DNA of 64,000 nucleotides from a virus. The notes beneath the pieces were generated by a model, which was not told the origin of the DNA, ran no database searches, and worked only from the letters and a program-made list of their open reading frames with translations. Every line of letters begins with the position of its first letter. Positions within the stretch are counted from its first letter, which is position 1. The translations under genes and the position numbers were made by a program. This document shows positions 1 to 64,000 of this stretch, one piece after another. The stretch spans positions 38,421 through 102,420 of IMG/VR virus record IMGVR_UViG_3300028840_002150. One strand, given 5' to 3'.

Positions 1-30
1 ACGCACGCACCCCAAACCAAGGAGCCGACC

Positions 31-291
31 ATGACACGCCTCGAGTTAGCCCAGCGAATCAACCGCCTCGGAGTATCCGTCCGCGACTTCCAGGTCCATT
101 TGGGCGACGATTACCGCCTGCAGGTGGTCGTCCATTGTTTGGATTCTGCCGGGCGGTTTGACGAGGAAGCCACCCGAGAAACCATGCTGCGAATCCGGGC
201 GGATTTGGGCCGCAGTTGGACCAGGGAACGCCTGGAGCACGGGGCCTACCTGATTTGCGCCCCAGCGCGGAAGTCAGAGGAGGCCGCTTGA
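31..291 (+). CDS. Hypothetical phage protein, 86 aa
   Basis: No family was recognised. The protein is small, soluble and charged, with alternating hydrophobic residues near residues 15-38 that suggest a small alpha/beta fold. The ATG is 9 bases after an AAGGAG Shine-Dalgarno, which fixes the start. It is the last gene of a transcription unit entering from the left edge; the next promoter-like element begins 18 bp after its stop. Confidence 0.75.
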   Translation: MTRLELAQRINRLGVSVRDFQVHLGDDYRLQVVVHCLDSAGRFDEEATRETMLRIRADLGRSWTRERLEHGAYLICAPARKSEEAA

Positions 292-308
292 ATTCGGCAG
301 AAAATTCC

Positions 309-349
309 GATATCGGGCCAATATCACCGGCCCGCTGGCGAATAACCTA
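309..349 (+). promoter_or_regulatory. Two-part phage promoter element, copy 1
   Basis: The palindrome GATATC-GGGCC-AATATC (309-325) is followed after 15 bp by AATAACCTA (341-349). If TAACCT is the -10 hexamer, AATATC lies 17 bp upstream at the -35 position. A CA-rich leader and GGAG lead to the ATG at 384. Confidence 0.7.
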
Positions 350-383
350 GTAGATGACAACTACCCAACCATCGGAGAAAGCC

Positions 384-578
384 ATGTCCATTCGCCTGAT
401 TATCACCGACACCAATTCCGACCAAATTCACGACGCGGTTTACCCCACGGTCGACGCGGCCATTGAAGCCGCTCGGCGAGCGGTCGGGACCGCCCGCCGC
501 CCCAACTACAACTCACTGCGCCGCAACTTCGTCGCCCGCAGCAAGGGCGTCGAATTCTGGATGGGTTACGAGGGGTAG
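384..578 (+). CDS. Hypothetical protein, 64 aa
   Basis: No family was recognised. The start at 384 is chosen because GGAGA lies 6-10 bases upstream. An in-frame ATG at 354 would add ten residues but falls at the expected transcription start. The protein has a beta-strand-like N-terminus and a short alanine/arginine helix. It is the only gene between promoter copies 1 and 2. Confidence 0.75.
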   Translation: MSIRLIITDTNSDQIHDAVYPTVDAAIEAARRAVGTARRPNYNSLRRNFVARSKGVEFWMGYEG

Positions 579-591
579 CCCGCTCGCCGGT

Positions 592-632
592 GGTATTTTG
601 GCAATATCACCGGCCTGCTGGCGAATAACTGG
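592..632 (+). promoter_or_regulatory. Two-part phage promoter element, copy 2
   Basis: GGTATT-TTGGC-AATATC (592-608), then 15 bp to AATAACTGG beginning at 624. The leader that follows (ACGACACACAACCACGGGAG) is of the shared CA-rich type and serves the ATG at 664. Confidence 0.7.
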
Positions 633-663
633 TAGACGACACACAACCACGGGAGCACGTATC

Positions 664-1302
664 ATGGAACGTAGGATTGACATTTCCGACGGGAAAAGCA
701 TTCGCGCGGCATTGAAAGCCGATTTGGGCTACAACGCTCGCCAAGTCCGCATTCGCATGGAACGCTACTCCATGGGGCGAACGGTCAATGTGACTATCGC
801 CGATCCCGCCGTCGATTACTCGGCGATCCGGGAATGGGTGTCTAGCAACGTGGAGCGGATTCACCGCTGCCGGGTAACCGGCGAAATCCTGAACGGCGGC
901 AATACCTACACGGACATCGGGTTGACCGAGGGCGTTGCCAAGGCGTGGGCCATGCCGCTGGTCAATGCCATCCGCGAAGCGGCGGCCCGCCAGGAAGGCA
1001 ACAGCGCCGAACCGGTGGAAGGGCTGAACCTGCTCGTTTGGCCCGGACAATGGGACGACCAGGAGACATTTCACCTTACCCGCCGCGACGCTCCGAACAA
1101 CTGGCGGTGCCCGTACTTATCCCGAAACGAACGCGGCTTTGAGCGGGCCGCCCTGTGCGCGTTCATGGATCTTGGGAATGAGGTGTACGCGGTTGACGAG
1201 CAGCCGGACGAGGCGACCCCGGAACCGGAAATTATCCGGTTCCCGCCCCCCGCCGAACCGCAAGTTGACATGATTGAAATCGAAACCCTGGCATGGCTGT
1301 AA
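664..1302 (+). CDS. LPD29-like phage protein, 212 aa
   Basis: Residues 1-90 contain a helix with SIRAALK, a strand pair and GGNTYTDI, which resembles the LPD29 domain found in phage and plasmid polyvalent proteins; I could not run a profile search. Residues 110-170 look like a second small domain and the C-terminus is acidic and proline-rich. The start at 664 has GGGAG about 10 bases upstream; the longer reading upstream overlaps gene 384-578 and promoter copy 2 and is rejected. It is the first gene of a unit running to about 2.5 kb. Biochemical role unknown. Confidence 0.75.
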   Translation: MERRIDISDGKSIRAALKADLGYNARQVRIRMERYSMGRTVNVTIADPAVDYSAIREWVSSNVERIHRCRVTGEILNGGNTYTDIGLTEGVAKAWAMPLVNAIREAAARQEGNSAEPVEGLNLLVWPGQWDDQETFHLTRRDAPNNWRCPYLSRNERGFERAALCAFMDLGNEVYAVDEQPDEATPEPEIIRFPPPAEPQVDMIEIETLAWL

Positions 1303-1335
1303 TGGCCGCGCTGATCTACGGGAGGGAATAACCAA

Positions 1336-1692
1336 ATGGCAGTGAATCACACACCGGGACCGTGGACAACGCTCCCGCCACGGAATCCGCTCTACTTGGC
1401 GCATGCTACCGATTACGACCGCGTAGGACAGCGATGGCTTTACATTGGCGGGAACCGTGGACCGTCATGTTTTGTAGCGGACTTAGTTATCTCAAGATGC
1501 GACGAAGGAACCGCCAACGCCCGGCTGATCGCCGCGGCGCCGGATCTACTGGAAGCGTGCAAGGCCGCCTTAAAAGAGGTGATCGCCATGAACGCCAAGT
1601 TATGCGACCTTCACGGGGTGGCCCATAGCACCGCGCTGATCGGGTTGATGCTGGAAGACGCCATTGACAAGGCGGAGGGAAATGACCAATGA
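1336..1692 (+). CDS. HTPGPW/NARLIAAAP-type phage protein, 118 aa
   Basis: The N-terminal HTPGPW and the central NARLIAAAPDLLEA motif (about residues 61-75) mark a family very common in tailed phages, whose function is not established. It has the usual length of 100-130 residues. GGGAGG lies about 11 bases before the ATG. The stop overlaps the next start (ATGA), implying translational coupling. Confidence 0.85.
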   Translation: MAVNHTPGPWTTLPPRNPLYLAHATDYDRVGQRWLYIGGNRGPSCFVADLVISRCDEGTANARLIAAAPDLLEACKAALKEVIAMNAKLCDLHGVAHSTALIGLMLEDAIDKAEGNDQ

Positions 1693-1901
1693 CCATCCGT
1701 TACATCACCTGCGGCCAGCTCACAGCGGACCCGGACCGCATAGCACCGGTCTCGGAAGTACGTTGCCGGGACTGCGGGGCCAACGCCCGCAACCGGGACG
1801 CCAAGGAAGTCTGGGCGGTTCACAATCGGGCCGCCTATTGTTTGGAGTGCATGCACGAAGCCACAAGAGACGGAGGGCGATTGCCCGACGCGGAGGGATG
1901 A
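1689..1901 (+). CDS. Small zinc-ribbon protein, 70 aa
   Basis: Two CxxC pairs (RCRDCG near residue 26 and YCLECM near residue 51) should bind one zinc ion. ATGA overlaps couple it to both neighbours. Zinc ribbons of this size in phages are often nucleic-acid or protein binders, but no specific role can be assigned. Confidence 0.8.
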   Translation: MTIRYITCGQLTADPDRIAPVSEVRCRDCGANARNRDAKEVWAVHNRAAYCLECMHEATRDGGRLPDAEG

Positions 1902-2161
1902 AGATGGAAACGCAACCGAAGTACATGGTGGGCGGCGGAGCGGGCCAAGTTCCTTGCGATCCGATTGCCGCCAGCCTGGAATCCGCCAAAGAGGCGGTGG
2001 GCAAGCTGAACGCGCTGATGGAGATGGGCGAAGAACCCGGCTCGGTCTGGTCTATCGGGGACCTGATGACCGAGGCCGATGCCCGCGCATTGGACGCGGC
2101 GTGCTGGGACCTGCTGGAGCGGATCGAACAGGACAAGTTTGGCGGGAGTCTGCCGATATGA
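1898..2161 (+). CDS. Hypothetical protein, 87 aa
   Basis: No family recognised. The start at 1898 overlaps the preceding stop (ATGA) and follows CGGAGGG. It is largely helical (residues 25-80), acidic and soluble. It ends in an ATGA overlap with the next gene, so 1336-2499 reads as a tight four-gene string. Confidence 0.75.
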   Translation: MKMETQPKYMVGGGAGQVPCDPIAASLESAKEAVGKLNALMEMGEEPGSVWSIGDLMTEADARALDAACWDLLERIEQDKFGGSLPI

Positions 2162-2499
2162 GATTACTGCGCGAGCGGATCATCTACCACGGGGAACGAA
2201 TTCCCCGGTTTTATCGGGTCGCATACGAGGACTGGTTTACCTGGTCCGTCTACGCGTACCCGGTCGGCGTTCATTGGCTGGCCAGGTGGGCGCGGCGGCT
2301 ACACGAGCTGTCCTATCGGTATCGGGCGAGCAAAATGGAGGAAGTCATCGCGGAAGCCAAACGGCAAGCCTACAGCCGAGGACGCCAGGCGGGAGAAGCG
2401 GCGGTCCGTCGGGAATGGGAAGCCGAGCGCCGGGAACGCGAACGCCAGGATGCGGAACTGGGACGCATTGCAAGGACGGCGCTCTACGGCGGCAACTGA
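2158..2499 (+). CDS. Hypothetical helical protein, 113 aa
   Basis: The N-terminal half is aromatic-rich (residues 12-45, several W/Y/F). From about residue 58 the chain is a very charged Arg/Glu/Ala-rich helix that probably forms a coiled coil. GGGAG precedes the ATG and the start overlaps the upstream stop. It ends the unit begun at promoter copy 2. Function unknown. Confidence 0.75.
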   Translation: MRLLRERIIYHGERIPRFYRVAYEDWFTWSVYAYPVGVHWLARWARRLHELSYRYRASKMEEVIAEAKRQAYSRGRQAGEAAVRREWEAERRERERQDAELGRIARTALYGGN

Positions 2500-2546
2500 C
2501 GGCGGGCTGTCCGTGGCGGGGCCGGTCCCCAGCCGCTCCGAAGAAA

Positions 2547-2582
2547 CTCCCCCTGACCCGATGCAGTCCGGGGGAGCATCGG
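2547..2582 (+). other. Overlapping inverted repeats, possible pseudoknot
   Basis: CTCCCCC (2547-2553) pairs with GGGGGAG (2570-2576), and CCGATGC (2558-2564) with GCATCGG (2576-2582). The two 7-bp stems interleave and share one base, so they form either an H-type pseudoknot or alternative hairpins. It lies in the 222-bp gene-free stretch after 2499 and may end or stabilise the upstream transcript. The rest of that stretch is GC-rich and holds promoter copy 3. Confidence 0.45.
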
Positions 2583-2642
2583 CTCGGGGGCCGGCTATTT
2601 TGCGATTGGCCGGATCGGTCCGGATTTTGGCCGGATTTTTCT

Positions 2643-2683
2643 GGTACGCTTCCAATATCGGCGCACCGGTGGCGAATAACCTA
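2643..2683 (+). promoter_or_regulatory. Two-part phage promoter element, copy 3
   Basis: The right half AATATC (2654-2659) and AATAACCTA (from 2675) keep the 15-bp spacing; the left half GGTACG is degenerate. It precedes the unit starting at 2722. Confidence 0.65.
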
Positions 2684-2721
2684 ATGTAAGACACAACCAA
2701 CCGCCAACCGGAGCACGAAAC

Positions 2722-3006
2722 ATGACGACCCGCAAACTGACCTACATGCGACACGGCGAACCGCGCACGACCACCCTTACCGCCCGCAATGAGATGCGGT
2801 TATCGGACGCGCTGGATCGGCTCGCCGTCCACGGGCTAACCCAGACCCTCATTTACCAAGACATTGGCAACCCGTTTGTCCTGGTCCTGCAGGATTGGTG
2901 GCCGAACGGGCGGGAGACCGCGGTTTGCATCCGCACTCGCGGCAAGTATCGCGGCCAGTCGGTGGGGTTCGCCCTGCGGCCGGAGGAGGGCCGCGAGGCC
3001 GCATGA
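2722..3006 (+). CDS. Hypothetical protein, 94 aa
   Basis: No family recognised. A predicted beta-rich small protein with a central LVLQDWWP segment near residue 54. CGGAG lies 9 bases before the ATG and the leader is the shared CA-rich type. It is the first of a long string of closely packed small genes (2.7-6.0 kb). Confidence 0.75.
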   Translation: MTTRKLTYMRHGEPRTTTLTARNEMRLSDALDRLAVHGLTQTLIYQDIGNPFVLVLQDWWPNGRETAVCIRTRGKYRGQSVGFALRPEEGREAA

Positions 3007-3048
3007 CGGAAGTTCAGGTCCGCGACGCATTACCATTTGGAGCGAGCC

Positions 3049-3249
3049 ATGAAAGTGACTGCAATTCCGCAAGTCGGTGGAATGATGGCGTTTCGCATTG
3101 TCGGCGATGTGCCGTTTGTGCCACCGCTTATTGAATTTTCCGGGAGTAAGTATTGCTTGGATTACGAGACGCGGACCCCCGGAGTATGGCTGGCCGTCAA
3201 CGTAGATGACGAGTACATGCCGCATTTGCCAATCGTGAAGGCCGAGTGA
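3049..3249 (+). CDS. Hypothetical protein, 66 aa
   Basis: The start at 3049 is set by TTGGAG 7 bases upstream; an earlier in-frame TTG at 3037 would place that site inside the gene. Beta-rich and soluble. The stop overlaps the next start (TGATG). Confidence 0.7.
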   Translation: MKVTAIPQVGGMMAFRIVGDVPFVPPLIEFSGSKYCLDYETRTPGVWLAVNVDDEYMPHLPIVKAE

Positions 3250-3455
3250 TGGGGGCAATGCTGCGGATCGTCCGGCGGGCCGGGGCCTGGTGGATTACCG
3301 GGTCCGGCCTGCCGGTAGAACCACGGGACCTGACAGACGACAGCCGGAACATCCCGGTTGACGCAATGGGACCGTATGAACGCAAGGTGGAAGCGGAGGA
3401 AGACCGCAAATCCATTGAGCGGTTCCGAAAAACAAACTGGAGGCTGTACCGATGA
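3249..3455 (+). CDS. Hypothetical protein, 68 aa
   Basis: Basic N-terminus (LRIVRRAGAWW), charged C-terminus. It may start at 3249 (stop/start overlap) or at 3258, which follows GGGGG. It is joined to the next gene by an ATGA overlap. No family recognised. Confidence 0.65.
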   Translation: MGAMLRIVRRAGAWWITGSGLPVEPRDLTDDSRNIPVDAMGPYERKVEAEEDRKSIERFRKTNWRLYR

Positions 3456-3661
3456 AAAAAAGCGGATGGGTTGAGGTGGACCGGCTGACGTGGGGCAGTA
3501 AGCTGGCCGCCATGCTTAGCGATGGCGGGGATCAAGTTTCCGGCGGTGATCTGTTCAGCGGGGGCTCGTTTTCCGAGTGGGGAATTGGTGGGGTGGCTCA
3601 ACTACGGTCGGAAAACCGCAACGGGGCCGTTCTGTATTTTGAATTCGTTCCATCGGAGTAA
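3452..3661 (+). CDS. Hypothetical protein, 69 aa
   Basis: Glycine/serine-rich centre (residues 24-48) and a hydrophobic C-terminal strand. ATGA overlap with the upstream gene. No recognisable domain. Confidence 0.7.
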   Translation: MKKSGWVEVDRLTWGSKLAAMLSDGGDQVSGGDLFSGGSFSEWGIGGVAQLRSENRNGAVLYFEFVPSE

Positions 3662-3665
3662 GGCC

Positions 3666-3926
3666 ATGAATTACGGGGATGTGATTTGCGATCTTCACGA
3701 CGGGCTTTCGCTTCCGGATGGTGCAACGCTGGTCAAGTCGTTTAAGGTGCGATCATCGGGCGGTCCGGAGTTTATCCGGGCAACGTTGCGCGACCAATGC
3801 GTTACGGACCACTACACCAACAAGACGGTGGTCGTCATCGGGGAAGCCGATAACGGAAACCTGATTTGCGCGGCATCTTACGACGCGTGTTCGTTGCATT
3901 TTTTTGAAATCGCGGGGCTGACGTAA
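3666..3926 (+). CDS. Hypothetical protein, 86 aa
   Basis: The start at 3666 follows AAGG. Probably alternating beta strands with three scattered cysteines; no CxxC pair. The last base overlaps the next start. No family recognised. Confidence 0.7.
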   Translation: MNYGDVICDLHDGLSLPDGATLVKSFKVRSSGGPEFIRATLRDQCVTDHYTNKTVVVIGEADNGNLICAASYDACSLHFFEIAGLT

Positions 3927-4759
3927 TGCCGGAGCTTATCGAATACACCTCGGCCACCAAAATGGCCGCGGTCTACAGGCGATCCATCGCGAGAATCCGC
4001 CGCGTGCTGGTAGAATTGGCCGACGAATGCGAAGCGATGAACGCGGCTTTCGACGAAGCCTACGCGTTCAACATCGATTTGCAGGTAGGCGGTGAGCGAA
4101 TGAAGCCGGGGGTGGAAGCCGCCGACCGGATTTCCGACTACATGAAGCGGCGGGCGTGGTCCGCCCTGGTAGAAAAGCTGGGTATCCGCAAAATCATGTC
4201 CAGCACACGGCAGGCCGAATTGGACGAAGCGCTGCACCCGGACCGCCGTCGGCTCGGCTACGGCGAGCAACCGCCGGATCTGCCGGAGATCGACGAGGAC
4301 ACCATCTACGACGTGCTTTCGGGAATGGTCCAGTCTGCGGACGAATTTTTGCAGGAGGCCATCACCGAAGAATACGACTGGTGGAAGCCGAGAAAGTCAT
4401 ACGCGAACTACAAGCGAAACTCGGAATTTCGTCTCAATCGCAGGGTGATTCGGCCGTGGATGGTCGAGCGGGAATGGAACCGCTGGAGGCCGCGCTATCA
4501 CAACGAGTCCCATGTCACCGCGCTGGACCGGATCTTTCACGCGCTGGACGGTTGCGGAATTCCCCCAGGCCATTACGGGCCGCTCGGGGAGGCCATCCGG
4601 TCATGTGGGCCCGAGGGCCGCGGGGAAACCGTTTATTTCGTCTTCCGCTGTTGCAAAAACGGCAACCTACATCTGGAGTTCAAGCGGCAAGACCTGTTAG
4701 ACCGGTTCAACGAAATCGCCGGAAGGAATAGACTGCCCAACCCGGAGGAGGCCGCATGA
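3926..4759 (+). CDS. DUF4942 domain protein, 277 aa
   Basis: The C-terminal half (about residues 150-270) has the hallmarks of DUF4942: the LDRIFHALDG helix, ETVYFVFRCCKNGNLHLEF and a terminal DLLDRFNEIAG helix. DUF4942 occurs in phages and mobile elements, often near or fused to methyltransferases; its activity is not established. The N-terminal 140 residues are helical. No methyltransferase is fused here, though one lies at 10.5 kb. Start overlaps the preceding stop; the next gene overlaps by ATGA. Confidence 0.8.
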   Translation: MPELIEYTSATKMAAVYRRSIARIRRVLVELADECEAMNAAFDEAYAFNIDLQVGGERMKPGVEAADRISDYMKRRAWSALVEKLGIRKIMSSTRQAELDEALHPDRRRLGYGEQPPDLPEIDEDTIYDVLSGMVQSADEFLQEAITEEYDWWKPRKSYANYKRNSEFRLNRRVIRPWMVEREWNRWRPRYHNESHVTALDRIFHALDGCGIPPGHYGPLGEAIRSCGPEGRGETVYFVFRCCKNGNLHLEFKRQDLLDRFNEIAGRNRLPNPEEAA

Positions 4760-5064
4760 ACCCGCACGCATACCAACCGTTCACGACCCGCCACGGATGG
4801 GAAGAATGCCGCCAATGTCACATGCCCGAAAACCACCCAGTCCACCACGTCGGGGACGCATCGGTTCTGGATCGCGAATCGGCGTGTACCGGAGTAGTTT
4901 GGTACCGGGTACAATGCGGAATGGTTAAATCGGTCAAGTGGTCAACGACGGCCGTCGAAACGGCAGACTCGCTGCGGTCGCGGTTTTCCGAATGGTTTCC
5001 AACCGCTGAGTACCTGGGGTGCGCAATCAAAACGGCGACGGGGGAGGTGACGCGTGGAATTTGA
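4756..5064 (+). CDS. Cys/His-rich hypothetical protein, 102 aa
   Basis: An N-terminal ECRQCHMPENHPVHH segment (about residues 17-31) resembles half zinc sites seen in many phage small proteins. The rest shows no recognisable domain. ATGA overlap upstream; overlaps the next gene by 11 bp. Confidence 0.7.
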   Translation: MNPHAYQPFTTRHGWEECRQCHMPENHPVHHVGDASVLDRESACTGVVWYRVQCGMVKSVKWSTTAVETADSLRSRFSEWFPTAEYLGCAIKTATGEVTRGI

Positions 5065-5281
5065 CGGGATGAAAGAGTTTCGGGCCGAGTGTATTTGCGG
5101 CGCAATCCTGCGTCCACGGGCCGCGCTGAACTGCATGGGGCAAGTCGATCTGGCGGCGCCGACGTGGTGTCCACAATGCGGAGGCGTGCTAAATTGGCGA
5201 GTGTATCGCATGGTCAACGGCAGCTTTTGCGTGGTATTGACCGAAGTATCCCAACCAAGGAACACGAATCATGAATCTTGA
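5054..5281 (+). CDS. Zinc-ribbon protein, 75 aa, GTG start
   Basis: A CxC (residues 13-15) and WCPQCGG (residues 38-44) suggest a four-cysteine zinc ribbon. GTG at 5054 follows GGGGAGG, supporting the non-ATG start inside the upstream gene's end. Function unknown. Confidence 0.7.
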   Translation: MEFDGMKEFRAECICGAILRPRAALNCMGQVDLAAPTWCPQCGGVLNWRVYRMVNGSFCVVLTEVSQPRNTNHES

Positions 5282-5570
5282 CCGGGCCAAGGAACTGACC
5301 GCCGCTTGTGTAAACGCCTACATGCCGATCATCCTGGGCGGGGAACGGAAGCCCCTGCCGGATGTTCCGCTGGCGGATCTACTCGAGGCGAACCGGGTAG
5401 TATCGGATGCCCCGCGCGAGCAGCGGGAGGACGAAGAAGGCCGGACTGTCACCGTGCTACTGACGACGGTGGATGACCGGCTAGTCGCGGCCATGTACGC
5501 TCTGCAGCACTGCGGCGGGCCGGGCCGATTACTGGACGCGCTGGGTTATTCGGTAGAGGAGCAACGTTGA
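5271..5570 (+). CDS. Hypothetical protein, 99 aa
   Basis: Mostly helical, acidic, with an N-terminal helix and a C-terminal leucine-rich segment. AAGGA lies 9 bases before the ATG. It overlaps both neighbours by a few bases. No family recognised. Confidence 0.75.
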   Translation: MNLDRAKELTAACVNAYMPIILGGERKPLPDVPLADLLEANRVVSDAPREQREDEEGRTVTVLLTTVDDRLVAAMYALQHCGGPGRLLDALGYSVEEQR

Positions 5571-5887
5571 TGCCCGACTCCGACGGCATACCGTGCCCGG
5601 ATTGCCATGGAACCGGCCAGCAGGACATATACTTCCTGCGCAAGTCGGACGGAACCTGTGACCCCCACCGCCGCATCACCTGCCAACGGTGCCGGGGAAC
5701 CGGGCAGATTACCCAGCGGGATCGGGAGTGGATCGAGGCGGGCCAGGCCATGCGCAAGGAGCGGCTGTCCCGCGGCATGACCCTCCGCCGGGAAGCCGCC
5801 AGGAGGGGGCTCAAGCCGTCCACCCTATCGGCCATGGAGCAAGGGCGGATTTTCCCGGTCCCATCGGGTAGGTGGGGTAACAGGTGA
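5570..5887 (+). CDS. DnaJ-type zinc-finger and HTH protein, 105 aa
   Basis: Two CxxCxGTG motifs (CPDCHGTG near residue 9 and CQRCRGTG near residue 39) form a DnaJ central-domain-like zinc module. Residues 60-95 look like an XRE-type helix-turn-helix ending in LSAMEQGRIFP, the usual recognition-helix ending. A DNA-binding regulator is plausible and makes it one of the few candidate transcription factors here. The start is ATG 5570, overlapping the upstream stop. Confidence 0.75.
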   Translation: MPDSDGIPCPDCHGTGQQDIYFLRKSDGTCDPHRRITCQRCRGTGQITQRDREWIEAGQAMRKERLSRGMTLRREAARRGLKPSTLSAMEQGRIFPVPSGRWGNR

Positions 5888-5982
5888 CGGAGCGGCGTTT
5901 TCTTTTCATCGCGGCTTGCACCGCACTTTGGGCCGTGGGTATCCTGGTATATAGCCTCGGCGTGTGGCTCGGGATTTGGTAG
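5884..5982 (+). CDS. Single-pass membrane microprotein, 32 aa
   Basis: A GTG start overlaps the stop of the preceding gene. The sequence is MTERR followed by an almost entirely hydrophobic stretch to the end (residues 6-32, FLFIAACTALWAVGILVYSL...). This predicts one transmembrane helix with a positive N-terminus inside. GGTGGGG lies upstream. It could be a holin-like or regulatory microprotein; only the membrane location is supported. Confidence 0.6.
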   Translation: MTERRFLFIAACTALWAVGILVYSLGVWLGIW

Positions 5983-6007
5983 CCCGAAAAAAGGAAAAAG
6001 ATTTTCC

Positions 6008-6048
6008 GGTATTGTTTCAATATCTGCCGATGGGCAGCGAATAACCTA
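6008..6048 (+). promoter_or_regulatory. Two-part phage promoter element, copy 4
   Basis: GGTATT-GTTTC-AATATC (6008-6024), 15 bp, then AATAACCTA from 6040. It drives the unit 6066-6742. Its leader is shorter than the others. Confidence 0.7.
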
Positions 6049-6065
6049 TTGAAAGGACACGGGAA

Positions 6066-6278
6066 ATGACAAACGCAACGCAAGCAGGGAACACGAAAAT
6101 GAAAACGCAAAGCCAAATTGACCGGATGATCACCAGCCTGCAACCTGGGCAAGCGGTCGAAATCAGCCGGACAACCGCAGGACATTGCACGGTGGAACTG
6201 AGCGGCGACGGCCAGACTGTCAGGTTCGTACGGCACATCGGGGACAGCAGCACGGTTTACAAGACCTGCCGCAAGTGA
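6066..6278 (+). CDS. Hypothetical protein, 70 aa
   Basis: A polar N-terminal 20 residues precede what looks like a small beta-rich domain. AAAGGA lies about 10 bases upstream. No family recognised. Confidence 0.7.
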   Translation: MTNATQAGNTKMKTQSQIDRMITSLQPGQAVEISRTTAGHCTVELSGDGQTVRFVRHIGDSSTVYKTCRK

Positions 6279-6295
6279 ACCTGAAGGACACGGAC

Positions 6296-6487
6296 ATGAC
6301 CGACGAAGAAATTACCCGCCGCGAAGACCTGGAGGCCGAGATGACCCGGCAATATCGCCGGGAGGTGGCCAGGATAGCCGACGAGCGGCACGAAGTCGCT
6401 GGGGTGTGGTGGGAGGATTGGGCCACGGAGAAGGCGATTACCGCGGCCTGGGGATCGCCGGAAGCGCGGGAACAAGTGTTAACCTAA
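6296..6487 (+). CDS. Hypothetical helical protein, 63 aa
   Basis: The start at 6296 has AAGGA 9 bases upstream. Charged, helical, with VWWEDWATEK near residue 37. Located 17 bp after the preceding gene. Function unknown. Confidence 0.7.
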   Translation: MTDEEITRREDLEAEMTRQYRREVARIADERHEVAGVWWEDWATEKAITAAWGSPEAREQVLT

Positions 6488-6505
6488 TCATGGGGAGTTG
6501 AGGCG

Positions 6506-6742
6506 ATGACGAGCACAACCTACACCGTCACAATCAAAACCGAGAAACGCAACCCGCAGACATTCAGATCCGGCAAGTACCACGTCGCCCGTGATGCGTC
6601 AGGCTCGTGGCGAGCCTTCGGGGAATGCGACGGCAATAAAACCGATCGGCAAATTGCCGAGTACCTATTTCATGTGGACGAAGTTAAGGCTGTCGGTCGC
6701 GACGGTAACGGGGATATGGTAGTTGAAGTTATTGGATCGTAA
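6506..6742 (+). CDS. Hypothetical protein, 78 aa
   Basis: Strong GGGGAG Shine-Dalgarno. Predicted beta-rich N-terminus (TYTVTIKTE) and a C-terminal strand. Last gene of its unit; a leader-antisense block and a terminator follow. Confidence 0.75.
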   Translation: MTSTTYTVTIKTEKRNPQTFRSGKYHVARDASGSWRAFGECDGNKTDRQIAEYLFHVDEVKAVGRDGNGDMVVEVIGS

Positions 6743-6747
6743 CCGCT

Positions 6748-6780
6748 CATCCTGTGGTTGGGATGTGTGTTGTGTCGGAG
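6748..6780 (+). ncRNA. Inverted leader copy in 3' UTR, possible antisense RNA
   Basis: Read on the opposite strand, this segment contains CCGACACAACAC and CAACCACAGGA, i.e. the CA-rich leader and Shine-Dalgarno shared by many units, split by a 6-nt insertion. In the + transcript it would be complementary to those leaders. The intrinsic terminator starts immediately after it, so a terminator-ended 3'-UTR RNA is possible. Inference from sequence only. Confidence 0.45.
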
Positions 6781-6814
6781 CGGGGCCCGGTGGAAATCGG
6801 GCCCCGCTTTTTTT
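6780..6814 (+). terminator. Rho-independent terminator
   Basis: A perfect 10-bp stem (GCGGGGCCCG / CGGGCCCCGC), an 8-nt loop and seven T residues. Confidence 0.9.
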
Positions 6815-6825
6815 GCGGATCGGCA

Positions 6826-6865
6826 GATATTCCGCCAATATCGGCGGCCAAGCGGCGAATACCTA
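6826..6865 (+). promoter_or_regulatory. Two-part phage promoter element, copy 5
   Basis: A perfect palindrome GATATT-CCGCC-AATATC (6826-6842), 15 bp, then AATACCTA from 6858. The following ATG at 6870 opens a 7-codon upstream ORF (MTQPITH, stop) ahead of the gene at 6910. Confidence 0.75.
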
Positions 6866-6909
6866 ATAGATGACGCAACCAATCACCCACTAACCCAGGA
6901 GACGCGACA

Positions 6910-7206
6910 ATGCCAGCAGTTCCCACGAAATCCGTTGAAATCGACGGCATCACCATCAACATCCCGGTCGGCTCGCTCGACCCGCCTACGGCCGAATCCG
7001 AGGCCATCATGCGGGACCACCACGACCCACGAGGCTGGAAGTACCCCATGCGTCCGTTCGCCACGATGGACGCCGAAGTGGCCGCCGATCTGGCCTACTG
7101 CTACGGTTGGTATCTCGGGGGCCACGAGCATACCATCGAGCACACCCGCCACGGGCAGATTCACATTGTCAATAGCAAAGGCTATTACCACTATGTCGGG
7201 GCGTAG
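6910..7206 (+). CDS. Hypothetical protein, 98 aa
   Basis: Histidine-rich C-terminal half (GHEHTIEHTRHGQIH, about residues 71-85) that could bind metal. Start after CCAGGAG. Single-gene unit between promoter copy 5 and a terminator. No family recognised. Confidence 0.75.
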   Translation: MPAVPTKSVEIDGITINIPVGSLDPPTAESEAIMRDHHDPRGWKYPMRPFATMDAEVAADLAYCYGWYLGGHEHTIEHTRHGQIHIVNSKGYYHYVGA

Positions 7207-7223
7207 GCCCGCCGGTGACATCG

Positions 7224-7254
7224 GGCCCGGTCAAGGAGGACCGGGCCTGTTTTT
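7224..7254 (+). terminator. Rho-independent terminator
   Basis: A 9-bp stem GGCCCGGTC / GACCGGGCC with a 6-nt loop, then TG and five T residues. Confidence 0.85.
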
Positions 7255-7273
7255 GGGTATTCCGGAAAATTCC

Positions 7274-7314
7274 GATATTCGGCCAATATCCGACACCCCC
7301 TGCCGAATAACCTA
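7274..7314 (+). promoter_or_regulatory. Two-part phage promoter element, copy 6
   Basis: A perfect palindrome GATATT-CGGCC-AATATC (7274-7290), 15 bp, then AATAACCTA from 7306, directly after the preceding terminator. Confidence 0.75.
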
Positions 7315-7353
7315 TTGATGACACACGACAACAACCAACGCGGAGAACGGAAA

Positions 7354-7569
7354 ATGGCAACTCGGGAAGTTTACGAGGCGGTCAAGCGATTCGGGCGCAT
7401 CGGCGAATTGGACCTGCGGGCGGAAATGGAAACCTGCGGATGGGACTGGCCCGAAGTGGACAGAGCGATTGACGCCCTTTGCGACATGGCCGAAGAGGGC
7501 GAAATTGAGTTCCGCGTGGGGCTCGGAAAAGACGCCGTTGGCCGTTGGGAGCCGGAATACGCGGCCTAG
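7354..7569 (+). CDS. Small winged-helix-like protein, 71 aa
   Basis: A helix (VYEAVKRFG), a second helical segment ending at WPEVDRAIDALCDMAEEGEI and a final strand pair suggest a compact winged-helix-like fold, so DNA binding is possible. Start at 7354 follows GGAGAACGG. An in-frame ATG at 7318 would add 12 residues but lies at the presumed transcription start. Confidence 0.7.
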   Translation: MATREVYEAVKRFGRIGELDLRAEMETCGWDWPEVDRAIDALCDMAEEGEIEFRVGLGKDAVGRWEPEYAA

Positions 7570-7580
7570 CAAAAAGCGAC

Positions 7581-7615
7581 GGCGGGGCCGATTTCTTTCC
7601 AATATCGGCCCCGCC
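7581..7615 (+). repeat. 12-bp inverted repeat overlapping promoter copy 7
   Basis: GGCGGGGCCGAT (7581-7592) and ATCGGCCCCGCC (7604-7615) are perfectly complementary with an 11-nt loop. There is no T tract. The right arm contains the end of the AATATC half-site, so hairpin formation and operator occupation overlap. Confidence 0.65.
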
Positions 7616-7630
7616 ACGCCGAATAACCTA
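7590..7630 (+). promoter_or_regulatory. Two-part phage promoter element, copy 7
   Basis: GATTTC-TTTCC-AATATC (7590-7606), 15 bp, then AATAACCTA (7622-7630). Drives 7670-8460. The leader contains CGACACAAC and CCAACCACCGGAG. Confidence 0.7.
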
Positions 7631-7669
7631 TTGATGACCGACACAACACCAACCACCGGAGACCGACGA

Positions 7670-7894
7670 ATGACCGTCAACACCAGCCAGTACGAATTTG
7701 CCCACGGGCACAAGCCGCGGGGGCAGGGGTTTTGGGCGTTCGAAATGACCTTCACCGACGGCCACGGCCGGTTTTCAACCGAGACCGTTTTCGCCAACGG
7801 TACACCGGCCCAAGCCCGCAAGCAGGCATGGCAGCAACTCAAGGCCGAGTGCGGAGCCGTTAAGGAACTGGTCGAAGTTACCGTTCTTCCGTAA
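7670..7894 (+). CDS. Hypothetical protein, 74 aa
   Basis: The start at 7670 follows CGGAGA; an in-frame ATG at 7634 would add 12 residues. A beta-rich first half (FWAFEMTFTD) is followed by a helix. No family recognised. Confidence 0.75.
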   Translation: MTVNTSQYEFAHGHKPRGQGFWAFEMTFTDGHGRFSTETVFANGTPAQARKQAWQQLKAECGAVKELVEVTVLP

Positions 7895-7922
7895 CCCTTT
7901 CCCAACTGCAAAGGAATGAATC

Positions 7923-8141
7923 GTGAACGTAAGCCAAGATACCCGCGAGATGGTGGCCGAAATTCGCCGCCTGGTTGACACCGTGGACATGCCCGCCGCC
8001 GACTTCTGCGAATTCGTGCGGGGCGTCACGTTCTACCGCAATGGCGGCATGGAAACAGCCCAGGCGGTTGAACTCGCCTTGGAGGAAGTTTTCACGACTG
8101 AAGAGGCGGCCAAGTACCGCATCGCCGAAACCGCCGCCTGA
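7923..8141 (+). CDS. Hypothetical helical protein, 72 aa, GTG start
   Basis: AAAGGA is about 8 bases before GTG 7923; the nearby ATG at 7916 is out of frame. Three predicted helices, acidic. No family recognised. Confidence 0.7.
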   Translation: MNVSQDTREMVAEIRRLVDTVDMPAADFCEFVRGVTFYRNGGMETAQAVELALEEVFTTEEAAKYRIAETAA

Positions 8142-8160
8142 GCCAACGGAGAACGCCAAA

Positions 8161-8460
8161 ATGCCACATCTGCTATCCGAAACCGCCTGTGAGGAAATCC
8201 GCCAACAAACCCCGCTCGTCCACCTGAACGGGTCCGGGCGGGAATCGCTGTGCGACATGCGGGAGGCCGTTTACTCCAAGCTGCAAGAGGCGGAAGACGC
8301 ATTGCGGCAAATGGCCCCGAATGGGCGGGACTACTACATCGCCGAGGACGGCCCGCAACGGCTGGAGCGGGCCACGGCATCGCACTTCCGCCGACTGGAA
8401 ACATTGGCCCGCCTGATGGAAGAAATGGAACTTGAATGCGAGGCCATCCAAGGCCGCTAA
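8161..8460 (+). CDS. Hypothetical helical protein, 99 aa
   Basis: Start at 8161 with CGGAGA upstream. Helical throughout with a long amphipathic C-terminal helix (residues 60-98). Last gene of its unit, followed by a second leader-antisense block and terminator. Confidence 0.75.
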   Translation: MPHLLSETACEEIRQQTPLVHLNGSGRESLCDMREAVYSKLQEAEDALRQMAPNGRDYYIAEDGPQRLERATASHFRRLETLARLMEEMELECEAIQGR

Positions 8461-8467
8461 CCGTCTA

Positions 8468-8495
8468 CTCCGTGGTTGGGGTGGGTTGTGTCGGA
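8468..8495 (+). ncRNA. Inverted leader copy in 3' UTR, possible antisense RNA
   Basis: CTCCGTGGTTGG (8468-8479) is the exact complement of CCAACCACGGAG in the leader at 9158-9169, and GTTGTGTCG (8485-8493) is the complement of CGACACAAC in the leaders at 7639 and 8598. The block sits between a stop codon and an intrinsic terminator, exactly as at 6748-6780. Confidence 0.5.
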
Positions 8496-8534
8496 GGCGG
8501 GGGAAGCCGGGCTTCGGTTTCTCCCGCCTTTTTT
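8496..8534 (+). terminator. Rho-independent terminator
   Basis: GGCGGG (8496-8501) pairs with CCCGCC (8523-8528), extended by imperfect pairing inside, and six T residues follow. Confidence 0.8.
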
Positions 8535-8548
8535 CTTTTCGGATTTCC

Positions 8549-8590
8549 GGTATTCGGCCAATATCGGCGCGGACCGGGCGAATAACTGAT
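8549..8590 (+). promoter_or_regulatory. Two-part phage promoter element, copy 8
   Basis: GGTATT-CGGCC-AATATC (8549-8565), 15 bp, then AATAACTGA from 8581. Confidence 0.7.
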
Positions 8591-8628
8591 TGATGAACGA
8601 CACAACACCAACCACGAAAGGGGCCGAC

Positions 8629-8880
8629 ATGCACGAGCTGAAACGAAAGTTCGAGGGCAAGGCGTTGGCGGATTACCCGGAGACCACCCGGATCCGCCTC
8701 AACCTGATTGGAGGCGGGGCCGAATACGTGGAAGTCCCTACCGCCGAAGTTTTTCAGCCGGGCGACTGGTTGGCCCGCCGCTTCGCCGGCATCAAGTTTT
8801 CCCTCTGCGAGCGGGCCATGCGTAAGCGGAACGTCCCGCTTTACAACGTCAAGACCTTCGCCGTCGAAAGCCCCGAATGA
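8629..8880 (+). CDS. Hypothetical protein, 83 aa
   Basis: Start at 8629 follows AAAGGGG. An in-frame ATG at 8593 would add MNDTTPTTKGAD, similar to the leader-encoded extension at 7634. Mixed alpha/beta, basic C-terminal half. ATGA overlap with the next gene. Confidence 0.75.
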   Translation: MHELKRKFEGKALADYPETTRIRLNLIGGGAEYVEVPTAEVFQPGDWLARRFAGIKFSLCERAMRKRNVPLYNVKTFAVESPE

Positions 8881-9095
8881 TGGACGACCTAGCCGCCAAA
8901 ATCAACGCCCACCTGGAAGCCGGCGGAGTCGTCCAGGTGACCACCTATCTCCGTAGTACGGTCTACAACGCCAAGCATACGGGGTGGTTCTACGAGCGGG
9001 GCGGGGAGTTGTTCGTCCGGCGCGGGCGCTCGGCGGATTGCCTGTCCTGCGCCGGGCGTCCCGCTGTCGGGATTCGGTTTGGCCGGTATTCCTGA
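8877..9095 (+). CDS. Hypothetical protein, 72 aa
   Basis: Two adjacent ATGs (8877, 8880). Beta-rich, with a DCLSCAG cysteine pair near residue 54. Its end touches promoter copy 9. No family recognised. Confidence 0.7.
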   Translation: MMDDLAAKINAHLEAGGVVQVTTYLRSTVYNAKHTGWFYERGGELFVRRGRSADCLSCAGRPAVGIRFGRYS

Positions 9096-9133
9096 ATTTC
9101 GGCCAATATCGGCCTATCCCCGGCGAATACCAT
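9094..9133 (+). promoter_or_regulatory. Two-part phage promoter element, copy 9
   Basis: GAATTT-CGGCC-AATATC (9094-9110), 15 bp, then AATACCATA from 9126. Closely resembles the copy inside the portal gene at 22577-22606. Confidence 0.65.
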
Positions 9134-9177
9134 AATGGAGGCGACACGATATGACCACCAACCACGGAGAACGCGAA

Positions 9178-9336
9178 ATGGCCCGAAAACCCCGCGAGGA
9201 GCACACCCGCAACATCCTGAACTCCGACCCCCACGAATTGGACGAATACCTGGAGTACCTGGAAACGGAGGGCTACACGGTCCGACGGATCAGGGAAAGC
9301 CGAGACGGACGATACTGGGAAGTCACCTTCAGCTAA
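9178..9336 (+). CDS. Hypothetical protein, 52 aa
   Basis: Start at 9178 is set by GGAGA upstream; ATG 9151 would add 9 residues. A helix (ILNSDPHELDEYLEYLE) and two strands give a small alpha-beta-beta protein. Function unknown. Confidence 0.7.
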   Translation: MARKPREEHTRNILNSDPHELDEYLEYLETEGYTVRRIRESRDGRYWEVTFS

Positions 9337-9363
9337 CCCTACAGCAAAATAGAAAGCACACCC

Positions 9364-9627
9364 ATGAAGTACGGGCCCGCAAACTCGAACTGGAAAGGCG
9401 GCACTCGTTCCAATTGGATGGGGGCCGGTGAACGCGCTTTTTGGCAGGCCGCCCAGGCAAAGAACCTGCTGAAGCGGATATTGACCACGCATTGCGACGC
9501 GAGGGGCGAGCTGCCCGGATTCACGCGGGACGAGCAGCAATGGGCGATGCGGGTATGCCGCGAGCGTCCGGATTGGGCCGAGGACACACTGAAAAGCCTC
9601 GGGTTTCCGCCAAAATCTGCGGAGTAA
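9364..9627 (+). CDS. Hypothetical protein, 87 aa
   Basis: Weak Shine-Dalgarno. The N-terminus is rich in Gly/Asn/Trp, then helices. No family recognised. Confidence 0.65.
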   Translation: MKYGPANSNWKGGTRSNWMGAGERAFWQAAQAKNLLKRILTTHCDARGELPGFTRDEQQWAMRVCRERPDWAEDTLKSLGFPPKSAE

Positions 9628-9642
9628 ATCGGAGACAAAGCC

Positions 9643-9852
9643 ATGCCAAACCAAACCGAACCCCTCACGAAAGCATCCCACTCCATCGGCTTCGCCATGG
9701 ACGATCTACGGGCCGCGCTAAATCGGTCCGGCCCGGTGGAAGCCCTGGTCATTGCGGAGCTGATCCGCAAAGCGGCCCGGCTACGGAATGACATCTCCGC
9801 CCTACTCGGGGCGATGGAGATGGAGTCGGAGCGGACATCCACGGTGCCCTGA
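9643..9852 (+). CDS. Hypothetical helical protein, 69 aa
   Basis: GGAG lies 10 bases upstream of the ATG. Two amphipathic helices (about residues 14-30 and 33-58). Last gene of the unit. Function unknown. Confidence 0.7.
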   Translation: MPNQTEPLTKASHSIGFAMDDLRAALNRSGPVEALVIAELIRKAARLRNDISALLGAMEMESERTSTVP

Positions 9853-9875
9853 TTTAGAACCGCCTGCCATTTGCC

Positions 9876-9915
9876 GATATTTCGCCAATATTCCGCGCTT
9901 CCCGGCGAATACCTA
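9876..9915 (+). promoter_or_regulatory. Two-part phage promoter element, copy 10
   Basis: GATATT-TCGCC-AATATT (9876-9892), 15 bp, then AATACCTA from 9908. Drives the gene at 9957. Confidence 0.7.
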
Positions 9916-9956
9916 AGTAGACAACACAACACTACTTACCACCGGAGGCGCGAATC

Positions 9957-10370
9957 ATGCAGGCTATCACCCACCACGACCCGCTCAACATCACCACCCA
10001 CAACGGAACGGTGACCGTCCACAACCCGAAGACCGGCAACCACCGCACGTTCCGTATCCGCACCCAGCCGGACAATGCGGAGTTTGCGCCGGGCGAGCGG
10101 GTGGTTTCCTTGCTCACCGGCCCGGACAATGAGGGCGACTACCGCGGCTTCGGCTTCGTGATGGCCGACGGCCGCATCCGGCTCTGGCGCCGCTGCCAAA
10201 CCGCCACCTTCGAAGCCTACGCCCGCATCTTAATGAACCCCGACCACTACGCGATTCACCACGGGCTGGAGTTCATGTCCGAGGGCCGATGCCGCCGCTG
10301 CAACCGGACGCTCACCACCCCGGAGTCGGTGGCATCCGGAATCGGACCCGTATGTGCCGGCCGCGAGTAG
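9957..10370 (+). CDS. DUF6011-type zinc protein, 137 aa
   Basis: The C-terminal 30 residues (RCRRCNRTLTTPESVASGIG, then PVCAGR) match the DUF6011 zinc signature common in phages of actinobacteria and others. Residues 10-70 look beta-rich. The cysteines would hold one zinc ion; no biochemical role is established. Strong GGAGG Shine-Dalgarno; single-gene unit closed by a terminator. Confidence 0.8.
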   Translation: MQAITHHDPLNITTHNGTVTVHNPKTGNHRTFRIRTQPDNAEFAPGERVVSLLTGPDNEGDYRGFGFVMADGRIRLWRRCQTATFEAYARILMNPDHYAIHHGLEFMSEGRCRRCNRTLTTPESVASGIGPVCAGRE

Positions 10371-10407
10371 TGCCCGATAATTTCGGCAAATCCGCCATTT
10401 CGGCTAT

Positions 10408-10438
10408 CCCTACCCGCTTGACAGCCGGTAGGGTTTTT
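10408..10438 (+). terminator. Rho-independent terminator
   Basis: CCCTACC (10408-10414) pairs with GGTAGGG (10427-10433), followed by five T residues. Marks the end of the early small-gene region. Confidence 0.85.
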
Positions 10439-10478
10439 GCTTACCCTGATATTGCGTAAACATTAGGCAGCCGGTCCT

Positions 10479-10495
10479 AGTATTCGGGCAATATC
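10479..10495 (+). promoter_or_regulatory. Palindromic operator-like site without -10 partner
   Basis: AGTATT-CGGGC-AATATC ends 8 bp before the start codon of the methyltransferase at 10504, too close for the usual downstream AATAACC element. It would lie over the ribosome-binding region and suggests a repressor or autoregulatory site. Confidence 0.55.
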
Positions 10496-10503
10496 GGGAA
10501 TCC

Positions 10504-11859
10504 ATGGCAAGAGCAAAGAACCAAGAGGCCGCCAAGCAGGCGGAATCCGAACCCGTCAAGTCCGCCCCCTCCGGGCCGCGCATCCGCAACAAGGAAATCC
10601 GCACCGTTAGGGTAGCGGATATTCTGGACCACCCGAAAAACTGGAGGCGGCACCCAGCCGAACAACAAGCTGCCCTGGACGGCGTGGTTTCCGAAATCGG
10701 CTGGATTGGCTACCCCGATGCTTTCGAGCACCCGTCTTATCCGGGCAAAATCATGCTCGTTGACGGCCACCTTCGCAAAGCCCACCTGATCGGCAAGTAC
10801 GGGGAAGACGCCGAAATCCAAGTCAACGTCACCGATCTGGATATCGAGGAGGCGGATAAGGCGCTAGTCACACGGGACCCGTTGGCGGCCATGGCGGAAA
10901 CGGACGCGGCCATTCTGCGGGATGTATTGGCCGGGATCGAAGCGGAAAACGCCGATCTTGCGGCCATGCTCGAAGCCTTAGACGAGGACGCACAGGCAAT
11001 CCTGGAAGACGCGGCAGAATCGGAACCGCCCGAAATCACCGAAGATGAAGTCCCGGAACCGCCAGCGGACCCCATTACAAGACCGGGAGACCTGTGGATA
11101 CTCGGGGAGCATCGGTTGCTATGCGGGGACTCGACTAAGGCGGAGGATGTGAAAAAATTGATGGAAGAAATGCGTGCGTATCTTTTGGCGACAGATCCGC
11201 CGTATGGGGTCAATTTTGCGGGAGCCAAATACAACCCCCGCGCAAAGCATTGGGATGGAATCCAAAACGACACGAAGCAAGGCGAAGACCTTAAGTCGTT
11301 CGTTGTCGCAACATTGAATGCCTGGGTGCCGTATATCGATGAAGCAGCCGGGTTCTATTTTTGGACAGCAGCGATGGAAGAAGGCGCCGCCGCCGCCGCC
11401 GCCATTCGAGAAATCGGCTTACACATCCAGTCACAAATTATCTGGAACAAAAATACACTCGTCTTGGGACAGGCCGACTATCAATGGAAGCACGAAAATT
11501 GCTGGTACGCATTCTGGAAGGGGAAACACCATAGATGGTTCGGGGGACGAGATAAAACGACTGTCTGGGATGTTGCGAAGGTGGCAAATTCTGCGTATGA
11601 ACACCCGATGCAAAAACCAGTTGAATTGTACGCTATTCCGATCCGTCACCACACCCAAAACGGCGAGGTGATCGCCGAGCCATTCGCGGGAAGTGGTTCT
11701 CAGTTTATCGCCGCCGAACAGTTGGGCCGCAAATGCTACGGCATGGAAATCGGCCCGCAATACTGCGACGTAATTCTCAACCGCTTCCGCAAGTTACGAC
11801 CGAACAAGCCGATCACCCGTCAAGACGGCAAGACATGGGACGAGTTATCCGCCGCATAG
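10504..11859 (+). CDS. ParB-like nuclease domain / DNA methyltransferase fusion, 451 aa
   Basis: Residues about 30-130 form a ParB/sulfiredoxin-type N-domain (VRVADILDHPKNWRRHP, then VDGHLR). Residues 195-450 are an amino-methyltransferase of the beta-type order: DPPYGVNF (motif IV, about residue 231) precedes the SAM-binding AEPFAGSGSQ (about residue 393). Such fusions methylate adenine N6 or cytosine N4 in phage DNA, usually to evade restriction; the exact base and site cannot be read from sequence. A 60-residue acidic linker joins the parts. It directly precedes the terminase genes, and its own start lies under an operator-like palindrome. Confidence 0.9.
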   Translation: MARAKNQEAAKQAESEPVKSAPSGPRIRNKEIRTVRVADILDHPKNWRRHPAEQQAALDGVVSEIGWIGYPDAFEHPSYPGKIMLVDGHLRKAHLIGKYGEDAEIQVNVTDLDIEEADKALVTRDPLAAMAETDAAILRDVLAGIEAENADLAAMLEALDEDAQAILEDAAESEPPEITEDEVPEPPADPITRPGDLWILGEHRLLCGDSTKAEDVKKLMEEMRAYLLATDPPYGVNFAGAKYNPRAKHWDGIQNDTKQGEDLKSFVVATLNAWVPYIDEAAGFYFWTAAMEEGAAAAAAIREIGLHIQSQIIWNKNTLVLGQADYQWKHENCWYAFWKGKHHRWFGGRDKTTVWDVAKVANSAYEHPMQKPVELYAIPIRHHTQNGEVIAEPFAGSGSQFIAAEQLGRKCYGMEIGPQYCDVILNRFRKLRPNKPITRQDGKTWDELSAA

Positions 11860-11870
11860 GCTAAGCCCCG

Positions 11871-12296
11871 ATGCCATCCAACAAAACCCCTAACCACCTA
11901 CCCGCCGAACCTTCACGGGGGCAGGGGGGTGCTATGTTCGAGGACGACGCCTTCTACAAGGCGGACTTGCGACTCCTCGAACGGGCCGCCCGCCACAACT
12001 GGCCGGTAGACGAAAACATGCGGAAAGCATTGGTCAACAAGGTAGCCCGCATCGCCCTAACCACGGAAGACCCCGACTACACGATTAAGGGGGTCCGCAC
12101 AGTTGGCTACCTTGACAGCCTCAACATACAGCGGGAGCGGTTAGCCTTGCCGACGGCGTTACATCAGCACCTACACCTAGAGGGAATGGGCGAGGAACGA
12201 ACGGTGGAGCTGGAGCGGATGTGCGAAATCATGCCCGAGGAAGACCGCCGCGCATTATCCCGCATGACCGGCAAGTGGAAGCCCGCCGTAGAGTAA
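11871..12296 (+). CDS. Probable small terminase subunit, 141 aa
   Basis: Assigned from position immediately before the large terminase and from its all-helical, charged content (FYKADLRLLERAARHNWPVD and two further helices). Small terminases bind the packaging site and stimulate the large subunit, but they diverge strongly, so this is inference. The start may be 11871 or the ATG at 11934, which follows a GGGGGG run. Confidence 0.55.
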   Translation: MPSNKTPNHLPAEPSRGQGGAMFEDDAFYKADLRLLERAARHNWPVDENMRKALVNKVARIALTTEDPDYTIKGVRTVGYLDSLNIQRERLALPTALHQHLHLEGMGEERTVELERMCEIMPEEDRRALSRMTGKWKPAVE

Positions 12297-12312
12297 GAAC
12301 GGAAGGCCGCAT

Positions 12313-14412
12313 GTGGCGAAGCTGGGAACCGAAGTGGCAATGGCGGCAAGCGGGGCCACGCTGGAAGAGGCCGGGCTGGCGTGTATCGGATGGGACTGCC
12401 CGCGGGACCTGAAGTTCTTTGCCGAAGTGTTTTGGGGCGTAGTGGAGCCGGGGAGGGACCTGATATGGGGGAAACATCTATCGGCCATAGCCGAACACCT
12501 GGAAGCCGTCCGGCGCCGGCAAATCAAGCGGCTACTGATTACCGTCCCGCCGCGTACCACCAAATCCTCCCTGGTATCGGTGCTCTGGCCGGCGCAAGTC
12601 TGGACAACCGATCCGAGCCACCAGTTCCTTTGCGTATCCCACTCGGACGGGCTGGCTACGCGGGACACTCGGAAGATGCGGTCTATCGTGGAGTCGGACC
12701 TGTACCAATCCTATTGGGGCCGGGCTACCCGGCTAAGCCACGACCAAAACCAGAAGACCCGCTTCGAGAACGTGAGCCGCGGCCAGCGGGTGTCCTTCGG
12801 CATCTCGGCATCTTTCACCGGCGAGGGCGGAGACACGATCATCCTGGACGATTTGCTTGACCGGGACCGGGCCATGAGCGAGGCCCACCGCATCGCGGCT
12901 ATCGAGGCGCTGGACGAGAAGATCAGCACCCGGCTCAACGACCCGGCAACCGGGGCTATCGTGATGATCGCTCAACGCTTACACGAATCCGACCCCCCCG
13001 GACATGCCATCAAGCAAGGCGGATGGGAACACCTAAACCTGCCGATGCGGTTTGAGCCGGACCACCCGTTCCTATCCACCACATCGCTTCATTTCGTGGA
13101 CTGGCGGACCCAAGACGGGGAGTTACTGTGGCCGAAGCGGTTTCCCGAAAACGTGGTCAAGCAAATGGAGCGAACCCTTGGGCCCTACGGATCGGCCGGG
13201 CAGTTGCAACAGCGGCCGGCGCCCAGGGGTGGCGGGATGTTCAAGCGGGACTGGTTCCAGCCGGTGGCCCGCCAAAATGCCCCGCCTATCTCGGATTACG
13301 ACGAGCTGTGCCGATTCTGGGATTTGGGCGGCACGGAGGACGGGGGCGACCCGACAGCCGGGGTGCTGATCGGCCGCCGCGGGGCCAAGTATTTCATCCA
13401 CGGCTGCCAGCAGGGGCAATGGTCCGCCAATGACCGGGACACGCGGATCGTACAGACCGCCTCCCACGACAACGCCCTATTCGGGCCGAAGGTAATGACC
13501 GGCGTGGAACAGGAACCCGGCGCCGCCGGCAAGCAGGTGGCGGAAAACCTGGTCCACCGGCTAACTGGATCCGGCTACCGGGCGTTTAAGGAGCCGGCGC
13601 AAGGCGACAAGCCCACCCGCGCGGAGTCATTCCAGGCCGCTTGTGAGCGCGGTGATGTCTACGTGATCGAGGGGGACTGGCTGGAGCCGTTCCTGGCCGA
13701 GCTGGAGCTATTCCCCTACGGGCAGCATGACGACCGCGTGGATGCGGTTTCCGGGGCGTTCCGCTATGTGAGCCGAGACCACGGGCACCCACTGGACCCG
13801 CACGCCGTAGTGGCCGCGGCCGGCATGACCTACGAAGAGGCCCGCAAGTTCGATACGTTCCGGGCATCCGTTGGCGCGGTCTATCGAGATTACCGAACCC
13901 AGGAAATCGGCTTTGCTTTGGTCGGGGTCAATCCGGATGTACGGGAGTACACCTTGCTGGATTCGGCCCAATACGACCGGGCCGACGAAGCCGCGGCCAA
14001 GGACATCAGCGCCAGGGCCAAGGCACGCCGGGTACTCGGGATCGGCTATCCGGAAGCTGACGGGCATTCATTCGCCTCGTTGCTGAAGAAGGCGTGGGCA
14101 GAATCGGAAGCCCGACCGGATCCGAAATTCGCCGGACCGCTGACGGTCTACCCCAAGGAGCTATCCCCAAAGGTCCGAACCATTATTGGCGGTCACGTCG
14201 TCACCGCCTTCCGGGATGGCAAGCTGCAACTGTTCGAGGACGACGAGCTACTTCGCCAAATCATCCGACTACCGATCGCCCGCAAGCCAGCGGGGTTCTC
14301 GTTGGAGGACCCCGAGGAGCACCAGACCAACCTGGCCCGCGCCTACGCGCTCGCCTTGGCCATGTTCTGGGCGCCGTACAACATGGCCCAATACTTGCGG
14401 GAGAAGAATTAG
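12313..14412 (+). CDS. terL: Terminase large subunit, 699 aa
   Basis: The ATPase-nuclease motor that packages phage DNA. The ATPase half shows a Walker A-type VPPRTTKSS (about residues 78-86) and Walker B IILDDLLDRD (about 175). The RNase H-like nuclease half shows DLGGTEDGGDPTAG (about 336) and HDDRVDAVSGAF (about 472), supplying the acidic metal ligands. Usual length is 450-560 residues; here about 200 further residues follow the last motif, with a mixed alpha/beta content I do not recognise. GTG start with GGAAGG upstream. The next gene overlaps its stop codon. Confidence 0.92.
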   Translation: MAKLGTEVAMAASGATLEEAGLACIGWDCPRDLKFFAEVFWGVVEPGRDLIWGKHLSAIAEHLEAVRRRQIKRLLITVPPRTTKSSLVSVLWPAQVWTTDPSHQFLCVSHSDGLATRDTRKMRSIVESDLYQSYWGRATRLSHDQNQKTRFENVSRGQRVSFGISASFTGEGGDTIILDDLLDRDRAMSEAHRIAAIEALDEKISTRLNDPATGAIVMIAQRLHESDPPGHAIKQGGWEHLNLPMRFEPDHPFLSTTSLHFVDWRTQDGELLWPKRFPENVVKQMERTLGPYGSAGQLQQRPAPRGGGMFKRDWFQPVARQNAPPISDYDELCRFWDLGGTEDGGDPTAGVLIGRRGAKYFIHGCQQGQWSANDRDTRIVQTASHDNALFGPKVMTGVEQEPGAAGKQVAENLVHRLTGSGYRAFKEPAQGDKPTRAESFQAACERGDVYVIEGDWLEPFLAELELFPYGQHDDRVDAVSGAFRYVSRDHGHPLDPHAVVAAAGMTYEEARKFDTFRASVGAVYRDYRTQEIGFALVGVNPDVREYTLLDSAQYDRADEAAAKDISARAKARRVLGIGYPEADGHSFASLLKKAWAESEARPDPKFAGPLTVYPKELSPKVRTIIGGHVVTAFRDGKLQLFEDDELLRQIIRLPIARKPAGFSLEDPEEHQTNLARAYALALAMFWAPYNMAQYLREKN

Positions 14413-14702
14413 TGGACGAGGACCAGGACTGCCGCGGTGATGCGTTCGAGTGGGAATTATTCGGCCAGTACATCAAGGCGCTCAACAACACCAAGTTCGT
14501 GGAGCCGGCCGAGATGCGGCGAATGGAAGCGGGCCGCGGTTGCGAGTGCTGCGGGCTACCATCCAAGGGTAAGCGGCACGGGTACCGCTGCTGCGGGGAC
14601 GGACATTGCAAGCGGCATTTGGACGCGGTTTTCGAATCGCACCAATTGGCCGACAGAATCCGGGGGTCAAGGCGGAATCACGCGAGGCCGGATCCGCTTT
14701 GA
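14412..14702 (+). CDS. Cysteine-rich hypothetical protein, 96 aa
   Basis: GTG start overlapping the terL stop (TAGTG), with GGGAGAAG upstream. Residues 45-73 contain CECCG, RCCGD and HCKRH, a likely zinc cluster. The last nine residues (RNHARPDPL) are encoded by a 26-bp repeat whose second copy at 15937-15962 encodes the same nine residues and a stop, suggesting that this 3' end was duplicated by a cassette insertion. Confidence 0.75.
   Translation: MDEDQDCRGDAFEWELFGQYIKALNNTKFVEPAEMRRMEAGRGCECCGLPSKGKRHGYRCCGDGHCKRHLDAVFESHQLADRIRGSRRNHARPDPL
14673..14698 (+). repeat. 26-bp direct repeat, left copy
   Basis: Identical to 15937-15962 except one base (G/A). It begins CGGAATCACGC and ends GGATCCGCT. 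Both copies read RNHARPDPL in frame; the left one is the end of gene 14412-14702. Confidence 0.85.
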
Positions 14703-14753
14703 CTTGTTTCTGATTTTGTGGTACTATCGGAGCGAGCGGAGGGGGTGAATGGG

Positions 14754-15038
14754 ATGGAAAAGGTAAAGCAAATAACGTGCATGGTTTGTTTTCGAGAATT
14801 TCGCGTCAAGCAGCATGAAGGGCGGAGCAAGTACGTCGGGACATGCCCGTATTGCGTGACTTACGACAATGGGACCGCGTTTGGACGGCTGTCGACCAAC
14901 GCGGAGTTAGCGCTTTGCGAGGAATTCGGGCATGAGTGGGTTCTCACTCGCGATGGCGTTTACAAGTGCCAGCGTTGCGGGTACTGGGAGAAGCGAAAGA
15001 AAGGTGACCTCTGGTTGTCGATCACTGACTACCGGTAG
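14754..15038 (+). CDS. Zinc-ribbon protein, 94 aa
   Basis: Two zinc-site pairs: CMVCF (about residues 9-13) with CPYC (about 32-35), and CQRCG (about 73-77). GGAGGGGGTG precedes the start at 14754. First gene of the putative inserted cassette. Its end (GACTACCGGTAG) recurs in the cassette. Confidence 0.75.
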   Translation: MEKVKQITCMVCFREFRVKQHEGRSKYVGTCPYCVTYDNGTAFGRLSTNAELALCEEFGHEWVLTRDGVYKCQRCGYWEKRKKGDLWLSITDYR

Positions 15039-15066
15039 CTCGGCTCCGAGGCAAGGAGCAATTGAC

Positions 15067-15294
15067 ATGAAACTACCCTGGTACGACTACATCCCGATTG
15101 TTGGAATGGTGACCGAACTTGTGAAAGCAAAGGTGAATGACTGCAGCGATGTTTACATACCGAATCCGAACAGATACCGCTTTGTTCGGCCGCGGCACAA
15201 AGATGGGATGCTAAAGCGTGACGCTGAGGGAAACTTGCTTCCGTTTATCGACCAGCACAAAACGGGGCACTACGACTATCGCTTAGATGAATGA
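15067..15294 (+). CDS. Hypothetical protein, 75 aa
   Basis: AAGGAG precedes the ATG. Aromatic-rich N-terminus (LPWYDYIPIVGMV), then a basic middle and acidic end; might be peripherally membrane-associated. Part of the cassette. No family recognised. Confidence 0.7.
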   Translation: MKLPWYDYIPIVGMVTELVKAKVNDCSDVYIPNPNRYRFVRPRHKDGMLKRDAEGNLLPFIDQHKTGHYDYRLDE

Positions 15295-15324
15295 CTGTCG
15301 GTAGCTCGGCTTCACCGCATGACC

Positions 15325-15341
15325 TGATTTCGGGCAATATC
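15325..15341 (+). promoter_or_regulatory. Palindromic operator-like site without -10 partner
   Basis: TGATTT-CGGGC-AATATC, 24 bp before the start at 15366. The right half is exact and the left half has one or two changes. Confidence 0.5.
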
Positions 15342-15365
15342 AGACAACCAAACGAAAGGGACGGC

Positions 15366-15554
15366 ATGGATAGGATTCTCATGGGGTTGGCTTGCGGGTG
15401 TATTGGGGGCTGCGTAGCGTTTTGCCTTTGCTCCGTTGGAATGGCGGTGGTGTGCGTTACGACCGGCGAGCCAATAGCTACCGCGTTGGCCACGGGGGCG
15501 GGATGTGGGTTGGGCGTCGGAACGGTCAACGGGATACTCGGCGCGGCGAGCTAG
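15366..15554 (+). CDS. Small membrane protein, 62 aa
   Basis: Two hydrophobic segments (about residues 4-30 and 36-60), rich in Gly/Cys/Ala, predict a two-helix hairpin. AAAGGGA precedes the ATG. Lies in the cassette. Holin-like size and topology, but there is no other support for that role. Confidence 0.7.
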   Translation: MDRILMGLACGCIGGCVAFCLCSVGMAVVCVTTGEPIATALATGAGCGLGVGTVNGILGAAS

Positions 15555-15626
15555 TGCGGTGTTATTGCGGTGGTGATGCCTACGGAGCCCACCACCCAAA
15601 CATTCGAGAACAAAGGGCACACAGGC

Positions 15627-15932
15627 ATGAAGTGTTGCGGAGAAGACAGGACAACCCCGTTTTGCCCGATGTGCGGAAAGCAATTGAGGCAACCCCACCC
15701 GCTTGACTCGCTAGTGAAACACTGTCAGGTGACGAGCAAGGGGCAGCGCAGCCAAGCGGAAAACTACCGCAGACAAGCGGAAAACTACCGCAGACAGGCG
15801 AAGACACCTGACGAAGAAAAGGCGGCTTGGTTTGACTCGCTTGCCGATGCCGCGGACAAGAAAGCCTCAAAGTGGGAACGATGGGCGACCGCGATTGAGA
15901 AACTGATTCTGAAAACACCGGACTACCAGTAG
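15627..15932 (+). CDS. Zinc/coiled-coil protein with 7-aa tandem repeat, 101 aa
   Basis: An N-terminal MKCCGEDRTTPFCPMCGKQL module should bind zinc. The middle holds two perfect heptads QAENYRR from a 21-bp tandem duplication (15753-15794), then a charged helix. AAAGGG supports the start at 15627. Last gene of the cassette; ends GACTACCAGTAG. Confidence 0.75.
   Translation: MKCCGEDRTTPFCPMCGKQLRQPHPLDSLVKHCQVTSKGQRSQAENYRRQAENYRRQAKTPDEEKAAWFDSLADAADKKASKWERWATAIEKLILKTPDYQ
15753..15794 (+). repeat. 21-bp perfect tandem repeat, two copies
   Basis: The unit runs from CAAGCGG to CCGCAGA and encodes one heptad of a coiled coil; a third partial unit begins at 15795. Confidence 0.9.
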
Positions 15933-15936
15933 CGTT

Positions 15937-15962
15937 CGGAATCACGCAAGGCCGGATCCGCT
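15937..15962 (+). repeat. 26-bp direct repeat, right copy
   Basis: Right copy of 14673-14698. It reads RNHARPDPL followed by TAA, as if it were the original 3' end of gene 14412-14702 left behind by an insertion. Confidence 0.85.
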
Positions 15963-15975
15963 GTAACCATTTTCC

Positions 15976-15992
15976 GATATGGGGGCAATATC
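15976..15992 (+). promoter_or_regulatory. Palindromic operator-like site abutting a start codon
   Basis: GATATG-GGGGC-AATATC ends at the base before ATG 15993. The central GGGGGC doubles as the Shine-Dalgarno, so a bound protein would block translation start or transcription into the methyltransferase operon. Confidence 0.6.
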
Positions 15993-16502
15993 ATGGAGCG
16001 AAAGCGTGGGTACGGGCAAGCGGAACCGACGGTCGGCAAGCCGGTGGAGCTGCCGCAGCCAGCCGGGCAACGATGCGAGCCGCAGTTGGATCCGGGCGAG
16101 TGGGGCATTCTATTACAGCGGCGCAGAACGGACTCGGAGCAATGGCGGGAATGCCGGTGGTTTAGCCTGGAGGAAATCGCGGATGCCCTGTGGGAACAAG
16201 CGGCGCGGGCGTTTCAGGTGTTGGAAAGCGACTACGTACAGCCGATTAAGCCGATCCCCTGGACCGACTGCCTGTGCTCCGAAGTCGTCTGCCTGGATCC
16301 GGACGCAGAGTATCCGCCGGTAGCTGACACGCTGGAACGCGCGGAGGGCGAAAGCCAGTTCGATTACGAGGACCGGCTAGTGCGGCATTTTCACGGTGAG
16401 GATGCCTGTCTTAACCGAACAGATAACGGGGCACCGTGGGCCATGCCATGCACGAAGAAGCGGGGCCATGAGGGACCGTGTAAGTTCGAGGGTTACGCAT
16501 GA
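15993..16502 (+). CDS. Hypothetical protein, 169 aa
   Basis: No family recognised. Soluble, acidic, with four late cysteines (CLCSEVVC near residue 91 and C..C in the last 25 residues, near APWAMPCTKKRGHEGPC). The GHEGPC ending is frequent in phage proteins with a zinc site. ATGA overlap with the methyltransferase suggests joint expression. Confidence 0.75.
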   Translation: MERKRGYGQAEPTVGKPVELPQPAGQRCEPQLDPGEWGILLQRRRTDSEQWRECRWFSLEEIADALWEQAARAFQVLESDYVQPIKPIPWTDCLCSEVVCLDPDAEYPPVADTLERAEGESQFDYEDRLVRHFHGEDACLNRTDNGAPWAMPCTKKRGHEGPCKFEGYA

Positions 16503-18361
16503 ACGACTGGACCAGCAAAGACGAAGAAGTCCGAATCCTGTTCGGCGACTGCCGGGAACGGATGAGGGAACTGCCGGACAATTCGGTGGATTCGGTGGTC
16601 TGCGACCCGCCCTACCTCCTTAGCTTCATGGGGCGCGAATGGGATAGCGTGGGCGGAAAGAAGGGGATGCGGGATGAAACACGGGCACGACAGAGGTCGG
16701 AGTACGCAGACAGCGCCCCTGGAGCACCGCGATATGCGGCTTCGGCGGTTCCTGCTGCGTTGAAGCCGGGTGAAGCCACCGCCATGCAGGCTTGGCACCA
16801 CTCCTGGGCCGTGGAAGCCTACCGCGTCCTGAAACCCGGTGGCCACCTCCTCGCGTTCGGCGGCACCAGAACTGTTCATCGCCTCGCCTGCGCCCTGGAA
16901 GATGCCGGGTTCGAGATCCGGGACAGTATCCTGGAAATGCTCGCATCGGATCAAGCGTTTCGGGATCTGTGGGACACGTTAGCGCCGGAACAGCAAGAGG
17001 CGATGGGCAAGGCATTGGAATCGGTGGGGCTGACGGGGTTGCTGTCTTGGAACCACTCACAAGGATTTCCGAAAGGCTTGAACGTGTCCAAGAAGATCGA
17101 CCGGATTCTTGGGGCGGAACGGGAAGTGGTCGCCACACGCGAAGAGCACAACATCTGCCGACCGGAAGGTGGCGGTGACGAGCGGTTCAATACGTCGTCC
17201 GGCGCCCGTGAAACAAGGACCGTCGAGACGACCGCCCCCGCCACTCCCGAGGCCAAGAAATGGGACGGCTTTAACGTGGCCATGAAGCCGAGCTTTGAGC
17301 CAGTGGTATGCTGCCGTAAACCCTTATCCGAGTCCAACGTCGCCAGCAATGTGCTGAAGTGGGGGACGGGAGCACTGAATATCGGGGCATGTAGAGTGGG
17401 AACGGAGATCGTTCCGCAACAAATCGGCGGCATGGAGCGATTCAACCAGAAGGCGCATGAACACGGCTATCGCCCCAACGCATACCAAAAAGACAATGGG
17501 CGAAACGGCGAAGCATCCGCAGAAAGCCGATACGACGAAAAAGGCAGCACCAACTTTGCCGCCATGCCGGGACCGCGGAACGGCTCGCCGCAAGGTCGCT
17601 GGCCCGCCAACACCGTCTTACTTCACCATCCCGAGTGTGTGTGCAGGGGGGTGAAGAAGGTCAAGGGCGGAACTGGAGGAAAGGCGTCGGGTGACAATGC
17701 GTTCGGCCACGATTCTGGGTGGAATAAACACAACAATCGGTCAACGAAAATCGTTCGGCAAAATGACGAAAACGGACAAGAGCAGGTCGAAGACTGGGAC
17801 TGCCACCCGGAATGCCCTGCCTTTTTACTAAACAAGCAATCTGGAAAAAGCAAAAGTAGCGGAGGACAAGCGTCGCTAGGAGCATTTCGAGGCGGCAAAA
17901 TCTACGGCGAAGGCAAGGACGTTCGAGAACAGAGGGATCCAGGTTACGGGGACTCTGGTGGCGCTTCCCGCTTCCTATACCAAGCCAAAGCGTCGCGCCG
18001 CGACCGCTGGTTTTACTGCCGCGACTGCCAAGCCGCCTTCTGCGAGACCGAACGCCAGGACCACCAGCACGGCCACGACAAGGGTAAGCCGGACTGGAAG
18101 CATATCGTTGCGCACCCAACGGTCAAACCGCTGTCCCTGATGCGGTATTTGGCAAGGCTGGTAACGCCGCCGGGAGGTGTCGTCCTGGACCCGTTCCTTG
18201 GCACGGGCACCACGGCGGTCGCCTGCATCGAGGAAGGTTTTCGGTGCATCGGCTGCGAGCAAGATCCCGAGTATGCCGTGATTGCGCGGACCAGGGTGGA
18301 AGCGAAGGCCGCGGAAGAACAAGACCGGTTTCCTTTGTTCAGGGAGCAACCCCATGCCTGA
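16499..18361 (+). CDS. DNA amino-methyltransferase, beta type, 620 aa
   Basis: Motif IV is CDPPYLLSFMGREWD (about residues 35-49) and the SAM site is LDPFLGTGTTAVAC (about 562-575), preceded by HPTVKPLSLM. This is the order of beta-class N6-adenine/N4-cytosine methyltransferases. About 350 residues lie between the motifs, much longer than usual, including SWNHSQGFPKGLNVSKKID and Cys/His-rich stretches (YCRDCQAAFCETE near residue 502) that may be the target-recognition or zinc part. Likely protects phage DNA from restriction. Confidence 0.9.
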   Translation: MNDWTSKDEEVRILFGDCRERMRELPDNSVDSVVCDPPYLLSFMGREWDSVGGKKGMRDETRARQRSEYADSAPGAPRYAASAVPAALKPGEATAMQAWHHSWAVEAYRVLKPGGHLLAFGGTRTVHRLACALEDAGFEIRDSILEMLASDQAFRDLWDTLAPEQQEAMGKALESVGLTGLLSWNHSQGFPKGLNVSKKIDRILGAEREVVATREEHNICRPEGGGDERFNTSSGARETRTVETTAPATPEAKKWDGFNVAMKPSFEPVVCCRKPLSESNVASNVLKWGTGALNIGACRVGTEIVPQQIGGMERFNQKAHEHGYRPNAYQKDNGRNGEASAESRYDEKGSTNFAAMPGPRNGSPQGRWPANTVLLHHPECVCRGVKKVKGGTGGKASGDNAFGHDSGWNKHNNRSTKIVRQNDENGQEQVEDWDCHPECPAFLLNKQSGKSKSSGGQASLGAFRGGKIYGEGKDVREQRDPGYGDSGGASRFLYQAKASRRDRWFYCRDCQAAFCETERQDHQHGHDKGKPDWKHIVAHPTVKPLSLMRYLARLVTPPGGVVLDPFLGTGTTAVACIEEGFRCIGCEQDPEYAVIARTRVEAKAAEEQDRFPLFREQPHA

Positions 18362-18590
18362 CGCCACTTGCAAGCGGTTCGGATCACGGCAGACCATTCA
18401 GCATATCGGCAAGGTGCGTTGCCTCGCTGGCTGGGCCTTCGTCTTGGTTGTGGCCTTTCCGTACCTGTTCTCTGCGGTCGTGAACGAATTGACTTTCCGG
18501 TTCATGTGTGCCTGCGAGGCGACGGCGCAATGGATCTGGGATCGGGAACCGTGGCGAGAGGCGTACAGGCGGGAGATGGAGAACGGGTGA
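18354..18590 (+). CDS. Small membrane protein, 78 aa
   Basis: A single transmembrane segment (about residues 24-45, CLAGWAFVLVVAFPYLFSAV), then a cysteine-containing charged tail. AGGGAG precedes the ATG, which overlaps the methyltransferase end by 8 bp. Confidence 0.7.
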   Translation: MPDATCKRFGSRQTIQHIGKVRCLAGWAFVLVVAFPYLFSAVVNELTFRFMCACEATAQWIWDREPWREAYRREMENG

Positions 18591-18614
18591 TCCGTACAAG
18601 CGAAAGGGGGCGAC

Positions 18615-18770
18615 ATGAGCCGCAGGGGGTGCGACCATTTTATCGACGAGGTAACCCAAACCATTAACCGCATGCGGCAAGAGTACGAAATGACCTACGC
18701 CGAAATCATCGGGTGCCTGTGTTTGCTGCGGGCCGATATGGAGATGGAGGCCGCTGATGACGGCGAATGA
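18615..18770 (+). CDS. Hypothetical protein, 51 aa
   Basis: AAAGGGGG lies before ATG 18615. The translation begins MSRRGCDHFIDEVTQTINRM and ends EAADDGE, forming two helices with no recognised domain. It overlaps the next gene by 14 bp, as typical of coupled phage genes. Confidence 0.65.
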   Translation: MSRRGCDHFIDEVTQTINRMRQEYEMTYAEIIGCLCLLRADMEMEAADDGE

Positions 18771-19071
18771 ACCCGCGGCAGAATCGCCGCTCTGGAGCTT
18801 CCGCAAATACGACCGACCGGACGATGTAGGGTGGGCCGGTTGGATCGAAGTATGCGGAGAGATAATCGCGTTTATCGGGCTGGATAGGCGGATAACATGG
18901 GCAAATCCGCCGCAGCCTTTGAGGAACAGTTTCGAGTGCCCGCACTGTGGCCGAACACACGACCCGGCGGCGGAAGACGCCGAGCACCATTGTATTCCGC
19001 AACTAACCCCAGGCCGTCCACCGCATATTGTGTGTCCAGGATGCGGCAAGTGCATGGGGTGTGATGAATAA
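18757..19071 (+). CDS. Zinc-ribbon protein, 104 aa
   Basis: CPHCG (about residue 61) and CPGCGKCMGC near the C-terminus form one or two zinc ribbons. The N-terminal half is a small beta-rich domain. No specific family. Confidence 0.75.
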   Translation: MTANEPAAESPLWSFRKYDRPDDVGWAGWIEVCGEIIAFIGLDRRITWANPPQPLRNSFECPHCGRTHDPAAEDAEHHCIPQLTPGRPPHIVCPGCGKCMGCDE

Positions 19072-19088
19072 GAGCCAAGGGGAACGGC

Positions 19089-19613
19089 ATGGCAATTGAC
19101 CTACAGGCGTTTTGCGACGAAGAATGTCAACCCAGATATGCAAGGAAGGATTCCTTGAACCTAACACGACCGTTCGAGATTGAGCTGCAATTCCCGTGGG
19201 CGAGCGGCACTTACGCGGCGGCCACGGACGCGGCAATCATCGTCGTGTCGAAACAGCCGTTGCCGTGGTTTCCGCCAGGGCCGTTTCCGAAGGTGCATGT
19301 AGCGCTCGCCGATTTTCCGCAAGATCGGCCGCGCAAATGGCGCAAGCTACCGGAACCCCGCCGGTGTGCCGAATGCAACGGGCTGGGGGTGCTGAAGCAT
19401 ACTTGCGAAAGCTGGTATTGCAGGCGTACCCACTACGGCCGAACGTGCGACAAGTGCCAACTTTCCATCGGCAAAAAACGCCTGTCCCAGTGGTACGCAA
19501 ATAAGATCCGCAGCTTGCCGGATGCTGCAATTTGGTCCGACGATGCGGACCCGTGCTCGCCAATTTGGTTTCGGTTTATCGGCGGGTTCGGGGCCGTGAT
19601 GCCTACGGCGTGA
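19089..19613 (+). CDS. Zinc-site hypothetical protein, 174 aa
   Basis: Residues 95-130 contain RCAECNGLG, then CESWYCRRTHYGRTCDKCQL, similar to the zinc insert of many phage proteins of unknown role. The N-terminal 85 residues are beta-rich with an exposed proline-rich loop (PWFPPGPFPK). AAGGGGA precedes the start. Confidence 0.75.
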   Translation: MAIDLQAFCDEECQPRYARKDSLNLTRPFEIELQFPWASGTYAAATDAAIIVVSKQPLPWFPPGPFPKVHVALADFPQDRPRKWRKLPEPRRCAECNGLGVLKHTCESWYCRRTHYGRTCDKCQLSIGKKRLSQWYANKIRSLPDAAIWSDDADPCSPIWFRFIGGFGAVMPTA

Positions 19614-19655
19614 TGACCGGGGTGGCGTCTACCTTGCCCCGTGTCCCCCTATCCA

Positions 19656-19667
19656 GTAGAGATCCCC
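19656..19667 (+). promoter_or_regulatory. GTAGAGATCCC motif, copy 1
   Basis: The 12-mer GTAGAGATCCCC lies 17 bp upstream of the Dam-type methyltransferase, at the left end of the portal/head block. The same motif precedes two other late blocks. Confidence 0.45.
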
Positions 19668-19684
19668 ACTGAGTATCGGTCGAA

Positions 19685-20125
19685 ATGCCGCACGCGCACT
19701 TTCGGAACGGTTCGGACAGGTGGGCCACCCCGGTGTGGCTGTTTGAGGCACTGGACCGGGAATTCGGCTTCACCCTGGACGTGTGCGCGGAACCGGAGAC
19801 GGCCAAATGCAAGCGGTTCTTCGGCCCGGAGGAAAACGGGCTACTGAAGAACTGGGGGTCCGAAATATGCTGGATGAATCCGCCCTACTCCGCTACCGCC
19901 AAGTGGATGGCCAAGGCCCACAATGCGGCCAACGAGGGGGCCACCGTTGTTTGCCTGGTGCCGAGCAAGACCGATGCCATCTGGTTCCACCGGTATGCCT
20001 TGAAGCACGAGTGCCGGTTTGTCAAGGGTCGGCTGCGGTTCGGCGGGCCGGATGCCGACAAGGCCCCATTCGCCTCGCTGGTGGTGGTCATGCGGCCGGA
20101 TTCTTTCCGGTTGTGCTCTTTGTAG
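19685..20125 (+). CDS. Phage Dam-type N6-adenine methyltransferase, 146 aa
   Basis: Matches the short phage Dam family (DNA N-6-adenine-methyltransferase, Dam_2): an N-terminal DRWATPVWLFEALDREFGF, LDVCAEP, the catalytic WMNPPYS (about residue 63) and VVCLVPSKTDAIWFH. Length of about 150 is normal. It modifies adenine, classically in GATC-like sites, to resist host or competitor nucleases. No good Shine-Dalgarno; starts the block leading to the portal. Confidence 0.88.
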   Translation: MPHAHFRNGSDRWATPVWLFEALDREFGFTLDVCAEPETAKCKRFFGPEENGLLKNWGSEICWMNPPYSATAKWMAKAHNAANEGATVVCLVPSKTDAIWFHRYALKHECRFVKGRLRFGGPDADKAPFASLVVVMRPDSFRLCSL

Positions 20126-20138
20126 CCGGGAGGACCGT

Positions 20139-20315
20139 ATGAGCACCGGCACCCGCGCCGATCCGATCAAACGCCAGCGGGCCGCCCGCCTATTACGCGA
20201 GGGCCGCCCCCACCGCGAAATCGCGCGAGTCACCGGCCTGGCCCGAGAAACCGTCCGCAAACTCGCCTGTGAACAGGCCGCCCCTTCCCGCCAGAATCAG
20301 GCCCGCAAATCATGA
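20139..20315 (+). CDS. Small helix-turn-helix protein, 58 aa
   Basis: REGRPHREIARVTGLARETV (about residues 20-39) is a classic resolvase/transposase-like helix-turn-helix. The protein is basic throughout and consists of little else. It may be a DNA-binding regulator or packaging accessory. GGGAGG precedes the ATG and the end overlaps the portal start. Confidence 0.75.
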   Translation: MSTGTRADPIKRQRAARLLREGRPHREIARVTGLARETVRKLACEQAAPSRQNQARKS

Positions 20316-23300
20316 CCCTCACCCAGGAACAGACCGAACGGCTGGACTCCTTGTCGCAACTCCGCCAGACGTTCGAGGCCGAGAAGGAAGCCCGCGCGGC
20401 GCGGGCCATGGAATCCTATCTCCGCACCCAGGAACACCTAGCCAAGGCCAAGCAGTACACCGCGGAATCGTTGGTGTTTACCGGGGCGCAGACCTACGTG
20501 AACCCGAACGACTACCTTCCCAACATGTTCCGGCGAGACCGGCAGTTGATTTACGGCGGGCACATCGCGGGAATCGGGGACCGCTACCGGGGCCGAGACC
20601 TGCCGTTCATCTACACGTTGCAGGACGCATCCCAGGCCCGCGGAATGGCCCGGCTTGTCACCAAGACCACCTGCCCCGGCGTGGGCGTAGAGCAAAACCT
20701 GAAGGGCTACATCTGCAAGGACGGGTTCACCTTCCAGGCCGGCGACAAAAAGAACTCCGAAGCTCCCGCCGCTTTGGTCGCCGCGGTCCAGGACGTGATT
20801 GACGACATGCTGGACGCCAACGACTTCACGGGCGATTTGGACAAGGAAATTCTCTGGCGGACCATCCGGGACGGCGAGTGCTACAACGTGCTCTACCCGC
20901 AGAAAGACGGCATCACGATCATTCGCCAACTGGAGCCGGAGCAAAATCCCGAGCCGCCGAATAACCCGTTTACCCCCGAGGAGCTGTTCACCAGATTCGG
21001 CATCGAGACGGCTGAGGACTGCGACTGGTCCCTCGGAGTACACACGCCGGCATGGGACGTGCAGCGGCCCTACGGCTACTATGTTCAGTGGGACCCGACC
21101 GATGCGGGCGACTACATCCCCGCCGAGCATTGCGTGCATATCAAGTGGGGCGTGGAGCGGAATGTCAAGCGCGGATTGACCGCATTTTACCCGAGTTGGC
21201 AATGGCTTCTCCAGCAGCAAGATTTGCTGGTAAACACCGGCGAAGGTGCCAAGCGGTTGGCCGCCATCGCCTACATTGTCCAGTACGCCAACGCTACGGC
21301 ATCCGAATATCAGGCGATGCGGGACGCCAGCCTCGGAACGTACGATGTGACCGTGGACCTGCCGGGCGGCGGATCGAAGACCTACACCCGGACCTTGGAC
21401 AATCCGGGAGACGTGCTGAACGTCCCGGAGGGGCAGGAGTTCGTTTCCGGCCCGACCGGGCACGAGCGGGGCAATGCGTTCCTGCAAATCGCACAGGGCA
21501 TCCTCCGGCAAGTGGCGGTCCAGTTTTGCATGTCGGAGGGGATGATTTCCGGCGACGACAGCAACAATAACTTCGCCTCGTCCGTGGTGGCTGGCAGCCG
21601 GTTCCACACGTTCTGCACTATGATGCAGGGGTGGCTCGGAGGCAAGTTCACGAAGATGGCATGGCGGGCGGTCCAGTTCGCCTATGATGCCGGGCGGTTC
21701 CGCCAATGGGGATTCGAGCCGGGCCGCCGCACGTTCCGCCAATTGCGGCGGATAATCGAAATCAACGTCACCGGGCCGGACGTGGCCATCGAGACGGCTG
21801 CCGACAAGCAGGCCATCGCCACCTACCGCCAAATCCTCAACCAGTCCGGGGTGCTGTCCAAAAAGACCTGGATGCAGCACGAAGACCTGGACGCGGAGCG
21901 GGAGCAGAAGCAAATCGAGGAAGAGGGCGGACCGGCGGGAGAACAGCAAGGCGGAGCACCCGGCGCCCCCGGTGCTCCCCCGGCGCCGGGCGGCGGAGAT
22001 GGCGGCGAGCCCGAGCCGCCCAGCCCGCCCGCAGGCCCCCCGCCGGCCAAAGCCGCCCAATTGGACGCCGAGCGACCCGCTACGGAATCCTCCGCCGACA
22101 GGCCCGAGGATTGCGGCTGCGCTGCGGAAGACACCGCCGCCGTGCCCACGCAAACGCCCCGCCGCCCCACGGTAGCCGTGGACCTGGACGGCACGCTCAC
22201 CCTGCCGGATGGCACGCCGAAGCCGGATGCGCTGGCCGCAATGCAATCCTTGGCCAACTGCGGCTTCTGCCTGATTATCAACACCGTTCGCGGAAACCGG
22301 CAGGAAGTGGCCACCTGGCTAAGCCGCTACGGCATCCCCTACGACTACATCAACGAGAACCCATTCCAACCGCCCGATACGTCCGGCAAGATCATGGCCG
22401 ACGTGTACCTGGATGACCGAGCCGTGAGCGGGGAGGGGCCGCTTTCGCTGGTTGTGCCCCAGGTAATCGCGCAGGCCACACAATCGGCATCGGAGCCGCA
22501 TCAAGGCGGACCGCCGCCGCTAAACACGCAGCCCGCTTTCGGACAACCCATTGCGGAATCTTCGCGCATTTCCCCCGATATTGTGGATCTATCAGCGAAT
22601 ACCCTAATGGCGGAATCCGGTATGGTCCAAGTTTTGGAAGCAGACGGTTCGGCCGTTTGGGAAGGGCAGGCCGCCGATCTGGGGGAAACCCTGGATGTGG
22701 CCCTGGAACTGTACGGGCCGGCAGCGGTCGAGGGGTTGCAGGTTTCCCGGTGTTTCGACGGGAAGGGAGGCGTGGCAGAAGCCGCCGTCCCTTTTGCGAT
22801 GGAGAAGGAGGGGGATAAGTGGATTACCCTCCGCTCTGGCGCGCGGGTGCAAATCGACGGCGAGGGAACGATTACCGCGGGATTTGGCAAGGGTGAAAAC
22901 ATCCGGGCCATGGGCAGGCGGGAAGCCAAGGACAATAAGCCGAAACGGGAACGCGTTGCAACCCCGGAGGAAAAAGTTGCCGGCCTGTTTTCGGAAAGCG
23001 AGAAGAAGCTCCCGAAACAAGCGCAGCAACCGCTAAAAACCCGCGATGAAGTCTACGGAAATGCCACCAAGGTCAAGGACCGTTATGACAAGGTTTTGAA
23101 CCAGGGGCAGGGCGTCGATTCCGCTATCGGGGCCAAAGTGGTGCAAGCACAAGACGCAATGTCGGCCATGGACGAGCCGGGTCCGGTTGTTATCCTGGCA
23201 CCGCTGAAAGGCGAGGCAAGAGCCGCCGAAAAGGTGGAGACGAAGTACGGCGGAGATTGGTCGCAACTGCAGGACGTGGTGAGGGGAACCGTTGCGGTCG

Positions 23301-23671
23301 ATACCGTGGACGATTTGCCAAAAGTGACGGAGGCGCTGCGGGAGAAAATGGAATCGCAGGGGTTCAAGCTGGCCGCCGCACCGGACGACAAAATGAGCAA
23401 CCCAACCCCGGCGGGCTACCGGGATGTAGCGCTCATGATGGTTTCCCCGGAAGGCATGGTCTGCGAGCTGCAGGTAAACGTGAAGTCGATGATAAAGGCG
23501 AAGCAGGGTCCGGGTCACAAGATGTACGAAGAGGCCCGAGGGATCGAGGCAAAGGCCAAGCTGGAAGGCCGCAACATGACCCCCGCCGAGCAAAAGCAAA
23601 TGCAGGACCTAAACGGAAAAATGACCAAGTTGTACGCGGACGCCTGGAAGCAGGCGGTGGGGGGTAAGTGA
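20312..23671 (+). CDS. Portal protein fused to HAD-like and RelA/SpoT-like domains, 1119 aa
   Basis: Residues 1-540 are the portal, assigned from position after the terminase and features such as FYPSWQWLLQQQDLLVNTGE. A Gly/Pro/Ala-rich linker follows (about 541-610). Residues 618-705 are HAD-phosphatase-like (VAVDLDGTL, then INTVRG and DVYLDDRA). Residues 765-870 are a connector with DKWITLRSGARVQIDGEGTI. Residues 905-1119 resemble RelA/SpoT nucleotidyltransferases: DVVRGTVAVDTV, GYRDVALMM, VCELQVNVKSM and GPGHKMYEEARG. Ordinary portals are 400-600 residues, so about half the chain is cargo, possibly delivered with or displayed in the virion. A promoter-like element lies in frame at 22577-22606. 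The catalytic competence of either cargo domain is untested. Confidence 0.8.
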   Translation: MTLTQEQTERLDSLSQLRQTFEAEKEARAARAMESYLRTQEHLAKAKQYTAESLVFTGAQTYVNPNDYLPNMFRRDRQLIYGGHIAGIGDRYRGRDLPFIYTLQDASQARGMARLVTKTTCPGVGVEQNLKGYICKDGFTFQAGDKKNSEAPAALVAAVQDVIDDMLDANDFTGDLDKEILWRTIRDGECYNVLYPQKDGITIIRQLEPEQNPEPPNNPFTPEELFTRFGIETAEDCDWSLGVHTPAWDVQRPYGYYVQWDPTDAGDYIPAEHCVHIKWGVERNVKRGLTAFYPSWQWLLQQQDLLVNTGEGAKRLAAIAYIVQYANATASEYQAMRDASLGTYDVTVDLPGGGSKTYTRTLDNPGDVLNVPEGQEFVSGPTGHERGNAFLQIAQGILRQVAVQFCMSEGMISGDDSNNNFASSVVAGSRFHTFCTMMQGWLGGKFTKMAWRAVQFAYDAGRFRQWGFEPGRRTFRQLRRIIEINVTGPDVAIETAADKQAIATYRQILNQSGVLSKKTWMQHEDLDAEREQKQIEEEGGPAGEQQGGAPGAPGAPPAPGGGDGGEPEPPSPPAGPPPAKAAQLDAERPATESSADRPEDCGCAAEDTAAVPTQTPRRPTVAVDLDGTLTLPDGTPKPDALAAMQSLANCGFCLIINTVRGNRQEVATWLSRYGIPYDYINENPFQPPDTSGKIMADVYLDDRAVSGEGPLSLVVPQVIAQATQSASEPHQGGPPPLNTQPAFGQPIAESSRISPDIVDLSANTLMAESGMVQVLEADGSAVWEGQAADLGETLDVALELYGPAAVEGLQVSRCFDGKGGVAEAAVPFAMEKEGDKWITLRSGARVQIDGEGTITAGFGKGENIRAMGRREAKDNKPKRERVATPEEKVAGLFSESEKKLPKQAQQPLKTRDEVYGNATKVKDRYDKVLNQGQGVDSAIGAKVVQAQDAMSAMDEPGPVVILAPLKGEARAAEKVETKYGGDWSQLQDVVRGTVAVDTVDDLPKVTEALREKMESQGFKLAAAPDDKMSNPTPAGYRDVALMMVSPEGMVCELQVNVKSMIKAKQGPGHKMYEEARGIEAKAKLEGRNMTPAEQKQMQDLNGKMTKLYADAWKQAVGGK
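22577..22606 (+). promoter_or_regulatory. Promoter element inside the portal-fusion gene, copy 11
   Basis: GATATT (22577-22582) takes the place of AATATC and is followed after 15 bp by AATACCCTAATGG, nearly the same as copy 9. The ATG inside it (22607) is in frame with the fusion (residue 766). Confidence 0.5.
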
Positions 23672-23865
23672 TGGCAGACACAAAGTATGTTGACTCCGAA
23701 GGGGCGCTGTTGCGCTGGTTAGACCACGCAATGCCGTTTCGTGAAGTGTACCGCAAGGGCGGCAAGTGGGTGCCCTACGGCGGCGAGTATAGCGATTGGC
23801 TTTACGGTAAGCCGCTGTCGGATTCGGAAGCCCGCGAACGAATGAAGCAGATCGACGAGGACTGA
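23671..23865 (+). CDS. Hypothetical protein, 64 aa
   Basis: Starts on the last base of the portal-fusion stop, with GGTGGGGGG upstream. Small, soluble, aromatic-rich, acidic end. It lies between two genes carrying effector-like domains; an immunity or chaperone role is conceivable but unsupported. Confidence 0.7.
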   Translation: MADTKYVDSEGALLRWLDHAMPFREVYRKGGKWVPYGGEYSDWLYGKPLSDSEARERMKQIDED

Positions 23866-23867
23866 CC

Positions 23868-26306
23868 ATGCCGGTTGACATTCCGCTCTTGAAAGCCCTC
23901 CAGCGTCGCGCATCTCTGAGGCTGTTGGAAACGTGGTCCGGGAACCGCGGCGGGGATACCGTAGTCGCCGAAGAGGAACGCTGGATTACCACCGACAACG
24001 GGAAGCGGATGAAGATTGACGACTCCGGCAAGATTACCGCCGGTCCTGGGGCGGGGATGAACATCTCCGATTTTGGCAAGCACGGCCCGAGCGGCAAAAA
24101 GTCTCAAGCGGCAAGTGGTGGCGACAAGCCGCTGGACGTGGATAAGTCCGGCGATGAACTGGCCGCGGACCGCAAAGCCAAGCTGATGCAAGCGTTTCGC
24201 AAAAACGCCGGCGACGATGGGGGCGAGGCCGCGCCTGCCGAGCGGGCAAGCCAGGCGGCTACGCGGGGCAATGACGAAGGGTTGAAATCCGGAGAGCAAC
24301 TAGCCGCAGACCGCAAGGCGAAACTTCAGCAGGCGTTCAAAGCGCAGCAGGACATCGCCCGAGCATCGGCCAACAAGCAAAGCAAGATTGACGGCGCCCG
24401 CCGTTCGTCGCCCGGCGATACGGAGCCGGTGGTTCGCGATACGTACAAGGCCGCGGAAACCCTGGAAAAGTTGGCTCCCGGCACTACCACCAAACAGGCC
24501 GCGCAAATGTCCGGGGCCCCGGATGAAGCGGTGGTGGATCTAAGCCAAGCCAAAGGCGGCGCGGTCCGGTACCATGCGATGGATGACCGGTTCGAGGCAA
24601 CCGGCACCATCCGCCGCGCGGAAGATGGCAAACTCGAGGTCCGCTACGATCGGCTAAGTATCCTGCCCGATGCCCGCGGGACCGGGTTCGGCGCCGAGCT
24701 GTTGAACAATCAGGTACACGCTGCGGAAAAAAGCGGGGTGTCTCGGATCCGCGTCGAGGCCGTGGGCAACTATATGGAAAACGATCTACGGAACGGCTAC
24801 TACGCGTTTCCCCGCATGGGGTTCGACGGCGACTTGCCGGGCGATTGGAAAGGCCAGATGGAAGCCAACGGCGCGATGGGGGACGCTTTGCCGGCGGACC
24901 TGCAAAACGCCACCAAGGTTTCGGACCTGATGAAAACGCCGCAAGGGCGGGAGGCGTGGAAAAAGTACGGCTTCCCGATGGAGCTAACCTTGGACACCAC
25001 TCCAGGTTCCCAGGGCCGCAAGGTGTTTGACGCCTACTACCAAAGCGGCGACCGCAAGGGGACGGATCTGAAGGTGGAATCCGCGCCGCCACGAGAAATG
25101 CCGCTCATGGAAGAGGGGCAGGAAGTACCGGAACCGGGGGACGATGAGCGGGAGGTGGACATCGATCTCGGCATTGACGACGACGAAGACATCTTCGCCG
25201 AAATCTGGGATACGCTCGAAGACGACGCGGAGCCTGACGCAGAACCCGGCGAGGGGACCGTCACCGAGGCCGCCGACAAGTACGCCGATGTGGACCTGAC
25301 GCCGACTAAGGGGATGCAGGCAGCGGCCAGAAATGGCGTGGAGCGGCATGAAAACGGCGAGACGGGCGACGGGCTGAAACCGGAGACCGTATCCCGAGCT
25401 AACCGGATTGCACGCGGCGAGCGGCTTACCCCCGAGCACGTCCGCGAAATGTCCGGCTGGTTCGCGCGGCACGGCAAGGACAAGCAGGAACCCGGCACCC
25501 CTTGGTATGCCGCGTGGCAGCTTTGGGGCGGCAACGCGGGGGAATCCTGGAGCAAGGACAAGTCCGCGGAATTGGACCGCAAAGACGAAGAATCCAAGGC
25601 CGCCGAATCCGCCATGACACCGGCGGATATTCCGGCCGCTACGGACCCGGACTGGCGGCACGTTCAGGAAAACGCATTCGACAACTTGACCCCCGAGGCC
25701 CGCGAAGGCGACCCCGCCCAACCGACGGACCGCGCCCAACTTGAGCGGGAACTCCGCAACGCCCGAGTCAAGACCAACCCCAACCCCTCGCCACGGGCGA
25801 AGCGGACCGGCAAGTACCGCAAGGGCAAGGTGGAAATCCACGGGCTGACGGTCGCCATCGAGAATCCGAAACATTCGACCCGCTCCGGCAAGGCCAAGGA
25901 CGGCACCGAATGGGAGCGGTACTATCATTTCGACTACGGAGAAATCCGGGACGCGGTGGGCGAAGATGGGGATTTCCTGGACGCCTACATCGGGCCGGAC
26001 CCAGCCTCGGAGCTGGTGGTTATCATCGACCAGATCGACCAGGACACCGGCGAATTCGACGAGCACAAAGTCATGCTCGGGTGGCACGACCAGGCAGAGG
26101 CGGTAAAAGCCTACCTGCAGCACTACCCGGCAGACTGGCGGCCCGGCCACGTCACCGCGCTGACGGTAGACCAATTCAAAGCGTGGATTTCCGGCACACA
26201 ATGGGGCACCCAGGCCGCTAAGGTTCGGGACTCCATCTTTGCCGCGCTGGAATCCGCCGAGACCGTCGCGGACGTGCTACGGGAATTCAGCAGCACCTAC
26301 CCCTGA
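23868..26306 (+). CDS. Polyvalent head-region protein with GNAT and pyrophosphatase-like domains, 812 aa
   Basis: In order: a short helix; a connector ERWITTDNGKRMKIDDSGKI (about residues 37-56) like that in the portal fusion; charged helices (80-180); a GNAT-like acetyltransferase core (about 225-330, SILPDARGTGFGAELL); an acidic stretch (400-460); a domain with ARNGVERHENG and SGWFARHGKDK, PWYAAWQLWGGNAG (about 480-575) often found in phage head-region proteins; and an InPase domain (about 640-790, KGKVEIHGLTVAIENPKHST, GEDGDFLDAYIGP, FDEHKVMLGW). InPase-type phage domains are described as inorganic-pyrophosphatase-like. The mixture is typical of polyvalent proteins thought to enter the host with DNA; roles here are inferred. 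Confidence 0.75.
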   Translation: MPVDIPLLKALQRRASLRLLETWSGNRGGDTVVAEEERWITTDNGKRMKIDDSGKITAGPGAGMNISDFGKHGPSGKKSQAASGGDKPLDVDKSGDELAADRKAKLMQAFRKNAGDDGGEAAPAERASQAATRGNDEGLKSGEQLAADRKAKLQQAFKAQQDIARASANKQSKIDGARRSSPGDTEPVVRDTYKAAETLEKLAPGTTTKQAAQMSGAPDEAVVDLSQAKGGAVRYHAMDDRFEATGTIRRAEDGKLEVRYDRLSILPDARGTGFGAELLNNQVHAAEKSGVSRIRVEAVGNYMENDLRNGYYAFPRMGFDGDLPGDWKGQMEANGAMGDALPADLQNATKVSDLMKTPQGREAWKKYGFPMELTLDTTPGSQGRKVFDAYYQSGDRKGTDLKVESAPPREMPLMEEGQEVPEPGDDEREVDIDLGIDDDEDIFAEIWDTLEDDAEPDAEPGEGTVTEAADKYADVDLTPTKGMQAAARNGVERHENGETGDGLKPETVSRANRIARGERLTPEHVREMSGWFARHGKDKQEPGTPWYAAWQLWGGNAGESWSKDKSAELDRKDEESKAAESAMTPADIPAATDPDWRHVQENAFDNLTPEAREGDPAQPTDRAQLERELRNARVKTNPNPSPRAKRTGKYRKGKVEIHGLTVAIENPKHSTRSGKAKDGTEWERYYHFDYGEIRDAVGEDGDFLDAYIGPDPASELVVIIDQIDQDTGEFDEHKVMLGWHDQAEAVKAYLQHYPADWRPGHVTALTVDQFKAWISGTQWGTQAAKVRDSIFAALESAETVADVLREFSSTYP

Positions 26307-26345
26307 TTTTCCGCCAATATCAAAAGAGGGCTTGCGAATACGTCC
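26305..26345 (+). promoter_or_regulatory. Two-part phage promoter element, copy 12
   Basis: GATTTT-CCGCC-AATATC (26305-26321), 15 bp, then AATACGTCC from 26337. Starts at the stop codon of the preceding gene. Confidence 0.6.
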
Positions 26346-26354
26346 TCAAGGGGT

Positions 26355-26371
26355 GATATTGGGGAACTATC
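26355..26371 (+). promoter_or_regulatory. Second palindromic operator-like site
   Basis: GATATT-GGGGA-ACTATC, one mismatch from the palindrome, 33 bp downstream of copy 12 and just before the gene at 26396. The pair could allow cooperative binding. Confidence 0.45.
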
Positions 26372-26395
26372 GGATATGAGCCGGAGGGCTGGATT

Positions 26396-26896
26396 ATGTG
26401 CGACTGCTTTCTGAGCCGGGATGCGTGGGCCGCGCTGCTAGGCACGATCCGCCGAGAAAGCCAAGCGGCGTTTGACCGGGCGGTCGGAACGGCCCGGTAT
26501 TTCCTCGCGGAAACACTGGACGTGCTCACGGACGGCCCGGAATGCTGCGCGGATTCGGTCCACGTCGGCGCGGTGGACGCGGACACTCTGCGCCGGGTGG
26601 CCGTCACCGTGGCCCACTATTTCGGTATGAAAAAAGCCGCACAAATCGAAGAGGCCGCGGAACGGCACGGCCAACCGCTGGCCTACTGTTGCTGCTGGCC
26701 GCTGACTATTGCGGACCGGGCGCTGGAGCCGGAACCGTGGCCGGATCCGCACCCGGTCCGCTACCACATGTTGCACATCTCCTGCCGTGGATACGTGCTC
26801 CCGCTCGAGGAAGCCAGGATCCGCGCCAAGGAGGATTTGGAGTTCGAGGGCTGGGCCGCGGAAGTGGCCGCACGCATGAAAGGTGCCCCCGCATGA
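26396..26896 (+). CDS. Cysteine-rich hypothetical protein, 166 aa
   Basis: A CDC near the start, ECC, and YCCCWPL in the middle, then a C-terminal helix. Aromatic and helical; no family recognised. CCGGAGGG precedes the ATG. It starts a run of five small genes between the polyvalent protein and the MuF-like protein. Confidence 0.75.
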   Translation: MCDCFLSRDAWAALLGTIRRESQAAFDRAVGTARYFLAETLDVLTDGPECCADSVHVGAVDADTLRRVAVTVAHYFGMKKAAQIEEAAERHGQPLAYCCCWPLTIADRALEPEPWPDPHPVRYHMLHISCRGYVLPLEEARIRAKEDLEFEGWAAEVAARMKGAPA

Positions 26897-27357
26897 ATCA
26901 GTTCCGGAGCGTTTATGAATGGTTGCTCGGCCATGGTATGCCGGCCGGAATGTCGCACAAGGCCCAGGCCGCTTGGCTGGACCGCTACGTCGAGGACATC
27001 GGCGCCGGGACGGTGACGATGGCCGCCCAAGTGGATACGTCACTGGAGGACGAAATCCAACGGCTACTGGCCCGCGAAGCGGATCTCGAGCGCAGGTTGC
27101 AAGAGGCCGAATCGGAAGTAGAGCGGTTGCGGGAACAGCCCCAACCGGAACCGGAGCAAGCCGTCCAACTGGAACCGTCCGCCATTGAAACACCGTCCTG
27201 GTTCATGCCGCAAGTAGAACCGGAGCCGACGGTAGAACCGGAAACCGAACCGGAACCGGTCGCTATCAAGTCACGGCGCAAACGGCGCCGCAAGCGGTCC
27301 GCCTCGGTATCGGAAAGCACGACCGAAAGCCAACCCGAATCCGAAAGCGAATCCTGA
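26893..27357 (+). CDS. Coiled-coil, Pro/Glu-rich protein, 154 aa
   Basis: An N-terminal globular part (1-50), a coiled coil (about 50-82, LEDEIQRLLAREADLERRL), then low-complexity PEPEQ and TVEPETEPEP, a basic RRKRRRKR cluster (about residue 127) and a Ser/Glu tail. The form suits a flexible structural or scaffolding protein with a nucleic-acid-binding patch. ATGA overlap upstream. Confidence 0.75.
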   Translation: MNQFRSVYEWLLGHGMPAGMSHKAQAAWLDRYVEDIGAGTVTMAAQVDTSLEDEIQRLLAREADLERRLQEAESEVERLREQPQPEPEQAVQLEPSAIETPSWFMPQVEPEPTVEPETEPEPVAIKSRRKRRRKRSASVSESTTESQPESESES

Positions 27358-27612
27358 ATGGACCGAGTTTCGCTTGATATACCGACAACGCTCGAGGACT
27401 CCGGCACCGGAGACGACGTGCCTTATGTCATCGCGTACATGGATGATGGGCCGCTCGGGATTTCGCCGACGAATTGGCCCACCCGCGTGGCAATCGCATT
27501 TCCGAGCGAAAACGCGGCGCGTAAATGGTGGGAGGAAACGGGGCGGCACCGCATGGGCCGAAACCCGAAGGTGCATCTATTGCCGCTCATTGCGGTGGGA
27601 GACAAGCCATGA
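27358..27612 (+). CDS. Hypothetical protein, 84 aa
   Basis: ATG immediately follows the preceding stop; no clear Shine-Dalgarno, so coupled reinitiation is likely. Mixed alpha/beta with AARKWWEETGRHRMGRNP. No family recognised. Confidence 0.7.
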   Translation: MDRVSLDIPTTLEDSGTGDDVPYVIAYMDDGPLGISPTNWPTRVAIAFPSENAARKWWEETGRHRMGRNPKVHLLPLIAVGDKP

Positions 27613-27860
27613 CCGGCGAAGAAGACTACCTTCCAAACCAAGCACCGCCGATCAAAATGCTTGACCGGTCGGACCTGAGAGATCGAATTAGCCAACTTCG
27701 GGACCAGCGGGACGAATTGGTGGCCGCCATCGAGGAACTTGGCATCGGCCTGTTCGGTACGCCGGAGACAAACCGGCACGGCAAGAGCTGGCGAGATGCC
27801 AAAGCCGACTGGTGGCAACGCTGTAGGCGGGCGGTGGAAGCGGTAGAGCGAAATCCATAA
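27609..27860 (+). CDS. Hypothetical helical protein, 83 aa
   Basis: GTGGGAG precedes the start at 27609 (ATGA overlap). Residues 20-45 form an amphipathic helix (LRDRISQLRDQRDELVAAIE). Function unknown. Confidence 0.7.
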   Translation: MTGEEDYLPNQAPPIKMLDRSDLRDRISQLRDQRDELVAAIEELGIGLFGTPETNRHGKSWRDAKADWWQRCRRAVEAVERNP

Positions 27861-27879
27861 TCACGAGGCAGATTAGTCT

Positions 27880-28071
27880 ATGGACCGGTCGCAACAACAG
27901 CCACATCAAAGCCACATCTCCCTTAATGAAGCGGTGGCCGTTGTCTTGCGTTTGGCGGAGGCGAAATGGTACCGCAGGGCGTGGCGGCTTCATCGGCTTA
28001 CTGATTACGAAATTCGGTGCATTCAGATAGTAAGCCAGCAGCTAGAGCACGGCAAGTGGGAGGGCGACTAG
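27880..28071 (+). CDS. Hypothetical basic protein, 63 aa
   Basis: Helical, basic, with AKWYRRAWRLHRLT near residue 28. Located 19 bp after the previous gene and 3 bp before the MuF-like gene. No family recognised. Confidence 0.65.
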   Translation: MDRSQQQPHQSHISLNEAVAVVLRLAEAKWYRRAWRLHRLTDYEIRCIQIVSQQLEHGKWEGD

Positions 28072-28074
28072 CCC

Positions 28075-28848
28075 ATGGCACAATCCGCCCCCAACCGCGG
28101 CCAATTCGAGCGGGCCATCCAAAACCGCCTGTTCAAAGTCAACCGCCGATACCGGGAACAAATCCGGGAATCGCTCGGCAACCCGCCGAACTATGCCAAC
28201 GTCCCCTCGGACCTATGGGACCGTCTGAAGGCCGAGGTAGAGCGGGAACTGGCCATTGTGCTCGTTCTTCTGTGGCGGGACCAACTCTACCAGAACACAA
28301 GCGGGATGCCTCAGCAGGGCGTACAGTACGGGGAGCAATGGGCACAACAGCGGGCCGCCAAAACCGCCGCCCGATACGTGGCCAACCTGCAGCGGCAACT
28401 GCTGGCCAAGGCCGCAAGGTGGCGGGCCGATGGGGGCGCGGCACTGACCGGCGCGGAAATGGACGCGGCTTTGCGCGGCCTACTCGGACCCTACCGCTCC
28501 CGCACCATCGCCGCCACGGAAACCACCAAGGGGCTAACCCTGGTCTATTGGTGGCTGGCTACCCAGTATCCGAAATTGGATAAGCAGGCGACCACCGGCG
28601 AGGCCAACGAATTGGTCTGGTTGCTGGGGCCGTGTCAGCACTGCTCCTTCTGTCCGCTAATGCACAACCAACCGAGCCGGGTATGGCGGTTGTATTCCGA
28701 CGGCCCGCCCGCCCATCCGAATTGTTGCTGCTCGTTGCAGATTGTCCCGGCCGGTACCAAATTCAACCCGCCGCCGCCCGATGCGGCTGTACGGGCGGCA
28801 TTGCGCAAGTCCGGGGTTTCCAGACCGAGCGGGGATATGTGGCTCTAA
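28075..28848 (+). CDS. MuF-like minor head protein, 257 aa
   Basis: The central RTIAATETTKG helix (about residues 143-153) and the terminal CPLM, GPPAHPNCCCSL segment (about 196-222) match the phage Mu F / SPP1 gp7 minor head family, which associates with the portal and the incoming DNA. Length is close to the short form of the family. Unlike many MuF proteins it has no C-terminal toxin; effector-like domains are instead on the portal and the 812-residue protein. Confidence 0.82.
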   Translation: MAQSAPNRGQFERAIQNRLFKVNRRYREQIRESLGNPPNYANVPSDLWDRLKAEVERELAIVLVLLWRDQLYQNTSGMPQQGVQYGEQWAQQRAAKTAARYVANLQRQLLAKAARWRADGGAALTGAEMDAALRGLLGPYRSRTIAATETTKGLTLVYWWLATQYPKLDKQATTGEANELVWLLGPCQHCSFCPLMHNQPSRVWRLYSDGPPAHPNCCCSLQIVPAGTKFNPPPPDAAVRAALRKSGVSRPSGDMWL

Positions 28849-28864
28849 CGGAGGATAGGCGGGC

Positions 28865-29611
28865 ATGGGCGGTGTTTTGCCGAGCGAGGTAATTGCGGAG
28901 TTGGAATCCCTCGGGCCGGTTTGGCAATCTTCCGACTGCCGGATCGTGCTTTGTAACTGCGATTGTCTGGAGGGGCTAAAGGTGTTGCCGGAGGGGTGTG
29001 TGGATGCGGTGGTGACGGATCCCGAATACGGCATAGGATGGAATCCACGTGTGAACCACAAAGACGCAAAGTGGAGAGACACCAATAGATTCGACCCATT
29101 GCCATGGCTTGGGATCGGTACTTATCACTTGTTTTGGGGCGGAAACTATTTTGCCGATAGGTTGCCGGTATCTAACGGGTGGCTTGCGTGGGTAAAGCGG
29201 CCGATCCATTGCGACTTTTCGAATGACCATAGATCATACAGTACGGTCGAACTGGCGTGGTCCGATTTTGGTAAGGCCCGTTTTATAAAGCATGTTTGGG
29301 ATGGCGGCATGCGAGAGGGCGATTCGTCAAACCGTGAGTTTTTGCATCCTGCACAGAAACCCGTCGAGGTTATGATTGCAAGCATGCCTCCGATTGATGC
29401 CGCGGTCGTATGCGACCCTGAAGTTGGCTCCGGCACAACTGCCATCGCCTGCATCCGCACAGACCGTTCCTGCATCGGCATGGAAATAGACCGGGGCTAC
29501 TGGGAGACCGCCGTATCCCGATGTAAGCGGGAGTACGAGCGGACCGCTCTTTTGGATTCCTCTGAGTCCATCCAGGTGCTCCGCCAACAGGCCCTCCCCC
29601 TTTCTTCCTGA
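28865..29611 (+). CDS. DNA methyltransferase-like protein with altered motifs, 248 aa
   Basis: It has the beta-type methyltransferase layout: VVTDPEYGIGW at the catalytic position (about residues 49-59) and CDPEVGSGTTAIAC at the SAM position (about 182-195), with HPAQKPVEVM between. Both motifs carry Glu where Pro (DPPY) and Phe/hydrophobic (DPFxGSG) are normal. The changes may alter or abolish amino-methylation. It lies among virion genes. GGAGG lies about 11 bases before the ATG. Confidence 0.82.
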   Translation: MGGVLPSEVIAELESLGPVWQSSDCRIVLCNCDCLEGLKVLPEGCVDAVVTDPEYGIGWNPRVNHKDAKWRDTNRFDPLPWLGIGTYHLFWGGNYFADRLPVSNGWLAWVKRPIHCDFSNDHRSYSTVELAWSDFGKARFIKHVWDGGMREGDSSNREFLHPAQKPVEVMIASMPPIDAAVVCDPEVGSGTTAIACIRTDRSCIGMEIDRGYWETAVSRCKREYERTALLDSSESIQVLRQQALPLSS

Positions 29612-29628
29612 CTGCGGCCCAATCCTCC

Positions 29629-29645
29629 GATATTGGAAAAATATC
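29629..29645 (+). promoter_or_regulatory. Palindromic operator-like site
   Basis: A perfect palindrome GATATT-GGAAA-AATATC in the gap before the protease/scaffold gene. ACCTATTG follows, but at 5 bp rather than the usual distance. Confidence 0.55.
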
Positions 29646-29678
29646 TCCCCACCTATTGCAAGCTAGGCCGCTTACCCC

Positions 29679-29690
29679 GTAGAGATCCCA
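29679..29690 (+). promoter_or_regulatory. GTAGAGATCCC motif, copy 2
   Basis: GTAGAGATCCCA, 27 bp before the protease/scaffold gene. Its upstream flank CTAGGCCGCTTA resembles CTAGCCGCTA beside copy 3. Confidence 0.5.
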
Positions 29691-29717
29691 CCGTAGCCGC
29701 ATGGTGGAGTCTCGTTA

Positions 29718-31151
29718 GTGGCCGTAGCAACCGCATCCCAAAGCCCCCGCACCCGGACCCTTCCCGGTCGCCTTACGCTCGAACTCAACGAGCCGTGTTG
29801 GGCGATGGAGCAGGCGCCCGGTGAATTGCGGACCCGGATCGACCGTGAGCAAAACGTCCTCAAGGGCGTGCGGCTCGTCGGCAGCCGGTCCAACAATGAA
29901 GCGCGGGTCATCGGGCTGACGGAGAACGAAGTCGGCGACGCGGCCGGCCGCCCCTACCGCTACTGCATGGAAGGGCTGGGCCGGTCCAAGCATCTCTACG
30001 AAGGCGCCAAGGTTTTCAACGACCATCTGCCCTTCGATTACGACCGCGACGGCCGCCGCGTGGTCAAGTCCGCCGTCCGCGACAACGACAAGCTGCTGGG
30101 CTGGATTCGCAATGTCCGCGTGGCCAAGACCGGCAACCCGGACGTGGACGGGCTCTATGGGGACTTCCACTATCTGGCCAGCCACCCGTTTACGCCGCGG
30201 CTGCTGGAAATCGCAGAGCGCAATCCCACGGCCCTGGCCATGAGCCACGAGGCCATCTTCGACCAGCCCCGCATCGAAGGCGGCCAAGTCGTGCTGCCGG
30301 TCATTACCGAAGTCCACGCCATCGCGCTGGTTAGCAACCGTCCCGGAACGACCACCGGGCTATTCGAGTCGTCCGCAAAGGAGAGACAAATGCCCCTCAC
30401 GATTCGCAAGGTTTTGGAAAGCGCGCCGCGCAATGTGCCGGGCTACAGCCTGCTCAAGCGCTGCGTGTTCGAAATGGATGAAGCCCCGGAAGAGACGCCG
30501 GACGATCCGCTGGCCGATACCGTGATTTCGGAAGAGGCGCCGGGCGAGATGGACCCGCAGCAACAGGTCCGCATGGGGCTCTTGGCGGCCGTCAACAAAA
30601 AGCTGGATGAGGCCGACACCTCGCAACTGAAAGCCGTGCTGAAAGCCCTTGGCTTGTCCGACAGCGTATCGGAAAACGTCGCCGGCCCGCCTCCCGAGGA
30701 GCTTACCGCCGAGGAAGAGGGCGGAGACGGTGAAGAGCTGGCCGCCGAGCAGGAAGGCGAAGAGGAAATGGCCGCCGAAGAGGAAGGCGAAGACAAGCCC
30801 GCCGCCGCGGAAATGGGCTACGAAGACAATCCCGTCGCCGAGGAAGAAGGCGAGGACAAGGCGGAAGCCGCCATGGAGTGCGCGGACCTGCTGGCCGCCG
30901 CCGGCATCCCGACCAAGCGGGTGCTGATCGAAAGCATGGTGGCCCTGCCCAAGGCCAAACGGAAGCAGTTCGTTTCCGAGCTGGCATCGAGCCGCCCCAA
31001 CCCGATGGGCACGCCCCGCAGCGCCGCCGTCAAGCCGCAACCGAAAGCCCGCCCCGCCTGGGAAGTGGCCGAGGAGAAGTACGGAAAGAAGGGCGCCTTT
31101 GTGGCCGAGCAAGTGGGCCGCAATTCGTACCCGATCATCCCCGGCATGTAA
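29718..31151 (+). CDS. Probable prohead protease / scaffold fusion, 477 aa
   Basis: GTG start, with GGAG about 9 bases upstream. Residues 85-215 resemble phage prohead proteases of the Mu I / S49-like kind (HLYEGAKVFNDH, LAMSHEAIFD, VTEVHAIALVSNRPG). Residues 320-400 are strongly acidic with EEEGE-type repeats and the C-terminus (410-477) is helical and basic, as in scaffolding parts that bind capsid subunits. Position just before decoration and capsid genes fits. Catalytic residues cannot be assigned with certainty. Confidence 0.7.
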   Translation: MAVATASQSPRTRTLPGRLTLELNEPCWAMEQAPGELRTRIDREQNVLKGVRLVGSRSNNEARVIGLTENEVGDAAGRPYRYCMEGLGRSKHLYEGAKVFNDHLPFDYDRDGRRVVKSAVRDNDKLLGWIRNVRVAKTGNPDVDGLYGDFHYLASHPFTPRLLEIAERNPTALAMSHEAIFDQPRIEGGQVVLPVITEVHAIALVSNRPGTTTGLFESSAKERQMPLTIRKVLESAPRNVPGYSLLKRCVFEMDEAPEETPDDPLADTVISEEAPGEMDPQQQVRMGLLAAVNKKLDEADTSQLKAVLKALGLSDSVSENVAGPPPEELTAEEEGGDGEELAAEQEGEEEMAAEEEGEDKPAAAEMGYEDNPVAEEEGEDKAEAAMECADLLAAAGIPTKRVLIESMVALPKAKRKQFVSELASSRPNPMGTPRSAAVKPQPKARPAWEVAEEKYGKKGAFVAEQVGRNSYPIIPGM

Positions 31152-31239
31152 TCCGCCGGGCGACGCCGCCAAACGTCGCAGAGCACCGACCCCGCTGGCA
31201 CCGAGATAAGCGAAGCCACTCAAACCAGCGAGGAAAATC

Positions 31240-32010
31240 ATGACAGTACGAATCCTGGAAAACGGGATCATGAACGGAACGAAGGTTCCGTTCGATGGGT
31301 CCATCGCCGTCACCAAGGGCGACGCGATGTACCTGGACACCGACGACGTGAAGCCGGCCAGCAGCCAGGCGGACGGCGGAAGCGAAATCATCAACCAGAT
31401 CACGTTCGCCCGCAAATTCGCCGGGTTCGCGGGAGACACGCGCAAAAGCACCGATACCACGGCTGTCGCGGAGTTCCCGGTTTACACGGACGTGGTGGCG
31501 GAAGTCACGGTCGCTTCGAGCACTTTCGTGGTTGGCGACATGCTGGCCATCGATGAGGCTTCCAGCGGCACGGCCCTGCTGAACACCACGTTCAGCAAGA
31601 CAACCGCACCCGCCGCCGCGGTCGGAACCGTGATCGAGAACTACGCCACCGCCACGACCACGGTAAAGGCGCGGTTCGTCTCCCGCGTGCTCGAACACAC
31701 CTACGCCAAGCCCAACATGCTCGGCGTGCAGACCAACACGGAAACGCTGACCGACGCCAAGACGCTGGTAGCGTCCGATGCGCGGATTCAAAACCTGGAT
31801 CCGGGCGGCTCGGCCCGCAACGTCACCCTGCCGGCACCCGCTGGCTGGGCAGGCGATACGTTCCTGATCGTCAACGCTGCCGACGCAGCCGAGATCATCA
31901 CCGTCAAAAACTCCGCCGGCACCACGCTTTGCACGCCGACTCAGAGCGAGTACGCGCTTTGCTGGTCCGACGGAACCAACACGTTTGCCGCCGTTTTGGC
32001 CGCCAGCTAA
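31240..32010 (+). CDS. Probable capsid decoration protein, 256 aa
   Basis: Residues 1-150 are beta-rich and match the position and composition of head decoration/stabilisation proteins. Residues 165-256 (NTETLTDAKTL, LDPGGSARNVTLP, ADAAEIITVKN) repeat as the whole of the next protein. It lies directly before the major capsid gene. Ser/Thr/Ala-rich and cysteine-poor, as expected for an exposed virion protein. Confidence 0.7.
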   Translation: MTVRILENGIMNGTKVPFDGSIAVTKGDAMYLDTDDVKPASSQADGGSEIINQITFARKFAGFAGDTRKSTDTTAVAEFPVYTDVVAEVTVASSTFVVGDMLAIDEASSGTALLNTTFSKTTAPAAAVGTVIENYATATTTVKARFVSRVLEHTYAKPNMLGVQTNTETLTDAKTLVASDARIQNLDPGGSARNVTLPAPAGWAGDTFLIVNAADAAEIITVKNSAGTTLCTPTQSEYALCWSDGTNTFAAVLAAS

Positions 32011-32066
32011 CCGGCGCGGGGCTAGTTGCTTCATTCACCCAGACCCCGCGAAGGAGACGTTGAGCA

Positions 32067-32384
32067 ATGTTCCGACTGCAGGCAATCGACGGTAAGGCAT
32101 CGGTCAACACCGAAACCCTTACCGATAACAAAACGCTGACCACCGCGGACCACCCGATTCAGATTTTGGATCCGGGAGGCTCCGCGCGAACCATTACCTT
32201 GCCCACCGCAACCGACGCGGTGGACGGGAAGTGCTACTGGATTAAGAACTCGGCCGACGCGGCAGAAATCATCACCGTCGCCGACGCGGATTCGAACACC
32301 ATCGGCACGCCGACCCAAAACGAAACCGGCCTGTTCCTTTGCGTGGACGGGACCTGGTACGGGTTGGTCGGTTCGCACGTCTGA
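32067..32384 (+). CDS. Decoration-type protein, 105 aa
   Basis: Nearly all of it (residues 12-105) is homologous to the C-terminal domain of the preceding protein: NTETLTDNKTL, LDPGGSARTITLP, ADAAEIITVAD. This domain resembles the small beta-sandwich modules found on phage fibres and decoration proteins. GAAGGAG precedes the start. Confidence 0.7.
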   Translation: MFRLQAIDGKASVNTETLTDNKTLTTADHPIQILDPGGSARTITLPTATDAVDGKCYWIKNSADAAEIITVADADSNTIGTPTQNETGLFLCVDGTWYGLVGSHV

Positions 32385-32487
32385 TAAACCAAATCGCCAA
32401 ATCGCCAGCACCGACTCGCTCCGCACCAACAACGTGCCCACCGGGCATCGTGCCGTAGATGAAGCACGCACACTATAGGAGCGAGAA

Positions 32488-33792
32488 ATGGACCATCGTT
32501 GGGTAAGAACAGTTTTCGAAGACTACGTGCCGCGTGACGCATCGCCCGGCGACCGGGTTCAAGGCACGTACAAGTTCGTGGAGCGGTTCCGCGAGAAGTT
32601 GGGCCTCGGGTTCAACAAGTTCAACCGGCCGGCGTTCGTCGGCGAAGCGGAAGTGGACTACCGCCAGTTCAACCTCCGCGCATTGGCCGACACGCTGTGC
32701 CCCGGACTGCCCGAGCGGCTGTACGAGGACTACTCCCGCACCATGCGCGTCATGGAAGCGGGCGGCAATCCGGCGGCCGTCGTCCCCGGTGATATTCCGG
32801 ACGTATCGGCCTACCTGGGTTCGGTCATCGGCCTGCTGGATGCGGCCATGCTCACCGGCTACGACACGCCGGAGTTCATGATTGACGACCTGGTGCCGAC
32901 GGTTCCGGCGAAGACCCGCCAGAGTTCCTTCATCGGCTTCGGTCGGATCGGCGACAAGTCGGCCCGCCGCAACCCCGGTGAGGGTCACGAGTGGGCCCGC
33001 TTCGATGACCGCGTGGTCAAGACGCCGGAAACCCTCAATGACGCGCTGGCCGGCGCGGTGACGAAGGAAGCGGTGTTCTTCGACCAAACGAACTCTGTCC
33101 TGCAGCAGATGGAAGAGATCGGCCGCGAGCTGGCCCTCCGCAAGGAGTTGGACGGCTTCCGCGTACTCGCCGGCGTTACCGGGGCCACCGGTTACAACGG
33201 CATCTACGAGTACAACGGTACGCTCTACAACACGTACCTGACCAGCGGAAACTGGATCAACGACTTCGAAAACGAACTGAACGACTGGACCGACGTGGAT
33301 TACGTCGAGCAGCAGTTCGCCAAGATGACGGACCAGGAAACCGGCAACCGGATTTCGGTGGACTTCGACACCATCCTGGTGAGCCGCGCGAAAAAGAACA
33401 CGGCCCTGCAGATCAAAGCCGCGACGGAAATCGAAACGATTACCGCCGGCGGGCAGGAGTTGCGACGCGGAGCGAGCAAGGTCGGCTCCGCCTACAACAT
33501 CGTGTCCTCGGTCTACTGGGACCAGGTGCTTACGGACACGGCCAACGAGTACAGCAAGGGTCTCGGCCTGTCCACCGCGAACGCGGCCCAATACTGGCTG
33601 GCCGTGAAAACCACACCCAACCGCTCGGCGTTCGTCCGCACGGAAAACTTCCCCATGAAGGTCGAGCGGGCCACCGGCAACAGCATGGAGATGCTCGACA
33701 AGGGCATCGTGCTGGCCGTGTTCGCGGACCAGATGCACCGCTTCGGCGTGATGGAGCCCCGCTACGTGATTCGCTGCAAGAACGAATCCTAA
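32488..33792 (+). CDS. Major capsid protein, 434 aa
   Basis: Assigned from position after protease/scaffold and decoration genes, a length typical of HK97-fold capsids, and content: a long helical N-terminal arm region, then a domain with LAGVTGATGYNGI and a C-terminal YVIRCKN strand. The family is divergent and I recognise no exact signature. GGAGCG precedes the ATG. A 13-bp stem follows its stop codon, as often after highly expressed capsid genes. Confidence 0.75.
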   Translation: MDHRWVRTVFEDYVPRDASPGDRVQGTYKFVERFREKLGLGFNKFNRPAFVGEAEVDYRQFNLRALADTLCPGLPERLYEDYSRTMRVMEAGGNPAAVVPGDIPDVSAYLGSVIGLLDAAMLTGYDTPEFMIDDLVPTVPAKTRQSSFIGFGRIGDKSARRNPGEGHEWARFDDRVVKTPETLNDALAGAVTKEAVFFDQTNSVLQQMEEIGRELALRKELDGFRVLAGVTGATGYNGIYEYNGTLYNTYLTSGNWINDFENELNDWTDVDYVEQQFAKMTDQETGNRISVDFDTILVSRAKKNTALQIKAATEIETITAGGQELRRGASKVGSAYNIVSSVYWDQVLTDTANEYSKGLGLSTANAAQYWLAVKTTPNRSAFVRTENFPMKVERATGNSMEMLDKGIVLAVFADQMHRFGVMEPRYVIRCKNES

Positions 33793-33815
33793 GCCACCCC
33801 CGTTGTGTTGACGCA

Positions 33816-33851
33816 GGGGGCCGGTGCCACCGCCCCTGGGCACCGGCCCCC
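33816..33851 (+). terminator. Strong hairpin after the capsid gene
   Basis: A perfect 13-bp stem (33816-33828 with 33839-33851) and a 10-nt loop, but only two T residues follow. It may end transcription weakly or stabilise the capsid mRNA. The upstream CCCCC at 33796-33801 can pair alternatively with GGGGG of the left arm. Confidence 0.6.
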
Positions 33852-33898
33852 TTGCCCCCGAACATCCCGACGATTGTGACATTCCGTGGAGAAAGAGA

Positions 33899-34402
33899 AT
33901 GCCCCCAAGCAAAAGCGGTAGCAACAACAAGACACAGGCGGAATTGCCCGAGGCGATGGGTAGCGAGAAACCCGCCGACAAATCCGTCAGCGCCGAGGAC
34001 GCGAAAGACGCGGCCAGCCTCGAACAGCGGTTTGCGGACCTGCAGACCAAGTTCGACGAGCTGTCCCGCGGCTTCATGACCCTGATGGCACTGGGCGGGC
34101 GCGGCAACGAATCCCTGGACGAAACGATCCGCGCCAAGCAACAGCGAGACAAGGCCCGCCTCGAGCGAAAGCTGAGGGCCGAAGAAGACCGGCAGGCGGA
34201 AGAACAGATGGCCCTGGAGGACGGCCCGCTGAAGTTCCTCTGTTGGCTCGGCGACGGTGAACGCGGCAAGCGGACCGCCAAAGTTGTAGGCGCGATTGAC
34301 GACACCCACGCCAAGGCCAAGTACCGCAAGGCGATGGGGATTGTCACCACCGCGCAGCGCGAAAATGCCGTGCCGGTCGATGACGAAACGGTGGCGGCCT
34401 AA
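33899..34402 (+). CDS. Hypothetical head-tail region protein, 167 aa
   Basis: GGAGAAAGAG precedes ATG 33899. A disordered polar N-terminus (1-45), a long charged helix (50-120, RLERKLRAEEDRQAEE) and a small C-terminal domain. No family recognised; adjacent to the capsid gene. Confidence 0.7.
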   Translation: MPPSKSGSNNKTQAELPEAMGSEKPADKSVSAEDAKDAASLEQRFADLQTKFDELSRGFMTLMALGGRGNESLDETIRAKQQRDKARLERKLRAEEDRQAEEQMALEDGPLKFLCWLGDGERGKRTAKVVGAIDDTHAKAKYRKAMGIVTTAQRENAVPVDDETVAA

Positions 34403-34432
34403 CCGGGCTGCGACGCTGGAGACTTTCCGCCC

Positions 34433-34672
34433 ATGGCCTACACCCAAGCCGAACGGTTGGCGCTGCTGAATACGCGGATCGACACGATCCACGACGAACT
34501 GGCGGAGTTGACCAAAAGCACCATCGGCGGAAAGCCCAACACAACCGGCGGCGCAGAAGGCATCGATCACGTCGGGCACCGCAAGGCGTTGCTGGACGAA
34601 TTGGACCGACTGCTTGCCACCAAACGCAAGCTGGAATTGGAATTGGCGGGGCCGTGGATTCGTCCGTCCTGA
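34433..34672 (+). CDS. Small gpW-like or connector-associated protein, 79 aa
   Basis: The first half forms a helix (LLNTRIDTIHDELAEL), then a glycine-rich turn, then a helix (HRKALLDELDRLLATKRKLELEL). Small alpha-helical proteins of this layout occur after capsid genes in many phages (gpW-like), but the assignment is tentative. Confidence 0.6.
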   Translation: MAYTQAERLALLNTRIDTIHDELAELTKSTIGGKPNTTGGAEGIDHVGHRKALLDELDRLLATKRKLELELAGPWIRPS

Positions 34673-34708
34673 CGGCGCGGCGTCCCGCTTATCCGGAGAC
34701 CGTGCGAT

Positions 34709-34900
34709 ATGGACGACAGGAAATTACTGGGGCTGGCGGCGGTAATCGTCTCCGTCGCCGCGCTGCTGATGGCCGCGACTCCGCTGGTCCAGGAAGTACG
34801 CGAGATCCGGGAGAAGGAACGCTTGGACCAAAAGTCCGAGCGCGTCATGGATCTGGCGGAACAGTTTCTCAATCGGCTACTGAGCGGAGACAAGCAATGA
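34709..34900 (+). CDS. Single-pass membrane protein, 63 aa
   Basis: A transmembrane helix at about residues 7-27 (LGLAAVIVSVAALLMAATPL) and a charged coiled-coil-like tail. First of about a dozen membrane or exported proteins in the 34.7-39.4 kb island. ATGA overlap with the cysteine peptidase gene suggests co-translation. Confidence 0.75.
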   Translation: MDDRKLLGLAAVIVSVAALLMAATPLVQEVREIREKERLDQKSERVMDLAEQFLNRLLSGDKQ

Positions 34901-35520
34901 ACCGGACCCGCACCGTTGTGTTTATCGGGCTGTTGGCGATTGCCGGCGCGTTCCTCTGTTGGATTGAACAGCCGTCGCCGAACGGCCCGCCTATCGACAG
35001 CGATGTCGTTGCCAAGCTGGGCCTGCAAAACGGCGGACCCTACGCCTGCAACATCGCGTTGGATTTGCCGCCGGAATTCCGGCAGCGCAACTGGGGCGGC
35101 GGTTCCTGCGTTCATGCTTCGACGGTCAACCTGCTGCGATGGATGGGGTTGTTTGATTTGGCGGATTGGTGGCGCAACCAGTACAGCGGCGGTGAGTACA
35201 GTGACCGCCTTGTAAAGCGGATGGAAGCCGCCGGCCTGCAATACGCCTACACCACCGAAAGCGATTTCGGCTTTTTGGAGTGGGCCTGCCGCACGGGCCG
35301 CGGCGCGGGCATTTTCTACAAGCCCCGCCACGCCATCAACTGCGTTGGCATGGATTCGCAGTACGTTTATTTACTCGACAACAACGCCACGAATTACCCG
35401 GAACAGCGCGGCACCTACGAGCGAGTTCCGATCGATACGTTCAAGTCACGTTGGCGCGGATACGGGGGCTTCGCCTGGTCGCTTGTCTACATGCCCCCGG
35501 CTCCGGTTCCTCATCAATGA
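34897..35520 (+). CDS. C39-like cysteine peptidase with N-terminal signal anchor, 207 aa
   Basis: The N-terminal hydrophobic segment (about residues 6-22) predicts export or anchoring. The papain-like signature is complete: GGGSCVHASTVNLLRW gives the catalytic Cys (about residue 72), RHAINCVGMD the His (about 145), and YLLDNN a likely Asn/Asp (about 157). C39-like peptidases cleave peptides or cross-links; as a membrane-anchored phage enzyme it could act on host peptidoglycan peptides or envelope proteins. GGAG precedes the start. Confidence 0.78.
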   Translation: MNRTRTVVFIGLLAIAGAFLCWIEQPSPNGPPIDSDVVAKLGLQNGGPYACNIALDLPPEFRQRNWGGGSCVHASTVNLLRWMGLFDLADWWRNQYSGGEYSDRLVKRMEAAGLQYAYTTESDFGFLEWACRTGRGAGIFYKPRHAINCVGMDSQYVYLLDNNATNYPEQRGTYERVPIDTFKSRWRGYGGFAWSLVYMPPAPVPHQ

Positions 35521-35531
35521 AAGGGCGGAAT

Positions 35532-36254
35532 ATGAAAGACAAGTTGTTGATTGTGGCGATTTTTCTCGGCTTCGCCGTGACGGGCGGGCTGTACCTGTAC
35601 GAGCAGGAAACCGCGAAGGACTGCCCGGACGGCGACTGCGAAACGCTGGTCGAGCCGCGCGGCTCCGGCGGTGCGATTTACCGCGAACCCGCCATCGAAG
35701 ACCGCGTGGTTGACCTGCCGGAAGACGGCCAGCAATGGCGGTCCATTTTCGTCTGGAGTTCAATGGACGCAGAGGATGAAGCCAGCCGCAATTTGTGGAG
35801 CATATTCTCCACGGATCCGGCGCTCAAGTCACTACTCTCGCAGACGAAGCCTTACCACCTGACCCCGGACCATGCGCTATGGAAATCCCGGTACGAGCCG
35901 AAGATGGGCACGCAGTATCCGCAGTATTGGCTGTGCCAACCGGATCCCAGCGGACCTACCGGCGCCAAGGCTGTTTTCGTCACGTATGGCGATGACTGCG
36001 CAAAATGGGAACCCGGTCAACTGGCGAAGAAAATTCAGGATTGCATCGACGGCCGTTGTCCGCGACCGCGCCCCCGCCCGGAGCCTACCCCGGAACCGGA
36101 TCAACCGGACGGCGTGATCCCCAAGGTGCCGATCGACGAGCCAATCCCGGACCAACCGGACGGCCCGAACGAAGTTCCCGCCTGGGTGTACCTGTTGGCA
36201 TTGGGCCTGTCAGTCGGCGCCGGTGCGCTCCTGATGGCCAAACGCAGCCCCTAG
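35532..36254 (+). CDS. Bitopic membrane protein with Pro-rich stalk, 240 aa
   Basis: Transmembrane segments at both ends (about 5-22 and 213-234). Between them are an exported domain (about 45-170, four cysteines, perhaps disulfide-bonded) and a proline-rich stalk (RCPRPRPRPEPTPEPDQPDG, about 175-194). The two-anchor layout with an exported stalk recalls unimolecular spanins, though it lacks a lipobox. No sequence family recognised. Confidence 0.7.
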   Translation: MKDKLLIVAIFLGFAVTGGLYLYEQETAKDCPDGDCETLVEPRGSGGAIYREPAIEDRVVDLPEDGQQWRSIFVWSSMDAEDEASRNLWSIFSTDPALKSLLSQTKPYHLTPDHALWKSRYEPKMGTQYPQYWLCQPDPSGPTGAKAVFVTYGDDCAKWEPGQLAKKIQDCIDGRCPRPRPRPEPTPEPDQPDGVIPKVPIDEPIPDQPDGPNEVPAWVYLLALGLSVGAGALLMAKRSP

Positions 36255-36287
36255 TCTCACACTTCTTTTTCGTCGGAGAAACAAATC

Positions 36288-36734
36288 ATGTTACTCGCAG
36301 AGTTCAGCTTCACGAGCCCGTATTTCGTCATCTTCCTGTTGTGCGCCTTGGGACTGGCTCTGGGGGCGCTGTACTTCCGCGCCGGTGAGCGGGTGGAGGA
36401 CATCAAGCGGGAGCTGATCGACTTCATGCAGTGGTTGCAAAGCGAGGGCTTCGAACACTGTCCGGAGCTGGTCAAGGACATCATCGTCAGCGATGCCTCG
36501 GGAGCCTTCAAGCGGTTGATGCAATGGATGAAGTCGATCAAAGACCCCGTGGTACGCAAGACGATCCTCTTGGAGTTCCTCAAAAAGCAACTCGTCAAGC
36601 GACTAGCCGAGGAAGAAAGCCGGGCGGCGATCTACAAAGTCATCAAGGAACACGAGGTTCAGGAGAACGCCCGCCGCCAGGCCGTGCTGGACGAGGAAGC
36701 CGCGAAGAAAGCTCCGAAGCCGATTGGATCCTGA
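36288..36734 (+). CDS. Membrane-anchored helical protein, 148 aa
   Basis: A transmembrane helix at about residues 10-30 (SPYFVIFLLCALGLALGALY), then about 110 residues of charged cytoplasmic or periplasmic helix ending in a lysine/alanine tail. Could be a scaffold of the membrane module. No family recognised. Confidence 0.72.
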   Translation: MLLAEFSFTSPYFVIFLLCALGLALGALYFRAGERVEDIKRELIDFMQWLQSEGFEHCPELVKDIIVSDASGAFKRLMQWMKSIKDPVVRKTILLEFLKKQLVKRLAEEESRAAIYKVIKEHEVQENARRQAVLDEEAAKKAPKPIGS

Positions 36735-36735
36735 C

Positions 36736-37083
36736 ATGTTCCGCGCGTGGGTCTGGATGAAGACGTTGGCGCTGGCCGCCGCGGGCTGTTGGCTCGCGGC
36801 GTTTGCCGTTGCGGTCGCGGTGTATTTGGAGCCCGGCCGCGAACCTGCTGCGCCGGAGTTAACGCAACCGCTCCCTGATTGCCAATCGGGACTGCCAACG
36901 GTCGCCGAAGCCCGGACGTACCATGACGGAGTTCGTGTGCCGCCCGGTGCCCACCTGTCGCCGCCGCGGCCTTGCGTTCGTCCCGTCTATGTTCGCCCGC
37001 ATTGTCAAGGCTGGTGGACTCGCGGTCCGGTTCGCCGCGTGTTGTCCTGGCCGTTTCGAATACTGTGTTGGAGGTACGGATAA
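36736..37083 (+). CDS. Membrane/exported protein, 115 aa
   Basis: A signal anchor at about residues 8-30 (LALAAAGCWLAAFAVAVAVY), then a cysteine- and proline-rich exported region. A Cys near residue 18 inside the hydrophobic core does not form a good lipobox. Weak Shine-Dalgarno; 1 bp after the preceding stop. Confidence 0.65.
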   Translation: MFRAWVWMKTLALAAAGCWLAAFAVAVAVYLEPGREPAAPELTQPLPDCQSGLPTVAEARTYHDGVRVPPGAHLSPPRPCVRPVYVRPHCQGWWTRGPVRRVLSWPFRILCWRYG

Positions 37084-37442
37084 TGATTGAGCGTAGAAAC
37101 CTGCTCGGCGTGGCGACGGTGTGCTCCTGGGTGATGGCGGTGATGATGCTCGCCAGCCTGAACGCCCCGGCGCAACAGTCTGCCGATGCGGACCATGCCC
37201 CGGACCTGTCGCGGATTGTGCTGCCCGTGGACGGACCCGACGTGCATGTCACCCCGCCGCCCACGTATCGGTACGAAACGCGGGTTCGTTACGAGCGTCG
37301 CATTTGCTACCGCTGGGGACCCCTGCGACTTGTCAAGTGGCGATGCGTTCGCACGGTTCCGGTGCGGTACAAAGTGAAGGTGTACGAAATCAACGGCGAG
37401 GTGGCCGCCGTGTGTCCAGTGGACTATAGGGGGTTAGCTTAA
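37083..37442 (+). CDS. Exported protein, 119 aa
   Basis: An N-terminal signal peptide (LGVATVCSWVMAVMMLASLN, then APAQQ as a likely cleavage site) and a basic beta-rich mature part with YRYETRVRYERRICYRW. TAATG overlap with the preceding gene. No family recognised. Confidence 0.7.
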   Translation: MIERRNLLGVATVCSWVMAVMMLASLNAPAQQSADADHAPDLSRIVLPVDGPDVHVTPPPTYRYETRVRYERRICYRWGPLRLVKWRCVRTVPVRYKVKVYEINGEVAAVCPVDYRGLA

Positions 37443-37660
37443 TGAGCGGGAAGCAAGAGTCTTCGGATAGCGGGTTCGCCGGTTTGATGCTTGGCCTATT
37501 CCTTGGCGCAATGCTCGTATTCGTGGTGACCCTGCACGGCGAGATCGGTGACGCCAAGACGGAAGCGTATCTGCTCGAGCAACGGGTGGAACGGATCGAA
37601 GACGCGGTGGAACACAACGCGGCCTTAATTGAAAGGCGCCTAGGAGGTTTGGGAAGATGA
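37442..37660 (+). CDS. Single-pass membrane protein with coiled coil, 72 aa
   Basis: A transmembrane helix at about residues 12-32 (AGLMLGLFLGAMLVFVVTL), then a coiled coil (LEQRVERIEDAVEHNAALIE). Start overlaps the preceding stop. Confidence 0.72.
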   Translation: MSGKQESSDSGFAGLMLGLFLGAMLVFVVTLHGEIGDAKTEAYLLEQRVERIEDAVEHNAALIERRLGGLGR

Positions 37661-37803
37661 ACGACGAGCAATACTACGAACTCCGTGAGCGGTTGGTCAA
37701 AGTCGAGTCAACCGTTGCCTGGATGAAGTGGGCTTGGATGAGCCTTGGCGGCGCCACGGCCGTTGCGATTGTCACAGCGGTTGCAGGAGCGATTGCCGGA
37801 TGA
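37657..37803 (+). CDS. Membrane microprotein, 48 aa
   Basis: Begins MNDEQYYELRERLVKVESTV, then a hydrophobic helix (residues about 26-48, WMSLGGATAVAIVTAVAGAI). TAGGAGG precedes ATG 37657; ATGA overlaps join it to both neighbours. This charged-helix plus C-terminal membrane anchor layout resembles small phage holin-associated proteins. Confidence 0.65.
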   Translation: MNDEQYYELRERLVKVESTVAWMKWAWMSLGGATAVAIVTAVAGAIAG

Positions 37804-38048
37804 GCAAGACCGCCGCGAGTAACTCGACATGGCAAGCAACACAGAGGATTCTTTGCCTTGCGTGCTGGCTCGCGTTGCTTACGTTTTTATTGTTCGGCGC
37901 AACGATCATGTGGGCGCTAGGTGCTCCGTACAATCAGGCGATAGGCTACCTGTGGATCGTAAACGAGTTTTTCCGCGTTTTCTGTGGATTGCTCGTGTTT
38001 GTCTGGTGCGTTGGTCTTCTGGGCGCGTGGACTGCCAGCCTTAGATGA
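37800..38048 (+). CDS. Two-helix membrane protein, 82 aa, holin-like
   Basis: Two transmembrane helices (about residues 17-39 and 55-78) separated by a short loop, with few charges. Size and topology are those of class II holins; no family match. It sits two genes before the papain-fold hydrolase gene. Confidence 0.65.
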   Translation: MSKTAASNSTWQATQRILCLACWLALLTFLLFGATIMWALGAPYNQAIGYLWIVNEFFRVFCGLLVFVWCVGLLGAWTASLR

Positions 38049-38064
38049 TTTGGAAGTAAAGCGA

Positions 38065-38502
38065 ATGCTCTGGCTTTTGCTTGCATTGTCGATCGTTCCG
38101 CAGCAACCCGTAATCCGGGACCGCGTGGATGTGATCGAGGTGAATCACTTCTACGACGAGGCAGGTAGGCATGTCTTCGATCAAGCCATTTTTTGGGATT
38201 GGTCCCCTCGTCGACGCCGCTACGAGGCAAGAGCGTTTCGGTTGTTGAAGCATCCATCCCAGGAGCCTGTGCGAGTAGCGTTTGGGCAGTACGTCTCAAT
38301 ATGGGAGGACGGGGGTGGATTAAGGCGTGTTTGCGCGCCGTCCAGGCGTGAAACCTGGACGCAATACGATCCAGAGCTGCGAAACCGTGCATATTTACCC
38401 AAAGACATGCGACGCGGCTTGACTCGAATTGTTCCGCGAATCGGCAAGCAGGGGCATGAAGTGTTTTGGCATCCGATTGCAGACGTGGAGGTGGTCCGCT
38501 GA
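38065..38502 (+). CDS. Exported protein, 145 aa
   Basis: The start at 38065 gives a short signal peptide (MLWLLLALSIV) followed by PQQPVIRDRVDVIEVNHFYD. The mature part has RRETWTQYDPELRNRAYLPK. I have a recollection, not checked, of similar proteins in Planctomycetes genomes and phages. Function unknown. The stop overlaps the next start. Confidence 0.65.
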   Translation: MLWLLLALSIVPQQPVIRDRVDVIEVNHFYDEAGRHVFDQAIFWDWSPRRRRYEARAFRLLKHPSQEPVRVAFGQYVSIWEDGGGLRRVCAPSRRETWTQYDPELRNRAYLPKDMRRGLTRIVPRIGKQGHEVFWHPIADVEVVR

Positions 38503-39122
38503 TGCCGAAACTCGACCCCGACAACCCGAGACTCCGCACCTTCGAGCAGATCGAACCCGAACTGCGCGAGGGTGACGTGATGCTTTACCGAACCAAGCGG
38601 ATGTTCGGGATCGGCGGGTTGATACGGCGGGCCACGGGCGGGATTCATTCGCATGCGGAAATGCTTTGCCTAATCCGCGGTCGCTGGCATACATGCGGCA
38701 TGGTAGAGGGGACTGGGTTTTCCTCCGAACCGCTCGACGAATACGCGCGAAAGTATCCCGGCAAGATCGACCTGTTCCATCCGGCCCCGCATCTCCGCGT
38801 GAACGGGGACGAGTTCTGGTATGACGGCTGCGATGCGGCGGAATACATGCGGGGGCTGCGTGGTTGGAAGTACGGGTGGCGAGGTATCTGGAAGCTGGTC
38901 CTGATGAAGGCACCGGGGCTGTGGTTTTTCGTGGGCTGGGATACGGCGGACGACCCGAAAGAAGACGGCGCGGCGGCATTTTGCAGTCATGCGGTTTCGG
39001 CGGCGATGATGGCGGGCGGCGTGGACCCCGTTCCTAATTGTCCAAATAACCGCGTCACCCCGCACATGCTGTTTACCTCGTTGGCCATTGGCCATGGCTA
39101 CTACGGAACCCTCACCGCCTAA
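38502..39122 (+). CDS. YiiX/NlpC-P60-like papain-fold hydrolase, 206 aa
   Basis: Permuted papain-fold features: an N-terminal EGDVMLYR strand, GGIHSHAEM giving the His (about residue 49), and AFCSHAVSAAMMAGGVDP giving the Cys (about residue 163), then NNRVTPHML. YiiX-like NlpC/P60 enzymes cleave amide bonds in peptidoglycan or related substrates. No signal peptide is seen, consistent with a holin-dependent endolysin. It is the strongest endolysin candidate in the window. Confidence 0.75.
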   Translation: MPKLDPDNPRLRTFEQIEPELREGDVMLYRTKRMFGIGGLIRRATGGIHSHAEMLCLIRGRWHTCGMVEGTGFSSEPLDEYARKYPGKIDLFHPAPHLRVNGDEFWYDGCDAAEYMRGLRGWKYGWRGIWKLVLMKAPGLWFFVGWDTADDPKEDGAAAFCSHAVSAAMMAGGVDPVPNCPNNRVTPHMLFTSLAIGHGYYGTLTA

Positions 39123-39144
39123 CAGCTAGAAAGCCCCGCCCACG

Positions 39145-39435
39145 ATGAGCCCCCAACCACGCACGGCGCAAGGAAACGGCAACGGGAATGGAGTCTGGAA
39201 AACGGCTACCGTGACACTGGCTTCGGTGATTGTCACGATGCTACTGGCTGCCGGATGGGTTCGCCCGTCCGACTCACACATCCAAGGAGTAGCCGACCGC
39301 GCGATTGAACCGATGCGAGTCAAGGTCGACTCCCAGGAAAAACGGATCGACCTACTGAACGCCAAGATTGACCGACTGATTGACCAGAACGCTCAAATCC
39401 TCGCAAGTGTCGAGGGTCTGAAGTCCCGCCCATAA
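39145..39435 (+). CDS. Membrane-anchored coiled-coil protein, 96 aa
   Basis: A polar, Gly/Asn-rich N-terminus, a transmembrane helix (about 18-38, VWKTATVTLASVIVTMLLAA) and a coiled coil (about 58-92). It closes the membrane-protein island; i-spanin-like in layout, but this is only an analogy. Confidence 0.68.
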   Translation: MSPQPRTAQGNGNGNGVWKTATVTLASVIVTMLLAAGWVRPSDSHIQGVADRAIEPMRVKVDSQEKRIDLLNAKIDRLIDQNAQILASVEGLKSRP

Positions 39436-39463
39436 CCACACTCTCAGTGAAGAAAGGCAACAG

Positions 39464-39670
39464 ATGGACCCCACAACCCAAGTCAATGTCACGGCGCTAC
39501 AGCCGTGTGAATTGGACGAGTCGGCCGAATGGATGGTGCAACCGGAATTTGATGACGCGAGTGCGCCGCTACCCAGCGGGCCGTTTGATTTGCGAACGGC
39601 CCGTGCCGCCGCTGTCGCGTTGCTTGGACGAACCAATTGCTTGCGGGCCACTTTGGTCCCGGTTGAATAG
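39464..39670 (+). CDS. Hypothetical protein, 68 aa
   Basis: GAAAGG precedes the ATG. Acidic first half, then a short alanine-rich helix. No family recognised. First gene of the connector/tail block. Confidence 0.7.
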   Translation: MDPTTQVNVTALQPCELDESAEWMVQPEFDDASAPLPSGPFDLRTARAAAVALLGRTNCLRATLVPVE

Positions 39671-39681
39671 GAGACCGCTTG

Positions 39682-39990
39682 ATGACGATTACCGATGTTC
39701 AACTCGCGGGGCTTCTGCAGGGAACGGAACTCGACGCCCAAATCGTCGGCGCTGCCGCGATGGTAGCGGAAGCCGTCCGGCAAGAAGACCCGGAAACAAC
39801 CGACAACTACTCGCTCCGCCAGAAATGGGCAGCGAGCGTTTTGAAAAACCCGAACGCGTTGGCCTCGCAATTGCGTGGCGTGGTCTACACCCGCTACGCG
39901 GACATCTGCGAGCCCGCCGGCCTTACCGTCACGGACCAGCAGGTTCGCACGGCGATTGCCGATGCGGTCACTACCCTTGCCACGGGATAA
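39682..39990 (+). CDS. Hypothetical helical virion protein, 102 aa
   Basis: ATG 39682 follows GGAGACC; the TTG just before it is not needed. Alanine/valine-rich helices with a mid KWAASVLKNP segment. Perhaps head-tail adaptor-like by position. No family recognised. Confidence 0.7.
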   Translation: MTITDVQLAGLLQGTELDAQIVGAAAMVAEAVRQEDPETTDNYSLRQKWAASVLKNPNALASQLRGVVYTRYADICEPAGLTVTDQQVRTAIADAVTTLATG

Positions 39991-39994
39991 CGCA

Positions 39995-40474
39995 ATGACC
40001 CCCTGGACCCCGGAAAACTACGACGCCCTGTATGCCTGGATGTTGGCGCAGGGCGGGTTGGCCGATCTATCAGACCATGCCGTGGCCGACGCCTACAACG
40101 CGGCGGACCAACCGACAAAACGCCCCGTCGATCCGGCAGCGGTCAAGCAACTGGCACTCCGCCAAGGCAAATGGCTGTCGCTGGTCAAGGCGGCCAAACT
40201 CGACACGGAAACCGGCGCTGCCGCCGCGCTGGCGATGGAGTTCATTAACGATGCCCGCTACACCGAGTTGGACTTGGAAAACGGCGACGTGAAAACCATG
40301 TTTCGAGCGCTGGTTAGCGGCGAGGTGATTGACGAAACCTTTGCTGCCGAAATCGAGGGCATGGCCGATGCTTGGATCAGCCAGCGACAGGTTGACGGAG
40401 CACCCCGTCCCGCAAACCACGGGGATGTGCATTGGGTGCGAACCCGCATGATGACGGAGGAAGCCGATGGCTGA
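39995..40474 (+). CDS. Hypothetical virion-region protein, 159 aa
   Basis: Helical and acidic, with AVKQLALRQGKWLSLVKAAK near residue 50. Four bp after the preceding stop; its end overlaps the next gene by 8 bp. No family recognised. Confidence 0.72.
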   Translation: MTPWTPENYDALYAWMLAQGGLADLSDHAVADAYNAADQPTKRPVDPAAVKQLALRQGKWLSLVKAAKLDTETGAAAALAMEFINDARYTELDLENGDVKTMFRALVSGEVIDETFAAEIEGMADAWISQRQVDGAPRPANHGDVHWVRTRMMTEEADG

Positions 40475-41072
40475 CTATACGCAAAGCGAGGAAACATTCC
40501 TCAGCCAACAGGCAATCACGCACCCGGCCAATGTAGTCGGCTCGGCGCAAAACGTGGCGGGTTACCTGGACGGGATTGTCAACGTCTGGCTGGCCAAGAC
40601 CGAAACCACGGCCAACGCGACCGGATTAGCGGTCAAGGTCCAGGGGTGCGCCGAAGCGAGCGGTGATAATTGGCAGGACATCTACGAGTTCACCGGAACC
40701 ACCGACGCGGCCGAAACCGAGGAACTGTCCGACGCAGCGGGGGAGGCGGCCGGAACGTCCGTGCTTGCCGTAGCGTCAACGTCCAACCTTGCCGTAGGTG
40801 ATCTCATCTACGTCCAGGATGACGACAATTTGGCGCAGTCTGAGTTCCACGAAATCGCCTCGGTTGTCACGAATACCAGTGTTACCGTCGTTGACGATTT
40901 GACCTACGACAAGGTGCAAAACGATACCATCTTCGACCATGTGGAAAGATTCAGCGTGTACGTCAACTGCTCCGGCTGGAAGCGGCTCCGCGTGGTCGTG
41001 ATTCACCAATCCGCCACCGGAAGCAATATGGTCGTCAAGTCGTCCGGCACGTTTGCATCCGCCCTTGAGTAG
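40467..41072 (+). CDS. Beta-rich virion protein, 201 aa
   Basis: Beta-rich with many Thr/Ser/Val and a segment SNLAVGDLIYVQDDDN (about residue 111) typical of phage structural proteins. The C-terminal half ends in VVVIHQSATGSNMVVKSSGT. GAGGA precedes the start. Probably head- or neck-exposed; no family recognised. Confidence 0.7.
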   Translation: MADYTQSEETFLSQQAITHPANVVGSAQNVAGYLDGIVNVWLAKTETTANATGLAVKVQGCAEASGDNWQDIYEFTGTTDAAETEELSDAAGEAAGTSVLAVASTSNLAVGDLIYVQDDDNLAQSEFHEIASVVTNTSVTVVDDLTYDKVQNDTIFDHVERFSVYVNCSGWKRLRVVVIHQSATGSNMVVKSSGTFASALE

Positions 41073-41075
41073 CCC

Positions 41076-41942
41076 ATGCGCCACTACACCCATTTAGACG
41101 CTCAGCGATTTCGGCAGACACGGGGCGCGTATTGCCGCCATTCGTGGATGCTGCGCGATTTGGTGGGACTCTGGGGATTCGTCGAAGGCAGCGGTGGATA
41201 TGTCCGCGACTGGTCCGGCAAGGGCAACCACGGAACATGGGCGGGTAGCGGGTCGCATTGGGACACGGGGCAAAGAGGATCGGCGGGAGCGTTCGTTACC
41301 GCCAATTCCGATTACGTGCGTACAGACGCGTTGGGATTATTTTCTGGTTCGTTTTACGATGACCCGGCGTTTAGTGTCGGTGCCTGGATTCGCCCGAAGG
41401 ACACGATCAGAAACCCAATCGTTGCATCCTACTCGGACATTGAGTCTTCGTGGTGGTTTCGGGAATACCAGGGATACATCGACCTTGGATTATATACCAA
41501 TACTACCAATAGGATAGTACGCAGATACGATGCGTCCGTCCCACAAAACCAGTGGTCCTACGCTGTGGTCACGTACGACGGAAGCCGACAAGTTGATGGG
41601 ATCGAGATTTACGTGAACGGCGTACGGGGAAGTGTGTATGATGACTCATCCTCGCTTGGGACGTACATTGGAGTGTCTACTGACCACGACATAGCAATCG
41701 GCTCACTGTGGCCGTTGTTGTCTGCGTATAAACGATTTGCGACAATGGATATTGACGATGTTACGATAAGTCGGCGTGTTTGGTCCGCCAGTGACATTGC
41801 AAGATGGTACCAACTCGGACCCAAGGCATGGGCCGAACCTGCAAAGACGGTGGTGGGATTCGCGGGGGTGACGGCAGCGGGCGGGCCTTGGCCGTGGCAC
41901 ATGGACGCATTATCAGGCGGCTTACAAACACTCGGAGTTTGA
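41076..41942 (+). CDS. LamG/concanavalin-like lectin-domain virion protein, 288 aa
   Basis: Residues 28-245 have the LamG/concanavalin A-like jellyroll pattern: LVGLWGFVEGSGGYVRDWSG, then AFSVGAWIRP, QWSYAVVTYDGS, IEIYVNGV and IDDVTISRRVWS. Such domains bind glycans, so this is a candidate adhesin. It lies between connector-region genes rather than after the tape measure, so it could decorate the head or neck. Confidence 0.8.
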   Translation: MRHYTHLDAQRFRQTRGAYCRHSWMLRDLVGLWGFVEGSGGYVRDWSGKGNHGTWAGSGSHWDTGQRGSAGAFVTANSDYVRTDALGLFSGSFYDDPAFSVGAWIRPKDTIRNPIVASYSDIESSWWFREYQGYIDLGLYTNTTNRIVRRYDASVPQNQWSYAVVTYDGSRQVDGIEIYVNGVRGSVYDDSSSLGTYIGVSTDHDIAIGSLWPLLSAYKRFATMDIDDVTISRRVWSASDIARWYQLGPKAWAEPAKTVVGFAGVTAAGGPWPWHMDALSGGLQTLGV

Positions 41943-41945
41943 CGC

Positions 41946-44900
41946 ATGTTGATTAGCTATAAGCGCGGACAAGGAAGCGTCATTCTACGGGTGAAGATCC
42001 GAAATTCCAGCGTATCGACCGGAGCGGGGTTGACGGGGTTGGCCTACGATTCATCGGGGCTGATTATCTCCACGATTGCGGACAACGAAGACACGGCCAC
42101 GGCTTACACAGTTGCAGCGGGAAACGTCGAAACGATTGCAACGCTAGGAACGTATGCTGCGCCAACGGCGGGAAAATGCCGGTTCAAAGAAGTCGATTCC
42201 ACGAATCATCCCGGCGTGTACGAGGTTCAGCTTGCCGATGCACGCCTTGCGGTGTCTTCCGCGAAGTCGCTGCTTGTCACGATCAGCGGCGCGACCAATG
42301 CGGCGGAATGTGATGTGTTGGTGCCGCTTACCGATGTGGATATGTACGACGGAACACGCGGCGGAATGACGGCACTTCCGAACGCAGCAGCCGATGCGGC
42401 CGGTGGGCTGGCGGTCAGTGATGCGGGTGGTTTGGACCTGGATAACCGGATGCCGTCGTCGTCGGCCGTCACAAATCTCAATACGGTTTTCGATACCGAC
42501 TTCGCCACCAACTACAACACGACACGCGATGCGTGGGTGACGAACGCGCAGGACTTCGTGGGTACTACGGCAGCCGACCCGTTCAACGGTCAAGTTGTGG
42601 CCGCAAGCGTGACCGGAGCAATTGGAAGCGTTACGAATCTTACGGTACAGGCGGGAACAACGCTCGCAAGCGGGACGCATAATCCGCAAGGCGGCGATGC
42701 CCACTCCTATCTAACGACCAACCTGGGAGCACTCGGAGCCAATGCAACCGAGGCAGGCGGGGATGGGGACCATCTGACGGAAGCTGGTGGGACCGGAGAT
42801 CAGTTTACGGCGATTCCAGAAGTTGACGCTGACGTGGTTAAGATTAGCGGAGACGCAACGGCAGCCGATAATCTTGAGTCACAATACGACGGCACCGGAT
42901 TGACCGGCGACACGTACCCGAGCACACAAGCACAGGTCGGGGCAATCGGCGTTGCATCCGGGGCGGGGCTGTTGTTCGAGGCGGAAGCCGATAACACTGG
43001 TGGGGCCATCAAGAGCGTTTCGTTTACCGGCGTCCAAACATCCGGCACCTATGCGAGCACAGAAGCAGATGACGGAACCTATCACCAGATCGACGACACT
43101 GGCGATGCAATCGACATCGTTTATCAGTTTGACGTGGGCGGGATTCGCAAGGCGATTCAAGCGGTTTGGAAAGGGTACCTTGTCGGATCGAATGACATCA
43201 TCACCGTCCAAGCCTACGATTACGTTGGGTCCGATTGGGAGGACCGGCTGACGATTGCGGGCGTCGTCGGCGGCACGAACCAGACCGAAAACATCACGCT
43301 GTTGTCGAAACACACCGGGACAGGAGCGGACGCGGGGAAGGTGCTCTTGCGTTTCGTTTGCGCCGGGCAGAGCAACCCGACGCTTTACACTGATTCTCTG
43401 CTCACTGAGGCAACAATCGCAAACCAGAGCGTTGGATACGCGGACGGTGCAATCTGGGTTGACACGAACGAAAGCAACACCAATACGGAAATGTTCGTGG
43501 ACGGCACGGCGGATAACCCGGTGTCAACATGGGCGGCGGCACTCACGCTGTCGGCAAGCCTCGGGATCGAGCGGTTTCACATTGCTGGCGGATCGTCGAT
43601 CACGCTGACTGCCGATAGCAGCAATTACGACATTTACGGGCACGCTTACGACTTGGACCTGAACGGCCAGACAATCACGAACGCGAACATCGCAGGAGCA
43701 AGAGTAAGCGGAACCGGCGTGAACACGGGAACGGCTCCCGTGTTCGAATACTGCGGGATTGGTGCGGTGACGCTTGGCCCGTCGAGGCTCTACCAATGCG
43801 GGATCGGGCGGGCAAGCGGAGCGTTTGCTGCCGGATCTGCGGGGCAGTTCGTCATTATCGACTGCTTCTCATTTGTGCCCGGCTCTGGCACGCCGTCCCT
43901 CGATTTCAGCGGGACAGGATCGACGACCGGCATCAACATTCGCGGGTGGAAGGGCGGTACGAATATCACGCTCGACTCGGATTGCACGCTAAGTCTTGAA
44001 GTGCTCGCAGGCGGTGGGCAGACTGTGACGACAGGCGGGGCCAATGTCGAGATCCGCGGGCTGTGCCGGGCGGTGACGGTCACGGTAAGCGATTCCGAGA
44101 CGGTGCAGGTGATTGCGACAACCGGCCCGATAACGATTAACGACGACGGGGCGAGCACGGCGACGGTTAATCTATACGGCGTTGCTTCGGCGGTGACGGA
44201 CAACACGACCGGCAGCACCGTGAACGATTACACGGTGAAGCAAAGCGTGCAAACAGGCGACGCGTTCGCCATCGTCAACAGCGGCACATACGGCAATTCG
44301 GCCCTCAAGACGCTGATTGACGACGTGCCGACAACGGCGGAATTCGAGGCGAGGACGCTGGTTGCGGCTTCGTACTTCGATCCAGCGGCGGACAAGGTGT
44401 ATCTCGGCAACGGCGCTCATGGTGGGGCTGCTGCTGCTATTACGCTGTCCGACTACTCCGATTTTCGAGCGACGAGTGTAACGGTTTCCGATAAGACCGG
44501 ATTCAAGCTGGCGTCCGACGGATTGGACCTTGTGACCGCTTGGACGGCGGACATTACCGGAACCGTGAGCGGAAACAGCACGCATGATGCGGCGGCGGTT
44601 GTGACAGCGTTAGGAACTGGTTCCACCCTTACCGATTGTCTGACGGCTACCGGGTTTTCCACCCACAGTGCCGCCGATGTTGTGACCGCTTTGGGTACAG
44701 GATCGACACTGACGGATTGCCTGACGGCGACCGGGTTCAGTACGCATTCGGCGGCAGACGTTGTGACGGCGCTGGGTACTGGATCGACCCTTACCGACTG
44801 CCTTACCGCGACCGGATTCAGCACGCACTCGGCAGCAGATGTGGCGGCGCTGATTCTGGTCACCCCGGCCAACCTGCTCGACACCGACGCGAACGGGCAG

Positions 44901-45446
44901 GTCAAGTTGCAAAGCAACGCCATTACGGCGGGTGTGATTGCGACCGATGCCATTGGGGCTTCGGAAATCAGCGCGGCGGCGGTGACCAAAATTCAAGCCG
45001 GTTTAAGCACTCATGCCGCCGCGGATGTTGTGACCGCGCTGGGCACCGGCTCCACGCTCACAGACTGCCTGACAGCCAGCGGATTTTCCACGCATTCGGC
45101 CGCCGACGTGGTAACCGCCCTCGGAACCGGATCGACGCTCACCGCCTGTGCGACCGCTACCGGCTTTAGTACCCATAGCGCGGCGGATGTCGTGACGGCG
45201 CTGGGCACGGGGAGTAGCTTGACGGATTTGGTCGCTCCAACCGTTGCCGAAATCCGCACGGAAATGGACGACAACAGCACCATTTCCAAGCTGCTTCAGG
45301 CGGACGTGGATGCAACCAGCCTGACGCAAGTGATCTACTACGAGAAGGGCACGTCCACCGTCCTGCTAACGCAAAACCTGTTCGACGAAAACGGGGACGC
45401 CATCGCCGCCACGACCACCGTGGTTGCCAAGAAAACGGGGGTTTAG
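41946..45446 (+). CDS. Long repeat-containing fibre protein, 1166 aa
   Basis: The N-terminal 160 residues are a domain with CRFKEVDSTNHPGVYEVQLA and GGMTALPNAAADAAGGL that occurs in other phage virion proteins. Residues 350-880 look beta-rich, including likely beta-helix turns (TITNANIAGARVSG). Residues 885-1095 hold five complete copies and one partial copy of a 27-aa unit (VVTALGTGSTLTDCLTATGF plus seven more residues). Cysteines are rare except one per repeat. Probably a long fibre or whisker. Confidence 0.75.
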   Translation: MLISYKRGQGSVILRVKIRNSSVSTGAGLTGLAYDSSGLIISTIADNEDTATAYTVAAGNVETIATLGTYAAPTAGKCRFKEVDSTNHPGVYEVQLADARLAVSSAKSLLVTISGATNAAECDVLVPLTDVDMYDGTRGGMTALPNAAADAAGGLAVSDAGGLDLDNRMPSSSAVTNLNTVFDTDFATNYNTTRDAWVTNAQDFVGTTAADPFNGQVVAASVTGAIGSVTNLTVQAGTTLASGTHNPQGGDAHSYLTTNLGALGANATEAGGDGDHLTEAGGTGDQFTAIPEVDADVVKISGDATAADNLESQYDGTGLTGDTYPSTQAQVGAIGVASGAGLLFEAEADNTGGAIKSVSFTGVQTSGTYASTEADDGTYHQIDDTGDAIDIVYQFDVGGIRKAIQAVWKGYLVGSNDIITVQAYDYVGSDWEDRLTIAGVVGGTNQTENITLLSKHTGTGADAGKVLLRFVCAGQSNPTLYTDSLLTEATIANQSVGYADGAIWVDTNESNTNTEMFVDGTADNPVSTWAAALTLSASLGIERFHIAGGSSITLTADSSNYDIYGHAYDLDLNGQTITNANIAGARVSGTGVNTGTAPVFEYCGIGAVTLGPSRLYQCGIGRASGAFAAGSAGQFVIIDCFSFVPGSGTPSLDFSGTGSTTGINIRGWKGGTNITLDSDCTLSLEVLAGGGQTVTTGGANVEIRGLCRAVTVTVSDSETVQVIATTGPITINDDGASTATVNLYGVASAVTDNTTGSTVNDYTVKQSVQTGDAFAIVNSGTYGNSALKTLIDDVPTTAEFEARTLVAASYFDPAADKVYLGNGAHGGAAAAITLSDYSDFRATSVTVSDKTGFKLASDGLDLVTAWTADITGTVSGNSTHDAAAVVTALGTGSTLTDCLTATGFSTHSAADVVTALGTGSTLTDCLTATGFSTHSAADVVTALGTGSTLTDCLTATGFSTHSAADVAALILVTPANLLDTDANGQVKLQSNAITAGVIATDAIGASEISAAAVTKIQAGLSTHAAADVVTALGTGSTLTDCLTASGFSTHSAADVVTALGTGSTLTACATATGFSTHSAADVVTALGTGSSLTDLVAPTVAEIRTEMDDNSTISKLLQADVDATSLTQVIYYEKGTSTVLLTQNLFDENGDAIAATTTVVAKKTGV
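44598..45230 (+). repeat. 81-bp coding repeats, 3 + 3 copies
   Basis: Units begin at 44598, 44679, 44760, then 45027, 45108 and a partial one at 45189. The protein is almost identical between units while many third codon positions differ. Confidence 0.85.
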
Positions 45447-45449
45447 CCG

Positions 45450-46109
45450 ATGTTGTTTCCCCCGGTCCTCCGCACGTTCGGCCCGGTGTCCGTCGAAGAA
45501 CAGGACATCGACACGCCCACGCTCACGGCGTCGGACAATGGGGACGGAACGGGGATTACGTTTACCGTCAGCGGGGCATCTACTGGAACCACGAACACGA
45601 TCTACGTCAGCAGCCGCTCCGCCGGCGATTGGACCACGGCCGGAGCAATCGCCGCCAACGGTTCGCTGGATGTGGACCTGGACGTGGGCAGCTACGTAGC
45701 CGCGGTTGTCAGCTCAAAGGGCGGCTATTCCGTTGTTGGCGTGCTGATTGCGATTACCGCCACAAGCTCCTACGAGCGGGACGATTACTACACCCTGTAC
45801 GCCGATGATTGGCAGTCCATCGACGGAGTGGAACCGGCCACGCTGCAGGATGTTTCGGGCACGGAACTGGCCGCCGACATGCGGGTCAAAATCATCCGCA
45901 AAAACATGGCGGAATCCAAGGGCGGATACGACACGGGACTGGAAGAGGAAACCGCCACGGCCAAGCTGTTCCGGGCCACCATGAACGCACAGACGCCGGA
46001 CAAAGGCTACAAGATCGTCACCGCCATTGAAACCTGGGTCATTATTTCTCCGTGCCGACTGGAGCGATGGCGCACCTGCTGGCACTGCGAGGTCAAACTA
46101 GAGCGATGA
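45450..46109 (+). CDS. Probable head-tail connector with Ig-like N-domain, 219 aa
   Basis: Residues 20-100 form an Ig/fibronectin-like beta sandwich (LTASDNGDGTGITFTVSGAS, VGSYVAAVVSS). The second half (105-219) starts YERDDYYTLYADDWQSID and is the likely connector part by position before tail completion and tube genes. Its N-domain resembles that of the protein at 46754. Confidence 0.6.
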   Translation: MLFPPVLRTFGPVSVEEQDIDTPTLTASDNGDGTGITFTVSGASTGTTNTIYVSSRSAGDWTTAGAIAANGSLDVDLDVGSYVAAVVSSKGGYSVVGVLIAITATSSYERDDYYTLYADDWQSIDGVEPATLQDVSGTELAADMRVKIIRKNMAESKGGYDTGLEEETATAKLFRATMNAQTPDKGYKIVTAIETWVIISPCRLERWRTCWHCEVKLER

Positions 46110-46324
46110 ACCTGAACAACACCCTCAAAGCCGCCTTGGCCCGAGGGGACAAGATCGAACTGATCGGGCAGCGCAATGGAGACGGTTTGCTGTTCTCCTG
46201 GATGTTGCGATACACGGTCGATGAGGTAACCACGGTCCGCTCCGGCAAAACACCGGTCGAGGCGGTGGAGAAAACCCTGATGGAAGCCAGCGGTGACCCC
46301 GGAAGAAGTGGCTGGACAGATTGA
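46106..46324 (+). CDS. Hypothetical connector-region protein, 72 aa
   Basis: ATGA overlap with the preceding gene. Helix, then strands (ELIGQRNGDGLLFSWMLRY). No family recognised. Overlaps the next gene by 32 bp. Confidence 0.65.
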   Translation: MNLNNTLKAALARGDKIELIGQRNGDGLLFSWMLRYTVDEVTTVRSGKTPVEAVEKTLMEASGDPGRSGWTD

Positions 46325-46757
46325 GCAGGCCATCGAGGCACCGGAACGCGGACCCATGGGGGAAGCCCTACTGGAAGCCGCGCCGGCGTTTTGCGATGCG
46401 ATTGAGCGGAACTTTGCCGCGGCCGTCGATGAAGGCGGGATGCCCTGGCCCGCCCACGCTCCGCTTACCGTCGCCTTGTACGGTCCTCACCCGCTGCTGA
46501 TTCTATCGGGAAAGATGCTGGCCGCCGCCACCGAAAAAGCCGCGCCCGGACATGTCGAACGGTTAGCCGATGACGGCCGAACCCTGGAAATGGGAATCGA
46601 CGGCGGCGTGATTGACTACGCCTGGCAGCACCAGCGGGGAACGGAGCGGATACCCCGCCGACAGTTCATTTACGTCGATGACCGCGGCCAAGAGGAAATC
46701 GCGGAAGACCTGATTTCGCCGCTGACGATGCAACTATTCGGGGAGCCCGGAAAATGA
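46293..46757 (+). CDS. Tail completion-like protein, 154 aa
   Basis: GTG start inside the preceding gene. An N-terminal helix, then PWPAHAPLTVALYGPHPLLI and a terminal ERIPRRQFIYVDD segment, which recalls phage virion morphogenesis / tail completion proteins with their RxPxRxF motif. The assignment is tentative. An ATG at 46356 is an alternative start. Confidence 0.6.
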   Translation: MTPEEVAGQIEQAIEAPERGPMGEALLEAAPAFCDAIERNFAAAVDEGGMPWPAHAPLTVALYGPHPLLILSGKMLAAATEKAAPGHVERLADDGRTLEMGIDGGVIDYAWQHQRGTERIPRRQFIYVDDRGQEEIAEDLISPLTMQLFGEPGK

Positions 46758-47491
46758 CCATCAAGCTGCCCCGCCTGTGCGTGGCCGATCAATTCGACGG
46801 GTCTACCGCTACGGCTACCATCCTGGGAAGCACAGGCGCGACGAACCTCGTCTACACCACCACCTTCGGCGTTGCTGTGGCGGATTACGACTGGACCCTA
46901 TCGGCCACGATCAGCGGCAATTCCAGCGGCACGATTACCCTGTCGGCCGGCAGCTACCTTGCCTACGTCAAAGCAACCTTGGGCGCCGAGGTGGCATGTT
47001 CCCCGCCCGTGGCGTTTGAGATTACGGACGGCTCGGACGTGTCGGACATCCCGCACTACGAAGCCTGCCAGGGAATTCAGCAGGCGGTCCAGGGTTTGGG
47101 CTTGCCAAACTTGGCCAGCGACCGGGTGGTCATTCAGAAGCTACCCTATCGCGCGGTCAAGGCCATCGGGGATTCCGGGGTCATCATCACGCCGGTGACC
47201 GGCAGCCGCCAGCCCCGCGATCAGGCCCGCGATCTGGTCACCTACCGAGTACAAATCACGTATTTCCGCGCGTCCAACCAGCACTTGGACCGCAACATCC
47301 GCGAGGACCTGAAGTGGAAGGAAGCGGTGGAAAACTACTTGTCTGAAGCCCCTCCCGCTGGACTAAGTAGCTTTCATCGCGTAGAGATCCTTCCCGGTCC
47401 CGTTGTCATTCCTGCGGCTTTCGAAAGCCACTACGACGTGGGCGCCACTGTGGCGGCCTGCCACGCATACCGCACCCGAGCTAACGATTGA
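46754..47491 (+). CDS. Probable tail terminator with Ig-like N-domain, 245 aa
   Basis: Residues 10-92 are an Ig-like module similar to that of 45450-46109 (GTITLSAGSYLAYVKATLG). Residues 95-245 resemble tail terminator/minor tail folds, with DLVTYRVQITYFRASNQHLD and a late strand. The position immediately before the tail tube is the usual place for a terminator. Confidence 0.6.
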   Translation: MTIKLPRLCVADQFDGSTATATILGSTGATNLVYTTTFGVAVADYDWTLSATISGNSSGTITLSAGSYLAYVKATLGAEVACSPPVAFEITDGSDVSDIPHYEACQGIQQAVQGLGLPNLASDRVVIQKLPYRAVKAIGDSGVIITPVTGSRQPRDQARDLVTYRVQITYFRASNQHLDRNIREDLKWKEAVENYLSEAPPAGLSSFHRVEILPGPVVIPAAFESHYDVGATVAACHAYRTRAND

Positions 47492-47518
47492 AATTCAGAC
47501 CGCCAAGGAGAATAGAGA

Positions 47519-48421
47519 ATGGCCGCTGACACTGCCAGTATGGGTTACGACGTACAATTTGGCGTTTCCGCAATCGCGTCCGATACGGTGACCAAGCGGC
47601 TGCTGCCGGAAAGTCTGGACATCAAAAAGCGGCCTACGCATTTCCACGCGGAAGGATTTAAGGGCCAGCTCGCGCACCGCTCCGAGGACACCGCGGAAAG
47701 CACCTACACGGTCAGCGGTTCCATGACCATCGTTCCGCGCGTAGACGATTTGGAAATCCTGCTGCTGGCGATTTTCGGCGGCACGTTCGCTGGCAACGTA
47801 CTCGAGCCGGATGTCATCACCGACTACTTCAAGGCCGCGCTGGACCGCGAGGTCAAGGTGTTCAACTACACCGGCATGCGGGTTTCGCAGGCAACGTTTA
47901 CCAGCTCCGCCGGCCAGCCCCTGCGGATGCAATTGCAACTTGAGGGGAAAGACTTGACCCTCGGTGATGCGGATTCATTCCCCGACCTGTCCTACTCCGT
48001 GCTGACGCCGATCATGCACCACCAGGCCACGATGTACTTCGATGGCACTGCACGAAACTTCAACAACCTGAACATCACGGTCAACAATCAACTGGTGATG
48101 GACCGATTCTTCAACACGCAATCGCGCACGGAAATCCCGCAAGGGGACCGCACGATTCAGGTGTCCTTCGATACGCCGTTCACCACGTCGGAACTGGACA
48201 TTTACCAGTTAGCCCTGGCGGGCGTTTCGTCCAACATCCTTTACACGGTCGGCTCCTACAGCCTGCTGTTCGAGTTCCCGCTTTTGCAGGGACCGATGGA
48301 AGATCCGGACACCCCGAGCCCGGTCCAGGAAATCCCCCTGCGGACCACGCTCAACGCCCGTACTGTGGACGGCTACGCCGGCACGGACCAAGAGGTCAAG
48401 ATCACCCTCGTGGATAGCTGA
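47519..48421 (+). CDS. Major tail tube protein, 300 aa
   Basis: Matches phage tail tube proteins of the 300-residue type: an N-terminal MGYDVQFGVSAIAS, YTVSGSMTIVPRVDDLEILL in the centre and a C-terminal TLNARTVDGYAGTDQEVKIT strand pair. These polymerise into the inner tube of long-tailed phages. Position between terminator-like and chaperone genes agrees. AAGGAGAA precedes the ATG. Confidence 0.82.
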   Translation: MAADTASMGYDVQFGVSAIASDTVTKRLLPESLDIKKRPTHFHAEGFKGQLAHRSEDTAESTYTVSGSMTIVPRVDDLEILLLAIFGGTFAGNVLEPDVITDYFKAALDREVKVFNYTGMRVSQATFTSSAGQPLRMQLQLEGKDLTLGDADSFPDLSYSVLTPIMHHQATMYFDGTARNFNNLNITVNNQLVMDRFFNTQSRTEIPQGDRTIQVSFDTPFTTSELDIYQLALAGVSSNILYTVGSYSLLFEFPLLQGPMEDPDTPSPVQEIPLRTTLNARTVDGYAGTDQEVKITLVDS

Positions 48422-48470
48422 TACTAAGCCAAATAGCGAATCGTGACATCCCGACGAATCGCCGGAAAGA

Positions 48471-48980
48471 ATGTCTATGCCCAAAAACACCGCCTACCAC
48501 GCCGGCAGGCTGGGCTACGTGCCCGAGTCGCAGGGTGTCATCTTCAACGGATATTTCGAATCCGTCGAAGGATGCTATCCTGCTGTCCGCTTTACCTATC
48601 GGCCCTGCACGCAGGTCGAGCGAGTCCGTCTGCTTGCCTCGCTGGAAACCTTGCGCCAGCACAAGCAGGAGGAAAAAATCGCCGAAATCCTGGCTACCCA
48701 AATCAAGTCGTGGGATCTGGAAAAGGCGCCGGACAAGCCCGAGGACAAGTTCGCGCCGCTGCCCGTCACCGCCGTAAGCGCGGCGCGGCTCGTGCAGCCG
48801 CTTTACCGCCGCTTCGCCGGCCTGATCGTGTACGGCTCCGATGTCAGCGACCCCGATCCAGATTGGAAAAAGGAAGACGCGGATGAAGCCGACGAGGCCG
48901 ACGTTAAGGCGATCTTGACCGGAACCGCGCCGGTGGATGCAGCGGTCGAGGTGCGGGAGGGAAACTCCGCCGCGGGCTGA
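48471..48980 (+). CDS. Tail assembly chaperone-like protein, 169 aa
   Basis: Located between tube and tape measure, where G-type tail chaperones lie. Helical with an acidic C-terminus (KEDADEADEADVKAIL). The next gene starts on its stop codon (TGATG) rather than by a frameshift, so reinitiation may replace the usual G/GT slippage. Confidence 0.65.
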   Translation: MSMPKNTAYHAGRLGYVPESQGVIFNGYFESVEGCYPAVRFTYRPCTQVERVRLLASLETLRQHKQEEKIAEILATQIKSWDLEKAPDKPEDKFAPLPVTAVSAARLVQPLYRRFAGLIVYGSDVSDPDPDWKKEDADEADEADVKAILTGTAPVDAAVEVREGNSAAG

Positions 48981-49381
48981 TGCTCCAGGTGTACCACCCG
49001 GAGGTCGCCCGCGTTTCGTGCGAGCAGTGCAAGCGGTGGGTCTACGATAAAGACTGGAAGCCCACCATGCTGGTCATGGGGCCCGGCAAGCGGGAGCCCA
49101 TGGCACGACCGGGACCGCCGCCATGCGACCTTGGAACCGAGTGCCCGAAACAGCATCACAGCAAGGAGCACCGGTTCCGCCTTCATTCGGCCAATGCGGC
49201 TCTGGTCGATTTCTTTTTTCGCCAACGCGCAACGGGGTGGGCGCTCTGCCCGCCCCTGGATGCCCTGACGCAACGCTTGATTTCGACAATCCACGAAATC
49301 GTAGTGCAGGCGGACCGCCAATCCACTGCCGATTCCGTGGCTGTTCGGTTGTCGCAAATTCTGCCCCGGAGAACCCTCTGA
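48980..49381 (+). CDS. Second tail assembly protein with zinc site, 133 aa
   Basis: VSCEQCKRWVYDKDW (about residues 12-26) plus a later C/H cluster (CDLGTECPKQHHSKEHRF) suggest zinc binding. It occupies the position of GT/T-type chaperones. Stop/start overlap upstream; one bp before the tape measure. Confidence 0.62.
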   Translation: MLQVYHPEVARVSCEQCKRWVYDKDWKPTMLVMGPGKREPMARPGPPPCDLGTECPKQHHSKEHRFRLHSANAALVDFFFRQRATGWALCPPLDALTQRLISTIHEIVVQADRQSTADSVAVRLSQILPRRTL

Positions 49382-49382
49382 G

Positions 49383-52300
49383 ATGGCTACCGAATACGAC
49401 CTGATTTACCGCATCGGCGTGGAGCACTCCGAGCAGGGCAAGCAGGCGCTCAAGGAGTTCGCCGCCGAAGTCGTCGGCGCGCAAGAGCGGATCACCACAG
49501 CGGCGGACGCTATCGCCAAGCAGTTGCGGAAAGCATCCCAAGCGATGCGGAAGCCAGCGAGCGGCATGCCCCCGTCCGCTGCGCAGCAACCGTTGCCCGC
49601 GGGGTTAACTTCACCAGGTGCGCAGCGTCGAGCTACCGATGCAGGATCTACGGCGGAAACCGAGCGCACCGCAGACCGTCAGCGCGGAATGCGCGCCAGG
49701 ATTGCGCTGGCCGAACGCGAAGCCGCAGCGGAGTTGGACGCGGTGCGGAAAACCGTGAGGGGGTATACGCAGGGCGAGCAGGAAAAAACGCGGGCTCGGG
49801 AGAAAGGCGGGCAATCGAGGCAGCCAACCGCTCCCGTACAACCGGCATCGCAACCAAAACCAGCCGGCCCGATTTTCGCGGGCGGCGCGGTTAGCGACCC
49901 GAGAACGGCAGCGGAATTTCGGCAAGCCGTCAAAACGTTTGAGCAAGGCTACGCCGCGCAACAGGGCGCGGCACCGCCCCAGGAACGTCCGGTGCCATCG
50001 CCGCCCCCACCTGCGAGGCCCACCGCTCCACAGAGCCGACCGGCTGCTGCAGGCGGTGAACAGCCATCGCGTCGAGCGCAGACCGCAGCCGCAGAGGCGG
50101 AGCGGGACAAAACCGCTCGGCGGGACGCCGGCATGCAGCAGCGCGTCAAGCTGGCAGCGCAGGAGGCGGCGCGCGAAATTGCGGAAATCGGAAAAGTTGT
50201 TGAGGCGTACAAGCGGGGCGAACAGCAAAAAGCACAAGCCAAGCAACAGACCAGGCAATCGCAACAACCCGCGGGGCGAACTCCGCAGGCACCGCCTCCG
50301 CCACAACCCGCACCGCGTCCACAATCGCAGCAGCGATCGTCTACCCAGGCCGCCGCTTCGCAATACGCCCGGCAGCAGGCGCAAATGACTCAAGCCCGCC
50401 AGCAAGGCGCCCAACAGCGGGCACAAATCGCCGAACGAGAAGCGGACGGGGAAGTCGAGTCTCGGCAAGAGGTGGTCGACGCGCACCGACAAGCTTCGCG
50501 GCAAACATCGCAAGACGCGGCCAACAACGCACGCCAGCAACAGCAGCATTTGCAATCATTGCAATCCGAGTACACGGGCATGAAGGCCCAACTGAAAGGG
50601 TACAAGGACCAAAGCCGGGAAGCGTTCCTTGGCGGATTGACCGCGGCCATGCAGCTTAGCCGCGGTTTTGTCGCGCTCGGGCTGTCCTCAGAGGAAAGCA
50701 CCGAGAAGATGATGCGCGGCTTGGTCAAGATGCAGGGCATTGTCGATTCGGTCACCGGATCGGTGCAGGGTATCTATCAGGTTACCAAAGCCATCGATTC
50801 GGTAACGGAAATGATGCGGCTTCGCCGCCAAGCATCTGCGCTGGCCGCTCGGGTGGCACAACAAGCCTCGGTAGCGGAAACGGCAGCCTTGCAAGCGGAA
50901 GCTGCAGCGGCCGGGCAAGCGACTACAGCTCACGCGGCGCTAAACGCTCAAAGATCGATGGGGTCGACCGCAGCATCGGCGGGAATAACGAGCAACGCAA
51001 TCGCAGGAGGCGCAGCCAGTCGAGCAGCGGCAGCACCCGTCACCCGGTCGGCGACGGAAAGCGCAAGCCGTGCCGTCGGGTCTGGCGCAGCAGGTGCTGG
51101 CGGCGGTGTAGCAGCTACAGGCGGCGCGGGACTTGGGGCAACCGTGTTACTCGGAGCTGGTGCAGCGGCCAGTATCGGCGCAGCCATTGCGAGCGGCTTG
51201 TCGACGTTCGGTCAGGCCCAGCGGTATGGCACTGGAGGCGGCGCGGAACAAGGGTCGGTTGCGGATCGCATCGCTACCGCGGAGGCCAATACCCTAGCCA
51301 AAGGTTTGCGATTAGTGGGCGATGAAAACTCCAAGTTGCGCCAAGCGATACGGGAGATGCCTTCTATTTTGCGCTACATGACGTTCGGCGCAGCAGGCCG
51401 CTTTGTGCGGGAATCCGAAAGCCTTGCATCTAGCCAGGAGTTGAACGAGCGATTATCCGAACAGGACGCAAGCCTGAAAGCCAACCAGGAACGCAACCGC
51501 CGACAACAGGAAGCGGAAAACCAATTCAACGCGGAAATCCGCGCAATGGAGGACCGCCGCCGGCAACAGCGGGAGCAGTTGCAGGACCAGACGTTCGCTG
51601 CGACTGATCCGCGGATGCAAAACCTGCGCGACCAGCAAACGCTCGGAGCCGAGTGGATGTTTCGGCAACAGACCGACATGATCGGGCTGCAACAGGGGCA
51701 AGACGACGAAGCGTTGCGCCGCGGCCAATTGCAGGTCAACCGGTTAGAGCAGAACCAGCGCCAAGTACAGACGGAGATGCAACTCCGACCGATGCAATCG
51801 CGGTTGGACCGAATACAGAGAAACCTGGAAGCCGCTAAGGCGGAAACGGACCGCCTGGAACAAGAGCGGCAAAAACTTTCGACCAGCATCGACCCCAAGG
51901 ACTGGGAGCGGTTGAAAGATGTCAACCAACAACTTCAGCAGCAGGACCAGCGGCGGGTAGACCTGTCACAACAGCGGCTCGGGCTGGAGCAGCAAATCGC
52001 CGAAGTCAACAAGCAGGCCAACCAGCAAAACCTACAGGCCCTCCAGCAACAACTCCAAACGTCCAAGCAGATCGAGGCCAGCGCGAAAGCGGCCATCGAA
52101 TCCGCCGCCGAGCGGTTTGGCCGGATGGACAAAGGCCAACAGCGGGACATCCTGCGGGCCAAGGGAAGGTTGGATGAACTTGGGGACGCAGCGCTGGCAC
52201 CAGCCGAGCGGGAAAGGTGGGAGCGGTTCCAGACCACGCTGAAGTCCGGCGGGGAGCTGTCCGAGTCCGAAATGAAAGCCCGCGAGCAGCTACGCCGCAA

Positions 52301-52709
52301 ACGGCAAGAGGCCATGGCCCAACAAGCGGACCGGTCGGATATTCTACGGGCCGAACAAACCGGGCTCCGCGGAGACCAGGAAACAGCCCGGCAGTTCTTC
52401 CGCGAGCAAGCACGGACCGCCGGGTTTGACGAGTTCATCGGCGGAACCGCAGAAGAACAGGCGGACATTTCCCTGGAGCGGTCCGTTCAGCGTGAATTGA
52501 ACGCCAAGATCAAGCAGGAGATGGAAGTCAAGGTCACCGTAGAATCGGAGGAAGAAGCGGTGGTCACCGAAGTGATGAATCAGGTCAACGCGGAAATGGA
52601 TCGGCAAACGGCAAGGATTCGCCAAATCATCAACGATCGGTGGACGCAATCAAAAGAGGCCATCGCGAAGCTTAAAGACGACGATTTAGCCGGTCGCCTT
52701 TCAAGCTAG
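49383..52709 (+). CDS. Tail tape measure protein, 1108 aa
   Basis: Very long, Gln/Ala/Arg-rich, mainly coiled coil (residues 40-480 and 680-1000), with an internal hydrophobic Gly/Ala stretch (about 560-620, ATVLLGAGAAASIGAAIASG) that may cross the host membrane during DNA entry. Position after the chaperones is diagnostic. At about 0.15 nm per residue it predicts a tail near 165 nm. It ends 4 bp inside the convergent minus-strand gene. Confidence 0.88.
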   Translation: MATEYDLIYRIGVEHSEQGKQALKEFAAEVVGAQERITTAADAIAKQLRKASQAMRKPASGMPPSAAQQPLPAGLTSPGAQRRATDAGSTAETERTADRQRGMRARIALAEREAAAELDAVRKTVRGYTQGEQEKTRAREKGGQSRQPTAPVQPASQPKPAGPIFAGGAVSDPRTAAEFRQAVKTFEQGYAAQQGAAPPQERPVPSPPPPARPTAPQSRPAAAGGEQPSRRAQTAAAEAERDKTARRDAGMQQRVKLAAQEAAREIAEIGKVVEAYKRGEQQKAQAKQQTRQSQQPAGRTPQAPPPPQPAPRPQSQQRSSTQAAASQYARQQAQMTQARQQGAQQRAQIAEREADGEVESRQEVVDAHRQASRQTSQDAANNARQQQQHLQSLQSEYTGMKAQLKGYKDQSREAFLGGLTAAMQLSRGFVALGLSSEESTEKMMRGLVKMQGIVDSVTGSVQGIYQVTKAIDSVTEMMRLRRQASALAARVAQQASVAETAALQAEAAAAGQATTAHAALNAQRSMGSTAASAGITSNAIAGGAASRAAAAPVTRSATESASRAVGSGAAGAGGGVAATGGAGLGATVLLGAGAAASIGAAIASGLSTFGQAQRYGTGGGAEQGSVADRIATAEANTLAKGLRLVGDENSKLRQAIREMPSILRYMTFGAAGRFVRESESLASSQELNERLSEQDASLKANQERNRRQQEAENQFNAEIRAMEDRRRQQREQLQDQTFAATDPRMQNLRDQQTLGAEWMFRQQTDMIGLQQGQDDEALRRGQLQVNRLEQNQRQVQTEMQLRPMQSRLDRIQRNLEAAKAETDRLEQERQKLSTSIDPKDWERLKDVNQQLQQQDQRRVDLSQQRLGLEQQIAEVNKQANQQNLQALQQQLQTSKQIEASAKAAIESAAERFGRMDKGQQRDILRAKGRLDELGDAALAPAERERWERFQTTLKSGGELSESEMKAREQLRRKRQEAMAQQADRSDILRAEQTGLRGDQETARQFFREQARTAGFDEFIGGTAEEQADISLERSVQRELNAKIKQEMEVKVTVESEEEAVVTEVMNQVNAEMDRQTARIRQIINDRWTQSKEAIAKLKDDDLAGRLSS

Positions 52710-53365
52710 GTACCTTCGGAGTATCTTCGTATATCATCCTCGCATCCGGAAACGAATCTTTCGCGAAAATTGGAATCGGGCCAAGTTTGTATTGCTTCCT
52801 TCAGTAGCGAAATTGATTCGTTGCGATTTGCTGGCGTGTAAATGCGGCGAGCTTTGCGAGCGAGCGATTCGGCGAGAATTCGTCTGGCGTATACGTGGTC
52901 CGGAGAATCGGAAACCGCTGCCCTCGCTTTGGCGATTGCCGTATCGTATTGGTCCCGTGACATGTAGACGTGGGCCAATACGGCTTTAGCGAACGCCGAG
53001 GGTTCGAGGGACTCGGCGCGGCTTGCGTCTGATTCCGCGTCGTCGAGACGCTTGGAAATGATGTACGTCATGGCGCGGTGGCACAACCAGTCTCCGTTGT
53101 TCGGTTCCAACCGAATCGCTTCACTCCCGTCCCGTATCGCGGACTGATGGTCTCCCGAAAGGGCCTTGCATGACCCCCGCAACGCCCACGCTTTCGCGCA
53201 CGCCGGATCCACCCGGATTACGCGGTCGAAACATGCGATGGCTAGGTCGTCATCTCCAGCCTTGCGCGCCGCTTCCCCCCGCTCCATATCCGCCGATGTG
53301 TCCGGCTTTCCCGAGCATCCGGCCAGCATCAAACCCACCATTCCGATAGCCCAAACTCCACGCAT
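52706..53365 (-). CDS. TPR lipoprotein, 219 aa (accessory)
   Basis: The start at 53365 has AAGGGGAG 8 bases upstream; the longer reading from 53410 lacks a site. MRGVWAIGMVGLMLAGCSG gives a lipoprotein signal with an LAGC lipobox. The mature part is a set of tetratricopeptide-like repeats (AARKAGDDDLAIACFDRVI, AWALRGSCKALSGDHQSAIR, and others), a protein-interaction solenoid. A surface lipoprotein on the strand opposite to all virion genes is typical of an accessory gene expressed from a prophage or early, perhaps for superinfection exclusion; unproven. Confidence 0.8.
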   Translation of the reverse strand: MRGVWAIGMVGLMLAGCSGKPDTSADMERGEAARKAGDDDLAIACFDRVIRVDPACAKAWALRGSCKALSGDHQSAIRDGSEAIRLEPNNGDWLCHRAMTYIISKRLDDAESDASRAESLEPSAFAKAVLAHVYMSRDQYDTAIAKARAAVSDSPDHVYARRILAESLARKARRIYTPANRNESISLLKEAIQTWPDSNFRERFVSGCEDDIRRYSEGT

Positions 53366-53460
53366 TGCCCACACTCCCCTTAGATCGGAGTTTCGCTTGC
53401 CCGCCATCATTATGGGCTGGAGCTAAGTGAACTCGCAAGCTGAACAAATGTACCCCCCCC

Positions 53461-53679
53461 CTAATCGCCATCCCGCTTTTTTTGTTGACGTTTGGCGGCA
53501 CGAAGAAGGACGGACCGGGCCCAGGCGGCCAGGTTGCTCCCGGCTACGGATTTTACAAGGCAATACTCACTCGGAGTCAGCCGCACAAACACCCTTTTGG
53601 TTTGCCGCTCTTCTGGCGGAAGCTGAGGCCTTCCAGTACGCGGTTTGTTCTGCGAATCGTCGCCCATTTTGAAACTCAT
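53461..53679 (-). CDS. MobC/ribbon-helix-helix-like protein, 72 aa
   Basis: The sequence RTGRPQLPPEERQTKRVFVR, then LTPSEYCLVKS and AAWARSVLLRAAKRQQKK, resembles the MobC relaxosome/ribbon-helix-helix group: a basic N-terminus, a beta strand (VFVRLT) and two helices. In a phage it is more likely a small DNA-binding regulator than a mobilisation protein. No good Shine-Dalgarno. Same strand as the lipoprotein, 95 bp upstream of it. Confidence 0.7.
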   Translation of the reverse strand: MSFKMGDDSQNKPRTGRPQLPPEERQTKRVFVRLTPSEYCLVKSVAGSNLAAWARSVLLRAAKRQQKKRDGD

Positions 53680-53710
53680 GGTTTTTGTTGTTGGTAGCTA
53701 AAAAGCGTCC

Positions 53711-53740
53711 AATAAACTTCTACACGCGGCGAATTACTGG
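53711..53740 (+). promoter_or_regulatory. Degenerate two-part promoter element, copy 13
   Basis: AATAAA (53711-53716) replaces AATATC and is followed after 15 bp by AATTACTGGTAG, close to copy 2. Upstream of the gene at 53784 and of the divergent minus-strand gene. Confidence 0.45.
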
Positions 53741-53783
53741 TAGCTCGCAAGATTTCCCGAACCCCATTTTAACGGAGGCTACC

Positions 53784-54263
53784 ATGAAAGTCGATCAATC
53801 CATCCAAGAGTACGCCTCGATCCGGGTCGCCCTGGACGAGGCGGAGGCCCGGCTCCAGCAACGGGAGCAGGCCGTCCAGCGGGCCGAAGAACGGGCCACA
53901 AAAGCCAGGGAGCGGCTACGCGATGCCGAGGCCCGCTACCGCGCCCTGCAAACCAAGCTGCTGGACGCCATGTGCCGGCTGGACCCGGAAACGGTTCAGA
54001 TCGCCGGGGCCCGCAAGTTGCTGAAGCTGAAGCGGGACATTCCCGGTTTGGACAACGCCCGGCATTGCATGTGCCGCGGCTCGGAGTTTCTGACGCTCGG
54101 CATGGTCGGTGACCGCTATCTGACCGTCAGCATGGCCGGCAAGGCGGTGGTCATCGGACCGGAGGAAGCGGACGTGTACCGGCCCGCCTACGCGGCGGCC
54201 ATCCATTCGCTAATGTCCAAGGGCTTTGATCCGCCGAAATCATGGGAGGGCGAGGACGAATGA
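53784..54263 (+). CDS. Coiled-coil protein of the replication region, 159 aa
   Basis: The start at 53784 follows CGGAGG. Residues 10-60 are a long coiled coil (LDEAEARLQQREQAVQRAEE), followed by a globular C-terminal half. ATGA overlap with the next gene. No family recognised; may assist recombination or replication by location. Confidence 0.72.
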   Translation: MKVDQSIQEYASIRVALDEAEARLQQREQAVQRAEERATKARERLRDAEARYRALQTKLLDAMCRLDPETVQIAGARKLLKLKRDIPGLDNARHCMCRGSEFLTLGMVGDRYLTVSMAGKAVVIGPEEADVYRPAYAAAIHSLMSKGFDPPKSWEGEDE

Positions 54264-54502
54264 ACGCGGGCCGTCTACGATTCACGGATCTGGTCGCGGC
54301 CCTCCGTGCAACCCGAGCGGGCGAAAGCCGGGCGTATTACGTCCTGGCCGCCCGCTACTACCTGGGGGCGGATCGGCTGGAGGAATTGCGGGCCCATGCC
54401 GATCCGGTGGGTCGGATCATCACCAACCGCTACGGCGAAGAAAGGCGAATGCCGCCGGTGTTATCGAACGGTCAAGTGGAGCAAATTATCCGGGACCGCT
54501 GA
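54260..54502 (+). CDS. Hypothetical protein, 80 aa
   Basis: The start at 54260 overlaps the preceding stop. Helical N-terminus with RAYYVLAARYYLGADRLEEL, basic. No family recognised. Confidence 0.7.
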   Translation: MNAGRLRFTDLVAALRATRAGESRAYYVLAARYYLGADRLEELRAHADPVGRIITNRYGEERRMPPVLSNGQVEQIIRDR

Positions 54503-54532
54503 TCCGGGGTTGCTTTTTCGGGGTGTTGGGGT

Positions 54533-54549
54533 GATATTGTCGCAATATC
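54533..54549 (+). promoter_or_regulatory. Palindromic operator-like site
   Basis: A perfect palindrome GATATT-GTCGC-AATATC, 17 bp before the GTG start at 54567. Confidence 0.6.
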
Positions 54550-54566
54550 GGCGAAAGGAGACGACC

Positions 54567-55055
54567 GTGAAAACAATCGAGCGACTCGACTCTGCGGTTC
54601 ACGTTAGCTGGATGATTCGGGCGGATTATCCCGCGGTGCTTGCAATCGAGCGGGCATGTTTTGATGAGCCGTGGACGGAAGATGAATTGGTTCGCTGTTT
54701 GCGAGCCAGGAATCAAATCGGCATGGTAGCCCGACACGGCGAGCGCATTTTGGGCTACATGGTTTACGCCGCGATGCAAAAAGAGCTGCGGGTGCTTAAC
54801 TTTGCGGTTCATGCGGAGTTCCGGCGCCGCGGGGTCGGCCGGGCTATGGCTGACAAATTGCGGGCGAAGCTATCACCGTCACGCCGCCCGAGGCTGAAGC
54901 TGAAGGTCCGGGAAACCAATCTGGACGCGCAGTTGTTCTGGAGGGCCATGGGATACCGCGCGGTCAAGATTATCCGCAACCCGTGGCCGGACCTGGACGA
55001 ACACCAGTATTTGTTCCGGTACGCTTTACCCAAAATGCAGACGGCGGGCCAATAA
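54567..55055 (+). CDS. RimI-like GNAT N-acetyltransferase, 162 aa
   Basis: Complete GNAT signature: RADYPAVLAIERACFDEPW (N-terminal helix), ILGYMVYA, the acetyl-CoA loop VHAEFRRRGVGRAMADKL (about residues 90-107) and LFWRAMGYRAVKI. Most like RimI/ribosomal-protein acetyltransferases. It could modify a host protein. GTG start with AAAGGAG; the palindrome immediately upstream suggests regulated expression. Confidence 0.82.
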   Translation: MKTIERLDSAVHVSWMIRADYPAVLAIERACFDEPWTEDELVRCLRARNQIGMVARHGERILGYMVYAAMQKELRVLNFAVHAEFRRRGVGRAMADKLRAKLSPSRRPRLKLKVRETNLDAQLFWRAMGYRAVKIIRNPWPDLDEHQYLFRYALPKMQTAGQ

Positions 55056-55092
55056 AAAACCGCCCAACGGGGTACAACGCCCGCGGGGCGGC
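55056..55092 (-). terminator. Possible minus-strand terminator
   Basis: On the minus strand CCGCCC (about 55087-55092) pairs with GGGCGG, followed by six T residues. No minus-strand gene is seen to its right, so its use is uncertain. Confidence 0.35.
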
Positions 55093-55185
55093 TCGCCAAA
55101 CCGGGCGCACCGACCGCGCCTAGCCAAGGGGATATGTACCACATTTCCCGATTTACCGCAATAGGTACCGCGATAGGCACAGCTA

Positions 55186-55213
55186 TTGACACCCGGATAT
55201 TTTCGGGTCTAAT
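55186..55213 (+). promoter_or_regulatory. Sigma-70-type promoter of the dnaB operon
   Basis: TTGACA (55186-55191, perfect), a 16-bp spacer and TCTAAT (55208-55213, 5 of 6). The spacer holds the inverted repeat CCCG-GATATTTT-CGGG, a possible operator. Unlike the other promoters, this one fits the host consensus. Confidence 0.7.
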
Positions 55214-55243
55214 TGTGCGCTCGCCGAACCCTCGAGGACCGAC

Positions 55244-56728
55244 ATGGCGCCACAAACGCAAGACCGGCGGCCGACCGGGCGGCAACAGCCCGCCGAGTTA
55301 AACCGTCAGATGCCCTACGATTTGGACGCCGAGCAAGCGGTGCTCGGCTCCATCGTGCTGATGCCGGACGTGCTCGATGATTTGGGCACGATGCTGGAGC
55401 CGGCAGACTTTTTCGACACGGCCCACCAAACGCTGTACGCGGAATTGCGGGCCATCTACGACGGCGGCGGGCGGATTGACCCGACGCTGCTTGTCAATCG
55501 GTTGAAGACCGCCGGGCAATTCGAGGCCGTTGGCGGCGCGGCATATCTCTACAAAATTTTTGAATCGGTGCCCAACGCGGCCCATGCGGTCTATTACGGC
55601 CGCATCGTGCGGGAAGCGGCCAACCTGCGGAACCTGATCCAGGCCGGCACCGAAATCGTCCGGGACGCCTACGAGCAAACAACCCCTTCCGGTGAGCAGA
55701 TTGTCGAGGCCGAGAAGCGGGTGATGGGGGTTGCGGATCGGCAATCCGCGCTGGACCACTCCGTGCGCGGCGTGCGGGAAGTGTTGATCGAGGCGATGGA
55801 CCGCATCGAGCAGCGAATGCAGGGGCTCGGGGATTTGGGGATGCAGACCGGCATCCGGGCGGTAGATGACGTAGTGGGCGGGCTACGGCCCGGAGAATTG
55901 ACCATCCTCGCCGCGCGGCCCAGCCAGGGAAAGTCCGCGCTGGCCGTCGGCATCGCCGCGGAAAACGCGGTCCGCCAGCAGAAGACGGTTCTTTTTGTCA
56001 CTCAGGAGATGCTATCTATCGAGTTGGCGGACCGGGTGCTTTCGGCAGAAGCGCAGGTCAACCTGTTCAATATCCGAAATGGGCGGCTGCGGCAAGACGA
56101 GCTATCGCGAATTGTGGCTGCCTCAGGCCGCATCTCCGAGGCCAAGCTTCTCCTGGACGATCAACTGGTCAATGCCGAGCAAGTAGCGTCAGTGGCTCGC
56201 AGGGTGCGCCGTAAGGCGGGCGGCTTGGACCTGCTGATCGTGGACTACCTGCAACTGATGCCGCCCATTGACGGGCGGGACAACCGGGAACAGCAGGTAG
56301 CCAAAAACAGCCGCACGCTGAAACGGTTGGCCCAGGAGTTGAAAATCCCGGTGCTCTGCCTTGCGCAACTGAACCGGGAAGCCGACAACCAGGGCGTCCG
56401 GCCGAGGTTGTCTCACTTGCGGGAATCCGGCTCTATCGAGCAGGACGCCGACGTGGTGTGGTTTGTTTGGCGGCCCTACGAGCAATCGGCCATGAACCTG
56501 GAAAGCGGGGAGACGCCCGGCGTAGAAATCCTGGAAGACGGAACCCACGCTGAAGAAGCCAAGATTATCGTGGCCAAGCACCGCAACGGGCCCTGCGGGG
56601 AAGCCGATGTGCATTGGCTGAAACAGACCGCAAGATTCGTGGATCGGCGCGTCAATTCGGACGTATCGGATGAATGGTATCCGAGCGGGCCTGATGCGGC
56701 GGCGGGAGAAAGGGGAGACGAATTTTGA
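55244..56728 (+). CDS. dnaB: Replicative DNA helicase DnaB, 494 aa
   Basis: The N-terminal domain has the DnaB start (MPYDLDAEQAVLGSIVLMPD). The RecA-like motor has Walker A AARPSQGKSAL (about residues 222-232), LFVTQEM, Walker B LLIVDYLQLM (about 329-338) and LAQLNREAD, then the LRESGSIEQDADVVWFVWRP motif. Length is normal. It unwinds DNA at phage forks. GAGG precedes the ATG and a host-type promoter lies 30 bp upstream. The next gene overlaps its stop. Confidence 0.93.
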   Translation: MAPQTQDRRPTGRQQPAELNRQMPYDLDAEQAVLGSIVLMPDVLDDLGTMLEPADFFDTAHQTLYAELRAIYDGGGRIDPTLLVNRLKTAGQFEAVGGAAYLYKIFESVPNAAHAVYYGRIVREAANLRNLIQAGTEIVRDAYEQTTPSGEQIVEAEKRVMGVADRQSALDHSVRGVREVLIEAMDRIEQRMQGLGDLGMQTGIRAVDDVVGGLRPGELTILAARPSQGKSALAVGIAAENAVRQQKTVLFVTQEMLSIELADRVLSAEAQVNLFNIRNGRLRQDELSRIVAASGRISEAKLLLDDQLVNAEQVASVARRVRRKAGGLDLLIVDYLQLMPPIDGRDNREQQVAKNSRTLKRLAQELKIPVLCLAQLNREADNQGVRPRLSHLRESGSIEQDADVVWFVWRPYEQSAMNLESGETPGVEILEDGTHAEEAKIIVAKHRNGPCGEADVHWLKQTARFVDRRVNSDVSDEWYPSGPDAAAGERGDEF

Positions 56729-57756
56729 ACCGACAGCAAAGCCTTCCTTTTGCCGAAGCAGAAGGGACGCACGCGGATCGAAAAGCGATGTTGCTTTCCG
56801 CTTTGAACCGGTTTTGTAGCCGGGACTTGCACGCCAAGACGTTCGTACTTCGGGTGTTCTGTGTGACAAGCGGCGGCATTTCTGGGGAGCTGCGCAAGAC
56901 ACATCGGGAAATCGCGGACTGCAGCGAATTCGGCTTGTGTTGCGGCATTACGAAGGCCAAGCAAACGATCCGCAAGGTCTATGAGTTGGGGTTCGTGACA
57001 ATCGATGAGCACAGGTACAAGACAGGTGGACAAGATGCCAACGAGTACCGCATAGACTGGGATGGCGTGAAGCGGCTACTTGCAAACAACGCGCCGCCCC
57101 CCGGTAAAGCGGGCGCGTCGCGCCTACCCCCAGTCGCGTCGCGCCTACCCCCAGTCGCCACGCGACAGCCCTATAAGGAATACCTAACCTCTTCTGTACC
57201 TTCTATACCGGAACCGGTACCGGAAGACCGGACCGGAACCGACGTTTATCCAGGAAGGGGGGAAGACCCGGTATGGACCGATCCGTGGCTTGACCTGCCG
57301 GTACTCGTCCAAGCACGAGAGCAGGTTATCACACCGATGGGTCCGACAATCAGCGGCTCCGTACTGCGTGCGATCCAAAGCGCGGATCTGAAGCCAGCCT
57401 CGTTGGTCCGGTGGTTCAGGCGGCAACTCGACCACCCGGCTCCGGTGCTTGCCGGTACGGAGGCTCACTTGCTTTTGGCTTTGGCGGCGGCCGTTTTCGT
57501 GGTCGAATCGAAAGACGTGCGAACGTCGCCGGTTCGATGGTTCAATTCCATCGTGTCTCGGCGGGACTGGCGGAAGGTTCTGCATCGCATCGACACGGCG
57601 GAGAATGTGATGCAAGTGCCGGAAATTCGGCAACTTGCCGGATTGACACCCAAAGCATTTTCTTGCCATAATGCCGATATTCCGCCAATATCAGCCACCG
57701 ACGAGCGAACAACGGGTAGACAACCAACACCCGTAACCCAAGGAGGAGTATCATGA
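56725..57756 (+). CDS. Probable replication initiator / helicase-loader protein, 343 aa
   Basis: TTG start overlapping the dnaB stop, with AAAGGGGAG upstream. Residues 20-115 look like a winged helix-turn-helix (RKTHREIADCSEFGLCCGI, then KAKQTIRKVYELGFV). The middle (125-175) is low-complexity with repeated ASRLPPV, and residues 190-310 are helical. This layout, next to dnaB, recalls lambda O/DnaD-type initiators. The last 30 residues are encoded across a promoter element (57676-57719) and look unstructured. DNA repeats at 57115-57243 may mark an origin. Confidence 0.7.
   Translation: MNRQQSLPFAEAEGTHADRKAMLLSALNRFCSRDLHAKTFVLRVFCVTSGGISGELRKTHREIADCSEFGLCCGITKAKQTIRKVYELGFVTIDEHRYKTGGQDANEYRIDWDGVKRLLANNAPPPGKAGASRLPPVASRLPPVATRQPYKEYLTSSVPSIPEPVPEDRTGTDVYPGRGEDPVWTDPWLDLPVLVQAREQVITPMGPTISGSVLRAIQSADLKPASLVRWFRRQLDHPAPVLAGTEAHLLLALAAAVFVVESKDVRTSPVRWFNSIVSRRDWRKVLHRIDTAENVMQVPEIRQLAGLTPKAFSCHNADIPPISATDERTTGRQPTPVTQGGVS
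57115..57156 (+). repeat. 21-bp perfect tandem repeat inside the initiator gene
   Basis: The unit starts GCGTCGCGCC and ends CCCCAGTC, twice without gaps. Between 57207 and 57243 five ACCGG(A/T) hexamers follow. Together they could be origin iterons. Confidence 0.7.
57676..57719 (+). promoter_or_regulatory. Two-part phage promoter element, copy 14
   Basis: A perfect palindrome GATATT-CCGCC-AATATC (57676-57692), 15 bp, then AACAACGGGTAGA from 57708; it lies inside the end of the initiator gene and serves the gene at 57753. Confidence 0.6.
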
Positions 57757-58061
57757 GCTTTGGCTGGTACGCTCAAAAACGGTGCAGCAAGTGTCGGGCA
57801 AGGAAGTTGCTTGCCGAATTTACACGGTGCGATCGATACGCCGACGGCCACGAATCTTGGTGCAAGGCGTGCAAGAGACAGCACCGCAAAAATCGGTACC
57901 GGTATAACCCGACGCACCGGGACGCGGAAAACTACGCAGACAAAGTGCTCCGACAACGCCGCTACATTGAAAGTCGGTTGTCGGCATTCGACGCAACGGA
58001 GCACGAGGACGAAGTGTACTTTGCCGCAGCGGAGGCTGCGTGCTGGGTGGAGGTGGATTGA
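57753..58061 (+). CDS. Zinc-finger (endonuclease VII-like) protein, 102 aa
   Basis: CSKCRARKLLAEFTRC (about residues 11-26) and WCKACKRQHRKNRYR (about 36-50) form the CxxC...CxxC zinc site seen in phage endonuclease VII and HNH-like proteins. The catalytic region is not clearly present. GGAGGAG precedes the ATG. Confidence 0.72.
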   Translation: MSFGWYAQKRCSKCRARKLLAEFTRCDRYADGHESWCKACKRQHRKNRYRYNPTHRDAENYADKVLRQRRYIESRLSAFDATEHEDEVYFAAAEAACWVEVD

Positions 58062-58588
58062 ATGACACGCGGGGCGAGCGGCTCGAAGAATCGGTTGGAC
58101 CGATCCTGTCAAACCGGGCTGGCTTACCGGGGTTCGTGGCCCCGGCGCCCCACTTACCGGGAAACGTCCCTGGTAACAGGTAGTTTAGGCATATGAAACC
58201 TGGCGCGATGACAAGCGCGAATTATCCCAAGCCCGTGGCGGTGTGAGGCCGCCATTGCAACAGGATGGAACGCGATGTACCCCGTGCAAGACCTTTCGGC
58301 CGCTTATCCCATAACGCGGCGCTCAGTGACCACGACTTTCGGTGGGCGACCGGCCAGTTGGAGGCTGGTTAGCAGTCAAACGAGAAAGGTGCGTGCCGTG
58401 GACCGACATCCCAGACAACACCCAAGCATCGGCGGGTGGGGAGACGCGAGAGACGGCGGGCCGGCGGGACGCTGCCGGATAGCCAAGTACATCGAGCGGG
58501 TTCGAGGCCCGCGGTTGCAATTCGGCGGCTTACGCAGATGGGCCGTCGGCTACTACTTTTTGCTCGCCGTTCGTTGCGGCGGGCGTTT
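58062..58588 (+). other. 527-bp gene-free, hairpin-rich stretch
   Basis: No convincing gene. It holds several 5-6 bp stems with 7-nt loops: at 58123-58141 (loop TTCGTGG), 58238-58254 (loop TGTGAGG), 58496-58512 (loop TTCGAGG) and 58565-58581 (loop TTCGTTG). They look like isolated tRNA T-arms, but I could not complete cloverleaves for them. Possibly degenerate tRNAs or a structured RNA. Confidence 0.5.
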
Positions 58589-58672
58589 GTGTGAGTGGTG
58601 AAACGGTATCACTCCGGGTTAGACGCATAAAAGTCTAGCTCGGCGTTTCGGGTTCGAATCCCGGCTCACGCT
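58589..58672 (+). tRNA. tRNA-like gene with an 11-bp anticodon stem (CAU in loop)
   Basis: Acceptor GTGTGAG (58589-58595) pairs with CTCACGC (58665-58671). The D-arm is GTGA-AACGGTA-TCAC, the variable loop CGTT, and the T-arm TCGGG-TTCGAAT-CCCGG, all canonical. The anticodon stem CCGGG/CTCGG (58614-58618 with 58639-58643) continues for six more pairs into an 8-nt loop GCATAAAA that contains CAT. Normal tRNAs have 5 pairs and a 7-nt loop. CCA is not encoded; a T-rich tract follows. It may be non-translating or a decoy. Confidence 0.7.
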
Positions 58673-58725
58673 TTTACTTTTTGGGTAGCCCAGGCCAAAG
58701 CGGCGTTAGCCGTGTAGGTAGGCCA

Positions 58726-58757
58726 CGGGCGGCATGCTCTACCGGGCATGCCGCCCG
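58726..58757 (+). repeat. 12-bp perfect hairpin before the HNH gene
   Basis: CGGGCGGCATGC pairs with GCATGCCGCCCG around an 8-nt loop. No T tract follows. It lies 28 bp upstream of the HNH start and could control its expression or be an RNA-processing site. Confidence 0.7.
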
Positions 58758-58784
58758 CCTGTACGCAACCGAAAGCCGCTGGTC

Positions 58785-59186
58785 ATGGCTCGATTATCAA
58801 CCGCAACTCGCCGCATGTACGCCGACTTCATGGCGGAGTTCCCGTACTGTATGCGGTGCGGATACATGCCGGACCGGGAATGGCGCGGCTGGATGTGGAA
58901 CCGATTGGACAACGCCCATATTCTCGGCGGGTGTTGCCGCACGCATGACCGCAGAAATCTATTGCGGCTATGCGACGGGTGCCACCGGTCGGAACGGGCC
59001 CAGGTAGTGATAGAGCCGGGCCTATACGTGCCGAAGTTGACATTGGCCGGCAAGCTGTGGCTAAAGGCCGAATATGACCCGGACCATTGGGACCCGGATT
59101 ACTTGCGTCGTATCGGGGTCAAGCAATGGTTGCCGCATCCAATTCGTCCAAAGCCGTTGCCAGAATTGGCATGGGGAAGGTTATGA
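58785..59186 (+). CDS. HNH-type zinc endonuclease-like protein, 133 aa
   Basis: YCMRCGYMPD (about residues 21-30), then LDNAHILGG with the catalytic-type His (about residue 46), RTHDRRNLL and CDGCHRSE (about 66-73) form an HNH-like core with its CxxC zinc. Free-standing HNH proteins in phages act as homing endonucleases or packaging nicks. Weak Shine-Dalgarno; an ATG at 58734 is an alternative. A strong hairpin lies just upstream. Confidence 0.75.
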   Translation: MARLSTATRRMYADFMAEFPYCMRCGYMPDREWRGWMWNRLDNAHILGGCCRTHDRRNLLRLCDGCHRSERAQVVIEPGLYVPKLTLAGKLWLKAEYDPDHWDPDYLRRIGVKQWLPHPIRPKPLPELAWGRL

Positions 59187-59395
59187 CACCGGACCAAATC
59201 TGGCGGCAACTTGTGGCGAAGCAACCCAGGCTATCCGATGAGTCGTCTACCGTCACAATCGACGGGCGGAATTTGCGCTCGATAATTCGGCAGGCGTGGG
59301 AGCACGGCGAACGTGAAGGAAGGCGGCGGGAAAGATCGAATCAGAGGACGGAGTTCGATTTTTTAGGCGATTTACTGAGGGGTGGTAATGGCTGA
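59183..59395 (+). CDS. Hypothetical basic protein, 70 aa
   Basis: ATG 59183 overlaps the preceding stop, with GGGGAAGG upstream. Helical with a central arginine-rich EREGRRRERSNQR segment. No family recognised. Confidence 0.7.
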   Translation: MTPDQIWRQLVAKQPRLSDESSTVTIDGRNLRSIIRQAWEHGEREGRRRERSNQRTEFDFLGDLLRGGNG

Positions 59396-60434
59396 AACAA
59401 CGAATATCGCTTGGACGGATGTGACGTTTAATCCATGGATTGGATGCTCTCACGCGAAGATACCTGGGGCCGACAAGCCACATCCTGGGTGCCTACATTG
59501 CTATGCGTGTGCGCAGTCTGCCCGGTTTGGCGTGAAGTGGGGGCCGAATGGTACGCGTCGCAAAACATCGGATGCGTACTGGCGGAAGCCGCTCAAGTGG
59601 AATCGGGACGAACTCAAGAGGCAGGGCAGGCGAATCCAGGCCCCGAAGCTGCGCCGCCCCCGCGTGTTCCCGTCCCTCATGGATCCGTTCGAGGACCGGG
59701 ATGGTCCGATACTGGATCATCACGGCGATAGGTTGTGCTTGATTCATGGAGAAGGTCACGCGGCCGGCTACGACGGCTACCGATACGTGGTTGCGCGTGG
59801 ACGATCGTCCTACGCGTGCATGGCTGAAATGGACCACCTTCGCCGCGACTTCTTCGCGCTGATCGACCAGACGCCGAACCTGGATTGGATTCTACTGACG
59901 AAGAGGCCGCAGAACATTCGGCGGATGTGGCCGAGTCGTTCTGAAGAGATCGAATTTGGCGCGTACGCGAAAGCGTTTCCACTACACGAAGCGCATCGCG
60001 CTGATTGCAGCGACTTCTATCGCCCGAACGTCTGGATCTTGTATTCCGCCTCCGACCAGGAATCCCTGGAATCCGGGTTGCCGCACCTGCTGGCTTGCCG
60101 GGATCTAGCTCCCGTTATCGGGCTCAGCTTGGAGCCGCTTATCGCGCCGATTGCGTTTGACGACGAATACCTGCAGGACGTGCTAAGGCGTTTAATTGAT
60201 TGGGTAATCATTGGCGGTGAGAGCGGACCAAAAGCCCGCCCGTGCCCTTGGCATACCTACATTCGCCCTATCGTTCAACAGTGCCAAGCGGCTAACGTGC
60301 CAGTGTTCGTCAAGCAGTTGGGAAGCCACACGGCGAAGGGGCTCGACTGGCAACATCCCAAAGGCGCGGATCCGTCAGAATGGCCCGAAGACCTGCGAGT
60401 TCAGCAATACCCCTTTCAAGGAGCGACGATATGA
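59388..60434 (+). CDS. DUF5131 (phage Gp37/Gp68) family protein, 348 aa
   Basis: The N-terminal TNIAWTDVTFNPWIGCSHAK and PGCLHCYA with three cysteines, then LDWILLTKRPQNI and WVIIGGESGPKARPCPWHTY, are the signature of DUF5131. The CxxC arrangement and TIM-barrel-like pattern have suggested a radical-SAM-like fold, but the reaction is not known. It is widespread in phages and prophages. GAGGGGTGG precedes the chosen ATG; it overlaps the preceding gene by 8 bp. Confidence 0.88.
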   Translation: MAETTNIAWTDVTFNPWIGCSHAKIPGADKPHPGCLHCYACAQSARFGVKWGPNGTRRKTSDAYWRKPLKWNRDELKRQGRRIQAPKLRRPRVFPSLMDPFEDRDGPILDHHGDRLCLIHGEGHAAGYDGYRYVVARGRSSYACMAEMDHLRRDFFALIDQTPNLDWILLTKRPQNIRRMWPSRSEEIEFGAYAKAFPLHEAHRADCSDFYRPNVWILYSASDQESLESGLPHLLACRDLAPVIGLSLEPLIAPIAFDDEYLQDVLRRLIDWVIIGGESGPKARPCPWHTYIRPIVQQCQAANVPVFVKQLGSHTAKGLDWQHPKGADPSEWPEDLRVQQYPFQGATI

Positions 60435-60988
60435 CAGAGTTTCATGTTGGTTACGTTGGCAAGCGGCGGGACGGGAAGCGGGCGCATTGCATCGAAACAA
60501 GCACCTGCGCGGCACAATGGGCGACGCCGCACATAACGAAAACATTCTGGACCACGCTGAACGGCAAGTACGCCAAACACGGGCCGGACAGTATTTGCGA
60601 CATCATCGGCCCGTGGAAAGAACCGGAACCGGATCCGCCGCCGGTGGACTGGTCGAAGCCGCTTCAGACGACCGAAGGCGTACCGGCCACGCTGGTGTAC
60701 ACCGACGAGCACAATTACGTGATTTATCGTCGTCTTCTCGTCATTCACTCGACAATAGAAGGCGATAAAAGCGGTTGGTTCGAGGAAGACGGAAAGCACA
60801 GCCTGTCGCGTTACAACATCGTCAACGTCCCCGAGCCCGAACCGCAGCGATTGGTGCGGTATTTCAATATGTACCCTGGTTGCGTCGGTTTCGTTTACGA
60901 CTGTCGCAAGGACGCGGACAACGAGGCCGTTGAGGGTCGCATCGCCTGTAAACGCGTAGAGTTTACCGCGGGCGAGTGGGACGACTGA
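60431..60988 (+). CDS. Hypothetical protein, 185 aa
   Basis: AAGGAG precedes ATG 60431, which overlaps the DUF5131 stop. Residues 1-55 contain a small alpha/beta part; a proline-rich linker (KEPEPDPPPVD) leads to a beta-rich second domain (75-185). No family recognised. Confidence 0.72.
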   Translation: MTEFHVGYVGKRRDGKRAHCIETSTCAAQWATPHITKTFWTTLNGKYAKHGPDSICDIIGPWKEPEPDPPPVDWSKPLQTTEGVPATLVYTDEHNYVIYRRLLVIHSTIEGDKSGWFEEDGKHSLSRYNIVNVPEPEPQRLVRYFNMYPGCVGFVYDCRKDADNEAVEGRIACKRVEFTAGEWDD

Positions 60989-61003
60989 TAAGGGACAATA
61001 ACC

Positions 61004-61207
61004 ATGACGGATTACGAAGACATCGTGCCCCAATACGAAAGCGAAATCAGGAGAGATCCGCGCACCGGGGCACAGGTGGTAACGGTGTGGCGGGACGGGG
61101 TGGGGGTGTCGAGGCGGCTGGACGGGCGCCCAATTGAGCCTGACCGGTCAGACGACGAAGACGAAAGGAGACGCAGGCATGAGCGGATTAAGCAAAGAGC
61201 AGATTGA
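61004..61207 (+). CDS. Hypothetical protein, 67 aa
   Basis: Begins MTDYEDIVPQYESE; the end is rich in Asp/Glu/Arg. Overlaps the next gene by 29 bp. No family recognised. Confidence 0.65.
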   Translation: MTDYEDIVPQYESEIRRDPRTGAQVVTVWRDGVGVSRRLDGRPIEPDRSDDEDERRRRHERIKQRAD

Positions 61208-61478
61208 AAGGATGTTGCGGGACGCGGACGTAATGAAATCGCTTGCAAAAAGAGGTTACGTTGTGCGAGCCGCAAAAAATGCAGAAGACGTTGTTCGCCA
61301 CGTCAAGGCATTAGCGGCCGAAGTGGAGCGGTTGCGGCAAGCATGTTCGATGGCCGTAAGAAAATTAAGCTGCGTGTCAATTGAGCGAATGGTAAACTGC
61401 GTTCCCGAAATTTTACGCGAGTGCGACCGGCAGGCGATAGAAATACTGCTGGAGGCATTGCACGGCAAGGAAGAATAA
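61179..61478 (+). CDS. Hypothetical helical protein, 99 aa
   Basis: AAAGGAG precedes ATG 61179. Three helices, one coiled-coil-like (VVRHVKALAAEVERLRQAC); four cysteines in the second half. No family recognised. Confidence 0.72.
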   Translation: MSGLSKEQIERMLRDADVMKSLAKRGYVVRAAKNAEDVVRHVKALAAEVERLRQACSMAVRKLSCVSIERMVNCVPEILRECDRQAIEILLEALHGKEE

Positions 61479-61520
61479 ATTATCAGCGAGACCACAAGCT
61501 AAGTTGGCAGTAGGGGCGAC

Positions 61521-61787
61521 ATGTTTAAGATCGGCAGTACGGTCTACAACCTGGACACCTTGGAGTCCGGCGAATTACGCAACGTCACGCGCAAAAACGC
61601 GGTGGTGCGGCTTCCGACAGGACGCCGCGCGTATTGGGCACCGGACCGCGTGGCCACCGGCCTACACAAGTGCTCCGGGTGCGGTAAGCCGATTCGACCG
61701 GGCGGCTGCCGGCAGGCGGGAACTGGGCGGTTTGCCGTGCCGGTGTGCGCGGAGTGTGACCTGCAGGACCGCTTGCAACCGGACTAA
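61521..61787 (+). CDS. Zinc-ribbon protein, 88 aa
   Basis: An N-terminal SH3-like strand set (FKIGSTVYNLDTLESGELRN), then CSGCGKPI (about residues 51-58) and CAECD (about 76-80) as a zinc ribbon. GGGGC upstream. Function unknown. Confidence 0.72.
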   Translation: MFKIGSTVYNLDTLESGELRNVTRKNAVVRLPTGRRAYWAPDRVATGLHKCSGCGKPIRPGGCRQAGTGRFAVPVCAECDLQDRLQPD

Positions 61788-61804
61788 GGAAAGGCCCCGG
61801 ACCC

Positions 61805-62017
61805 ATGCGGGCGGACCCCAAGCAACAGCAGCTTTTCGACGCCAGGCCGGAAAAACCGGCTATCCAGCAACCGCTCGCTGTTTATTGCCGGGTTTGCGGC
61901 CGGCGGCTTAGTCATCCCAAATCTAAGGCCGCCGGGGTAGGTCCCGTCTGTAAGCGGCCCGCTCGCACGAAAAAACCGGCACCCGCCCAGCCCCCGCTGA
62001 TACTTGCGGAAAACTAG
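61805..62017 (+). CDS. DUF6011-type zinc protein, 70 aa
   Basis: CRVCGRRLSHPKSKAAGVG followed by PVCKRPA (about residues 28-53) is the same zinc signature as at the end of the protein at 9957. Proline-rich tail. Two separate copies of this domain in one genome. Confidence 0.75.
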   Translation: MRADPKQQQLFDARPEKPAIQQPLAVYCRVCGRRLSHPKSKAAGVGPVCKRPARTKKPAPAQPPLILAEN

Positions 62018-62025
62018 CCGCTACG

Positions 62026-62037
62026 GTAGAGATCCCC
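62026..62037 (+). promoter_or_regulatory. GTAGAGATCCC motif, copy 3
   Basis: GTAGAGATCCCC, 30 bp upstream of the tail gene at 62068, with the flank CTAGCCGCTA shared with copy 2. Confidence 0.5.
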
Positions 62038-62067
62038 GAGAATATCTACACTCAGGGAGCGCCGTGG

Positions 62068-62817
62068 ATGGCCTGCGTTTTCAAGTACGGGAGCTATACC
62101 CACGATGCGGGCACGGTTGGATTGTCCGCATCGCGGGAAGCACTGCGGGACGAGCTGGACCAAATGTGGGCGCACAAGATCCGTTGGGCGCTGGATATTA
62201 CCCTCATTAGCCAGCTATCCGAGGCCGCGGCACGCTCGGCGATAAAAACCAAGCAGGACGCGCTGATCGCCGCCTACGCCGTAGAAAACGTGGACGCGGT
62301 GCTGTACCAACCGGGCGGAAGCACGGCCACGCACCATTCCTTGCTTACGGCCAATACATGGGGCGGCGTGCGAGTTATTCAGCCGCCGAGCTTCACGCAG
62401 TATCGCGGCGCGGAGGGCGTGACCTACGCCACGGCGCAAGCGGTTATCGAGGCGGTTGTGCCGATTAGCGGCTACAACCAAATTTCCAGCTTCACTGAAT
62501 CGGTCAGCTTTGATTGCGACCCGGTAATCGCTCACATTCCCACGAAGATCGGGTTGCCGGTCCGGCAGCGCCTTCGCCAACATCCGGTTTTTCGCGTTCG
62601 CCAAACAGGATCCGCCAAGGGCCGGGACTACACCCCCAGCATCCCGCCGCCGATCTGGCCGGGAGATACTGTCAAGCCAATCGCCCAAAAAACCATCGGG
62701 CATCCGAAACGGATGGGCGACAAACTCTACGACTTCCCCGTCTCGTGGACCTACGAGTTCGAAATGCAATACCAGCCGAGCGGCCTACCGAACCGCTACG
62801 GCGTGACCTACCCGTAA
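62068..62817 (+). CDS. Probable distal tail protein, 249 aa
   Basis: Beta-rich with ALDITLISQLSEAAARSAIK, then FTESVSFDCDPVIAHIPTK and a terminal WTYEFEMQYQPSGLPNRYG. Its place before a spike-like gene suggests a distal tail or hub component. No family recognised. GGGAG upstream; a late-type motif lies before it. Confidence 0.6.
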   Translation: MACVFKYGSYTHDAGTVGLSASREALRDELDQMWAHKIRWALDITLISQLSEAAARSAIKTKQDALIAAYAVENVDAVLYQPGGSTATHHSLLTANTWGGVRVIQPPSFTQYRGAEGVTYATAQAVIEAVVPISGYNQISSFTESVSFDCDPVIAHIPTKIGLPVRQRLRQHPVFRVRQTGSAKGRDYTPSIPPPIWPGDTVKPIAQKTIGHPKRMGDKLYDFPVSWTYEFEMQYQPSGLPNRYGVTYP

Positions 62818-62826
62818 GGATCCGAC

Positions 62827-64000
62827 ATGGCTACCCGCTACTGGATCGGCGACGCCCAGAAAGTCCCCCAGGTTGACACGCTCACGCCGGGCAGTCTAAG
62901 TATCGGGGAAACGCTCACCGTCACGATCAACGGCAAGACCAGCACTCACACGATTACCAGCACCACAATGGCGACCGAGGTGGACGCGTTTGTCGCTACG
63001 TTGGCCGCAATTACGACGATCGAGGAATTCGACGAAATTACTTGGGCGGCCAATTCCGATAGCTCGGCCATTACCGCCACGGGGCCAAGCGACGGAGCGC
63101 CGATCACGATTACCACGTCGGCCAGCGGCGGCGGGGTCACCTTCAGCAAGTCCACCACGACCAGCCCCAGCGGGCCGCACCATTTCGACGAAGCGGACAA
63201 CTGGAGCGGCGGCGCGGTCCCCGTCGATGACGACACCATCGTCTTCGAATCCAACGACGTGGATTGCAAGTACGGTCTGAGCAACGCCAGCACCACGCCG
63301 GCAGAAATCCGGATCGACGCCAGTTATACCGGCAAGATCGGATTGCCGCAGGAAAACGCCAACGGCTACGCGGAATATCGGGAGCGGTATCTGACGCTCG
63401 GCACCGACGGCGACGGCAGCGCAAGTTCGGTAACGGTGCACATCGGCCGCGGCGACGGCAACGGTTCCCGCCGCATCATGCTCAACACGGGCGACAAGCA
63501 GACCAACCTCACCATTCACAACACGGACCGCTCTGAGGACGGCACGACTCCGGCTGTAGTCTGGAAAGGCACCAACGCCAGCAACGCGGTCCAGATTGTC
63601 AAAGGCTCGCTTGGAATCGCCTACTATGCCGGCGAATCGGCCACGGTGCTGACGCTGAAACAAGGGTTCGTGTCCAGTCGAAATTCGGACGCGGAAGTCC
63701 ACGTCGGCGCCGGCGTGACGCTGGGCACCATCGACAAAACTGGCGGCGAGGCCCGTGTCTACTGCGCTACCACTACCGCGGCCTACAACCGCGGCGGCAA
63801 GTTGTGGCTGGAGGGAACGGGAACGCACCCACTGCTGCACGTTACGGGCGGCACCTGCTACGCGAACACCACCGGCACGCTGGGCGATTACGGTTCCATC
63901 ACCGGCTTGACGCAGGCCGATCCCGGCGTGGTTACGTCCGCCGCACACGGGCTATCGTCCGGGGACAAAGTGGTGCTGTCCGCCGTGGTCGGAATGACCG
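62827..64000 (+). CDS. Tail spike/fibre protein, partial, at least 391 aa
   Basis: Open from ATG 62827 to the window end. Residues 1-110 are a Thr-rich beta domain (SIGETLTVTINGKTSTHTIT). A segment HHFDEADNWSGGAVPVDDDT (about 119-138) is typical of phage and surface proteins before a beta-helix. From residue 170 the chain looks like a beta-helix (VTVHIGRGDGNGS, VHVGAGVTLGTIDKTGG). Probably a receptor-binding spike. The C-terminus is not in the window. Confidence 0.75.
   Translation, partial: MATRYWIGDAQKVPQVDTLTPGSLSIGETLTVTINGKTSTHTITSTTMATEVDAFVATLAAITTIEEFDEITWAANSDSSAITATGPSDGAPITITTSASGGGVTFSKSTTTSPSGPHHFDEADNWSGGAVPVDDDTIVFESNDVDCKYGLSNASTTPAEIRIDASYTGKIGLPQENANGYAEYRERYLTLGTDGDGSASSVTVHIGRGDGNGSRRIMLNTGDKQTNLTIHNTDRSEDGTTPAVVWKGTNASNAVQIVKGSLGIAYYAGESATVLTLKQGFVSSRNSDAEVHVGAGVTLGTIDKTGGEARVYCATTTAAYNRGGKLWLEGTGTHPLLHVTGGTCYANTTGTLGDYGSITGLTQADPGVVTSAAHGLSSGDKVVLSAVVGMT

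What the first reader, a model, noticed from the sequence alone, without database searches (positions are those of the whole stretch)
58589..58672. tRNA-like gene with a doubled anticodon stem
All arms are canonical except the anticodon arm, which has 11 continuous pairs and an 8-nt loop with CAU. The extra 13 nt form their own 6-bp stem, so compensating pairing is kept. Such an RNA could hardly decode normally; it might be a decoy for host anticodon nucleases, a primer, or a tRNA needing processing.
Basis: partly seen in the sequence, partly recalled or inferred. Interest (0 to 1): 0.7.

Follow-up and report, generated by a model that had tools for sequence, protein, structure and literature searches.

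The report
Phage tRNA with elongated anticodon hairpin
The only tRNA gene found in a temperate bacterial virus has an intact tRNA body, but a 13-base insert turns its decoding loop into an 11-base-pair hairpin, so the RNA should be unable to read codons and is either a tRNA kept for some other job or a freshly broken one.

Summary
Window 58589-58672 is the only credible tRNA in a 102,420-bp temperate phage contig (Rfam tRNA, 41.2 bits). The acceptor (7 bp), D (4 bp) and T (5 bp) arms and the conserved body bases are intact. The anticodon arm has 11 unbroken pairs (two G-U) and an 8-nt loop, GCATAAAA. Shuffling the loop gives six extra pairs in 0.12% of trials. ARAGORN misfolds it as tRNA-Arg(CCG) unless introns are allowed; it then removes AGACGCATAAAAG and leaves a plausible tRNA-Arg(UCU) loop, so a 13-nt insertion into a normal loop is the likely origin.

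Of 104 phage tRNAs sharing its D arm, none has such an arm; of 1,121 stringent phage tRNA-like sequences, one other has a stem of 8 bp or more. Splicing is unlikely: no RtcB, RNA ligase or splicing endonuclease was found in the contig. A decoy role is possible but has no direct support.

I lean slightly to a retained non-decoding tRNA-like RNA (0.45) over a recent pseudogene (0.38). The survey also found a widespread phage tRNA-Leu-like family whose anticodon region is replaced by variable sequence.

The parts
58589..58672 (+). tRNA-like gene, 84 nt to discriminator U73; no encoded CCA
   Evidence: Rfam RF00005 41.2 bits; ARAGORN with intron option
58589..58595 (+). acceptor stem 5' strand GTGTGAG
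   Evidence: 7 of 7 pairs with 58665-58671
58598..58612 (+). D arm GTGA-AACGGTA-TCAC with A14, G18G19, A21
   Evidence: the same D-arm pattern occurs in 105 phage stretches
58614..58643 (+). elongated anticodon arm, 11 continuous pairs, 8-nt loop
   Evidence: pair probabilities 0.98-1.0
58625..58632 (+). apical loop GCATAAAA; CAT at 58626-58628, no U33
58621..58633 (+). 13-nt insert in ARAGORN's parse (AGACGCATAAAAG, between positions 33 and 34); its exact ends are ambiguous
58648..58664 (+). T arm TCGGG-TTCGAAT-CCCGG
58665..58671 (+). acceptor stem 3' strand CTCACGC; U73 and U-rich TTTTACTTTTT follow
58062..58588 (+). gene-poor stretch upstream: stops in most frames, no Rfam match, folding not above neighbouring coding DNA

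Best explanation
A phage tRNA gene, once with a normal 7-nt anticodon loop (best parse U-U-UCU-A-G, tRNA-Arg), gained 13 nt that fold back and extend the anticodon stem to 11 pairs. Shown from sequence: an intact tRNA body, an elongated continuous arm, and no standard anticodon loop. Inferred: the transcript can still be trimmed by RNase P and 3' nucleases and get CCA added, because those enzymes read the acceptor and T arms, but it cannot sit normally in the ribosomal A site. Inferred and uncertain: the phage keeps it as a non-decoding tRNA mimic that engages a protein recognising the tRNA body, such as a host tRNA-binding or tRNA-targeting factor, rather than as an adaptor.
For: Body arms fully paired and conserved bases present. 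Extra pairing unlikely by chance, 0.12% of loop shuffles. Ends of the 20-nt loop fit a normal loop with U33 and A37. Only credible tRNA in the contig. Other phages keep tRNA-like genes without a usable anticodon arm: one near-invariant family in 10 contigs and one in at least 121 contigs. Two distant relatives by terminase or DnaB, L065 and L066, also carry enlarged anticodon arms. A pseudo-tRNA with a role outside translation is documented in Bacillus cereus (PMC3399842).
Against: Single sequence, so no test of selection. No orthologue found. No expression data. No target or partner gene identified. The analogous phage families are unrelated in sequence and their function is unknown too. An intact body is equally expected of a recent pseudogene. 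U73 and U20 do not match Escherichia coli Arg identity (general knowledge), so the ancestral identity is unsure.
Confidence: 0.45

Rival explanations
1. Recent pseudogene: a normal phage tRNA hit by a quasi-palindromic 13-nt insertion (for example template switching, which makes hairpins by itself), not yet decayed and without function.
For: Singleton with no close relatives. None of 104 parsed phage tRNAs with the same D arm is elongated. Only one other stem of 8 bp or more among 1,121 stringent phage tRNA-like sequences. The insert-removed loop looks normal.
Against: No other lesion in the body; phages tend to lose useless DNA (general knowledge).
Confidence: 0.38
2. Intron-containing tRNA: the 13 nt pair with the anticodon and are removed to give tRNA-Arg(UCU).
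For: ARAGORN parse with a U33-UCU-A37 loop and AGA in the insert pairing with UCU.
Against: No RtcB, PF09414 RNA ligase or splicing endonuclease found in the contig. Continuous helix, no bulge-helix-bulge. Too short to self-splice. The contig has DnaB, sigma factor and integrase of bacterial-phage type. Arg identity bases not met.
Confidence: 0.07
3. The tRNA-like fold is a structural cap, processing site or attachment-related remnant in a larger RNA or DNA element, not a free tRNA.
For: It follows a 527-bp gene-poor stretch holding a second T-arm-like CGGGTTCGAGGCCCG and precedes a U-rich run; Bacillus cereus tRNAOther lies inside a longer RNA (PMC3399842).
Against: The upstream stretch folds no better than neighbouring coding DNA (z -1.6 against -1.5); no Rfam match; the likely attP is elsewhere, beside the integrase.
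Confidence: 0.1

Closest known systems
Canonical phage-encoded tRNAs
   Same: Acceptor, D and T arms, conserved bases, length after removing 13 nt
   Different: 11-bp anticodon stem, 8-nt loop, no standard anticodon
Bacillus cereus tRNAOther pseudo-tRNA (PMC3399842)
   Same: tRNA-like RNA not expected to work in translation, near or in a mobile element
   Different: tRNAOther has a Trp anticodon and sits in a longer regulatory RNA; no sequence relation tested
Archaeal and eukaryotic intron-containing pre-tRNAs
   Same: Short insert in the anticodon loop that can pair with the anticodon
   Different: No bulge-helix-bulge, position 33/34, bacterial-type phage, no splicing enzymes in the contig
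Phage tRNAs with anticodon-loop mutations proposed to evade tRNA-targeting defences (PMC10264068)
   Same: Phage tRNA with the anticodon region altered
   Different: That paper's text has no mention of anticodon-stem changes or insertions; here the loop is replaced by a hairpin
AGTCAGG and TCATTTG tRNA-like families of this survey
   Same: tRNA body with a non-decoding middle
   Different: Different bodies and inserts; no shared motif with the window element

Membership tests
Functional elongator tRNA | Cloverleaf body with conserved bases | tested here: met
Functional elongator tRNA | 5-bp anticodon stem and 7-nt loop with U33 | tested here: not met
   11 bp and 8 nt, no U33 before CAU
Functional elongator tRNA | Aminoacylation and polysome association | not testable with these tools
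   needs experiment
Class II tRNA (Leu, Ser, Tyr) | Normal anticodon arm plus long variable arm | tested here: not met
   no 5-7-5 arm found by hand; variable region is 4 nt
Bulge-helix-bulge tRNA intron | Two 3-nt bulges around a 4-bp helix at the splice sites | tested here: not met
   continuous helix
Bulge-helix-bulge tRNA intron | Splicing endonuclease and ligase available | tested here: inconclusive
   none in the contig; host unknown
Group I or II intron | Catalytic core | tested here: not met
   insert is 13 nt
tRNA pseudogene | Orthologues normal while this copy is disrupted | tested here: inconclusive
   no orthologue found
Non-decoding tRNA-like RNA (pseudo-tRNA) | tRNA fold, no usable anticodon | tested here: met
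Non-decoding tRNA-like RNA (pseudo-tRNA) | Expressed, with a role outside translation | not testable with these tools
   needs RNA data

The most novel reading that the evidence does not exclude
Phages maintain tRNA-bodied RNAs whose anticodon arm has been replaced by a different structure, used to engage host tRNA-handling proteins rather than to decode; the window gene is a hairpin-armed example.
Probability: 0.3. Interest if true: 0.8.

Novelty: new variant of a known kind. Interest (0 to 1): 0.42.

Why it matters
Phage tRNAs are usually explained by codon supply or by replacing tRNAs cut by defences. A tRNA body that is kept although it cannot decode would need a third explanation, testable by deletion and pull-down. 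Standard annotation hides such genes: without an intron option ARAGORN calls this one tRNA-Arg(CCG) with a wrong fold.

Tried and rejected
Class II reading with a long variable arm: no 5-7-5 arm exists. tmRNA or another known RNA in the upstream 527 nt: no Rfam match of note up to E 10 and no excess folding. Shared payload motif with the AGTCAGG family (CATAAAAG): 1 of 96 clusters, taken as chance. A source for the insert elsewhere in the contig: only 9-mer matches. L010 tRNA-Met as a syntenic orthologue: gene content around it does not match apart from DnaB and one other protein. Overlap with attP: the likely attP lies beside the integrase, 78 kb away along the contig. blastn of the region against phages and plasmids: no relative.

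Full report
What is there. The window is bases 38421-102420 of a 102,420-bp virus record. It encodes a terminase, portal, tail-tube protein and DnaB helicase, and the contig also holds sigma factor, RecT, exonuclease VIII and a tyrosine integrase, so it is a temperate tailed phage of bacteria; the host is unknown. Across the contig ARAGORN and Rfam find one credible tRNA, at 58589-58672 (two intron-mode or relaxed-score ARAGORN calls were set aside as spurious). Its acceptor, D and T stems are complete and U8, A14, G18G19, A21, T54T55C56 and A58 are present. Between the D and T arms lie T26, an 11-pair hairpin with an 8-nt loop, and a 4-nt variable region. The minimum-energy fold shows this long arm, z -4.6 for the whole RNA. 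Restricting the arm to a 5-bp stem costs 14 kcal/mol (-35.3 against -21.3).

Chance and origin. Shuffling the 20-nt loop gives six or more continuing pairs in 0.12% of trials. ARAGORN with introns allowed removes AGACGCATAAAAG and leaves loop TTTCTAG, a plausible tRNA-Arg(UCU) loop; other cuts are possible. The insert's AGA pairs with UCU, so the hairpin could come from a quasi-palindromic insertion. This is an inference.

Relatives. The nearest terminase is 43% identical and the nearest DnaB 39%. Exact D-arm and T-arm/acceptor patterns find no relative. In 28 records searched with the tRNA family, five hits besides the window's own were seen: a normal tRNA-Cys in L062, a CUA-anticodon tRNA in L063, a weak hit in L067, and two with enlarged anticodon arms, L065 (CTGAG-TGCT-GAGGGCG-AGCA-T-CTCAG) and L066 (27.9 bits, below the cut-off). 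The last two are too distant to be called orthologues. The D-arm pattern of the window tRNA occurs in 105 viral stretches; 104 tRNAs were parsed, 103 with a normal-length middle and one class II, none elongated. A stringent structural scan of the phage loci held at that point found 778 class I, 271 class II-like, 52 other long, 19 other and one other stem of 8 bp or more, in L069. These loci were partly chosen by tRNA patterns, so the rates are not unbiased.

Mechanism. The body should be a substrate for tRNA maturation and the arm should block decoding; both are inferences from general tRNA knowledge. Splicing lacks machinery in the contig. The choice between a kept mimic and a fresh pseudogene is close to even. 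I lean to the mimic because the body is clean and because other phages do keep tRNA-like genes without anticodons, but those families are unrelated and uncharacterised, so this is weak support.

Side result. Only 2 of 159 have a perfect 5-7-5 arm with U33, and there are up to seven copies per contig. Parts of the two ends were in the search pattern (AGTCAGGTGG and CCTGTCCTGA), but the T loop and the bases after the acceptor were not, and they are conserved. L066 shares a stretch (GTACAGCCCAACCATAAAGAG) with one cluster of this family although its acceptor differs; I read this by eye. Some members score above the Rfam tRNA cut-off. My literature searches did not show a description, but they cover only an open-licence library and few terms.

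Noticed in passing
L307, L338, L389, L390, L395, L074, L071, L153 and others: Widespread phage tRNA-Leu-like family AGTCAGG...CCTGACTAC with roughly 30-95 nt of variable sequence in place of the anticodon and variable arms; 159 unique in 121 contigs, up to 7 per contig.
   Followed up: partly
L088:433-517, L136:382-468, L138:3990-4074, L295-L301: Near-invariant tRNA-like gene TCATTTG...CAAATGA with a 19-nt odd anticodon loop in 10 contigs, downstream of tRNA-Ile in tRNA clusters in the three contigs checked.
   Followed up: partly
L203:4212-4314, L209:752-854, L104:8640-8737, L112, L116: tRNA-like genes sharing AGGAAGTCCGAGA...GTAGGCA in the middle; those in L203 and L209 encode CCA.
   Followed up: no
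L066:1501-1599: tRNA-like in a DnaB relative shares GTACAGCCCAACCATAAAGAG with one AGTCAGG cluster despite a different acceptor.
   Followed up: no
L021:18840-18913: tRNA 3' half (GGGGCCGGGTTCGATTCCCGGACGTGCGA) just past the stop of the tyrosine integrase gene (18914-19789, minus strand): likely attP of this phage.
   Followed up: partly
window 58497-58511 and 58549-58562: Second T-arm-like CGGGTTCGAGGCCCG and a near-repeat of the U-rich trailer upstream of the tRNA.
   Followed up: partly
window 58727-58756: Perfect 11-bp GC-rich hairpin GGGCGGCATGC...GCATGCCGCCC downstream of the tRNA.
   Followed up: no
L063:1498-1572: CUA-anticodon (amber-reading) tRNA in a distant DnaB-relative phage.
   Followed up: no
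window 58578-58673: ARAGORN without introns calls tRNA-Arg(CCG) with a wrong fold; an annotation trap.
   Followed up: yes
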